IMG/VR virus record: IMGVR_UViG_3300010883_000248
Location: 1-31,402 of that record
Direction: 5' to 3' (one strand)
DNA: 31,402 nucleotides
DNA from: a virus
The translations under genes were made by a program, and so were the position numbers. The notes under the pieces are model-generated. The model saw only the letters and a list, made by a program, of their open reading frames with translations. It did no database searches and was not told the origin of the DNA. This document shows, in pieces, positions 1 to 31,402 of this stretch (positions within the stretch are counted from its first letter, which is position 1; every line of letters begins with the position of its first letter).

Positions 1-2165
1 AGACCATCAAAACCTCCATGGAAAATGTTGGTGTATTTGGTGTATTCCGTAAACCGATTAAACTCCACCGAAGAAGAGCCCAGCAGCGTGGCTAGCGTGA
101 TACGACCCGGATAGTCTGAGCTATTGTTGAGGGTGGTGTCCACCGTTCCCAAAACCAAGCCCTTTCCAACAGAGGGTCGAGCATTACGCACATAGGCTGC
201 TCCCTTCATGTGCTCCGCGACCGTTCCTGTCAATTGAGAAATGTGGCCGGCCGAAGTCAGCGTATTTGGCAGTGCCACGTTTGCCAGCGTAAACTTGTTG
301 TTGTTGAACATGTCTGCACCGGTACCGGTTACCAGTGTATCCAGTTTCTGAATCCCACTAAACCTGGTGTAAGCCTGCACAACATGATTCACAGTCGTTC
401 CCTCATTGGGGCGAAGAATGTCGTTGGTACCAGCCCCAAAAGTTCCTGTTACAGGAACGGCTGTACACTGGACTCCCCAGTAAAAGCGTGTATCCACTCG
501 CTCATCGTTACCAGGTTGGCCAACCCAAGCCGCCGAAGAATTGATTGCTCCCCGTGTTACCTTAAACCGATAAGGCAGTGGTGGAACAATGGAAGATGAT
601 ATCTCCGCGATTACAGCGGGGATTGTAGACATCTCTGCGCCGGCCAAGCGAAGGGGAGCATCAACACTACCAACAGCCTTGCCTGCAAAGATGAATGTTG
701 TATCATTTTGATCCGTCAATGAATCAGTGGTCTTTAATGTTGGAATTCCGCGGAAGCCAAATGGTAACACCTTACCAGGAAGCAATTCCTTATAAATGTC
801 CTCATTGATCTGCACTCGAATGCGTGATGATCGGTTCGCGAAACGACCCTGTACAGAAATCCTTCTCTCATCTTCGGTGGTGGCATCATGATCGAAAAAC
901 ACTTTTTTATCACCGATGAGACGACCGATAAACCGGTCGCTATCCCGATCCAGATTACACTTGGTGTACTGCTCCAGAACAACACGGTCCATGTCAGTAT
1001 CATCAAATTTTCTCACCTGTACGTCGAATGTCCCAAAGGGATTTGCGGGATTAGATGATGCCCGAATATTCGCAATTGAAATTTTAAACTCATCATTCGC
1101 AAACTCACCATCCGAAATGGTCTCAAAGTAAAAGAGATCCCACTCACGGCCTCCCATAGGCTGCGAAATGAAATATGTGGTTCGAGGTGTCGTGTATCGA
1201 GTGTCAAACCGCCCAAAAGCATCCTCAAATACTTCTGTCTTATCACCTGAAGACAAGCTGGTGTTTTGTGAACCTGATAATAGTCCCACAGCAGGTCCAT
1301 CCTGGACAGAAAGATTCGCAACTGTGGTTGATACAGGAAAATGGTTGTAAAGCAAATGCTTTTTCTCTTGAAGCTTTATCGGATCGGTATTAAGAATCTT
1401 TGAAATATAGAAATTGCTATTCGGATCCAGGGATGCCGTGTATATCTTAATTCCATTCTGACCGTCAGCCTCTCCAAAATCAACGCCATCAGAATTGGAT
1501 AGTACAAGCTTAAATGTGTGGGAAGGCATATTTCCGGCAGCGCCATCAATCACAGTCGCAAGATCGTTAGTGACATTAGACGGTGAATAAGCCTGATCAT
1601 AATCCAAGATCTGGAAACAAGTACCGGTAGCTGTAAACAGGACTCCTCTAAGCAGGTTGATGTTATCATTTCCTGCCCCAGTTCCCTGGAAACTATCGTT
1701 ATCACTAAAAATCGGATATCCCGTGGTCTCTAGCGCTGCAGACACATAATGGCGTGCAGCTATAAATTGCACACATCCTCGAGCCTGTCTTGCATCCAGT
1801 GAATCCTGATCCTTTGTGCTTCCTGAAAGAACAAAGCCGGCATTGGTCACGGTACCCTGGTTTAATGTGGTATTTATTTGTGTCTGCGTTTTATTTGAAC
1901 CGGCGCCCAACACCCTTATAAAAGTGCATGCAGTCCGATTTCTTAAAAATTGGTTAACTGCGTATGGACCAAAACGCTGGGGATCCAATGTCCCAAATCT
2001 TGTTTCAAAATCGGCAAAATTTCCAACAGTCACTGGCACAAAGGCCGGACCCATCTTGGAAGTACCGATAATTCCTGCGGGAATTCCAGTGGGGGACGAT
2101 GTCCTCTGTGAAAGATCAATTTCTCTATCAAAAAATCCCGGTGAACGAAAAGTTTGCTCGGCCAT
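1..2165 (-). CDS. Tail sheath protein (T4 gp18-like), 3' end outside window
   Basis: The reading frame from ATG at 2165 stays open to the left edge, giving at least 721 residues with the C-terminus missing. The N-terminus has the layout usual for contractile-tail sheath proteins: a short SPGFFDREID start, then IPAGIIGTSKMGPAFVPV, an FGTLDP element and a FIRVLGAG strand. The visible 3' end reads FHGGFDG, which resembles the GG-x-DG element near the sheath C-terminal domain. Sheath subunits polymerise around the tail tube and contract at infection. An AGGAG Shine-Dalgarno lies just upstream. The gene follows the gp15-like gene after a 91-nt gap and is the last gene of the window; the tube gene would be expected just beyond. 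It is already longer than T4 gp18 (about 659 aa), so an inserted surface domain is likely. Identification is by sequence pattern plus synteny. Confidence 0.88.
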   Translation of the reverse strand, partial: MAEQTFRSPGFFDREIDLSQRTSSPTGIPAGIIGTSKMGPAFVPVTVGNFADFETRFGTLDPQRFGPYAVNQFLRNRTACTFIRVLGAGSNKTQTQINTTLNQGTVTNAGFVLSGSTKDQDSLDARQARGCVQFIAARHYVSAALETTGYPIFSDNDSFQGTGAGNDNINLLRGVLFTATGTCFQILDYDQAYSPSNVTNDLATVIDGAAGNMPSHTFKLVLSNSDGVDFGEADGQNGIKIYTASLDPNSNFYISKILNTDPIKLQEKKHLLYNHFPVSTTVANLSVQDGPAVGLLSGSQNTSLSSGDKTEVFEDAFGRFDTRYTTPRTTYFISQPMGGREWDLFYFETISDGEFANDEFKISIANIRASSNPANPFGTFDVQVRKFDDTDMDRVVLEQYTKCNLDRDSDRFIGRLIGDKKVFFDHDATTEDERRISVQGRFANRSSRIRVQINEDIYKELLPGKVLPFGFRGIPTLKTTDSLTDQNDTTFIFAGKAVGSVDAPLRLAGAEMSTIPAVIAEISSSIVPPLPYRFKVTRGAINSSAAWVGQPGNDERVDTRFYWGVQCTAVPVTGTFGAGTNDILRPNEGTTVNHVVQAYTRFSGIQKLDTLVTGTGADMFNNNKFTLANVALPNTLTSAGHISQLTGTVAEHMKGAAYVRNARPSVGKGLVLGTVDTTLNNSSDYPGRITLATLLGSSSVEFNRFTEYTKYTNIFHGGFDG

Positions 2166-2201
2166 GTAGCTCTCCTCTAATCCTGACTACTCACTCGAAA
2201 C

Positions 2202-2208
2202 ATAAATA
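2202..2208 (-). promoter_or_regulatory. Candidate late-promoter-like AT box upstream of tail sheath
   Basis: The minus strand reads AATATTTATG about 37 nt before the sheath start, inside a 91-nt gap. The same TATTTAT heptamer is found in several other gaps of this window. Assignment as a promoter element is inference; the gap is AT-rich and chance is possible. Confidence 0.25.
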
Positions 2209-2256
2209 TTGTTGCAATTTTCAAAATACCTTTACGCATTTTAAATCATACATAAA

Positions 2257-3579
2257 TTAGGCGTCGATGTCGGTCAGGCCTGTAAATTCGGGCGATAATT
2301 CGCCTGTCGATAAATCCTTGTACACTGTTTCACCCTTGATAGTTGTCAATTGACTCTCAAGAGGAACAGCCAGTTCTTTACCTGTAAACGGATTGGACCC
2401 AAGCTGAGGCGCGACATATCGCATTTTTCCTCCATGGGCTCCACCGAGTGAAACTGTTAGATCCTGTGTTAATGCATTGTTACCATCCACATCAGGATCA
2501 ACTGCCGGGAGACCATCTGCTCCCAAAATTGATGCCCCTGGATAGGGTGCACCTTCATCATCCAAATCTGTCAAAACATAATCGGCCGGATCGCCGGAAG
2601 GCAACCCGCCTTGTTCTCTATTAATTAATTGACCACTCACTTGAAAAATATCAAATACCACATCCGGCGCTGACATAAACGAACGCAGCGCATTGGGTGA
2701 ACCAGGAAATGATGGGTTAACCACATAAGCCGGAACCTCAACAGAGAATGTATATCGCACAATCCTTTCGTTATCCGTAAAATCATCAAAATTGCTGTTG
2801 GATCCTAAATCAGCTCCGACATATGCCACAAACCAATAACCCTTGTCGGTTTCCACTCGAAACGTGCGCTTGTGCATATTTTGATATGCACCCATCAACA
2901 CCGTCAACATATCATTCATCTGCTGTGTATATTGAGTCCAAAATGTTATCTCATATGTCGCCATAAAATGCTTCATAGGAGGGATAGTGATAACCTCATA
3001 TATATTTTTGTTGTCCGGTTTAACAGCCAGCAATTTACCTTGTCTCACTTCTAGGCTCACCGGGGGCTGTGATCTACGAGAGGCAACCTCTCCTGGTAAT
3101 GCCAAAGTATCAGTGGGTGCATCACTAAAATGTTGATTGCTTGCCAAATTATCCTGATATCTTAGGTTGGCTTTGTTCAGTAGCCTTTGATAGACAGGAT
3201 CTTCTTTGCTTAATCGTCTTTTAATCACTAGCGGCTGTGCTTGCCCTGGACCTGCACCACGGCTGATTTCCTGGCTTATTCCGGTTCTCATCATGGAAAT
3301 TAAGGGCAAAATCAACGCCCCAGCTTTATCACGAAGCGGTCGACGCCGGCGGAGGATGGCAAAGCGCTCTCCTGTCGCAAAAATTACGGGAATGCGGCGG
3401 GAATCTTTTTCAAGTTGAAAATAAAACGGAATCTCGTCATTAAACAAATTAAAAAGTGCACGATCCACATCTTCAATTGTACATGTTGGAATAGAAAAAT
3501 CATCCGGGATGTTTGTTCCCTCATATCCCTGATCCAGAATATTCTGATCTGTCTTTGATTTTGAAAACCTAGTAGACAC
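2257..3579 (-). CDS. Tail sheath stabiliser / tail terminator (T4 gp15-like)
   Basis: 440 aa from a GTG start with AGGAG upstream. The pattern resembles T4 gp15, the proximal tail sheath stabiliser at the top of the tail. Near the N-terminus is EIPFYFQLEKDSRRIPVIFA, comparable to the RVPITYAS strand of gp15. In the middle, a YEITFWTQYTQQM segment followed by a D-x-ERIVRYTFSVEV-x-AYVVNP segment matches gp15's YELSIFTRYEDDM and RRIEWSLTFEVNGWMYPP. The order neck-neck-this gene-sheath supports a role at the head-tail junction. T4 gp15 is 272 aa; the extra length here is mostly a Pro/Gly/Asp-rich C-terminal region (about residues 300-440) and a basic RRRRP segment near residue 77. The similarity is at motif level only; a structural comparison would settle it. 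Confidence 0.6.
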   Translation of the reverse strand: MSTRFSKSKTDQNILDQGYEGTNIPDDFSIPTCTIEDVDRALFNLFNDEIPFYFQLEKDSRRIPVIFATGERFAILRRRRPLRDKAGALILPLISMMRTGISQEISRGAGPGQAQPLVIKRRLSKEDPVYQRLLNKANLRYQDNLASNQHFSDAPTDTLALPGEVASRRSQPPVSLEVRQGKLLAVKPDNKNIYEVITIPPMKHFMATYEITFWTQYTQQMNDMLTVLMGAYQNMHKRTFRVETDKGYWFVAYVGADLGSNSNFDDFTDNERIVRYTFSVEVPAYVVNPSFPGSPNALRSFMSAPDVVFDIFQVSGQLINREQGGLPSGDPADYVLTDLDDEGAPYPGASILGADGLPAVDPDVDGNNALTQDLTVSLGGAHGGKMRYVAPQLGSNPFTGKELAVPLESQLTTIKGETVYKDLSTGELSPEFTGLTDIDA

Positions 3580-3593
3580 CTATTAATCTCCTA

Positions 3594-4277
3594 TCAAGAA
3601 TCAGCATAAAATGCCGAATCAATCATACCAATCTCATCTTCTTTCCCATCACCACCCTTTGGCGAAACCTCAGCAGGTCCAGATATGGGTTTATCTACAA
3701 CACCCTTTTCTTGCAGCGATCTCACATCGCCTGTTGGGCCCTCGGCATTCTCTGCAAATCCACGCTGTTGAACGAATGTGGTCTCGATAGCATCTTCATC
3801 AGAATAACTTTCGTCCGTTGGACCAATTGGTACCTTATCAATTTGACCTAACCGTGCCTGTTTACCCTGCAATAAGACACCTGTTGTGTGCTCAATTTGA
3901 CCATAAATTGTGCCTTGCTGGATCACGGATGTAATTTCAAAAAATGTGTCGCCATAACTAAAATAATCTCCTGCTAATGCATCAATCTCTTTATCCAACA
4001 GATCACGGCTTTGGAGATAAGCTTGGATGCCATAATAATATTCCATCCCAAATTTGTCGGCTGTCACGTCAGAAGGTTCCCAAGTCACACGCGCGCTGAT
4101 CTCAATAGGTGGATCAAAAACCTTGTTAACGGACTCTTCATAAACATCATGCACTTCCGAAAGATCTTCACGCACATGATAATAATAAATCTTTTGTCCT
4201 ATTACATCCTTGACAATTTCTTTATTGACATCTGCAATAAAATCAATTTCACGAGGTGTGATGAATAATCGAGCCAT
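3594..4277 (-). CDS. Neck / head-tail connector protein (possibly T4 gp14-like)
   Basis: 227 aa, ATG start, with AGGAG overlapping the stop of the previous gene. The first 150 residues look like a beta-rich connector: ITPREIDFIADVNKEIV, IGQKIYYYHV, DVYEESVNKVFDPPIEISA and a DYFSYGDTFFEIT segment, the kind of element seen in head-closure and head-tail adaptor proteins. The last 70 residues are acidic, rich in Gly/Pro/Glu and probably disordered. It lies between the gp13-like and gp15-like genes, matching T4's 13-14-15 order, so gp14 is the natural guess, but the sequence alone does not distinguish gp14 from other adaptor types. Confidence 0.5.
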   Translation of the reverse strand: MARLFITPREIDFIADVNKEIVKDVIGQKIYYYHVREDLSEVHDVYEESVNKVFDPPIEISARVTWEPSDVTADKFGMEYYYGIQAYLQSRDLLDKEIDALAGDYFSYGDTFFEITSVIQQGTIYGQIEHTTGVLLQGKQARLGQIDKVPIGPTDESYSDEDAIETTFVQQRGFAENAEGPTGDVRSLQEKGVVDKPISGPAEVSPKGGDGKEDEIGMIDSAFYADS

Positions 4278-4287
4278 TGTCTATCTC

Positions 4288-5484
4288 CTAGCCCATAATG
4301 ATTGCAGCACCATTGGGAACAGGTATACCTCTAAGAATTCGTTGTAGGTTTTCCACTTCATTTGCTTCAGCCTCAATCATCTTACCATAGGTCATGCCAT
4401 CCAGCATCTCTTTTAATTCGGTACGAAGATTCGTTTTTTCTTCCTGGCCTTGGCTCACCAACTCTGTACCGTTGAGTGTTAATTCTGTATCTGCGATTGG
4501 TACAGAGCCAAACTTTGAACGAATATATCCCAATAATTCCTTGCATCCCCCCAAGCAATATTGGCGAATCCATTGTCGCCCAATACTATTGATTCTTATA
4601 AACTGCAAATTGCCATATGGAATATTTGATAAATTAGAAACTCCATATATTGTGCCATCCTCATATGCAGGACTGAATGGATCTGGATTAAATGCCACAT
4701 TGATCCATAGTTTTTTGGGATCATCATGTGTGGGTTCCGGATATATACGAATCTTTGTGCCTATTATTTTATACGAATAATTAGATCTTCGTACCCTGCT
4801 AGACAAATCCATCATTCCAGCCCGTAACACGTCTTCAAAAACAGGCAAAACGTAAAAGATGGTTTCCGGTGTGAATGATTCAAAACTAAATTCATTATTG
4901 AGATAGTTTATGGCAGAAGTTGTATCAAAAAACCTGTATGCAGCCTGTGAGGAGAAATGAAACACTTCCATGATCTTGAGCTTGGTCTTTGGATTGTTGG
5001 CTGCATTATCAAATATCTTATTATCATCCGCATCAACCAAGTCATTATAGATGTCATAATCCTGTTTTTTCTTAATGAGGCTAATTGAGCCTGACATCAT
5101 ATTGAAAGACCCGCCTATTCCAGCATCCATGGCATAAGGCTCTGCTTGCCGCAAAGGAAATTCGTTATTTTCCCTGGGGAGCATTTGCTCAAAGCCATTT
5201 GGACCGATATTATGGGAACCTGAAACAGAGCTTCCGGTTGGAAATCCCATTAGGTTCATAAGCTGTGACTGAGCCTGGTACTGGTTAACAATAGAACCAT
5301 ATTCCATTAAAGACTCTTCGAAACAAGCCCAAATTTGTTTTTTTGTAAGCTCAACACTCAAGATATCATCGCCAAGCTTTCGCTTTACGAATGTAACCAT
5401 CGAGTCGGCTTCAGACATGAATGCGCTATCTGTGTCAAACAAACCAAACGGAGTAGGATTTCTTGTATTAAGAAAATTTGCCAC
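4288..5484 (-). CDS. Neck / head completion protein (T4 gp13-like)
   Basis: 398 aa starting at GTG 5484, with TGGAGA six nt upstream. Residues about 28-60 read VTFVKRKLGDDILSVELTKK followed by QIWACFEESLMEYG. This is the helix-strand-helix signature (KRxLG...VELTxxQI...A...Y) seen at the N-terminus of gp13-type neck proteins in T4-like phages, where the protein caps the portal after packaging and receives the tail. A Tyr/Asn-rich central region and a C-terminal helix (residues about 345-385) follow. It is the first gene after the terminator at 5582-5611, and a candidate promoter-like box lies 28 nt upstream, so it may begin the neck-tail transcription unit. It is longer than T4 gp13 (309 aa). 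Confidence 0.62.
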   Translation of the reverse strand: MANFLNTRNPTPFGLFDTDSAFMSEADSMVTFVKRKLGDDILSVELTKKQIWACFEESLMEYGSIVNQYQAQSQLMNLMGFPTGSSVSGSHNIGPNGFEQMLPRENNEFPLRQAEPYAMDAGIGGSFNMMSGSISLIKKKQDYDIYNDLVDADDNKIFDNAANNPKTKLKIMEVFHFSSQAAYRFFDTTSAINYLNNEFSFESFTPETIFYVLPVFEDVLRAGMMDLSSRVRRSNYSYKIIGTKIRIYPEPTHDDPKKLWINVAFNPDPFSPAYEDGTIYGVSNLSNIPYGNLQFIRINSIGRQWIRQYCLGGCKELLGYIRSKFGSVPIADTELTLNGTELVSQGQEEKTNLRTELKEMLDGMTYGKMIEAEANEVENLQRILRGIPVPNGAAIIMG

Positions 5485-5511
5485 TGCAAGTCTCCAGCTA
5501 AATATTCACTA

Positions 5512-5518
5512 ATAAATA
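5512..5518 (-). promoter_or_regulatory. Candidate late-promoter-like AT box upstream of neck operon
   Basis: The minus strand reads GATATTTATTAG in the gap between the intrinsic terminator at 5582-5611 and the GTG start at 5484. A promoter is expected here because transcription from upstream should stop at the terminator. The element is shared with other gaps; the assignment is inference. Confidence 0.35.
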
Positions 5519-5581
5519 TCGCGTTCGAATGAGGAATGCTAAAATGTTAGAGAAAAGTATGCGATCGTTTATGATTGCTAT

Positions 5582-5611
5582 AAAAAAGGGGTCGACCTAA
5601 GTCGACCCCTT
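5582..5611 (-). terminator. Rho-independent terminator
   Basis: A perfect 11-bp inverted repeat (AAGGGGTCGAC / GTCGACCCCTT) with a four-base loop at 5597-5600, followed on the minus strand by a T6 tract. It lies 32 nt after the stop of the small beta-rich protein gene and before the neck operon. The fold and U-tract are fully visible. Confidence 0.93.
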
Positions 5612-5643
5612 CAAGTTCATACGAAATATAACTTTATACTAAA

Positions 5644-6108
5644 TTATGCTTGTGTAATAATATCATTAACAATGCCGCTCACATACCAATTAGTACCATC
5701 GCTCCAACACTCTAGAGTATCTCCGATTTTAAAATTGCTTGAGTGTAACGTTAAGGTCGTCTTATTTGCAATAGCTACTCGGGCAACTGTAGCAGCGTTA
5801 GTATTGTGGTGATAACCACCTTGCATTACTGCACCGCCTCCGGTGATGACGTGTGCGTATGCTGTGGTAGCTACGAAACGAAACGACAAACCTGCTGCAA
5901 CGGCAGGCAGGGTGACTGTCGACGCGTTCGACCCCCCCATTTTAACAATGGCTCCTGTGTCTTCTGAAGTGAGTGTTGCAGTAGCGCCGGCGCCTGTCAG
6001 ACTGACAATCTTCGCCGGAGCGCCCATTAAGCTATTTCCTTGTAAGCTAAATCCTCCGCCTCCGCTTTGGACGAGCCCTTTACCTATTGTGTACTTTACT
6101 TGTGGCAT
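5644..6108 (-). CDS. Small beta-rich virion protein, possible capsid decoration protein
   Basis: 154 aa, ATG start with CAGGAG upstream. The composition is rich in Gly, Ala, Thr and Val with few charged residues. It starts MPQVKYTIGKGLVQSGGGGF and has alternating strand-like blocks: IVSLTGAGATATLTSEDTG, then STVTLPAVAAGLSFRFV and a final IGDTLECWSDGTNWYVSGI. This last type (GD...W.DGTNWYV) is common in small phage surface or fibre-like beta domains. No signal peptide or membrane segment is visible. The gene is GC-richer than most neighbours, like the capsid gene, which suggests high expression. It has its own upstream gap and ends at a strong terminator. A decoration or head-fibre role is inferred from composition and position only. 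Confidence 0.5.
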   Translation of the reverse strand: MPQVKYTIGKGLVQSGGGGFSLQGNSLMGAPAKIVSLTGAGATATLTSEDTGAIVKMGGSNASTVTLPAVAAGLSFRFVATTAYAHVITGGGAVMQGGYHHNTNAATVARVAIANKTTLTLHSSNFKIGDTLECWSDGTNWYVSGIVNDIITQA

Positions 6109-6159
6109 AATCTTTTCTCCTGTGTTCGCATGCTCTCGATTCCCCGGCGGGTTCGGGTG

Positions 6160-6165
6160 ATTATA
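6160..6165 (-). promoter_or_regulatory. Possible sigma70-type -10 hexamer (TATAAT)
   Basis: The minus strand carries an exact TATAAT about 52 nt before the ATG of the beta-rich protein gene, in a 99-nt gap. No convincing -35 box is present at 16-18 bp spacing. It could give this gene its own transcript; evidence is weak. Confidence 0.28.
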
Positions 6166-6207
6166 TTGAATCGGACCTGCAGATAAGTATTCGATTGAAA
6201 CGCTATT

Positions 6208-6537
6208 TTATTCAAAGAATTTCAGGGCCCATGCAAAAAGACCCATTGCAACTTGAACTGCAGCAAAAATGGTGATTGCCTTTGTCTTAAACGTCTTGAG
6301 ATCTTCTACTTCACCAACTAGTTCTTTCAACTGTGTAGGTGAACATACATCATCAACCTTTTCTTTCCATTGCTTGAGCTCATCCACTTTATCTTCGCGA
6401 ACTTGCATTTTAGCAATCTCTTGCTTTACATGTTGAATCTCGTTCTTAAGGCCCTCAATATTATCCGATAACCTCTCTAGTTCCTGAAGGACAAGGCGTG
6501 AATATTCATTCCAGCTATTTTGATTTCCATTAGTCAC
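6208..6537 (-). CDS. Coiled-coil, C-terminally membrane-anchored protein
   Basis: 109 aa from GTG at 6537. This start is preferred over the in-frame ATG at 6555 because AAAAGGAG sits six nt before it and overlaps the ATG itself. Residues about 12-75 form a charged heptad-like coiled coil (YSRLVLQELERLSDNIEGL and following). A hydrophobic segment (AITIFAAVQVAMGLFAWALKFF) ends the protein and looks like a single membrane anchor. The layout resembles XhlA-type hemolysin/holin-associated proteins of phages, but no defining motif can be cited. It overlaps the PAS-like gene by 8 nt, so the two are probably translationally coupled. No endolysin or holin partner is visible in the window. Confidence 0.6.
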   Translation of the reverse strand: MTNGNQNSWNEYSRLVLQELERLSDNIEGLKNEIQHVKQEIAKMQVREDKVDELKQWKEKVDDVCSPTQLKELVGEVEDLKTFKTKAITIFAAVQVAMGLFAWALKFFE

Positions 6538-7093
6538 GCAATTGCTCCTTTTCATCCAGCATTTTTTTCAAACGACTGGCGCCTAAAGCTTTTTGCAAAG
6601 CATCTTTGATATCTGTTAAACTACCTTCATTTTCCAAAAGCTCTATCGCATTTTCAATACTGTGAAGCATCATGGAGTTTGAAGTAATGTCCCATGCCAT
6701 CCCCAAAATTCCTGTAATCTCATCACCGGTTGATTTTCGTGGAATTAGTTTACACCAAAAAAGTTTTTTCTCATGCTGCACAAAATAAGAAACTAATTCA
6801 TTACCGAATGCCTGCTCATGGCGACGAATGGATTCATCTCGTAGTTCCGGACACTCAAACATTTCCTCAAGATTCTTTGGGTGATTACATGTAAATGCAT
6901 TCCCCCATTTAGAAATTATCGCATGATCTTTTCCAATAAACCACATAGTCACAGGAATGGGAAAATTGGAAAAGAAATCCTCAAACATCCTAAAATCGTT
7001 TTTTAATTGATCATCTCTAGAGGTTAATTGATCACACAGCGCGTGTAGTTTTTCAATGTTCTCACTCATAGGTTTACTGGGTGAAGTTTTCAT
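6530..7093 (-). CDS. PAS-domain-like protein
   Basis: 187 aa from ATG 7093; the frame is open to a TTG at 7114, and another ATG is at 7069. None has a clear Shine-Dalgarno, so the start is uncertain. After a helical N-terminus, the middle looks like a PAS fold: a FFSNFPIPVTMWFIGKDH start, a helical section with EMFECPELRDESIRRHEQAF, then strands LFWCKLIPRK and ITGILGMAWDITS. The closing strand G-x-AWDIT is typical of PAS domains. PAS domains bind small ligands or partners and usually sense signals. No kinase, cyclase or DNA-binding domain is attached; the C-terminal 50 residues are helical. It overlaps the coiled-coil membrane protein gene downstream, suggesting a shared function, and follows the capsid terminator. 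The fold call rests on pattern only. Confidence 0.55.
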   Translation of the reverse strand: MKTSPSKPMSENIEKLHALCDQLTSRDDQLKNDFRMFEDFFSNFPIPVTMWFIGKDHAIISKWGNAFTCNHPKNLEEMFECPELRDESIRRHEQAFGNELVSYFVQHEKKLFWCKLIPRKSTGDEITGILGMAWDITSNSMMLHSIENAIELLENEGSLTDIKDALQKALGASRLKKMLDEKEQLRD

Positions 7094-7097
7094 ATGA

Positions 7098-7104
7098 ATA
7101 AATA
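7098..7104 (-). promoter_or_regulatory. Candidate late-promoter-like AT box after capsid terminator
   Basis: The minus strand reads TATATTTATTC just after the capsid terminator and 4 nt before ATG 7093 (28 nt before ATG 7069). If it is a promoter element, the later ATG would be the better start for the PAS-like gene. Same heptamer as in other gaps; inference only. Confidence 0.27.
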
Positions 7105-7117
7105 TAAAGTTCAAAGC

Positions 7118-7151
7118 AAAAAAAAACGGGCTGCCAAAAATTGGCAGCCCG
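7118..7151 (-). terminator. Rho-independent terminator after the major capsid gene
   Basis: A perfect 11-bp inverted repeat at 7127-7137 and 7141-7151 (CGGGCTGCCAA / TTGGCAGCCCG) with a three-base loop, followed on the minus strand by nine T residues. It begins 22 nt after the capsid stop codon. Confidence 0.95.
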
Positions 7152-7172
7152 CAAATTCAAAATCTAAAAGAT

Positions 7173-9137
7173 TTAGATAATGTTAAGATCCAAGACCGTA
7201 ACAGTCCCGTAGAAATCGCTACGAACCATCTTCTTACCATAGCGAGTCATGACACCCTTACGCGGGGTGAAGTCCTCAGGAGCGAAGATAGTCGGAGTGA
7301 CGATAAGCGGAACATATGGAGCATAAACATACCCAGTCTCAAGATAACTACCACCCTTGTAACCAACAAGAATCTTGTTGCGGGGGAAGTAGGGGTCCTT
7401 GTAGACTGTGAAGCGATTGCTCAAAGTTCCAACCTTGTCGGCACCGAGACTGAATGGAGCACCAACCTGGCCATCACCATCAAGGGTGTAGTCAGGACGA
7501 TAGAGCACCGAAGCCTCAAGCATGGTAGCAACATCAGGTGAAACCACGATGAAGTTAGCGGAACCACGCAGCGTCAGCCGGTGAATCTCATTAGCAACAT
7601 CAATGATGGTCTCGACAAGAGTCTCATACCACTCACGAACCGTACCTGTAAAGGCTGGTCCCGGTGAGAGTGAAGAAGCCTTGGTAACTGCATTACCATT
7701 CTCACGATTAACAAAGTTACCCGGAGCCCGTGACCAGTAACGCGAAGTCTTAGCCTGCGTCAGGAGGTCGTTGAGAATCTCACGATCAATCTCTAGAGCA
7801 ATCTGCTCGGAGAGAATCTGTGTAAGCTCAACCTCAGCATCCAAGCTGTGATACGCGTTCAGGTCCTGAGCAAGCTCTGGGGACCAACGTGCACGCAACT
7901 TACGTGTAACCGCAGTAACTGCAATTGACTCAACCTTGATGTCAATTTCCGGAATAGTCGGTGAAGGTGACGAACCAAAATTAGACTCGAAGGTTGGAAT
8001 GGTGAGAGTATCACCATCACTACCGGCATTAAGAACCGGATCAATCGGGAATGACAGGCTTACCAATCCAAGTGATGCCACATCAGAGGCATCAACACCG
8101 TTACCAGAACAAATCAGCAACAAAGCACCTTCGGAGTTTGAAGGAGATACCAGCGGATTCGCTGTAAATGCAGAACCGTCCCAGGTACCAAGCTGGTTCA
8201 AACGACGAACGTTGACCAGATTAGTGCTACCCTGTACAGCGTTAGCAGTAGTAGAATCCACGTTCTTGAAACCTGTACCACCAGCCACTTGACCTGCTCC
8301 ATCACTGAAATACAGACCGAAGTCTTTCGCCATGGTCCAGTCCGGTGTACCACCACTATTGATAGTATCACCAGAAGCATCAAGGTTCGCAGTCTTCAAG
8401 ATAACCGCAACGTAGGTGTTTGGTGTTGCAACACCTGGATTGTTTTCAATCTTGGACGTCAGTTGAGGATCAAACTGTATCAGCTTACCATCACTACCTG
8501 TTGCTTCCAAATACACACCACTATCACCACCAGCCGAGAGAGAATTAGCTCCCTGATATGCACCAGAAGCAAATAGGTCTCCAGCCGCAAGATTGGATGC
8601 ATTATAAACGCGCGAATAACCAGATCCGGCCAGGTTATACTGTCCGCCGACTCCCAATGAGCCAGAACGGATGCCCTTACCAGTGGGCTGGTTGTAAATG
8701 GAACTACCGCTAGGATATACTGCGGCGCCCGCGGACGTTGACCCGCCGGCTCCATCAACACCACCTTGACCCGTGCCATATGTGTAATCCAAGTAGAAAA
8801 GCAGGCCAGAAGGCAGGCTCATCGGCTGGATAGAAACGAGTTCGTTAGCAACAAGGCCACCGAAAACCCGACGAACGATCGGGAAAGCGATATTGCTGAA
8901 GCCACGAAGATCACCGGAAGATGTCGTTAGACCTCCACCGGTTGAGATAGAGCTTTGCTCTCTAAGTACTTGGCCAGCCTGGTTTTCAAGCATGCGCGAC
9001 ATGTTTTCACGTTTGGTTCCTTCGAGTCCACGAAGGAGACCGGTGCGCGCCCACTTGTCAACAAGGCGACGATTGTGGGTACCCAGATGTCTCTGGCGTA
9101 TACCCTCTGTCAGTTGATTAAGTGAAAAAGTCTTCAT
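7173..9137 (-). CDS. Major capsid protein (T4 gp23-like)
   Basis: 654 aa, ATG start with AAAGGAGA upstream. Two blocks match the gp23 family. Residues about 29-115 hold WARTGLLRGLEG, MLENQAGQVLRE, FPIVRRVFGGLVANELVSIQ and PMSLPSGLLFYLDY; gp23 has LLENQ, VRR and VQPMNGPTGLIF in the same order. Residues about 411-445 hold RARWSPELAQDLNAYHSLDA and EVELTQILSEQIALEIDRE. An LRE at 58-60 fits the (L/I)-x-E cleavage rule of gp21-type proteases and lies where T4 gp23 loses its 65-residue propeptide. A Gly/Ser/Ala-rich insertion (about 123-400) makes it longer than gp23 (521 aa). It follows the scaffold gene and is closed by a strong terminator. GC-richer codon use than most neighbours fits very high expression. 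Confidence 0.93.
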   Translation of the reverse strand: MKTFSLNQLTEGIRQRHLGTHNRRLVDKWARTGLLRGLEGTKRENMSRMLENQAGQVLREQSSISTGGGLTTSSGDLRGFSNIAFPIVRRVFGGLVANELVSIQPMSLPSGLLFYLDYTYGTGQGGVDGAGGSTSAGAAVYPSGSSIYNQPTGKGIRSGSLGVGGQYNLAGSGYSRVYNASNLAAGDLFASGAYQGANSLSAGGDSGVYLEATGSDGKLIQFDPQLTSKIENNPGVATPNTYVAVILKTANLDASGDTINSGGTPDWTMAKDFGLYFSDGAGQVAGGTGFKNVDSTTANAVQGSTNLVNVRRLNQLGTWDGSAFTANPLVSPSNSEGALLLICSGNGVDASDVASLGLVSLSFPIDPVLNAGSDGDTLTIPTFESNFGSSPSPTIPEIDIKVESIAVTAVTRKLRARWSPELAQDLNAYHSLDAEVELTQILSEQIALEIDREILNDLLTQAKTSRYWSRAPGNFVNRENGNAVTKASSLSPGPAFTGTVREWYETLVETIIDVANEIHRLTLRGSANFIVVSPDVATMLEASVLYRPDYTLDGDGQVGAPFSLGADKVGTLSNRFTVYKDPYFPRNKILVGYKGGSYLETGYVYAPYVPLIVTPTIFAPEDFTPRKGVMTRYGKKMVRSDFYGTVTVLDLNII

Positions 9138-9152
9138 TTTTATTCTCCTTTA

Positions 9153-9159
9153 ATAAATA
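9153..9159 (-). promoter_or_regulatory. Candidate late-promoter-like AT box upstream of capsid gene
   Basis: The minus strand reads TTTATTTATTAAAGGAG, so the AT box lies directly before the capsid Shine-Dalgarno. A start this close would leave a very short leader. It may simply be an AT-rich unstructured leader that helps initiation. Confidence 0.2.
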
Positions 9160-9180
9160 AAAACACTGGTTTAAATCGAG

Positions 9181-10245
9181 TTAGTTCTTGTTCGAAATTC
9201 CCGCAAGAACAGCCCATCGATCTACCTCATTTCCATTGTTGGTCGCGCTAGCTGACCGGATTGATCTGGAAGACGAACCGAGCGTTCGGGGGTTGCGTCC
9301 CTCAGCAAGTGAGCCCTTAGGGCCACGCTTGTTCAGAGAAGCAGTCAAACTCTTATAAAGCAACTTTGCTTCACGAAGAGTCTTAGCATTATCCAAAGCC
9401 TCAACGATTGCTCGCTGTTGCTTGGTATTGAGATTCCGGTTCTGCATCAGCTTATTGACATACAAAAGCTTTGCATTGAACAGGTTCATCTCAGTAAGCT
9501 GACCTTTAAGAGTACCAACAGCCTTGCGGTACTCAACCAGCTTTTTCTTGAGAGCGTGATTTTTACGGCTCTCATTCATTCCTTTAGTCTGTCGACGTCG
9601 CCGGCGTTCCACAACAGGCACATCCACCTCTGCAGATCCAAGCTCATCGGCGAGGGCGTTGATCAGGTCTTCCTCATCAACATCAACAATCACATCACCA
9701 AGATCCTCACCGCCGTGATCCAGGTATGGATCAGCATCAACGGCTTCATCTTGCTCACGAATGCGTCGCATACGCCGAAGTTCCTTACGAAGAACAGCTT
9801 CATCAATCTCAAGGACTTCTTCTTCGGCCTCTTCCCCGACTTCAACCTCTTCCTCTTCAGCACCGACGGTAAGATCCAATCCTAAGGCAGCGCCAAGATC
9901 TTCAAGGGCCGCTTCGGCATCCTCAACGGGAATCACATCTTCGATTGGACTTGCCTCAGCTTCAACTTCATCTTCGGCAAATTCAATTTCTTCATCCTGC
10001 TCACTCAACCCACTAAGGTAGGTCTCAAGCACCTCATCGGAAATTTCTTCCTCGGCTTCCTCTTCGCCCTGAACGACAACATCCACGTCCAAGTCTTCTA
10101 GGCTAGCCGAATTTTCCACTCCCAATACCTCGACATCATCTTCATCGAAAACAACATCGAACTCATCTAGATCGCCCTTGCGATCTCCTTCATACTGGCC
10201 TTCGAAAAGCCTATCAAACAAGGTGTTAGTTCGTCGCTTTGACAT
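9181..10245 (-). CDS. Possible short scaffold isoform from an internal start
   Basis: In-frame ATG at codon 208 of the long scaffold gene would give 354 aa beginning MSKRRTNTLFDRLFEGQ. The preceding bases read AAGGAGATAAAAAAA, a Shine-Dalgarno as strong as that of the capsid gene, nine nt from the ATG. The product would keep the acidic centre and the conserved C-terminal helical block and lose the N-terminal helices. Nested scaffold products are known in other phages (lambda Nu3 within C). Whether this start is used, or the upstream part was once a separate gene, cannot be told from sequence. Confidence 0.5.
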   Translation of the reverse strand: MSKRRTNTLFDRLFEGQYEGDRKGDLDEFDVVFDEDDVEVLGVENSASLEDLDVDVVVQGEEEAEEEISDEVLETYLSGLSEQDEEIEFAEDEVEAEASPIEDVIPVEDAEAALEDLGAALGLDLTVGAEEEEVEVGEEAEEEVLEIDEAVLRKELRRMRRIREQDEAVDADPYLDHGGEDLGDVIVDVDEEDLINALADELGSAEVDVPVVERRRRRQTKGMNESRKNHALKKKLVEYRKAVGTLKGQLTEMNLFNAKLLYVNKLMQNRNLNTKQQRAIVEALDNAKTLREAKLLYKSLTASLNKRGPKGSLAEGRNPRTLGSSSRSIRSASATNNGNEVDRWAVLAGISNKN

Positions 10246-10866
10246 TTTTTTTATCTCCTTAACAATAAAATTGTACTTTAAACGAATATTCTTTGCATTC
10301 GCCGTACCTTCTGTAAGTATTACGTCTTTACGTAAACTTATCATTTCTTTTAACAACTGTGTGTAATATTTGCGGACAGACTCCCATAGTGTGGAATCCC
10401 TTTTAACAGTCCCGACATGATTTAACAGCCTATTAAGGGCATTAAGATTTTTAGCTATACCGTCTAGGCTTTCAATAAGCCCAACATTTTTTTGAAGTTT
10501 AGAAGGATCTCTAATTAAATTTGCCAATGCGCGTGCTGATTCAGCATTTAAATTGACCAATAAATCTTCCTCCTCATCTTCTTCAGTTTCAACTGCCATT
10601 TCTCCTGATGAAACAGCAATATTTGCCTCACCATTGACATTGATATTAACAGTTTGTGAAGAATCATCATCCTCAAAAGATTCATCATCCAGATCTAGCA
10701 CATCTTCAATGCTATCAAAGCTCTCTTCATCGCCCATGAGCTCTTGCTCAATCAAAAAACGAATTTTTGGAGCCATGGCATCGATGATTTTATTTTTAGC
10801 ATTTTCTTCCGCTAACATTTTTAATTTTCTTGCATCTGCAATTGCATCATCAAACATTGTTGACAT
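9181..10866 (-). CDS. Prohead scaffold / head-core protein (T4 gp22-like), long form
   Basis: 561 aa from ATG 10866 with GAGGAGA upstream. The N-terminus is a helix, MFDDAIADARKLKMLAEENA, followed by IRFLIEQEL, then acidic stretches. The central region (about 230-400) is extremely acidic. A basic RRRRRQ segment near 425 precedes the most conserved part, residues about 448-507 (LKGQLTEMNLFNAKLLYVNK and KTLREAKLLYKSL), a helical block typical of scaffold/core proteins in T4-like phages. Scaffolds form the prohead core and are degraded by the prohead protease. Position directly before the capsid gene supports this. It is twice the length of T4 gp22 (269 aa). A strong internal Shine-Dalgarno and in-frame ATG at 10245 suggest that the C-terminal 354 residues are also made separately. 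Base composition changes there, with the 5' part more AT-rich. Confidence 0.75.
   Translation of the reverse strand: MSTMFDDAIADARKLKMLAEENAKNKIIDAMAPKIRFLIEQELMGDEESFDSIEDVLDLDDESFEDDDSSQTVNINVNGEANIAVSSGEMAVETEEDEEEDLLVNLNAESARALANLIRDPSKLQKNVGLIESLDGIAKNLNALNRLLNHVGTVKRDSTLWESVRKYYTQLLKEMISLRKDVILTEGTANAKNIRLKYNFIVKEIKKMSKRRTNTLFDRLFEGQYEGDRKGDLDEFDVVFDEDDVEVLGVENSASLEDLDVDVVVQGEEEAEEEISDEVLETYLSGLSEQDEEIEFAEDEVEAEASPIEDVIPVEDAEAALEDLGAALGLDLTVGAEEEEVEVGEEAEEEVLEIDEAVLRKELRRMRRIREQDEAVDADPYLDHGGEDLGDVIVDVDEEDLINALADELGSAEVDVPVVERRRRRQTKGMNESRKNHALKKKLVEYRKAVGTLKGQLTEMNLFNAKLLYVNKLMQNRNLNTKQQRAIVEALDNAKTLREAKLLYKSLTASLNKRGPKGSLAEGRNPRTLGSSSRSIRSASATNNGNEVDRWAVLAGISNKN
10243..10260 (-). promoter_or_regulatory. 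Strong internal ribosome binding site within scaffold gene
   Basis: The minus strand has AAGGAGAT, an A-rich spacer, then ATG at 10245. Read as protein the same bases encode VKEIKKM, so the site is embedded in an intact reading frame. The spacing (nine nt) and A-rich spacer closely match the capsid gene's initiation region. Confidence 0.65.
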
Positions 10867-10883
10867 TCTAGTCTCCTCACTTT

Positions 10884-10924
10884 AAAGTAAATATATTAAA
10901 AAAATAGTTTAATTCACTTACTTT
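10884..10924 (-). other. Imperfect hairpin spanning the bS21 stop codon
   Basis: A symmetrical inverted repeat: AAAGTAA at 884-890 of this kilobase pairs with TTACTTT at 918-924, and ATTAAA at 895-900 pairs with TTTAAT at 908-913, with a 4x4 internal loop and a seven-base hairpin loop. No T tract follows in the direction of transcription, so it is not a standard terminator. The arms are AT-rich; stability is modest and chance is possible. Confidence 0.35.
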
Positions 10925-11135
10925 TTTTCATTTGTTCCCGCTGTTGCCGTAATTTCCCCGCATGAGACCGTTTCCGGCGCCTCTCACCTTTCGGCATAAA
11001 AAATGAACGATCCTTAACTTCTTTCACAATTCCTTCCTCTTTGCACTTCCGCAAAAATTTGCGAATAAGTTGCTCGGTGGTCCTAATTTTACCACCTAGC
11101 TTAACACTAACATTGATTGGAGTTTTTTTTCCCAC
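10914..11135 (-). CDS. rpsU-like: Phage-encoded ribosomal protein bS21 homologue
   Basis: 73 aa from a GTG start with AAGG upstream. It follows the bS21 pattern over nearly the full length: INVSVKLGG, then LIRKFLRKCKEEGIVKEVKD (compare the bacterial RRFKRSCEKAGVLAEVRRR), RSFFMPKGERRRKRSHAGK and a basic helical tail. Length matches bacterial bS21 (about 70 aa). bS21 sits near the 3' end of 16S rRNA in the 30S subunit and helps initiation on mRNA. Phage versions are known from pelagiphages and huge phages and are thought to enter host ribosomes. Here it lies inside the late head operon, directly before the scaffold and capsid genes, so it is probably made during virion synthesis. No key part appears to be missing. 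Confidence 0.9.
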   Translation of the reverse strand: MGKKTPINVSVKLGGKIRTTEQLIRKFLRKCKEEGIVKEVKDRSFFMPKGERRRKRSHAGKLRQQREQMKKSK

Positions 11136-11183
11136 AGCTTACTACCTTCTCTTATCCTTGTTTTATATTACTACAAACACAGC

Positions 11184-11828
11184 TTAAAAACCCTTCGAGT
11201 TTTGATTATGTATTCTTTTTAGCGTCTTTTCTATTTTAGCCAAAGTTAATTCATCATCGCTTAAAATATCTTGTAATCTATACGCTGTAATTTCGTCTTC
11301 ATCATCTTCAAGCGCTATGGCAGCTTTGGGAGGGCGATGAGCATATCCTTGTTCGGTACCTGTTTTAAAAGCTGAACTAGACGTAAATGAGGGATTGGTC
11401 GAAGAACCGCCAGAAACTGCCTGAATTTTTTTAGTCCAACCAGGAAATGGAACGATACTGTTTTTTGCAAAAGGCATACCAGACTCAGAAACTCCTCCAA
11501 GTCCAGGTGTGTTTCCGGCTACGTAATAAAATGGATCTGTTTTGTTTTTGGCAAGAAAATCAACAGGTGAATAACCTAGATTAACTTTTTTTACAAATTT
11601 ATCCAATTCGTCCTCGTCAAATGCCAAATCATATTCCTCCGTCTCATATTCATCCGGAGCCGTATATGGAAAAGTGTCACCAGAATTGCGGGGCTCATTG
11701 AAACCGGTAGGGCTGACTTGTCCATATCCCAGGCCTTTTCTATCATCAGGGAATAAAGCGCCATGATTACGATATGTACCTTTGGTGCTTACCTTTGCAT
11801 GACGAGAAATTCCTGTTTGTTCTTGCAT
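11184..11828 (-). CDS. Conserved-looking virion-region protein of unknown function
   Basis: 214 aa, not recognised. No clear Shine-Dalgarno precedes ATG 11828, so the start is only probable. The N-terminal 60 residues are Gly/Tyr/Pro-rich and extended (GTYRNHGALFPDDRKGLGYG, then FNEPRNSGDTFPYTAPDEYE). A short acidic helix (DEDELDKFVKKVNLGY), a Gly/Ser-rich linker and a charged C-terminal helix (ITAYRLQDILSDDELTLAK) follow. There is no membrane segment. It lies between the three paralogous genes and bS21, and its low-complexity style resembles those paralogues but lacks their shared motifs. A minor head or internal core protein is possible from location alone. Confidence 0.7.
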   Translation of the reverse strand: MQEQTGISRHAKVSTKGTYRNHGALFPDDRKGLGYGQVSPTGFNEPRNSGDTFPYTAPDEYETEEYDLAFDEDELDKFVKKVNLGYSPVDFLAKNKTDPFYYVAGNTPGLGGVSESGMPFAKNSIVPFPGWTKKIQAVSGGSSTNPSFTSSSAFKTGTEQGYAHRPPKAAIALEDDEDEITAYRLQDILSDDELTLAKIEKTLKRIHNQNSKGF

Positions 11829-11867
11829 AAAACTAAATAGGTTTTAAAAAATAACTTTACACTAGAA

Positions 11868-12503
11868 CTAAGCAGGACCTGTTGCACCAGAATCACCGAG
11901 AAGATAATCACCCAATGTAACAGCCTCTACATCCTTGTAGTCCTTGTCATCCCAACCGGTACCATCTTTCAAGATATTAACGGACGCATTTTGAGGACTA
12001 AGCAATGTACCTTCACCCACAAATGGAGCAGACGCCTTGTGCCCAGGATCATTTGCCCAATCAGATAACACTAAATCCACAGATCCATCGGCATTCTTTC
12101 TAGGGTCGGGTTGTGCATAGGGATCTGCATTTGGGGCAGATTTCAAGTTGGGAACAAAAGAATTGATTGGGTCACCCGGTGAATAAACATAATCCCATCC
12201 TTGCCCAAAATCGTAAGCCGGAGGTGTTAACACGCCATAACCCAAATAATCTCGATTAAATGGTACCTCAAATGCATAATAACCGCCTGAATCTTCAACA
12301 GCACCCCGCATCACCTGAGTCCGAAATGCTTTCTTTACCAGGACATCAGTCATTTTTGGATTGTCAGAGGTATCAAGCACTAATGGACTTCCATGGAAAG
12401 CCTCAGAGAGTATTTCGGAATCCGCTGTTGAAAACCCATTTAGGGATCCCAGACTTCGCTCAGTAGGTTGTACAGGTTCTACAACAGTTTGGGGTGTCGG
12501 CAT
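11868..12503 (-). CDS. Tandem paralogue 3 of an unrecognised head-region family
   Basis: 211 aa. The ATG overlaps the preceding stop (TAATG) and its Shine-Dalgarno GTAGGAGA lies inside the previous gene's end, so translation is coupled. Shared family motifs in order: PQTVVEPV near the start; FSTADSEILSEAFHGSPL; a GGYYAFEVPFN block; PPAYDF; GDPINSFVPNLKSAPNADPY; DWANDPGHKASAPFVGEG followed by SPQ; and a C-terminal LGDYLLG. It is Pro/Asn/Asp/Gly-rich with little predicted helix. No enzymatic motif or membrane segment is seen. It is closest to paralogue 2. Function unknown; placement among prohead genes suggests a virion or assembly component. Confidence 0.78.
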   Translation of the reverse strand: MPTPQTVVEPVQPTERSLGSLNGFSTADSEILSEAFHGSPLVLDTSDNPKMTDVLVKKAFRTQVMRGAVEDSGGYYAFEVPFNRDYLGYGVLTPPAYDFGQGWDYVYSPGDPINSFVPNLKSAPNADPYAQPDPRKNADGSVDLVLSDWANDPGHKASAPFVGEGTLLSPQNASVNILKDGTGWDDKDYKDVEAVTLGDYLLGDSGATGPA

Positions 12504-13180
12504 TAGGTGATATCTCCTACCAGCTGATCAGGTGAAGGCTCGCCTGATTTAGGAACTCCTCCAGCATATCCCGGCATATAATTTCCCAATAATTCGGATG
12601 AAACATCCTTAGGATCTGTACCAGGAATAACGGACCACCCTGTATCATTGGTTCCATAGAGCTGATCAAATGTTGTTTTTTGAGGAGAAACAGCGGTTCC
12701 AGGACCCATAAATGGTGATGACCCCTTATTTCCATCGTCATTAGCCCACTCTGTCATCTTGGGACCTGGTTTGGGCTGCTGCAAAGGATCAGCGTTGGGA
12801 GACGACATAAGATTAGGAACAAAAGAATTAATCGGGTCGCCTGCCTTTTGCCATTGAAAATCATAAGCAGGGGGTGCTAAGGGTGCACCATCATCCAAAT
12901 CAATGGCTGGACCTTGAAAATTAAGATTAAATGGAATTGGAAAACCCCAGTATGCACCGTCTTCTACGACACCATTCATCACAAAAACCGCGAAAGTAGT
13001 TTTCACTGCCGCATCGTTCATGTGTTGAATTTCTAAGGGATCACCATGGGGGGCAACTTCAGCGTGTTGGCCTGTTATGGGACTGGCTGAGAATTGCTGC
13101 GCCAAGGATTTATAATCCGACGTTCCCATCCCTCCCTGTGTCTTGACTTTTACATCAACTATAGTTTGGGGAAGAGACAT
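12503..13180 (-). CDS. Tandem paralogue 2 of an unrecognised head-region family
   Basis: 225 aa, ATG start with TGGAGA placed in the last codons of the preceding gene. It shares with paralogue 3 the PQTIVDV start, the PPAYDF block, GDPINSFVPNLMSSPNADP, a QPKPGP linker, EWANDDGNKGSSPFMGPGT, the SPQKT element and a LGNYMPG ending. The central segment AYWGFPIPFNLNFQGP corresponds to GGYYAFEVPFNRDYLGYG of paralogue 3. The protein looks extended and beta/loop-rich with no recognised catalytic residues. The near-identical architecture of adjacent genes shows duplication followed by strong divergence. Function unknown. Confidence 0.78.
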   Translation of the reverse strand: MSLPQTIVDVKVKTQGGMGTSDYKSLAQQFSASPITGQHAEVAPHGDPLEIQHMNDAAVKTTFAVFVMNGVVEDGAYWGFPIPFNLNFQGPAIDLDDGAPLAPPAYDFQWQKAGDPINSFVPNLMSSPNADPLQQPKPGPKMTEWANDDGNKGSSPFMGPGTAVSPQKTTFDQLYGTNDTGWSVIPGTDPKDVSSELLGNYMPGYAGGVPKSGEPSPDQLVGDIT

Positions 13181-13183
13181 TTA

Positions 13184-13690
13184 TCAATCTCCAGTGTATT
13201 GTGACCTACCTGGATTTGTCGACATTACATAATCACCAAGCTTTGTTTTGGCGATTTCTTTCGCGGTTTTTGACGGACTGATTCTGCCTTCACCACTTCC
13301 ATATGTTTGGTTGGTTGGTACCTGATCAGCATTAGGAGGTTCAGGTAAATCAGTGGGATTTGTAGATCCTACACCGGGAGAAGCCACGTTCGGAACAAAC
13401 GGAGTCGCAGGAAGACCAGCGGCGCCAGTCTCCACATCTTCAAGATTAGGAGCATCCGGATAGGTAGGGTTATACTCTCCAAAATAATATCCTCCATCAT
13501 TGATGGGCTTCATTAGAACATCTTCATATTCAGCCGTGACAGACTCATCTGTCATTGTCTGCCTACCAATAATTGGTGACTGAGGAAATGCTTTGCTCAA
13601 AAGCTTTGAGTTAGCCGTGGAGTATCCCGCAACATCACCCAATCCACCGTCGGTCTTAAGCGGCTCAACCATTGTTTGTTTTGAAGCCAT
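13184..13690 (-). CDS. Tandem paralogue 1 of an unrecognised head-region family
   Basis: 168 aa, ATG start with GGGAGA upstream. It is the shortest and most diverged member. It retains the KQTMVEPL start, GYSTANSKLLSKAFPQSPII (closely matching paralogue 3), a GGYYFGEYNPTYPDAP block, PFVPNVASP, PPNADQ, the SPSKT element and a LGDYVMS ending. It lacks the PPAYDF and WAND-x-G-x-K segments, which accounts for the shorter length. It opens the three-gene block; the next gene starts three nt after its stop. No function can be assigned from sequence. Confidence 0.75.
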   Translation of the reverse strand: MASKQTMVEPLKTDGGLGDVAGYSTANSKLLSKAFPQSPIIGRQTMTDESVTAEYEDVLMKPINDGGYYFGEYNPTYPDAPNLEDVETGAAGLPATPFVPNVASPGVGSTNPTDLPEPPNADQVPTNQTYGSGEGRISPSKTAKEIAKTKLGDYVMSTNPGRSQYTGD

Positions 13691-13714
13691 TTTTTTCTCC
13701 CAAAATTAATTTAA

Positions 13715-13993
13715 TTACAGTTTCTTAATTATTCTTTTCCGCAAATGCTTTTTGGCTTCCGCAATGCGAAAAAGACGCTTTTTCAATTTATTCTCTTTGA
13801 TTTTTAGCACATTCATCCAATCGATGTCTTGTTCCAGAGAATCAGCCAATTCATCGGCAGGGACTTCCTCAGCCTTTTCAGCCACTTTTGTAGCATCCTC
13901 TTCACCTGTCTCCAGGACTTCCATCATCTTTTTCTTTTCTTGTAACACCAGGCGCTTAAGCAATGCCGGTGTTAATTTAGTTCTCTTAGCCAT
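13715..13993 (-). CDS. Small highly charged helical protein, possible head-core component
   Basis: 92 aa, ATG start with a strong TAGGAGGAA upstream. The N-terminal helix (KLTPALLKRLVLQEKKKMME) is followed by an acidic, Ala/Glu-rich middle and a very basic C-terminal helix (ENKLKKRLFRIAEAKKHLRK). The whole protein should be helical. It has no membrane segment or enzyme motif. Its size, charge pattern and location between prohead protease and scaffold recall the small core proteins gp67/gp68 of T4, but there is no sequence-level proof. Its N-terminal helix resembles that of the neighbouring 138-aa protein. Confidence 0.65.
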   Translation of the reverse strand: MAKRTKLTPALLKRLVLQEKKKMMEVLETGEEDATKVAEKAEEVPADELADSLEQDIDWMNVLKIKENKLKKRLFRIAEAKKHLRKRIIKKL

Positions 13994-14070
13994 TATGAAT
14001 TTCCTCCTACTAGGAACCCTATACGCTTATACATATTTCACACACGGCGATTCTTTACAGAGTTTTTTAA

Positions 14071-14487
14071 TTATGGCATTTTTTTATCAGCAAATGCTAG
14101 CGCAGCCCAGTTTTCCGGAGCTGCCCCAAAAGAATCAAGAGAAGTACCCTGGGCACCTTCGGACATAATTCCAGGAGATGGTGCCATTCCTGGATAGCTT
14201 TCTGCCTGCGCCTGTTCCTGAAGTGTGGTTGTAGCAGTATCGGCCAATATTGAAGCCATTAAAGGATCGCTGGTTATTTGATCAACTGTAGTCTGTACCT
14301 TGTTTTCAAACTTGACATTGTCTAGTGCCTGCGTTCTTTTGAGATGCTGGCGTTCTATTTCCAGCTGTTTTCTTTCACGCAAATGCGTAGAATGTGTATT
14401 GGTCTTTTCACCAATGCCTTCGGACAATATCTCTACCAGACATTCTTTAACTAAAGACTTTAGCATTTTTCTAGAAAGCTTTGCCAT
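14071..14487 (-). CDS. Small prohead-region protein of unknown function
   Basis: 138 aa, ATG start ten nt after the protease stop codon. The N-terminus is a short amphipathic helix (MAKLSRKMLKSLVKECLVEI), then a charged helix rich in Arg/Glu/Gln (about residues 32-65), then an Ala/Gly/Pro/Ser-rich region ending in AAPENWAALAFADKKMP. No known domain is recognised. Starting helices of the type LxKxxLKxLVKExxxEIL occur in head-associated proteins of T4-like phages; a prohead core or packaged internal protein is a reasonable guess given the neighbouring protease, but it is inference. A 76-nt gap with no clear feature follows. Confidence 0.65.
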   Translation of the reverse strand: MAKLSRKMLKSLVKECLVEILSEGIGEKTNTHSTHLRERKQLEIERQHLKRTQALDNVKFENKVQTTVDQITSDPLMASILADTATTTLQEQAQAESYPGMAPSPGIMSEGAQGTSLDSFGAAPENWAALAFADKKMP

Positions 14488-14497
14488 AATTTCTATC

Positions 14498-15106
14498 TTA
14501 TTCCCACGTTAACACATCGTTAAACAGGCGATCAACCCTATCTGTCTTATTGAAAACCTTTTTCAATTCGTCTTTTCCAATCTGGCGACCTTCTTTCATC
14601 ATAAATGCACCGGGTGTGGAAGGTTCTGAAACAAAATCCCAACAGATTAACTGGAAATCATCTTGCACAATGTCATAATCACCCTCCTGTCTTGTAGATC
14701 CAACTCCGCGGGAAGATATTCCTAGTGTAACACCAGATTCCACCAAACTTTTTAAAATCTTTCCGCATGGCGTATCCAAAAGTTCAACAACCCCATATAC
14801 CGAATCATCTTCCATATAGGCTTCACGAATGATATGAGAAACATTTTTAAGTTCCACCACTGAACTATCTGGGTGATCACATTCTCCCAACGCGCGATTT
14901 TCCCTAATAAATTTCTGATAATTGCGAATTTCTCGCTGCAAAATATCTTTTGGATACATGCGCCCATTCTGGTTCAACGTTTCAGCTTTTTGTAATATAC
15001 CTTTCATCAGAATTTTTCCGCCATTCTTTTCCATGGACTCTTTAATCATGTCCTTGCTGTATTCAAACGGGGACCAGTCGGAAATTACTTTTAAATTAGC
15101 GCTCAC
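14498..15106 (-). CDS. Prohead maturation protease (T4 gp21-like)
   Basis: 202 aa from GTG 15106 with GGAGA upstream, overlapping the previous gene by 11 nt. It has the gp21-type serine protease signature: NQNGRMYPKDILQREI near residues 46-60, ALGECDHPDSSVVELKNVSH with candidate catalytic His78, LDTPCGKILKSL, and GVTLGISSRGVGS with the Ser at 131-132. This enzyme is assembled inside the prohead, activates itself and cleaves scaffold and capsid propeptides after (L/I)-x-E sites before packaging. The length matches T4 gp21 (212 aa). The location between portal and scaffold matches the usual order. Confidence 0.9.
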   Translation of the reverse strand: MSANLKVISDWSPFEYSKDMIKESMEKNGGKILMKGILQKAETLNQNGRMYPKDILQREIRNYQKFIRENRALGECDHPDSSVVELKNVSHIIREAYMEDDSVYGVVELLDTPCGKILKSLVESGVTLGISSRGVGSTRQEGDYDIVQDDFQLICWDFVSEPSTPGAFMMKEGRQIGKDELKKVFNKTDRVDRLFNDVLTWE

Positions 15107-15959
15107 ATTGATTCTCCAAAAGCTCTTGTTTCAAGCTTGATATTGTTAGAAGACGGGAAACAGTGACATCATCAATCTGCTTCACTTGAAAATTGTTGAT
15201 CTTTTTTATAACATTTTCTATTTTCTCATTTAAGACATCATTATTGCATGTCTTCGAATATTCCTGGATTTCCTTAATTGCCTGCTTTTTTAGCTCATCA
15301 TATTTTTCAATCTTCACGGGACTGTTTAAATCTGTATCAAAAACATATTGCATGACAATATCTTGTTGTTCTTTATTTAAAGAATCTCCATATTTTTTAT
15401 TAAATTTTTCATTCATAATCTTAACGGTTAACGCATTGATATTTTCCGTCCCGCATTCTTCATCATGCAAAAGACTATGCACGGTTTCAGACAAAAGCCA
15501 ATTCGTAACCTCATTTTCATATTTTACCACACGGGCAATATCGGCTTTCTCATTTTTTCGCCAGTCATTAAGAAGAGTCTGAATGGTGGCATAATCACGA
15601 TATTCTTTAATTCGCTGATTATAAAAAGTTGAATCATCCAAAGTACAATTAATTTTTTTAATTAATCCTGATTTTTCATGGCGCAATTTATTCGCATTAA
15701 AATTCCTGGAAGCGTTTCTTGCATCCTCCAAAATCCTTGTTGCCAAACCTTCACGAGGAACGCGCGTTTTTATCAAAGCATTAAAAAGACGAAATTCCCG
15801 ATAAAGCTCTGTGCCAGGTTTAAAACATTCTCGAATTATCTGAAGTATTTGTTTGGCTTTCCTGTAATCCTTTTCCAAAACAGCTTTTGACATATATTTT
15901 GTCAATTGCTCAAATATGATCCCTACATTTCGTTTTTTATTGTGAGATCCTTTATTCAT
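15096..15959 (-). CDS. Helical protein between portal and protease, function unknown
   Basis: 287 aa, predicted almost entirely helical. The start ATG overlaps the portal stop by 8 nt (ATGAATAA), with GGAGAG inside the end of the portal gene. The N-terminal half holds KKRNVGIIFEQLTKYMSKAV, a helix with KAKQILQIIRECFKPGTELY and EFRLFNALIKTRV, a pattern that looks conserved and not low-complexity. The C-terminal half is Lys/Glu/Asn-rich coiled helix. No catalytic motif or membrane segment is visible. In T4 the corresponding interval (between genes 20 and 21) holds core proteins gp67 and gp68; this protein may fill a comparable assembly role, but it is much larger and no homology can be claimed. 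Confidence 0.78.
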   Translation of the reverse strand: MNKGSHNKKRNVGIIFEQLTKYMSKAVLEKDYRKAKQILQIIRECFKPGTELYREFRLFNALIKTRVPREGLATRILEDARNASRNFNANKLRHEKSGLIKKINCTLDDSTFYNQRIKEYRDYATIQTLLNDWRKNEKADIARVVKYENEVTNWLLSETVHSLLHDEECGTENINALTVKIMNEKFNKKYGDSLNKEQQDIVMQYVFDTDLNSPVKIEKYDELKKQAIKEIQEYSKTCNNDVLNEKIENVIKKINNFQVKQIDDVTVSRLLTISSLKQELLENQCER

Positions 15960-17919
15960 TTTCTATCTCTCCATCATTTCCATGATCTTCCGATAATAGT
16001 GAAACTGACTTCTTCAAACCCAACGCATTGCCCAGTCTTCCCAAAGTACGTTCTAACTCAGAAGTCATCATTGCATTTTGACCAATCCTGCTATTTAAAT
16101 AAGTATTCAAGAAAGAGTCTTCCACATTTTCTCCAAAAGGATTTTTAAGTGATTCCTTGTCATAGGGCATATTCATGGAATCCTGAGCACGGCCTGGGCG
16201 TCCGACACTGGCCATCTTGGCAAGATTCGGCATATGTGTAGAAGCCGGTCCTGAGGTAACCTTTCGGCTTTTCTTAATAGGCTCATTAAACACATTTCGG
16301 ATCTGTTTTTGGGCTTTGGCTGGAGCATTCATATCATTCAATGATAGCTTTAATATATCATCATCCTCGTCCTCGTCCTCATCCTCGTCAATACCCGAAT
16401 CTTCATCGGACGGTGTTGCTATAAGCAATGGGCCATCTGTTTCATCGCCTGCGAACAGACCGCCACCTTCTTCATCTCCTCCAGCCGGCTCTTCAGTTCC
16501 GCCGGTCTCGCCGGCCGGGGGCTCGGTGCCAACAGTTTCAAGCTCCGAGTCCCTAAGCTTATCTTCTTCCCTACCTTCTTCGATTCTCTCAATCTCTAGA
16601 TCGGTTAAGCCCATCACATTTTTGCGAATCCAAAATCGATCCACAACACCCTCGGGAGCTGTTCCAGCAATCTCAAATCGAGTGCGAATTAATTCCAGTT
16701 TTTGCTGTTGTGCAATTGATGATGGGTTTGAAAGAGCAAGATCAAAATCAATTAGATCATCACCCTCATATCCGTGACAATAAAGGTGAATCATCGCTAG
16801 TTTATTAAGTTCTGATACAACAGTTTTTTGAATTCGTTGAATTGAGCGAGAAAACCTAATATCCTCTTGTGCCAATGTTGCTTTTGCCCCAACATCTTCG
16901 TCATAACCCAAATATGCACGTGGAATCTTTAGCGCAGCGAATAGTTTCTTTTGGATGTATTCCACATCTTCAATGGCTGCAGTGTTCTGGCCACCAGCCA
17001 GTGTATCAATTTTGGTGCCAGATTCACTACCCCTCACAGGTAAAAAGTAATCCTCATCAACTGAAAGTGGATTATATCTCAGATCCACTTTCCCCGTTGT
17101 TTTATCAACCACCTGACCACGTTTTAAACTTGTCTGTGCCTGCTGAAGATAATCAGCAACATTTTCGGGAGGTACATTTCCCACATCAATGTAAAATACT
17201 CTTCGCTCAGGCGCGCGGATGACGCGATAAACAAGCATGGCATCTTCAATCAAAATCAACTGGCGCCAGATTCTTCTAGCGGATTCCAGCACACTCGTAC
17301 CGTATGGAAGAAATGCATCATTTGCCAGGAGCCGAAAATGACTAATTTGCCAGTTTTCAAGAACCGTGTTTCCCTGTGTCATCCATCGAAATCTCACTGC
17401 AGCTGGGTTATTAGGATCAAAGCCCTCTTCTCTCTCAATCTCAGATATTGCAATTGGAAAAGCATTTATCACGCCATATTCAGGAGATATATCATTGAAT
17501 AGAAAAAAGTCTCCATATTTGCAAAGATTTCGCACCCACATAACCAAATTAAATTCAATATTCAAAATGTCATAGAAGAGATTATCCAACAATTCATGAA
17601 TGCGACGATTCTCTGAATAGATGTGGAGAACTTTGCCCCTTTCATCCGGTGAGACAGTCTCTTCCGAATAGATGTCCAAAGCTGAAGCAATTTCCGGTGT
17701 GGCTTCCATTTCGCTGAAGTCACTATATCGTGACATCCGATCAAAAGCGCCATATGCGCTTAAAGCGCTATTATATACATCACTATGCGCGCGTTGGAAT
17801 AATTCCAGCGCAGTCGAAGCTCCGGGTTCCGCAAAATTCCTGACCTTTCTTTTGATGATCGGGCCGGACCTAAATAATTGTGTTAGTCTTTGAAACAGGC
17901 TTTGGGTTTTTCTCGGCAT
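15952..17919 (-). CDS. Portal protein (T4 gp20-like)
   Basis: 655 aa, ATG start with AGAGGAAATG upstream. Recognisable gp20-family blocks: YSDFSEMEATPEIASALDIY near residues 63-82, ETVSPDERGKVLHIYSENRR, FRLLANDAFLPYGTSVLESA, then VYRVIRAPERRVFYIDVGNV, VDEDYFLPVRGSESGTKIDT followed by AGGQN, and KIPRAYLGYDEDVGAKATLA. The portal forms the dodecameric ring at one capsid vertex through which the terminase pumps DNA and to which the neck attaches. It is longer than T4 gp20 (524 aa) because of an acidic, Gly/Pro/Glu-rich tail after residue 460 that includes a run of alternating Asp/Glu. It follows the large terminase gene with a 54-nt gap. Confidence 0.93.
   Translation of the reverse strand: MPRKTQSLFQRLTQLFRSGPIIKRKVRNFAEPGASTALELFQRAHSDVYNSALSAYGAFDRMSRYSDFSEMEATPEIASALDIYSEETVSPDERGKVLHIYSENRRIHELLDNLFYDILNIEFNLVMWVRNLCKYGDFFLFNDISPEYGVINAFPIAISEIEREEGFDPNNPAAVRFRWMTQGNTVLENWQISHFRLLANDAFLPYGTSVLESARRIWRQLILIEDAMLVYRVIRAPERRVFYIDVGNVPPENVADYLQQAQTSLKRGQVVDKTTGKVDLRYNPLSVDEDYFLPVRGSESGTKIDTLAGGQNTAAIEDVEYIQKKLFAALKIPRAYLGYDEDVGAKATLAQEDIRFSRSIQRIQKTVVSELNKLAMIHLYCHGYEGDDLIDFDLALSNPSSIAQQQKLELIRTRFEIAGTAPEGVVDRFWIRKNVMGLTDLEIERIEEGREEDKLRDSELETVGTEPPAGETGGTEEPAGGDEEGGGLFAGDETDGPLLIATPSDEDSGIDEDEDEDEDDDILKLSLNDMNAPAKAQKQIRNVFNEPIKKSRKVTSGPASTHMPNLAKMASVGRPGRAQDSMNMPYDKESLKNPFGENVEDSFLNTYLNSRIGQNAMMTSELERTLGRLGNALGLKKSVSLLSEDHGNDGEIENE
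16358..16390 (-). repeat. Short tandem repeat encoding the acidic tract of the portal
   Basis: Imperfect hexamer repeats (TCCTCG/TCCTCA on the + strand) encode an alternating Asp/Glu run of about eleven residues. It is a coding low-complexity tract within the disordered portal tail, prone to length change, not a mobile or CRISPR repeat. Confidence 0.7.
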
Positions 17920-17973
17920 CTCATTTCCTCTTAAGCAATAACTATTTTACTCATATTACAAAAATTTTAAACC

Positions 17974-19575
17974 TTAAACTAACCAAGATAAATCGCCATA
18001 AACAGGATGGCATGATCCACTAACTGCGGCGAATGGCTCATTTAATATAATTGGAATAAATGGATTTAATTTTTTTGCCACCCACGGACTCTCGTGTGAT
18101 ATTTGACTCTGACTTTCATTGACCTTTAGCGCATCCAGCATCGCCTTATTGACATCGACTGTATATTTGTTATAAGAAGGTGTTGTATCATATAACCAAA
18201 CGCCAATAGCCACTGACATTACAAGATCATCATTCTTTCCCTTTTGTGCCTGGGCCTTTGCACCCTTCCAAATGAATGTTTTTAATTCTTCATATAACCT
18301 AGAAGACGGAATCTTGAGTTGGCGATTTCTTATTACTTCTTCCAGCTTGGTGAGAATCTGATTTCGACTCTGTCCTGAAGTAGTAAACCCAATTTTATGC
18401 AAATTACTTTCGCCTGAATACATGCTGGCATAGCGATCCTTAGAGCTCTTGAAATATAAATTAGGATACCCTAATTCCTGCAATTTCATAACCACGGCAT
18501 AACCGTAAGTATTATTTTCTGGACACAGAAGTGCCTTGTTATAACGCATGCCAGCCTCATTCAGAAGCAACGCAAACTGATCGGGTGGTAATTTACCTTT
18601 ATACTCCGCCACAATCTCAGACTCCATGGTATCAATCACATGAAATGCCGAATAATCAGCTGCATCCCCGCGGGCGACGTCTGCAGAAATAATATAGTGA
18701 TGTTCAGATAATGCATATTTCCAAACCCACACACCCATATCAGGACCCCATTTCTCCAATGGATTTTTAACACCAGCCCTGATGTATTCTATATCATCTA
18801 TTGTAAGGAAGGTATCACCGCTAGCTGCAAAGTCACAAAGAAATTCTTGCGCAACTTGTTTCCTAGAAAAGTTTTTGGATTCATTCTCAAACCATTCTTC
18901 ATCGTGTTCTGGATGTACCCACCATGGAAGCTTAATGGGATTAAACTCATTTTCCCCCTCATCAGCCTTCATATAAAGCTCATGGTATTGTCCACCAACA
19001 CCATTAGGAGTTGAAAGAACAATGGAGCGCCCACCAGTTGATATTGTAGGATAAAGGCCCATCCATAGCTCATCAAAATTTCTCACAAATGCAGCCTCAT
19101 CCACAATCAAAAGTGATAAGGCCTCAGAGCGACCAGCATCATCTGATGTGGGAACAGCTTTGATCTGTGAGCCATTGCTAAACTCTAGCGATTGCTTATT
19201 GTTAGAAACAATTTGGGGTAGCACAAGCCATGATGGCAAATTTTTTATGGCTACTTTCACTTTTTTAATAAAATTTTGTGCAACTGCTAACTTTGTCGCA
19301 ATAACCAAAACGCTTTTATCTTTATAAAAAATTGCCATCCATACGGCATATGCTGCTGTAAGGGTAGAAATACCGAGTTGCCTCGATTTTAAGATGATGT
19401 TGAATCGGTGATCTACAAAATCCTTGAGACATTCATCCTGAAATTTGTAGGTTTTAAAAGAAATCAAGCCGCGGGTTGGATGTTGGATCTTAACGTATTT
19501 ATTTAAAAAATAAACTGGATCTTTTCCGCACTTTACTATTTCAGTAACTTGCCGTTGCTTGCTCGTAAAGGACAT
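17974..19575 (-). CDS. Terminase large subunit (T4 gp17-like)
   Basis: 533 aa; the ATG overlaps the stop of the preceding gene (TAATG). The N-terminal ATPase has a Walker A KSRQLGIST at residues 63-71 (gp17 has SRQLGKTT), Walker B LLIVDE at 155-160 and a coupling motif STPNG near 188-192. The C-terminal RNase H-like nuclease has acidic residues in IISADVARGDAADYS (D299, D304), LLCPENNTYGYA (E353) and KNDDLVMSVAIG (D449/D450). It drives ATP-dependent DNA packaging through the portal and cuts concatemers. It is slightly shorter than T4 gp17 (610 aa). The portal gene follows directly. Confidence 0.95.
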   Translation of the reverse strand: MSFTSKQRQVTEIVKCGKDPVYFLNKYVKIQHPTRGLISFKTYKFQDECLKDFVDHRFNIILKSRQLGISTLTAAYAVWMAIFYKDKSVLVIATKLAVAQNFIKKVKVAIKNLPSWLVLPQIVSNNKQSLEFSNGSQIKAVPTSDDAGRSEALSLLIVDEAAFVRNFDELWMGLYPTISTGGRSIVLSTPNGVGGQYHELYMKADEGENEFNPIKLPWWVHPEHDEEWFENESKNFSRKQVAQEFLCDFAASGDTFLTIDDIEYIRAGVKNPLEKWGPDMGVWVWKYALSEHHYIISADVARGDAADYSAFHVIDTMESEIVAEYKGKLPPDQFALLLNEAGMRYNKALLCPENNTYGYAVVMKLQELGYPNLYFKSSKDRYASMYSGESNLHKIGFTTSGQSRNQILTKLEEVIRNRQLKIPSSRLYEELKTFIWKGAKAQAQKGKNDDLVMSVAIGVWLYDTTPSYNKYTVDVNKAMLDALKVNESQSQISHESPWVAKKLNPFIPIILNEPFAAVSGSCHPVYGDLSWLV

Positions 19576-19949
19576 TACACATCAACTTGAAGATCTATAA
19601 ATCTGCGATAATATGCAATTTTTCTAGGAGAATTAGATGTAGCCTGAATCAGCTCTAGATCGTCTCGATTAGATAACTCTTTGGCCTTTAATTCATCGCC
19701 TGTTTTATCTTTAAAATCATTCTTTAAGATCTTTAGAGCTCCCTGCAGCCTTTGCATGGACTCATCGGCTAAAACCACCACTTGATCTCGCATGCTGCGC
19801 TCACTTGCAAAATGAACTATAGTTGAAAAACGCAGGCTCAGGGTATCACCTTGCAAAGTATACGTGATACCGCTATGACCATTGCCACCTTTTCCTACAG
19901 AAAAATCTAAAATATTTCCAATTGCATTAATTTGACTGTTGTTTAACAT
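19575..19949 (-). CDS. Conserved small protein upstream of large terminase
   Basis: 124 aa, ATG start with CGGAGTGG upstream, translationally coupled to the terminase gene by a one-base overlap. The first half looks beta-rich (ITYTLQGDTLSLRFSTIVHF, ASERSMRDQVVVLADES) and the second half helical and charged (LQGALKILKNDFKDKTG), ending SNSPRKIAYYRRFIDLQVDV. The mix looks like a real globular domain. Its place suggests a packaging partner such as a small terminase subunit, but it lacks the long coiled-coil layout of T4 gp16 and no helix-turn-helix is evident, so the small-terminase role is not claimed. Confidence 0.7.
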   Translation of the reverse strand: MLNNSQINAIGNILDFSVGKGGNGHSGITYTLQGDTLSLRFSTIVHFASERSMRDQVVVLADESMQRLQGALKILKNDFKDKTGDELKAKELSNRDDLELIQATSNSPRKIAYYRRFIDLQVDV

Positions 19950-19986
19950 ATGCCACTCCGTTTGTCTATAACTATCACTTACTATA

Positions 19987-20292
19987 TCATCTTACCATCA
20001 TAGTTGGTTGACACATTATGGATTGAATGAATTCCTCTATTTCCACTGCGTCCGGTCGCCAGCCATTTTGCCATTTTTTTCTATATGGCTCTGCCCACTT
20101 ATAAGCACAGTCTTGGCAACATTCATATTTATCATAAGACATGAAGTCTCGCAAATCTCTCATTAAAAAATCGCAAACCGGACATTCAATTGGAGAAGGA
20201 GAAGTGGAATCCTTATGCTTAATTAACATTATGCCTGCATTAGTTTGATAATATACACGATCTCCAAAATATTCTTTCCACTCATCATTCAT
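19987..20292 (-). CDS. Small zinc-ribbon-like protein
   Basis: 101 aa from ATG 20292, which overlaps the SbcD-SbcC stop by 8 nt (ATGAATGA); an upstream in-frame ATG at 20325 would give 112 aa but a 41-nt overlap. Two cysteine pairs form a likely zinc site: CPVC at 37-40 and CCQDC at 58-62, about 17 residues apart. The remainder is rich in Trp, Tyr and Lys (AYKWAEPYRKKWQNGWRP). Small zinc-ribbon proteins often bind nucleic acid or polymerase, but no specific family is recognised. It closes the DNA-processing cassette and precedes the terminase block; a transcription or DNA-processing accessory role is inference. Confidence 0.7.
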   Translation of the reverse strand: MNDEWKEYFGDRVYYQTNAGIMLIKHKDSTSPSPIECPVCDFLMRDLRDFMSYDKYECCQDCAYKWAEPYRKKWQNGWRPDAVEIEEFIQSIMCQPTMMVR

Positions 20293-23200
20293 ATACAACC
20301 CTGGCATCCTTCCCAACACTATCAATGTCTAAAACATTGTCTACAGCGTCTTTCACGGCATCTACATGCGAAATAACCATGATATTCTTAAACCATTTCT
20401 TGAGTGAATTCAAAAGCCTGTTGCATGATTCCACATTCATTTCATCTAAAGCCCCAAATCCTTCATCAATAATAAGCATATCTGTCTTTGGTAAACAAGA
20501 AACATTAATCAATGCCACACGGATGGCCAAACTAGCCATCATTTTTTCCATGCCACTAGCACATTCAATAATTCGCTGTGAATCTCCATAATTAACTATG
20601 ATATCCATATCATTGGAACCTGATTCTGCTGTGAGTTCAACTGTAAATCCGATAACTCCTTGCAAAATCTTGGATATCTCAGCATTAATGATAGGCAGTT
20701 GAGATGTGATGATTTGTAAAGGAATTCCCTTCTTGGAAAATGCGCCCATTAAAATATCGTAACACTTCCATTCCTCAAACAATTTCCCATACTTTATTTT
20801 TTCTGCCGCTATTGTTTTGATTTCTTTTTGCAACAATGCGATAGACTCTGAAGCTGAGATTCTCTTGGCATCCAGCTTGGATATCTTATCTCTCAACGTG
20901 GTAATTTTACGACGTAGGTCAGAAACAGCACGTGCATTGGAATCCGAAGAGACTCGTAGTTTCATGCTGGAAAGATTGTTCTCGGATTCCGCCAATAGCT
21001 TATCAGCCTTATTTCGCTGAGTCAGCAATTGATTTAATGACATCTCATCACGTGAATCATCCAGCAATAAACCAGATTCCTGTTGCAAAATTTCCGTGTA
21101 TTTGTCTATCTTGGATTGTAGCTTTCGCTCTTCAAGTCTTTTTAAAGCCCTACGACTGGCACGAACACTAGATATAAGATCGTCAGCCGCCTTCTGCTGT
21201 ATGACGAGAAGTCCTTTGTTGGTGTGTGAATCCCTGATAAATTTGCAAGTTGGAAACTGAACACCACAAGGTACTTCACTCAATCTTTTCACTGATTTTT
21301 TCTGTTCCTTTAACAGATTCTTTTCTTTTTCGTGTGTGTGCTCCAATTCCAAAAGACTTTTTTCCAGATCACGCTGAATATTCAATTGCTCCTTCAGCTC
21401 ATCAACAGGAAATTGCTTCTTTAACTTACTAATTCGTTCAATCTTTAAAAAGCTATCTTGCCGGTTCACCTTCATCTCGCCAATCTTTTCTTTCAATATA
21501 ACTTGGGCAGATTTTATTTTTTCAATCTTGGCGGATTGGTCATCTACATCATGTTGTGTGACAGCATCCTTGTCTTTGTGAGTGGCTAACGTAATACTCT
21601 GCTGTTCAAGACTGGCTCTCGCATCCGCGCATTGCTTGTCGAGTTCTTCCTTGCGAAGCCGGTAATTATTTAACCTATCTTCTTTCTCAGCAATTGCAGT
21701 GTCCCAATCCTTGTCAGGGACATTTTTTAGCATTCCTTTAATCTCAGCCGAATCTTCCTTCGCCAAATATGCCATCTTTTCAAAAACATCTAAATCTAAA
21801 AACTTGTTAAGAATTGTCTTTCGCTGTGTCGCACGATTCTTGATGAAGGTGTTCATCTCCCCCTGGCTTGCTAAGGATGTAAGGAGAAAATCCTCAGCCG
21901 TACCGACCAGGGTTCTCATAGTTTTCTCAGTCTCTCGACGCTGTTCACCATTCAAATCCTGGATTACTTCACCTTCAGCATTCAGGCGTGAAAGATTAAG
22001 ATGTGTAACTGCGTGTACCTGTCCGGCTCGTGTCTGATGCTTTACTGATTGGCGCTCAGCACGATAAAGATTTCCATTCACAATAAAATCAACTCTTCCA
22101 AGACAATGCCCCTTTCGAGAATTAATGATGTGTATATTCTTAATTGGTCCTCTATCTGTGGTATTGAAAAGAGTATACATCAATGCACCTGCAATAGATG
22201 ATTTTCCGGAACGATTTCTTCCAAAAATGCCGGTAATACCAGATAATTTATCAAAATTGATAACATTCTCCTTTCCATAAAGAAACATGTTCTCAAATTC
22301 CAGGTTCTTAATGGAAAAGCAGGTATTGCGTGGGGCTTGTTCCTGGCCGGCGAGTTGATTGATATATTTGGTTACCAGTTTTTCAATCCTCTCCCACATC
22401 TCCTGTGAAATCTCTATCTCCTTATAATACTGTCCTAAAAGCCTCATGTGAATCTTTGGATCCCGTAAATCCTCATGGAATATCTCACCATCAGCGGTTT
22501 GAATAGCAGAACTAAAATTATCAGACTGCTCATATTTGAACACAATCTCAAAGGGTTTCTTTTCTTTTTTTAGTACGGCATAAAGCTGCTTAATCTCCGC
22601 CTGTGATATCAGGTCATTGGCACGGATGCGAAATCTAGATTCATCGGGATGAAGTCTGGCATTTTCCAAAACTAATCCCACATCACCATCCCAATCCAGC
22701 GTCACAAACGGATGTCGATGAGCCACAGGATAAAACGTGCTGGTATAGTGATCCTTATCATCAATTTCCCAATACAGGAACCCTTTTCCTGGATCTTCAC
22801 CATAATTCTGCTGGACGGTTGACCCGCAATAGGCAATTCTTTTCTCATCATCCAAATATTGAATGCGATGGATGTCTCCTAAAAAGGCAAAATCAAAACC
22901 TGCAAAAAAGTCAGTATCAACCTCACCCTCAATTTGCCAATTGATATCAGTTGCTGAACCCTGTACAGCACCGTGATAAAGGGCAATGTTAATGTCACCT
23001 TTCGCGGGAACTACATCTTTCCACCCTTCCTCATCGAAACACGAAAACACTCCCCAGTTGATTCCGTCAATTCCGGTGGGGTAAATACCAGACGTCTTAT
23101 AAAGATGAATTCTAGGGTTGTTCAGTGCCTTGACGATAGGAGTAATAGCATCTTGTCGATGTTTATTAAGAACCAGGCCATCATGATTACCCAAAATGAC

Positions 23201-23431
23201 ATGTGTGGGTGCCAATGCAGCTAAACTGGTAAACCACCAATTTAATAAATCAATCAATTCGGGAGAAATCCCTTGGGTCTTGGAGTGAACAATGTCACCA
23301 CCAACATAAATGACATCAGGTTTCAATTCCGCAACTTGACGAAACATATCCTCAAAAGACTCTCTGTATTCTTTATGGCGAGTCAGTCCCCTAAAATGCA
23401 CATCGGCAATGTGTACACAACTAAATTTCAT
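20285..23431 (-). CDS. Single-chain SbcD-SbcC (Mre11-Rad50; T4 gp47-gp46-like) fusion
   Basis: 1048 aa, ATG start with AGGA upstream. Residues 1-360 are an Mre11/SbcD-type metallophosphatase-nuclease: D10-x-H12, GGD (46), GNHD (81-84), H153 and GDIH (185-188). Residues 373-1048 are a Rad50/SbcC-type ATPase: Walker A GRNRSGKSS at 404-412, Q-loop at 523 (SLASQGEMNTF), a long coiled coil, a hook region at 722-729, a signature-like ECASGMEKMM near 957-965, Walker B LIIDEGFGALDE at 986-997 and an H-loop SHVD. The complex processes DNA ends during recombination; T4 gp46/47 drive recombination-dependent replication. Normally these are two genes, here one uninterrupted frame. The ABC signature is degenerate (SGMEK), and the hook is C-x6-C in place of CxxC. 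The primase gene precedes it by seven nt. Confidence 0.93.
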   Translation of the reverse strand: MKFSCVHIADVHFRGLTRHKEYRESFEDMFRQVAELKPDVIYVGGDIVHSKTQGISPELIDLLNWWFTSLAALAPTHVILGNHDGLVLNKHRQDAITPIVKALNNPRIHLYKTSGIYPTGIDGINWGVFSCFDEEGWKDVVPAKGDINIALYHGAVQGSATDINWQIEGEVDTDFFAGFDFAFLGDIHRIQYLDDEKRIAYCGSTVQQNYGEDPGKGFLYWEIDDKDHYTSTFYPVAHRHPFVTLDWDGDVGLVLENARLHPDESRFRIRANDLISQAEIKQLYAVLKKEKKPFEIVFKYEQSDNFSSAIQTADGEIFHEDLRDPKIHMRLLGQYYKEIEISQEMWERIEKLVTKYINQLAGQEQAPRNTCFSIKNLEFENMFLYGKENVINFDKLSGITGIFGRNRSGKSSIAGALMYTLFNTTDRGPIKNIHIINSRKGHCLGRVDFIVNGNLYRAERQSVKHQTRAGQVHAVTHLNLSRLNAEGEVIQDLNGEQRRETEKTMRTLVGTAEDFLLTSLASQGEMNTFIKNRATQRKTILNKFLDLDVFEKMAYLAKEDSAEIKGMLKNVPDKDWDTAIAEKEDRLNNYRLRKEELDKQCADARASLEQQSITLATHKDKDAVTQHDVDDQSAKIEKIKSAQVILKEKIGEMKVNRQDSFLKIERISKLKKQFPVDELKEQLNIQRDLEKSLLELEHTHEKEKNLLKEQKKSVKRLSEVPCGVQFPTCKFIRDSHTNKGLLVIQQKAADDLISSVRASRRALKRLEERKLQSKIDKYTEILQQESGLLLDDSRDEMSLNQLLTQRNKADKLLAESENNLSSMKLRVSSDSNARAVSDLRRKITTLRDKISKLDAKRISASESIALLQKEIKTIAAEKIKYGKLFEEWKCYDILMGAFSKKGIPLQIITSQLPIINAEISKILQGVIGFTVELTAESGSNDMDIIVNYGDSQRIIECASGMEKMMASLAIRVALINVSCLPKTDMLIIDEGFGALDEMNVESCNRLLNSLKKWFKNIMVISHVDAVKDAVDNVLDIDSVGKDARVVYE

Positions 23432-23438
23432 GAAATTC

Positions 23439-24416
23439 CTAAATTATTGATCCGCTCTTAATCTTGCGGATCATATGATAAAGACGATCTGAACTCTTCC
23501 AAACTGGCGCAGATTCCCTTCTTTTGTTAAAAACGTCTCTATTCATAGAACCAACATCCTCATATCCTGTAACATCCATCATCCTCACTTCCACACCAAA
23601 CTCACTCAAGAGCTTAGCGAATTTGTGTGATTTTCTTTCAGCATCCGGATCCAGTGCCAGCAAAATCGGTGTCTGGTTTTTAACAATTTTCTGAAATATC
23701 TCGTGATCTTTCTGAAGGCTACAGCCCAAAATACAACTGGCATTATCATTGCATTTCATAAGATCAAAAGGGCCTTCCACCAGTGTTAGCTCTTTTTTCC
23801 AATCAATATTTAATTCGTTGAAAACCACAGATTTTTTTGGCACCTTGGAATTTAAATATTTCATTTGTGAACCGGAATCAATCGTTCTTGCCACCAAATA
23901 ATTTAGTTCACCCTCATCATCAAAAGAAGGAACAATAAGACGGCGCCGATATCGACCCTGCAAACACGTACCCAATTTATAATACCAGAGATCCCTTTCA
24001 TTTAGCTCTCTGGAAATCGCATACTTTAAAACAGCCATGGCATCCGGATCGATACATCGACATGCAACCACTTCTGTGAGGGGGGTGAATTTGGCAGGTA
24101 GCTCAACCTTAAGCTCTTGTTCAGGTGCATTTTCCCCTTCTCTAACGAGCCTAAGCTTACCACCAAAGATCCCGACACATTCTTCCACCAAAGAAGGTCT
24201 GTACTTACGAACTAGGCTAACTGGAGACCGACCCTTAAGATCGCAAACCCAACAGTGATAGTTGCCAGTGTCTAACTTAACAATGAGTTTTCTTTTCTCG
24301 GTTCCTGCTTTTCCACAATTTGGGCACTTGAACGCAAAATTCAACCCATCAGTGCTTCTATCACAAGATCCCAAAGCCTTTTTAAGAAAAGACAGCCTAC
24401 CTCTCAAATTGCTCAT
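23439..24416 (-). CDS. DnaG-type DNA primase (T4 gp61-like)
   Basis: 325 aa, ATG start without a strong Shine-Dalgarno. An N-terminal zinc-binding domain has CPNC at 31-34 and CWVC at 55-58. The middle holds the RNA polymerase core pattern RRRLIVPSFDDEGELNYLVA and KYLNS. A Toprim domain follows: TLVEGPFDLMK with the catalytic Glu214, and LLALDPDAERKSHKFAKLL with D256 and D258. Primases lay down RNA primers on the lagging strand; T4 gp61 is of similar size (342 aa) and works with the gp41 helicase. No helicase domain is attached and none is encoded nearby in the window. It sits between the resolvase and SbcCD fusion genes in a compact cassette. Confidence 0.9.
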   Translation of the reverse strand: MSNLRGRLSFLKKALGSCDRSTDGLNFAFKCPNCGKAGTEKRKLIVKLDTGNYHCWVCDLKGRSPVSLVRKYRPSLVEECVGIFGGKLRLVREGENAPEQELKVELPAKFTPLTEVVACRCIDPDAMAVLKYAISRELNERDLWYYKLGTCLQGRYRRRLIVPSFDDEGELNYLVARTIDSGSQMKYLNSKVPKKSVVFNELNIDWKKELTLVEGPFDLMKCNDNASCILGCSLQKDHEIFQKIVKNQTPILLALDPDAERKSHKFAKLLSEFGVEVRMMDVTGYEDVGSMNRDVFNKRRESAPVWKSSDRLYHMIRKIKSGSII

Positions 24417-24431
24417 TAAGTAAATGTATCA

Positions 24432-25010
24432 TCAATTGAGTGGTATGTTCAAATCGTAGATCAGCGCAGAAGCAATCACATATGCATCAGCCATATCAAA
24501 AACCGAATTATCAAAAATGACTTCACCCTTTCTAGGACCTGATTTAAGGGTTTTCATTGGCCACTGATATCCTGGATGTTCTCTCTCAATACGATCGGAA
24601 ACCCAGTCATGAACTTGATGCTTGGTAGGTTTACCGCCATGGCTCTTACGAATAATGCGAATTCCCAAAGTTTTGCGAGCAGCGTTAACATTCAGATGCC
24701 TAGGTTCCAAACCTAAAATCTGATAGCTGAGAAGCGAAACAATTCCATTGAAACGTGCCAAAACTGATAGCGTTTTTGCCGAAGAAAGCCCAGGACGAAA
24801 AGCCTGCAAGTTTTCTTCAATAGAGATCCATTTTATTTTGTGTTGCTTTGCAAGTTTTTTTAAGCATTTTTGTACTGCATCAGCTTTTTTGTAAGTTCCT
24901 TTTATTTTTTGCAAATTGATGCTACCGATATCCACCAGCTTACCGGCGGGTGTCACAATACACCAACCTGTACAGGAAGTGCTCACATCTAAACCAAGTA
25001 TTAAATCCAT
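24432..25010 (-). CDS. RuvC-like Holliday junction resolvase
   Basis: 192 aa; ATG overlaps the preceding stop (TAATG). The RNase H-fold catalytic acids are visible: D8 in LGLDVSTSCTGW, E65/E66 in WISIEENLQAF, and D172/D175 in FDMADAYVIA. Between them is the helical segment LSSAKTLSVLARFNGIV, typical of phage and poxvirus-type RuvC relatives. The length matches RuvC (about 170-190 aa). It likely cleaves branched DNA during recombination and before packaging, the role filled in T4 by the unrelated endonuclease VII (gp49). It begins the DNA-processing cassette and is coupled to the end of the LamG-protein gene, so recombination and structural genes share a transcript here. Confidence 0.88.
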   Translation of the reverse strand: MDLILGLDVSTSCTGWCIVTPAGKLVDIGSINLQKIKGTYKKADAVQKCLKKLAKQHKIKWISIEENLQAFRPGLSSAKTLSVLARFNGIVSLLSYQILGLEPRHLNVNAARKTLGIRIIRKSHGGKPTKHQVHDWVSDRIEREHPGYQWPMKTLKSGPRKGEVIFDNSVFDMADAYVIASALIYDLNIPLN

Positions 25011-28000
25011 TAAAAATCTATTTTTACTCTAAAAAACAACTTATCTTGATCACGTTTCATCACTGGTTGTGCCAGATTGGTTCTTGCTATAATATTAAAG
25101 TTATTATCATGAAAGTTCAATCCGGTGATATAAACAAATTGCGAATTTTTGTCGTTTATGTTGTCCGACGGAAGAAGCTTTTGATATCGGGGGTTGGATG
25201 AAGAATTAAACATTCCGGCCGGAGCAGGAATCATCATTTCCAAAACATGCACATTTCTATCACCTTGAAACTCAATAGAATATGCCTCGTGAGATGCTAC
25301 AGCTTGATCCCCTGCAACAATGACTGTTCCTAACTCAACTCCATCTTCCTCATACGCCTTCAGGCCCGGGGTACGCAGGTCAGATATTTGTGCTGCATTA
25401 AATCCAAATGTGTAAATGTGTGGAGACTTAATGGCAATCAATCCATCGTCATAAAAAACATTCCCAACACTATTCCATTTTGCATGGGGAGTTTTGGAAT
25501 CAGCACGATACAAATTTCCGTCACCGTTATCACGCAAAACCATGCTCAATGGAGCCTTGAAATCGCTTGATTCTTCGGATTTCACCAGCCCCAATATGCC
25601 CCTGATTGTAAGCGAACCAGGCTGAATACGATCGCCATAATACAGGTTTGAAACATTAAAAAATGACACCATGTTGCTGCTGTTGTCCATCAAACCTGTG
25701 CCTACTGCCGTTATGGCACCCAGCTTTGCGACCGAATCCGGATCAACACCTTCCGGAAGATTGCTGGTAGATATTGCCTTTAATCCATTGGGAAAAAGGG
25801 CCGGCCAATAAGGTGTGGCTCCCATCACTGCATCACCTAGATTGCTTGTGGCACTACTCTGGTAATAGGCATTTGCCGGATCAATCGCAGCCATTTTATC
25901 CATAGTCCACATAGGGTCGGGAGGAGTTCCGTCTTCGGAGGGCTCAAGCTCTCCCTGGTATATCATGTCATTGAGTGTAATCAGGCTAAAGTCCAAAATC
26001 CCTTTGTCTGATACAAACTTATCTAAAAGGCTACCAGATTTGGGAGAAAACACATCGGCCTTGTAATCTAAAAATGGATTGGCTTTATCAAACTGCACCA
26101 GATCCAAGCTATCACTCCCTTGCAGCGCGCCAATAATTGAATCTGTTCCGCTGACCAACATGGGAAAATAGGGTCGAAATAGCCCGTTATCACATGGCAT
26201 GATCAACGAATTAGCCTTGGCAATTTTTTCCTTACCTGCTGTTCCATATCCCAATAATGATGTCTTTGCCCCGTAGTCAGCCGGACTTTCCAACTCTGTT
26301 CCAAATCCATCGGTTGCGATTATGGCGGTGTTGTTGGTGAAGGTGGCGGATAACTTGTCAGGAACTAGAGAAGCCGTCAGGTTATAAAGTCGGGGATATT
26401 TTTTATTTGCAAAATCTCTTAAAAAATTAGGAAGATTAATTTGCAGGCAGTTTGTCGTAAAAGCCAGTTTCACATTAAACGGCGTGACCGTATCTTCATA
26501 GTTGGTTGCAGCGATGGTGCTAATTTCCGCTCCAGATTCATCGTAAATTGTAGTCGCTGCCGGATTGCACTTATAAAAAGGTGTCCATGCTACCTCACGT
26601 TTTGGAGTTTCCTTCACAAACGCCACGGGAAGATAGAACATCAGTTTTTGTTTTGGCTTGAGGGGCGGAAGGCCCGTGTATTGTACTCCATCAACTTCCA
26701 GGGTATGAACAGAAAGATCAGGATTAAAAATTTTACCAGTTCCGGCGGCAGCAGCGGCTATTTGGCCCCCGTAATGAATTCCCTTAGAGGAAAAATTCTG
26801 TATCATGTTATAGTTGAGCGTCGTCTGTGACCGCTTGGCTATAAGATCCGGATCAATTCCATATTGCCAGATTCTCAACTCATGCACCTCAGCCTGAAGA
26901 TCATGTTGAAAACTAAAGTTTGTTGGAGATATGGTTTTGTCTGGCCGCAAAGTTGGAAGACCAAAAGCCGGTGACGAGTTGTTATTGAAAAACAGCGCAA
27001 TTTCACTATCATTGGCTGCTGCATTTCGTCCCTCATAATAGTTTCCAATGAAAAGCGCGTCTGGATCTGAGACAGTACCTTCGCCACTTGGAAGTGCACT
27101 GGGAAAATATGCCGGCATGATGGAGGCTGACGGGATGCTGAATCTTCCTGTAGCATCCACTTTTCCATCAATTATAAAATGCCCTTCTTTCCCTTGCTGC
27201 GTGGGAGACCAGCGAATTGCAACATGGTGCCAGTGATTGTGGTATAATGATGCTGAACTCACAAAAATCATGTCTTTGCGCCAGCCCGGGCGGTTTGCCC
27301 TATAATTCACGATCCCGGCAACTTCACGCACATCATAATTATTGGGCACAGGTGTGCCGGCAGTCATGCCGGTATCTACACCTAGCGGTTGAAGCAATGT
27401 TACATCACGTGGAGCGACATCAGCGCTGTGCGAAAGCTGCAACATAATCTTAAAATCAGACGGATTGTTTTGAAGATCACGCTGGCTTCCAGTTACCAAT
27501 GAAATCGCATAACAAGAAGACATGTGCATGATCGTACCCGCCGGGAATTCGCCCTGATCATCCAGTTTATTATATCGAGGATTGATCCAGAACTCAAACG
27601 TGAAACCATTGCGAGGTCGATACGGAGTATACAAAAATGACTTGTTTGTCACAATCTGTGACTTGATCGTGTCGGTGGCATTAATGCCATCAACACTAAG
27701 AAATGATGATGTGGATGCCGGATAAATCAGCGCTGTCCCGTTGGTGGGTACCCCAGTTGCCAGTGCATCATCGTTATACCCATGTGCATGATTGAGTGAA
27801 CTAGTAAAAAAATTCAGACAATTAAAATTTGTATATGCCCAATTCATTCCTGGATATTGATGCTTGTAATTGTAAGCCAGCGTCTTACGAACAAAGTTTT
27901 TGGCCAGGCTAGCCGTTGTTAGTGTAGGGGCAGAGCGAAAATGACTTATCGATACCTGTTGCTGCTTGCGACGTGAGGAGGGCAGCATGCGCACTAAATT

Positions 28001-28282
28001 CATATAGCCATCAACTATATCTAGCGCATTAGCATTTGGGATTAGTGACAGAGTTTCATTGGCAACTTTCAATGCATCAAGAGCATTGATTAATACTGAT
28101 TCACCAAAAGCAGTCTTCTGATTCTCGTTCAGGAACTCAGCGTCTTTTTCTATTGGGGATCTTTGAGCATATACATATACGGAACCGGTAACACCATGTG
28201 AACCGGTGCTAAAAGATCTACTTGGATGAGTCTCCAAAGTAGATACATCAAAATTTCTGGGCGTAAGTGCAATAACTGACAT
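25010..28282 (-). CDS. Large virion appendage protein with LamG-like domain
   Basis: 1090 aa, ATG start with only a weak Shine-Dalgarno (GAAAG). The N-terminal 40 residues contain RSFSTGSHGVTGSVYVYAQR. Residues about 225-480 form a LamG/concanavalin-like jelly roll: GFTFEFWINPRY, HWHHVAIRW, GHFIIDGKVD, ALFIGNYYEG and VHELRIWQYGIDPDLI. Such domains often bind sugars. A long beta/loop-rich region follows. The last 70 residues (FNSSSNP, then ARTNLAQPVMKRDQDKLFFR and KIDF at the end) match the end of the adjacent 431-aa protein. No signal peptide or membrane segment. A receptor-facing fibre or baseplate-associated role is likely from domain content and location; the exact T4 counterpart is unknown. 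Confidence 0.8.
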   Translation of the reverse strand: MSVIALTPRNFDVSTLETHPSRSFSTGSHGVTGSVYVYAQRSPIEKDAEFLNENQKTAFGESVLINALDALKVANETLSLIPNANALDIVDGYMNLVRMLPSSRRKQQQVSISHFRSAPTLTTASLAKNFVRKTLAYNYKHQYPGMNWAYTNFNCLNFFTSSLNHAHGYNDDALATGVPTNGTALIYPASTSSFLSVDGINATDTIKSQIVTNKSFLYTPYRPRNGFTFEFWINPRYNKLDDQGEFPAGTIMHMSSCYAISLVTGSQRDLQNNPSDFKIMLQLSHSADVAPRDVTLLQPLGVDTGMTAGTPVPNNYDVREVAGIVNYRANRPGWRKDMIFVSSASLYHNHWHHVAIRWSPTQQGKEGHFIIDGKVDATGRFSIPSASIMPAYFPSALPSGEGTVSDPDALFIGNYYEGRNAAANDSEIALFFNNNSSPAFGLPTLRPDKTISPTNFSFQHDLQAEVHELRIWQYGIDPDLIAKRSQTTLNYNMIQNFSSKGIHYGGQIAAAAAGTGKIFNPDLSVHTLEVDGVQYTGLPPLKPKQKLMFYLPVAFVKETPKREVAWTPFYKCNPAATTIYDESGAEISTIAATNYEDTVTPFNVKLAFTTNCLQINLPNFLRDFANKKYPRLYNLTASLVPDKLSATFTNNTAIIATDGFGTELESPADYGAKTSLLGYGTAGKEKIAKANSLIMPCDNGLFRPYFPMLVSGTDSIIGALQGSDSLDLVQFDKANPFLDYKADVFSPKSGSLLDKFVSDKGILDFSLITLNDMIYQGELEPSEDGTPPDPMWTMDKMAAIDPANAYYQSSATSNLGDAVMGATPYWPALFPNGLKAISTSNLPEGVDPDSVAKLGAITAVGTGLMDNSSNMVSFFNVSNLYYGDRIQPGSLTIRGILGLVKSEESSDFKAPLSMVLRDNGDGNLYRADSKTPHAKWNSVGNVFYDDGLIAIKSPHIYTFGFNAAQISDLRTPGLKAYEEDGVELGTVIVAGDQAVASHEAYSIEFQGDRNVHVLEMMIPAPAGMFNSSSNPRYQKLLPSDNINDKNSQFVYITGLNFHDNNFNIIARTNLAQPVMKRDQDKLFFRVKIDF

Positions 28283-28301
28283 CTTTCACACAAAATTTGA
28301 C

Positions 28302-29597
28302 TTAAAAATCAAGTCGGACTCGGAACGTTATATCCTTCTGGTCATTTTTTTCAATGGGCCGAGACATTTTTGCCACAGCCAACAGTGTATCTGACGCATC
28401 ATATAGGCCAATTGTTGTTGGCATGGAAAACGCACGTGAAGTGGCATCATTGCCATCAATTACTACAATGGAATTTTTGCTATCAACAAATGTTGGATTA
28501 GATGAATAATTGAACTCATCGGCTCCAGCCCGACAGAAAATCAGGGTAGAATTAATTTGTGTTTGATTTTGAAATGTGGTAGCCGTCAAAGAAGAACCCG
28601 ACTGAAAGCGACAGCCAGCAAAATGATCAATAATATTATCCATTGAAGCCGACACTAAAAAGTCTGGAATAAATTTGGCTTTTGGATTCTCTCCTCCCGG
28701 GGTCCCAATGATAGTTTTTCCTGCTGCAATAACGTCACCATCAATGGTATGTTGAGTTGACATTGCATCGATTGTACCACTACAAAACTGGCTTCCTGAA
28801 ATTACCTTATCCAGGTTTAAAATAACAGTTCCTTCATCATAATAAATCAGTCCTACACTTTCTGCTGTATTGGAAGAATCGCACAACCGTCCAACGTCAC
28901 CCCCATATACACTTTTTTGCTGATTCTGTGAAGAACCAATGTCAGTAATGATCATCGCACTTCCTGTAGAAGTGGAATTGATATTCGTGCCTAGTGTAGG
29001 TTGATTGGTAAAAGGTGACCATGCGTTTCTAACGCCTGCTGATGTACCACCTGCATTCCCAGTATCTATAACCATCGCAGCCGTTGTGAACATCTTAAGG
29101 GCAAACGTTTCTCTCTTGATGTTGTCCCTAGAAAATAACCTCTTAAAACTTAAGAATAATGCGTTGTCAATTGTATCACTTGAATTTGATGATCCTATGG
29201 GACTATAAAACCGACCCGTCGCATTTCCAAGCAATAATTGTGCATATTGCTTATAGATGTCTATTTTTTCTCTCATCATTAATGATGTGGAAGGAAACAA
29301 GAGTTTTCCATTCGCATCCTCACCAGTAGATGATGTCAATACTGTGGTTCCTGAATAATACAGGCCCATGGTCATATCAACTATAGGATTTGCAGTTTGG
29401 AGTGTAAATGCCTGATCATAAACAGTTTGAAACAGCGAAGATGTAACGCCTGGGCCGATACCCCCGGTCACAAATACCTGCATTTTTTTTCTAGTAGTAC
29501 TACCCGAAATGTCAGCCTGAATTATATCAATTAATTGATTTAAGTTTGACTTTGACGTCTTTACGTCTTTAGGATTAAGGGGTTTAAAAATTGCCAT
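28302..29597 (-). CDS. Virion structural protein sharing C-terminal motif with the LamG protein
   Basis: 431 aa, ATG start with GAGG upstream. The N-terminus (DVKTSKSNLNQLIDIIQADI, then KKMQVFVTGGIGPGVTSSLF) is helical; the rest is Ser/Thr/Gly/Asn-rich and probably beta. The last 70 residues contain DEFNYSSNPTF, MPTTIGLYDASDTLLAVAKM, SRPIEK and a final FRVRLDF, aligning with the C-terminus of the next gene's product. The final strand recalls the C-terminal strand of T4 baseplate protein gp8 (NILFTF), but this is too short to prove relation. No enzyme motif is seen. A baseplate or tail-fibre connector role is suggested by neighbours; function is not established. Confidence 0.75.
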   Translation of the reverse strand: MAIFKPLNPKDVKTSKSNLNQLIDIIQADISGSTTRKKMQVFVTGGIGPGVTSSLFQTVYDQAFTLQTANPIVDMTMGLYYSGTTVLTSSTGEDANGKLLFPSTSLMMREKIDIYKQYAQLLLGNATGRFYSPIGSSNSSDTIDNALFLSFKRLFSRDNIKRETFALKMFTTAAMVIDTGNAGGTSAGVRNAWSPFTNQPTLGTNINSTSTGSAMIITDIGSSQNQQKSVYGGDVGRLCDSSNTAESVGLIYYDEGTVILNLDKVISGSQFCSGTIDAMSTQHTIDGDVIAAGKTIIGTPGGENPKAKFIPDFLVSASMDNIIDHFAGCRFQSGSSLTATTFQNQTQINSTLIFCRAGADEFNYSSNPTFVDSKNSIVVIDGNDATSRAFSMPTTIGLYDASDTLLAVAKMSRPIEKNDQKDITFRVRLDF

Positions 29598-29619
29598 TCT
29601 TCAATTACCTCATTATTCT

Positions 29620-30330
29620 TTAACTTGCCGTAGTATTTGTGATTTGGGCTTCAATCAAGGTTTGAGCACCGGTAAAAAATCCCTTGATATCGATATATGT
29701 CTTGATCAAATTTTGGTTAGCATATGTTGCAAAAACTGAAAATTGATTGATTGGCCTAGTCGCAACCACGAATGACAACTGGCTTCCTCCCTTTGATGTG
29801 GGCGTTTTATCGGCATTTAAAAGATAAGTTGCAATATTATCAGTGTTTACCATGGGTGTCTGACCCGGAATAAACAAAAACCGATTTTGCAACTTGACTT
29901 CAAAAAGCCCATCCACAAGTTCTGGAGATATTGCTGACTGGTTTGTAATCGCCTGTTGCACAGTTACATTTTTCTTATTGCCACTAACATCAGAACTAAT
30001 TGTCATTGCCAAAACTGTCCCATTTCCTTCCAATGTGGTGGAAAGAGATGGAAGCCGCAACAGGGTATTTGAGCTTAAGCTCAACAACTTATGCCTTAAA
30101 GCAAGATTGCCACGGGTTTGCGCTTCCATTACCGGTGTGTTTTTGATAAGCTTTTCTTTACCAACAGTTGTTCCATATTTTTTAATGATTGTATAATCCA
30201 CCTCATCATCACCCAGTGCAAATTTAACAATTGAAAAAGAGCCATTGTTTAATGCTAAAGCGCGGCGGCCGCTATCAGTTAAAACGGCGTCAATTAATAT
30301 ATTGTTGGTAGAGTTATCAAGAAATCCCAT
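29620..30330 (-). CDS. Conserved phage structural-type protein
   Basis: 236 aa, ATG start with CTGGAGA upstream. The N-terminus is distinctive: MGFLDNSTNNILIDAVLTDS, GRRALALNNGSFSIVKFALG, DDEVDYTIIKKYG. I associate this LDNST/AVLTDSGR/FALGDDEVDY pattern with conserved unnamed proteins of large myoviruses, usually beside tail genes. The remainder is beta-rich with Thr, Ser, Asn and no catalytic motif. It is followed 22 nt later by the 431-aa structural gene, in the same likely operon. It is preceded by a 120-nt AT-rich gap with T and A runs but no hairpin terminator. A tail or baseplate component is the best guess. Confidence 0.72.
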   Translation of the reverse strand: MGFLDNSTNNILIDAVLTDSGRRALALNNGSFSIVKFALGDDEVDYTIIKKYGTTVGKEKLIKNTPVMEAQTRGNLALRHKLLSLSSNTLLRLPSLSTTLEGNGTVLAMTISSDVSGNKKNVTVQQAITNQSAISPELVDGLFEVKLQNRFLFIPGQTPMVNTDNIATYLLNADKTPTSKGGSQLSFVVATRPINQFSVFATYANQNLIKTYIDIKGFFTGAQTLIEAQITNTTAS

Positions 30331-30450
30331 TATTCATCTCCAGTGCTTGCGAAATAAGTATTAATCCAAAAAAAAACCAACTTCCATAAAATAAGCATTT
30401 AAAAACAAAAGTAAACCATAACGAAGAGCCGTCCTAATCCCAAAATACTC

Positions 30451-31402
30451 TTATTGGCTATATCCCACGGCATTGATGTGCAGCTGTAGAAGCTCAACTT
30501 TGTGACGATCCAGATTTGCAATTGACATAATATATCTTCCTTCCGGATATGGAATTCCATCCGGCATTGGGGGAGGTATTGTATGATCAGATTTCACCAT
30601 AAAAAGCTGCAAGTCTTCAACATCCGGTGTACCAAAATTTTTAAAGAGATGTCGAGCATCAGGATCAAAAGCTATCATCATCTGATCATATCCACTAGTG
30701 GCCATCCTATCGGCTGTCAAGTTAACTTCGCCCAATTTTGTTGATATGTCTTCCCGAATAAACCAATTGGGATAATGGGGTGGAGCCTTTTCACTTGAAA
30801 GCAAAGAAACATTCAACCGGTTTCTTGCCTTGTCAAAAGACACAGAGTATTGTGCGGATAGATTACTCCATTTTCCAGAAATATCGCCAGACATCACACA
30901 ATAAATGTATGTGCTATCCTTGTTAAATTCCGGATCCGTGTAAAAAGTCAACGGATGCTTTCCTGTCTTTTTAATCAAGGAAGGACGAATTTGATCCGTG
31001 TATCCCACCCCATATTTGGCTGAATATGGATTAAAATCGTAAAGACGTTGCAGCTGAAATGGTTCATACACACTTGATCTTCTAAAAACCTTAAAATATG
31101 CGATGTCACCAGCTGTATCATGTGGGTAAGACCAGTGAAAAGTCATTTCACTGTTGTAATAATCCCAAACAAACTTAAGATCACGAGGATTGGCAGGGGG
31201 AAGATCCCACGCAGAATCTTTTGTATTTACTGTCACGCACGGGCCCGGCTTGGAAAGAATGAAAGCGCTTATCACATGAGCATTTGGTGAGTCGCCGCCG
31301 GCATCATATGCAATTAACCGTACCTCTGCCACAGTTCTGGGTCGATACATGTACGTCGCTCCGCACCTTACTTTGGTATCAATCCCAGATGTATGACTTG
31401 GG
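30451..31402 (-). CDS. FnIII-like virion protein, 5' end outside window
   Basis: The frame is open to the right edge, so the N-terminus is missing; 317 codons are present, and an internal ATG at 31350 is probably not the true start. At the edge, CGATYMYRPRTVAEVRLIAY resembles the closing strands of a fibronectin type III-like domain. A second such domain follows: PPANPRDLKFVWDYYNSEMT, FHWSYPHD, IAYFKVFRRSSVYEPFQLQR and a later STYIYCVMSGDISGKWSNLS. The C-terminal 120 residues form a further beta-rich unit ending in LHINAVGYSQ. FnIII-like domains are common on phage tails and baseplates, where they aid weak surface binding. Location beside other appendage genes agrees. Confidence 0.68.
   Translation of the reverse strand, partial: PSHTSGIDTKVRCGATYMYRPRTVAEVRLIAYDAGGDSPNAHVISAFILSKPGPCVTVNTKDSAWDLPPANPRDLKFVWDYYNSEMTFHWSYPHDTAGDIAYFKVFRRSSVYEPFQLQRLYDFNPYSAKYGVGYTDQIRPSLIKKTGKHPLTFYTDPEFNKDSTYIYCVMSGDISGKWSNLSAQYSVSFDKARNRLNVSLLSSEKAPPHYPNWFIREDISTKLGEVNLTADRMATSGYDQMMIAFDPDARHLFKNFGTPDVEDLQLFMVKSDHTIPPPMPDGIPYPEGRYIMSIANLDRHKVELLQLHINAVGYSQ

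Follow-up and report, generated by a model that had tools for sequence, protein, structure and literature searches.

A bS21 gene before the scaffold and capsid genes in a lineage of T4-like phages

Identity of the bS21 gene

The window analysed here, a 31,402-nucleotide stretch of viral DNA (IMG/VR record IMGVR_UViG_3300010883_000248), harbors a phage rpsU-like gene on the minus strand at 10914..11135. The gene opens with a GTG start and encodes a 73-aa protein, MGKKTPINVSVKLGGKIRTTEQLIRKFLRKCKEEGIVKEVKDRSFFMPKGERRRKRSHAGKLRQQREQMKKSK, that is a genuine bS21. An earlier note made from the letters alone described a bS21-like ORF here and proposed a profile search as its check; the exact ORF is present, and the search returns significant matches above the curated cut-offs of both NCBIfam TIGR00030, the 'S21p' equivalog (E=6.9e-10, 38.6 bits; cut-off 28.95 bits), and Pfam PF01165 (E=4.2e-7, 30 bits; cut-off 27 bits). 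The ORF also matches PHROG 21469, 'ribosomal protein S21' (2e-6), and among PDB sequences it matches bS21 chains best (1.5e-4). It is the single bS21 match within the whole 31-kb window.

An AF2 model predicts a helical, bS21-like layout with helices at residues 20-34, 36-44 and 49-72 (mean pLDDT 77.5, pTM only 0.37). The best Foldseek matches in the PDB are human and mammalian mitoribosome small-subunit chains, at E values of 1.1 and 2.3 that are non-significant for this small, helical protein. Sequence conservation across the 16 relatives compared extends broadly over the core motif IRKF..KC...GI..E...R..F and the basic C-terminal helix; the N-terminal segment, NVSVxLGG[KR][IV]R, is unlike that of cellular bS21. 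Between the window and its closest orthologue, bS21 differs at 16, 10 and 38 sites in codon positions 1, 2 and 3, and a second pair of relatives (L098 and L099) has a dN of ~0.1 against a dS of ~0.8-1.4. These codon-position differences and substitution rates indicate that bS21 is under purifying selection.

The head cluster around bS21

All assigned genes of the cluster lie on the minus strand and follow the T4 gene order: terminase, portal, protease, small genes, g214, bS21, scaffold-like gene and capsid gene. The large terminase (17974..19575; PF03237 1.2e-15, PHROG 2) is followed by the Gp20 portal (15952..17919; PF07230 1.6e-77), the prohead protease (14498..15106; PF03420 5e-26) and, at the far end, a 654-aa major capsid protein of the Gp23 family (7173..9137; PF07068 4e-77). 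A Gp23 capsid, Gp20 portal, S77 protease and T4-type TerL in one cluster identify a T4-like tailed phage. The window holds no tRNA and no Rfam family.

Immediately upstream of bS21 lies g214 (11184..11828, minus strand), a gene without a Pfam or PHROG match that is kept in relatives and overlaps the bS21 start in several of them. The 48-nt leader between the two (11136..11183, minus strand) carries a partial Shine-Dalgarno (SD) site, GAGAAGG. Directly downstream, across a gap of 47 nt, a minus-strand gene at 9181..10866 encodes a 561-aa acidic protein that is conserved in relatives and is probably the prohead scaffold or core; it has no convincing Pfam or PHROG profile match, and we infer its function from its position before the Gp23-type capsid gene and its composition. 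The co-directional slot directly before the scaffold and capsid genes, which the earlier note had pointed out, is thus borne out, and it is conserved in relatives.

Because the gaps are short and a terminator scan finds no terminator-like site from g214 to the scaffold gene, the leader included, late co-expression of bS21 with the capsid genes is likely. A strong terminator-like hairpin on the minus strand just after the capsid gene (7126..7152; 12 pairs and a T run) is possibly the end of a bS21-scaffold-capsid transcript. T4-type late promoters (TATAAATA) show no excess over shuffled sequence, and control through this motif was rejected on that ground.

Other features of the cluster concern its gene content. 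Between protease and g214 (11868-13690, minus strand), two neighbouring proteins, of 211 and 225 aa, are clearly paralogous and arranged in tandem (38% identity, 5e-40), and the next protein, of 168 aa, bears a weaker relation to them (7e-9); the copy number of these paralogues appears variable among relatives. The Gp23 profile matches two stretches of the capsid protein, the main one at residues 390-644, suggesting that the 654-aa protein holds a large internal insertion relative to the ~540-aa Mel-JY01 and immuto proteins.

Distribution among relatives

Relatives were drawn from 80 mapped IMG/VR loci with related capsid genes and from further loci added through bS21 itself. They include 16 bS21-positive lineages in two sequence groups, a count that reflects selection by capsid or bS21 similarity and is not an estimate of the carrying fraction in the population. 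Group 1 has 11 members, the window among them, and group 2 comprises 5 representative lineages; in all 16 lineages and their near-copies, bS21 occupies one and the same slot, flanked by g214 (or its equivalent) and the scaffold gene, on the strand of the structural genes. The nearest relative of the window is L075 (267 kb), whose bS21 is 81% identical, its terminase 91% and its capsid 80%.

In 38 further relatives placed in the tree, g214 or its equivalent runs straight into the scaffold gene. Most large bS21-negative contigs also lack bS21 elsewhere; in one of 257 kb (G004), a weak hit that misses the cut-off lies far from the head genes. Since so many head clusters have an empty slot and most large contigs among these relatives carry no bS21 at all, the gene is, judged by gene content, dispensable.

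On the capsid tree, the presence of bS21 requires at least 3-4 changes, whether gains or losses. Under approximately unbiased (AU) tests on that tree, a clade of group 1 by itself is not rejected (p=0.37), and one of groups 1 and 2 together is borderline (p=0.08). In the bS21 tree, which is weak for a protein of ~70 residues, both groups stand apart from the Chen-type sequences discussed below. A single origin of the two groups was considered and set aside: they joined at 92/81 in one bS21 tree, and the grouping was no longer resolved once two long-branch sequences were added. Conserved-peptide patterns, which detect only fairly close relatives, were scanned against 84,980 genomes in search of a cellular source and returned nothing related to the bS21 of either group.

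Two relatives differ from the window in the copy number of other genes. L004 carries two tandem capsid-gene copies (9995-13891), 71% and 70% identical to that of the window, and in L075 three consecutive ORFs (12099-13634) resemble the single window gene at 5644-6108, an amplification of a small post-capsid gene. The 267-kb relative (L075/G044) also encodes a tmRNA (L111 4004-4405, minus strand; Rfam 2.6e-51) with the tag ANTDTYNDYALAA, and eight tRNAs were found in L075; tmRNA and tRNAs are a possible clue to the host.

Shine-Dalgarno use

The earlier note had proposed that a phage bS21 could tune initiation towards late mRNAs carrying strong AGGAG sites. An SD scan finds that the sites on late genes are real. 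Their tie to bS21 does not hold: strong SD sites precede 78% of late genes in group 1 and 85% in group 2 versus 76% in bS21-negative relatives (Mann-Whitney, all positives vs negatives, p=0.20), and bS21-carrying phages of the Chen type have SD-like sites at 3% of their genes. SD strength was therefore rejected as the reason for bS21, the bS21-negative relatives being no different.

The site of bS21 itself, GAGAAGG before a GTG start, is weaker than AGGAG. Across genomes the bS21 site has a median of -5.4 kcal/mol and is modestly weaker than those of its neighbours in most; in the window it reaches -6.4 kcal/mol, near the operon median and not weaker than its neighbours. Autoregulation in mirror image, through an unusual SD site on bS21, is unconvincing given sites that are only modestly weaker.

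Counted over all genes, SD-like sites occur at 48% in the window, 63% in group 1 and 58% in group 2, over a background of 8-10%, and at 3% of genes in Chen-type loci over a background of 6%; the underlying ORF calls are simple ones that start at the first ATG, so the counts are comparative, not absolute. The host of the window phage probably uses SD recognition, judging from its genes.

Comparison with other bS21-carrying phages

A head-linked bS21 has been described before. Chen et al. (2022) found bS21 in the terminase-portal-protease-capsid region of Bacteroidetes jumbo phages, on the opposite strand, and measured high bS21 transcription alongside the capsid genes (PMC9723584). In their proposal, the phage protein takes the place of host bS21 and selects phage transcripts late in infection, and their survey counted core structural genes within ten genes of bS21 in 388 of 900 published bS21 phages (PMC9723584). 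The combination of late expression and a bS21 that biases 30S initiation is thus an already published hypothesis, not a new one. To call the use of phage bS21 poorly understood, as the earlier note did, is fair, with the reservation that the hypothesis was already in print (PMC9723584; PMC6375957).

Loci of the Chen type (clades a-e) were recovered from IMG/VR (L135-L154). They share with the window a T4-like head cluster of TerL, portal, protease, scaffold and capsid genes enclosing bS21, with a capsid identity of 36-46% to the window lineage. In Chen-type loci that cover both genes, bS21 is flanked by portal and protease and runs on the opposite strand, whereas the window and all its group 1 and 2 relatives have it co-directional and before the scaffold gene; SD-like sites occur at 48-63% of genes in the window lineage versus the 3% of the Chen type. 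On gene position, orientation and translation-start style, the window lineage is separate from the Chen type.

The two also differ at a residue of known function. In Flavobacterium johnsoniae, Tyr54 of bS21 stacks on the anti-SD (ASD) tail, and an aromatic residue is conserved at this position in Chen's phages (PMC9723584). Aligned to the F. johnsoniae reference, which was checked against PDB 7JIL, the window protein has L in the position-54 column, and an aromatic residue occurs there in 0 of 16 group 1 and 2 sequences. Because its genes are SD-rich and this column lacks an aromatic residue, the ASD-blocking route of Bacteroidota is an unlikely one for the window bS21.

Two phages outside the lineage have a similar arrangement. 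The cultured Microcystis phage Mel-JY01 (PP395634.1) carries a co-directional RpsU in its head cluster, between protease and capsid, and uses SD sites (42%), like the window lineage; it differs in that two more genes separate RpsU from the scaffold-like gene and in its divergent bS21 sequence. In LR756508, a 484-kb uncultured huge phage, bS21 lies directly upstream of a scaffold-like gene on the same strand, as in the window, but the protein is divergent and unplaced in the tree, the upstream genes are different, and SD use is low. Elsewhere, bS21 keeps other company: in Pelagibacter phage HTVC008M it lies in a CobS, Hsp20 and DNA-polymerase neighbourhood, unlike the head cluster of the window, and in HTVC008M, Melnitz, PA5oct and Vibrio 2.275.O it neighbours Hsp20/Clp-type, tRNA or IF-3 genes, away from the head cluster. 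Because Mel-JY01 and LR756508 are head-linked and the bS21 genes of other isolates stand in different neighbourhoods, head-cluster placement probably arose more than once. The HTVC008M protein is incorporated into 70S ribosomes in E. coli, and with it in-vitro translation falls to about 5% (Mizuno 2019; PMC6375957).

Proposed role and alternatives

The favoured reading, held with somewhat more confidence than doubt, is that a functional phage bS21, made late, joins the host 30S subunit and there supports or skews initiation while capsid protein is being made. bS21 would be made together with the capsid precursors and would enter the host 30S in place of, or on top of, host bS21. bS21 is a loosely held subunit that is among the late arrivals on the 30S and can come off mature ribosomes again (PMC9976891). 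Subunits bearing the phage protein would then maintain initiation, or bias it, as late phage mRNAs surge in an SD-using host. Preference for phage mRNA would be the least certain step, and incorporation into the ribosome seems more likely than such a preference. Experimental support comes by analogy from HTVC008M bS21; counting against the reading are the 38 relatives that do without the gene and the equal SD strength of late genes in bS21-negative phages. A more specific version is doubtful: head-linked bS21 would have arisen independently in SD-using and SD-free lineages, and that of the SD-using lineage would bias late ribosomes towards phage mRNA through its altered N-terminal segment near the mRNA path, unlike the ASD-blocking Tyr54 type.

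The role of bS21 could also be inhibition rather than support, given that HTVC008M bS21 cut E. coli translation so severely (PMC6375957). As a full account, in which phage bS21 enters host ribosomes mainly to lower their activity on host mRNAs, inhibition is unlikely. The departure of the N-terminal segment from cellular bS21 would suit it, as would the residual activity of about 5%, but that activity was measured in a foreign host, a late head operon would be poor timing for host shut-off, and an inhibitor would also harm capsid synthesis unless phage mRNA were spared. Placement amid small head genes and directly before the scaffold/core gene would agree with a protein packaged in the head like the T4 internal proteins, injected, and acting on ribosomes as the next infection begins, and packaging has been suggested for phage bS21 (PMC9723584). 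This is distinctly unlikely: the protein is small and basic, retains the full bS21 core, and showed neither a packaging signal nor a protease site in this analysis.

The invariant position beside the scaffold gene and the divergent N-terminus could instead mark a bS21 fold repurposed, off the ribosome, to bind nucleic acid or scaffold during head assembly. Such repurposing is quite improbable: the protein remains above the equivalog cut-off of TIGR00030, heads are assembled without bS21 in many relatives, and HTVC008M, Melnitz, PA5oct and Vibrio 2.275.O keep theirs away from the head genes. Patchy presence, with a minimum of 3-4 changes on the capsid tree, might reflect a neutral passenger gene derived from a host and retained by chance. 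The strong purifying selection on the protein sequence, the fixed slot across deep divergence and the recurrent head-region placement in other lineages make this very improbable.

Implications

To our knowledge, no ribosomal protein is carried by phages more often than bS21. The two head-cluster arrangements found in related T4-like phages look independent, because they differ in site, strand, sequence type and translation-start style. Together they argue for late timing as the selected feature, and against either SD recognition or ASD blocking as a sufficient explanation by itself. The similar arrangement in the cultured phage Mel-JY01 makes the question testable in culture.

Follow-up and report, generated by a model that had tools for sequence, protein, structure and literature searches.

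The gene at positions 20285 to 23431 (minus strand) of the window, the 31,402-nucleotide stretch of viral DNA analyzed here (IMG/VR record IMGVR_UViG_3300010883_000248), encodes in a single 1048-residue chain both an SbcD/gp47-type nuclease and an SbcC/gp46-type ATPase. The fusion is real. It is also ordinary for its phage group, and the part that will surprise a specialist is a series of relatives in which the fused gene has been split again. The original prediction, made from the sequence alone, was of an uninterrupted 1048-codon frame carrying both enzymes, with no strand given, and we found exactly such a frame. It opens with an ATG at 23431, closes with a stop codon at 20285-20287, and has no internal stops; for a random open frame of 1048 codons at the window's base composition, p is about 1e-28.

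We searched this single ORF with domain profiles, as had been proposed, and both enzymes were recovered. Pfam matched Metallophos (calcineurin-like phosphoesterase) to residues 6-188 (E 4e-11) and SMC_N (SMC/RecF-type ATPase) to residues 374-1037 (E 2.9e-9; 37.1 bits, slightly below the 40-bit cut-off). NCBIfam matched sbcd (residues 6-85) and sbcc (residues 375-717), both significantly and both below the models' curated cut-offs. PHROG 77, the "SbcC-like subunit" of a palindrome specific endonuclease, covered residues 326-1040 (E 7.5e-56). A PDB profile search returned SbcC, Rad50, SbcD, and Mre11 chains, and in the profile alignment residues 172-363 corresponded to residues 209-399 of E. coli SbcD.

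To these matches we added an AlphaFold2 monomer model built on an alignment of 77 sequences (mean pLDDT 84.7, pTM 0.54). In the model the phosphoesterase is followed by a capping-like domain, a pair of helices, and a linker; the ATPase head begins at residue 371, and the long helices bear a hook near residues 722-729. Its best Foldseek matches were MRN, SbcCD, and Rad50 structures, and in BFVD the best fold matches were to full-length mimivirus-group proteins, with two Tenacibaculum phages next.

The Mre11/SbcD-type phosphoesterase occupies residues 1-235 (22727-23431, minus strand, as are all features of this gene), as judged from Pfam PF00149, invariance in the 77 relatives, and the model. 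Its motif residues are D10xH12, G45D46xxH49, G81N82H83D84, H153G, and G185D186xH188. The metal site (DxH, GD, GNH, H, GxxH) is complete, with one His ligand replaced by Asp: D186 stands in place of His206 (Pyrococcus numbering), and both it and H49 of the GDxxH motif II are invariant in the 77 relatives. A hairpin turn at residues 193-198 (22838-22855), between model strands 190-192 and 199-202, is the site at which a sister branch is split and is intact in the window. There follow a capping-type domain at residues 236-300 (22532-22726), assigned from the order of secondary structure in the model and the SbcD profile match, and the Rad50-binding helix-loop-helix of Mre11/SbcD at residues 325-363 (22343-22459), assigned from model helices 325-335 and 343-363 and the SbcD profile match, which continues through SbcD residue 399.

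The two enzymes had been predicted to join near residues 360-373, and they do. Helix 343-363 leads into an interdomain linker of about seven residues (364-370; 22322-22342; model and alignment) and then into the first ATPase strand (371-380), and the span from residue 360 to residue 371 is 11 to 12 residues long in all 77 relatives. The Rad50/SbcC ATPase N-lobe extends over residues 371-550 (21782-22321; Pfam and PDB profile matches) and includes, in the alignment of the 77 relatives, the Walker A motif GRNRSGKS at residues 404-411 (22199-22222). Long helices in the model mark an antiparallel coiled coil at residues 551-898 (20738-21781). The C-lobe, at residues 899-1048 (20288-20737; Pfam, PDB profiles, and alignment), carries the signature at residues 959-963, Walker B residues DE at 989-990, the D-loop, and the H-loop (H1022). 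With the Q-loop, all six ATPase motifs are present, although the signature reads SGMEK rather than SGGxx. Both sets of motifs thus lie in one frame, as had been claimed, and these six together with DxH, GDxxH, GNHD, HG, and GDxH are essentially invariant across the 77 relatives.

The apex of the coiled coil does not carry a CxxC zinc hook. The corresponding element is C722-x6-C729 (21245-21268), with both cysteines invariant in the 77 relatives; the CX6C spacing (PCGxxFPTCKF) is found in 70 of them, and the remaining 7 have an extra Cys or altered spacing. Because the hook is CX6C instead of CxxC, we class the protein as a single-chain relative with MR-like function and a variant hook.

We then looked across viral sequences for fused and split forms. 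Queried with the whole fused protein, IMG/VR yielded 49 relatives. Each half was also used as a query by itself, a search that can detect two-gene forms equally well; the nuclease half gave at least 570 confirmed stretches and the ATPase half at least 594. We retained the best 80 from each, a sample biased to the closest relatives; two extra scans with re-split N-halves contributed further loci. Among the matches listed, 164 of 168 distinct continuous nuclease sequences, a few of them from named phages, run in frame into the ATPase. Two of the four exceptions stop at a contig edge, and the other two (L324 and L405) have disrupted frames. Wherever the SbcD/SbcC junction lies inside the contig, every sampled relative is fused, bar those two frame-disrupted copies. 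Fused relatives reach down to about 30% identity, and SbcD and SbcC as separate, consecutive genes were absent from the clade, again among the matches listed.

We also searched 12 long records (175 to 309 kb, including the 190-kb Microcystis phage Mel-JY01) in their entirety. Eleven have a single continuous fused gene; the 12th, of 309 kb, has the gene in re-split form, with one match for each half. None of the 12 has a separate gp46/gp47 copy, the sole extra match, in Mel-JY01, being a weak one to 86 coiled-coil residues. A single-chain SbcD-SbcC is what the aquatic phages of this large group normally have, and we infer that the fusion predates the radiation of the group and has been inherited within it. 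The original prediction had treated the fusion as a departure from the usual, while allowing that wide occurrence would make it routine; on this point it did not hold, and its interpretation of the fusion as a whole is only partly supported. A bacterial origin was also considered and rejected; one scan across 84,980 species of bacteria and archaea returned only distant SbcC and SbcD matches, with no fused ORFs among the loci kept.

Could the fusion be an artifact, a stop or frameshift missed between two ordinary genes? There is a precedent in Listeria phage LMTA-57 (L055, 59521-62550), whose "fused" gene is 3030 nt long versus 3031 nt in near-identical relatives that, where annotated, carry two genes. 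Since it is one base shorter than its relatives, we attribute that fusion to a likely isolated indel or sequencing error and rejected it as a second natural case. For the window the same explanation has virtually no chance of being correct. A fused-type gene that is 84% identical lies on an independent 267-kb contig and is open across the junction, and more than 160 other distinct sequences, down to about 30% identity, share the open frame and the constant junction of 11 to 12 residues. This agreement rules out a sequencing error at the junction.

It is also conceivable that one gene yields two proteins, if translation also starts internally at the junction or a protease cuts there, so that a free SbcC half is made as well. 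Both the natural boundary between the domains and an in-frame Met (residue 382) would permit this. However, Met382 comes after the first ATPase strand, and between residues 345 and 399 any given Met position is kept in at most 9 of the 77 relatives, so we regard such a free half as very unlikely. A further idea is that the protein has acquired a new activity, for instance as a monomeric nuclease-ATPase with different end loading or release, or as a defense or counterdefense effector, rather than replacing gp46/47. The clade-specific GDxH in motif V, the SGMEK signature, and the CX6C hook could be read in this way, and the nuclease-SMC defense systems Jet and Lamassu are among the fold matches. 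Yet the catalytic and dimer-forming elements are all retained, and the gene is present in single copy, sits in a replication/recombination context, and is universal rather than sporadic in the sampled clade, all of which makes a new activity very unlikely.

The genomic context is a replication/recombination block adjoining the terminase and portal genes. Immediately upstream of the fused gene lie a DnaG-type DNA primase (23439-24416, minus strand; PHROG 47) and a RuvC-like Holliday junction resolvase (24432-25010, minus strand; PHROG 159), which, among the matches listed, are also upstream in 212 and 196, respectively, of the 224 relatives with sufficient upstream DNA. Downstream are a T4-type terminase large subunit (17974-19575, minus strand; Pfam PF03237) and a T4-type portal protein, gp20 (15952-17919, minus strand; Pfam PF07230), each found downstream in 160 of 162 relatives among the matches listed. 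By terminase, the nearest named relatives are the Flavobacterium immuto phages and Mel-JY01, at about 42 to 43%.

Two further ORFs lie nearby. A small ORF at 19987-20325 has paired cysteines, looks zinc-ribbon-like by eye, and shares about 40 bases with the 3' end of the fused gene; it is kept downstream in 142 of 162 relatives among the matches listed. A 1090-residue ORF at 25010-28282 has a weak Laminin_G_3 match below the cut-off (E 7e-5), and 174 of 224 relatives, among the matches listed, have a homologue upstream of the fused gene.

We consider it very probable that the window protein is a single-chain phage SbcCD/gp46-gp47 (Mre11-Rad50) DNA-end nuclease that works as a homodimeric M2R2 complex in recombination-dependent replication. 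Two chains would pair through their nuclease domains and ATP-bound heads, giving an M2R2 assembly like that of T4 gp46/gp47 or E. coli SbcCD, with each Rad50-binding helix pair docked on a coiled-coil root. ATP binding would close the heads and hydrolysis would admit the nuclease to DNA ends, coupling ATP-gated end binding to resection or hairpin cleavage. By analogy with T4 gp46/gp47, which are annotated as recombination and host-DNA-degradation subunits, the nuclease would serve recombination-dependent replication and genome repair and perhaps the breakdown of host DNA.

Since a single chain carries both nuclease and ATPase, the 1:1 ratio is fixed, as had been anticipated, and this ratio together with guaranteed co-expression would be the main benefit of the fusion. 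The further suggestion that fusion could change how DNA ends are held and released found no evidence in its favor; the Rad50-binding helices and short linker look made to reproduce ordinary MR geometry. Judging from sequence, the Asp in place of the motif V His, the SGMEK signature, and the CX6C hook could alter metal, ATP, or hook chemistry.

Fusions of this kind have been published since 2011, and the window protein is a further case, in a clade where fusion is the rule. In the 2011 paper of Yoshida, Claverie, and Ogata (PMC3175470), fused Mre11/Rad50 proteins are reported from Mimivirus (R555), from one Bacillus phage, and from plasmids, bacteria, and eukaryotes. The authors found the viral size fractions of aquatic metagenomes to be exceptionally rich in R555-like genes, which shared scaffolds with phage primases, and suggested that some belong to phages. 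They also argued from structure that the Mre11-then-Rad50 order suits MR geometry, with about 28 Å spanned by a linker of 9 to 12 residues. The literature that we searched contained no other description of an SbcD-SbcC fusion and no biochemistry on any viral Mre11/Rad50 fusion.

The likeness between R555 and the window protein, which rests on features stated in that paper and on fold matches to R555 relatives, suggests that the two may be of common descent. Both have Mre11 before Rad50, GDxxH, Asp for the motif V His, a retained helix-loop-helix, and a short linker, and each is the sole copy in its virus. R555 is longer, however, at 1351 residues (1343 to 1389 in related fold matches) versus 1048, with longer coiled coils, and belongs to a eukaryotic giant virus, whereas the window protein has a CX6C hook and comes from a T4-like phage genome.

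Among phages, the Mel-JY01 protein WWT39521.1 (L051) is likewise fused, matches the window protein over its full length at 29.5% identity, and has GDIH, SGMEK, and a primase-like gene immediately upstream; it differs in its CxxC hook and is annotated only as an "AAA domain containing protein." The window protein has the motif V Asp in common with Mel-JY01 and with LR756501, a phage of 735 kb; GHxH is kept in T4 and in the Moorella and Listeria phages, and the hook is CxxC in Mel-JY01, LR756501, and T4. Bacillus phage 0305phi8-36 (A7KV18) and Tenacibaculum phages pT24 and PTm1 also have single-chain MR-like proteins. The first, unlike the window protein, is without one P-loop segment and the capping/helix-loop-helix region (PMC3175470), and the Tenacibaculum proteins, known here from fold matches alone, are about 1310 residues long, against 1048.

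T4 itself has the same two enzymes and the same type of terminase and portal, but gp47 and gp46 are encoded by two genes separated by two small ORFs, with a GHxH motif V and a CPTC hook. The best-matched solved structures are those of E. coli SbcD and SbcC (6S6V, 6S85, 7YZO, and 7YZP), which share the 1:1 nuclease-ATPase head; that enzyme, however, consists of two polypeptides with a much longer coiled coil, SbcC alone having 1048 residues.

Outside the window, 28 distinct relatives have the fused gene split again, not at the SbcD/SbcC junction but within the nuclease, at the turn that follows GDIHxxQ (around query residues 193-198). These are L052, L187, L195, L197, L199, L209, and L210 and loci in the range L293-L418. 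The N-halves end in added tails such as REVEIEIDEDDLFKYPGCTIIE and REVEIEIDEDDL, and the C-halves begin with tails such as MGKKIKIKVKKPWIAY and MGKKIKIKVKKPW; unsplit sisters have only a short turn, for example GYRDGKPW. The N-tails carry charges of −11 to −2 (mean, −5.6), compared with a mean of +1.2 for other C termini in the same loci. The scripted mean for the C-tails was +4.4, with L199, L296, L402, and L411 scored as 0 (start codon mispicked); read by eye, the tails of these four are also positive. A 4-nt overlap between the halves is common.

In L360, a 300-residue ORF with Vsr similarity (E 2e-7) lies between the halves, and in L052 an ORF with TnsA-like similarity does; in both loci, the halves of the enzyme are thus separated by an endonuclease gene. 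A homologue of the L360 ORF is upstream of the C-half in L195, at the contig end, and the 3' end of an L360-type gene remains as a remnant in L209, L301, L310, and L357; most other re-split loci had no detectable endonuclease remnant. In a FastTree tree that included 27 split rows, the window fell within a set of 69 rows that are all continuous; the sister set, of 35 rows, took in all but one of the split rows (26 of 27), and the tree as a whole required 8 changes between continuous and split. Close mixed pairs (L203/L357 and L189/L301) suggest repeated gain and loss.

When L209 was folded by AlphaFold2 with its single TAA read through, both hairpin strands lengthened to 13 residues (188-200 and 233-245; block pLDDT 83 to 93, connector unordered), compared with 3 to 4 residues in the window model, a result that is only suggestive because the artificial linkage favors strand pairing. 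Two other explanations for the split were rejected. The appended tails, at about 15 to 30 residues, are too short for a split intein, and we saw no intein motifs; nor were there Rfam matches to a structured intron in L052 or L187.

The re-split locus looks like a gene fractured by a homing endonuclease whose product zips together again. On balance, we favor the view that in the sister branch and one megaphage a mobile endonuclease broke the fused gene and that the halves rejoin through newly acquired, charge-complementary β-strands that extend the hairpin. Parallels include nrdA in phage Aeh1, along with genes for topoisomerase and polymerase that homing endonucleases or intercistronic insertions have divided, and how the products of such split genes reassemble has been called an open question (PMC2988022).

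On this reading of the split, the same enzyme exists as two proteins in T4, as one in the window, and as two differently cut proteins in the sister branch. The re-split relatives offer a natural series of two genes, one gene, and two differently cut genes. A stoichiometrically fixed Mre11-Rad50 of 1048 residues, smaller than the two-protein bacterial enzyme, could suit structural work. T4-like phages, rather than giant viruses, may account for at least some of the abundant "R555-like" signal in metagenomes.
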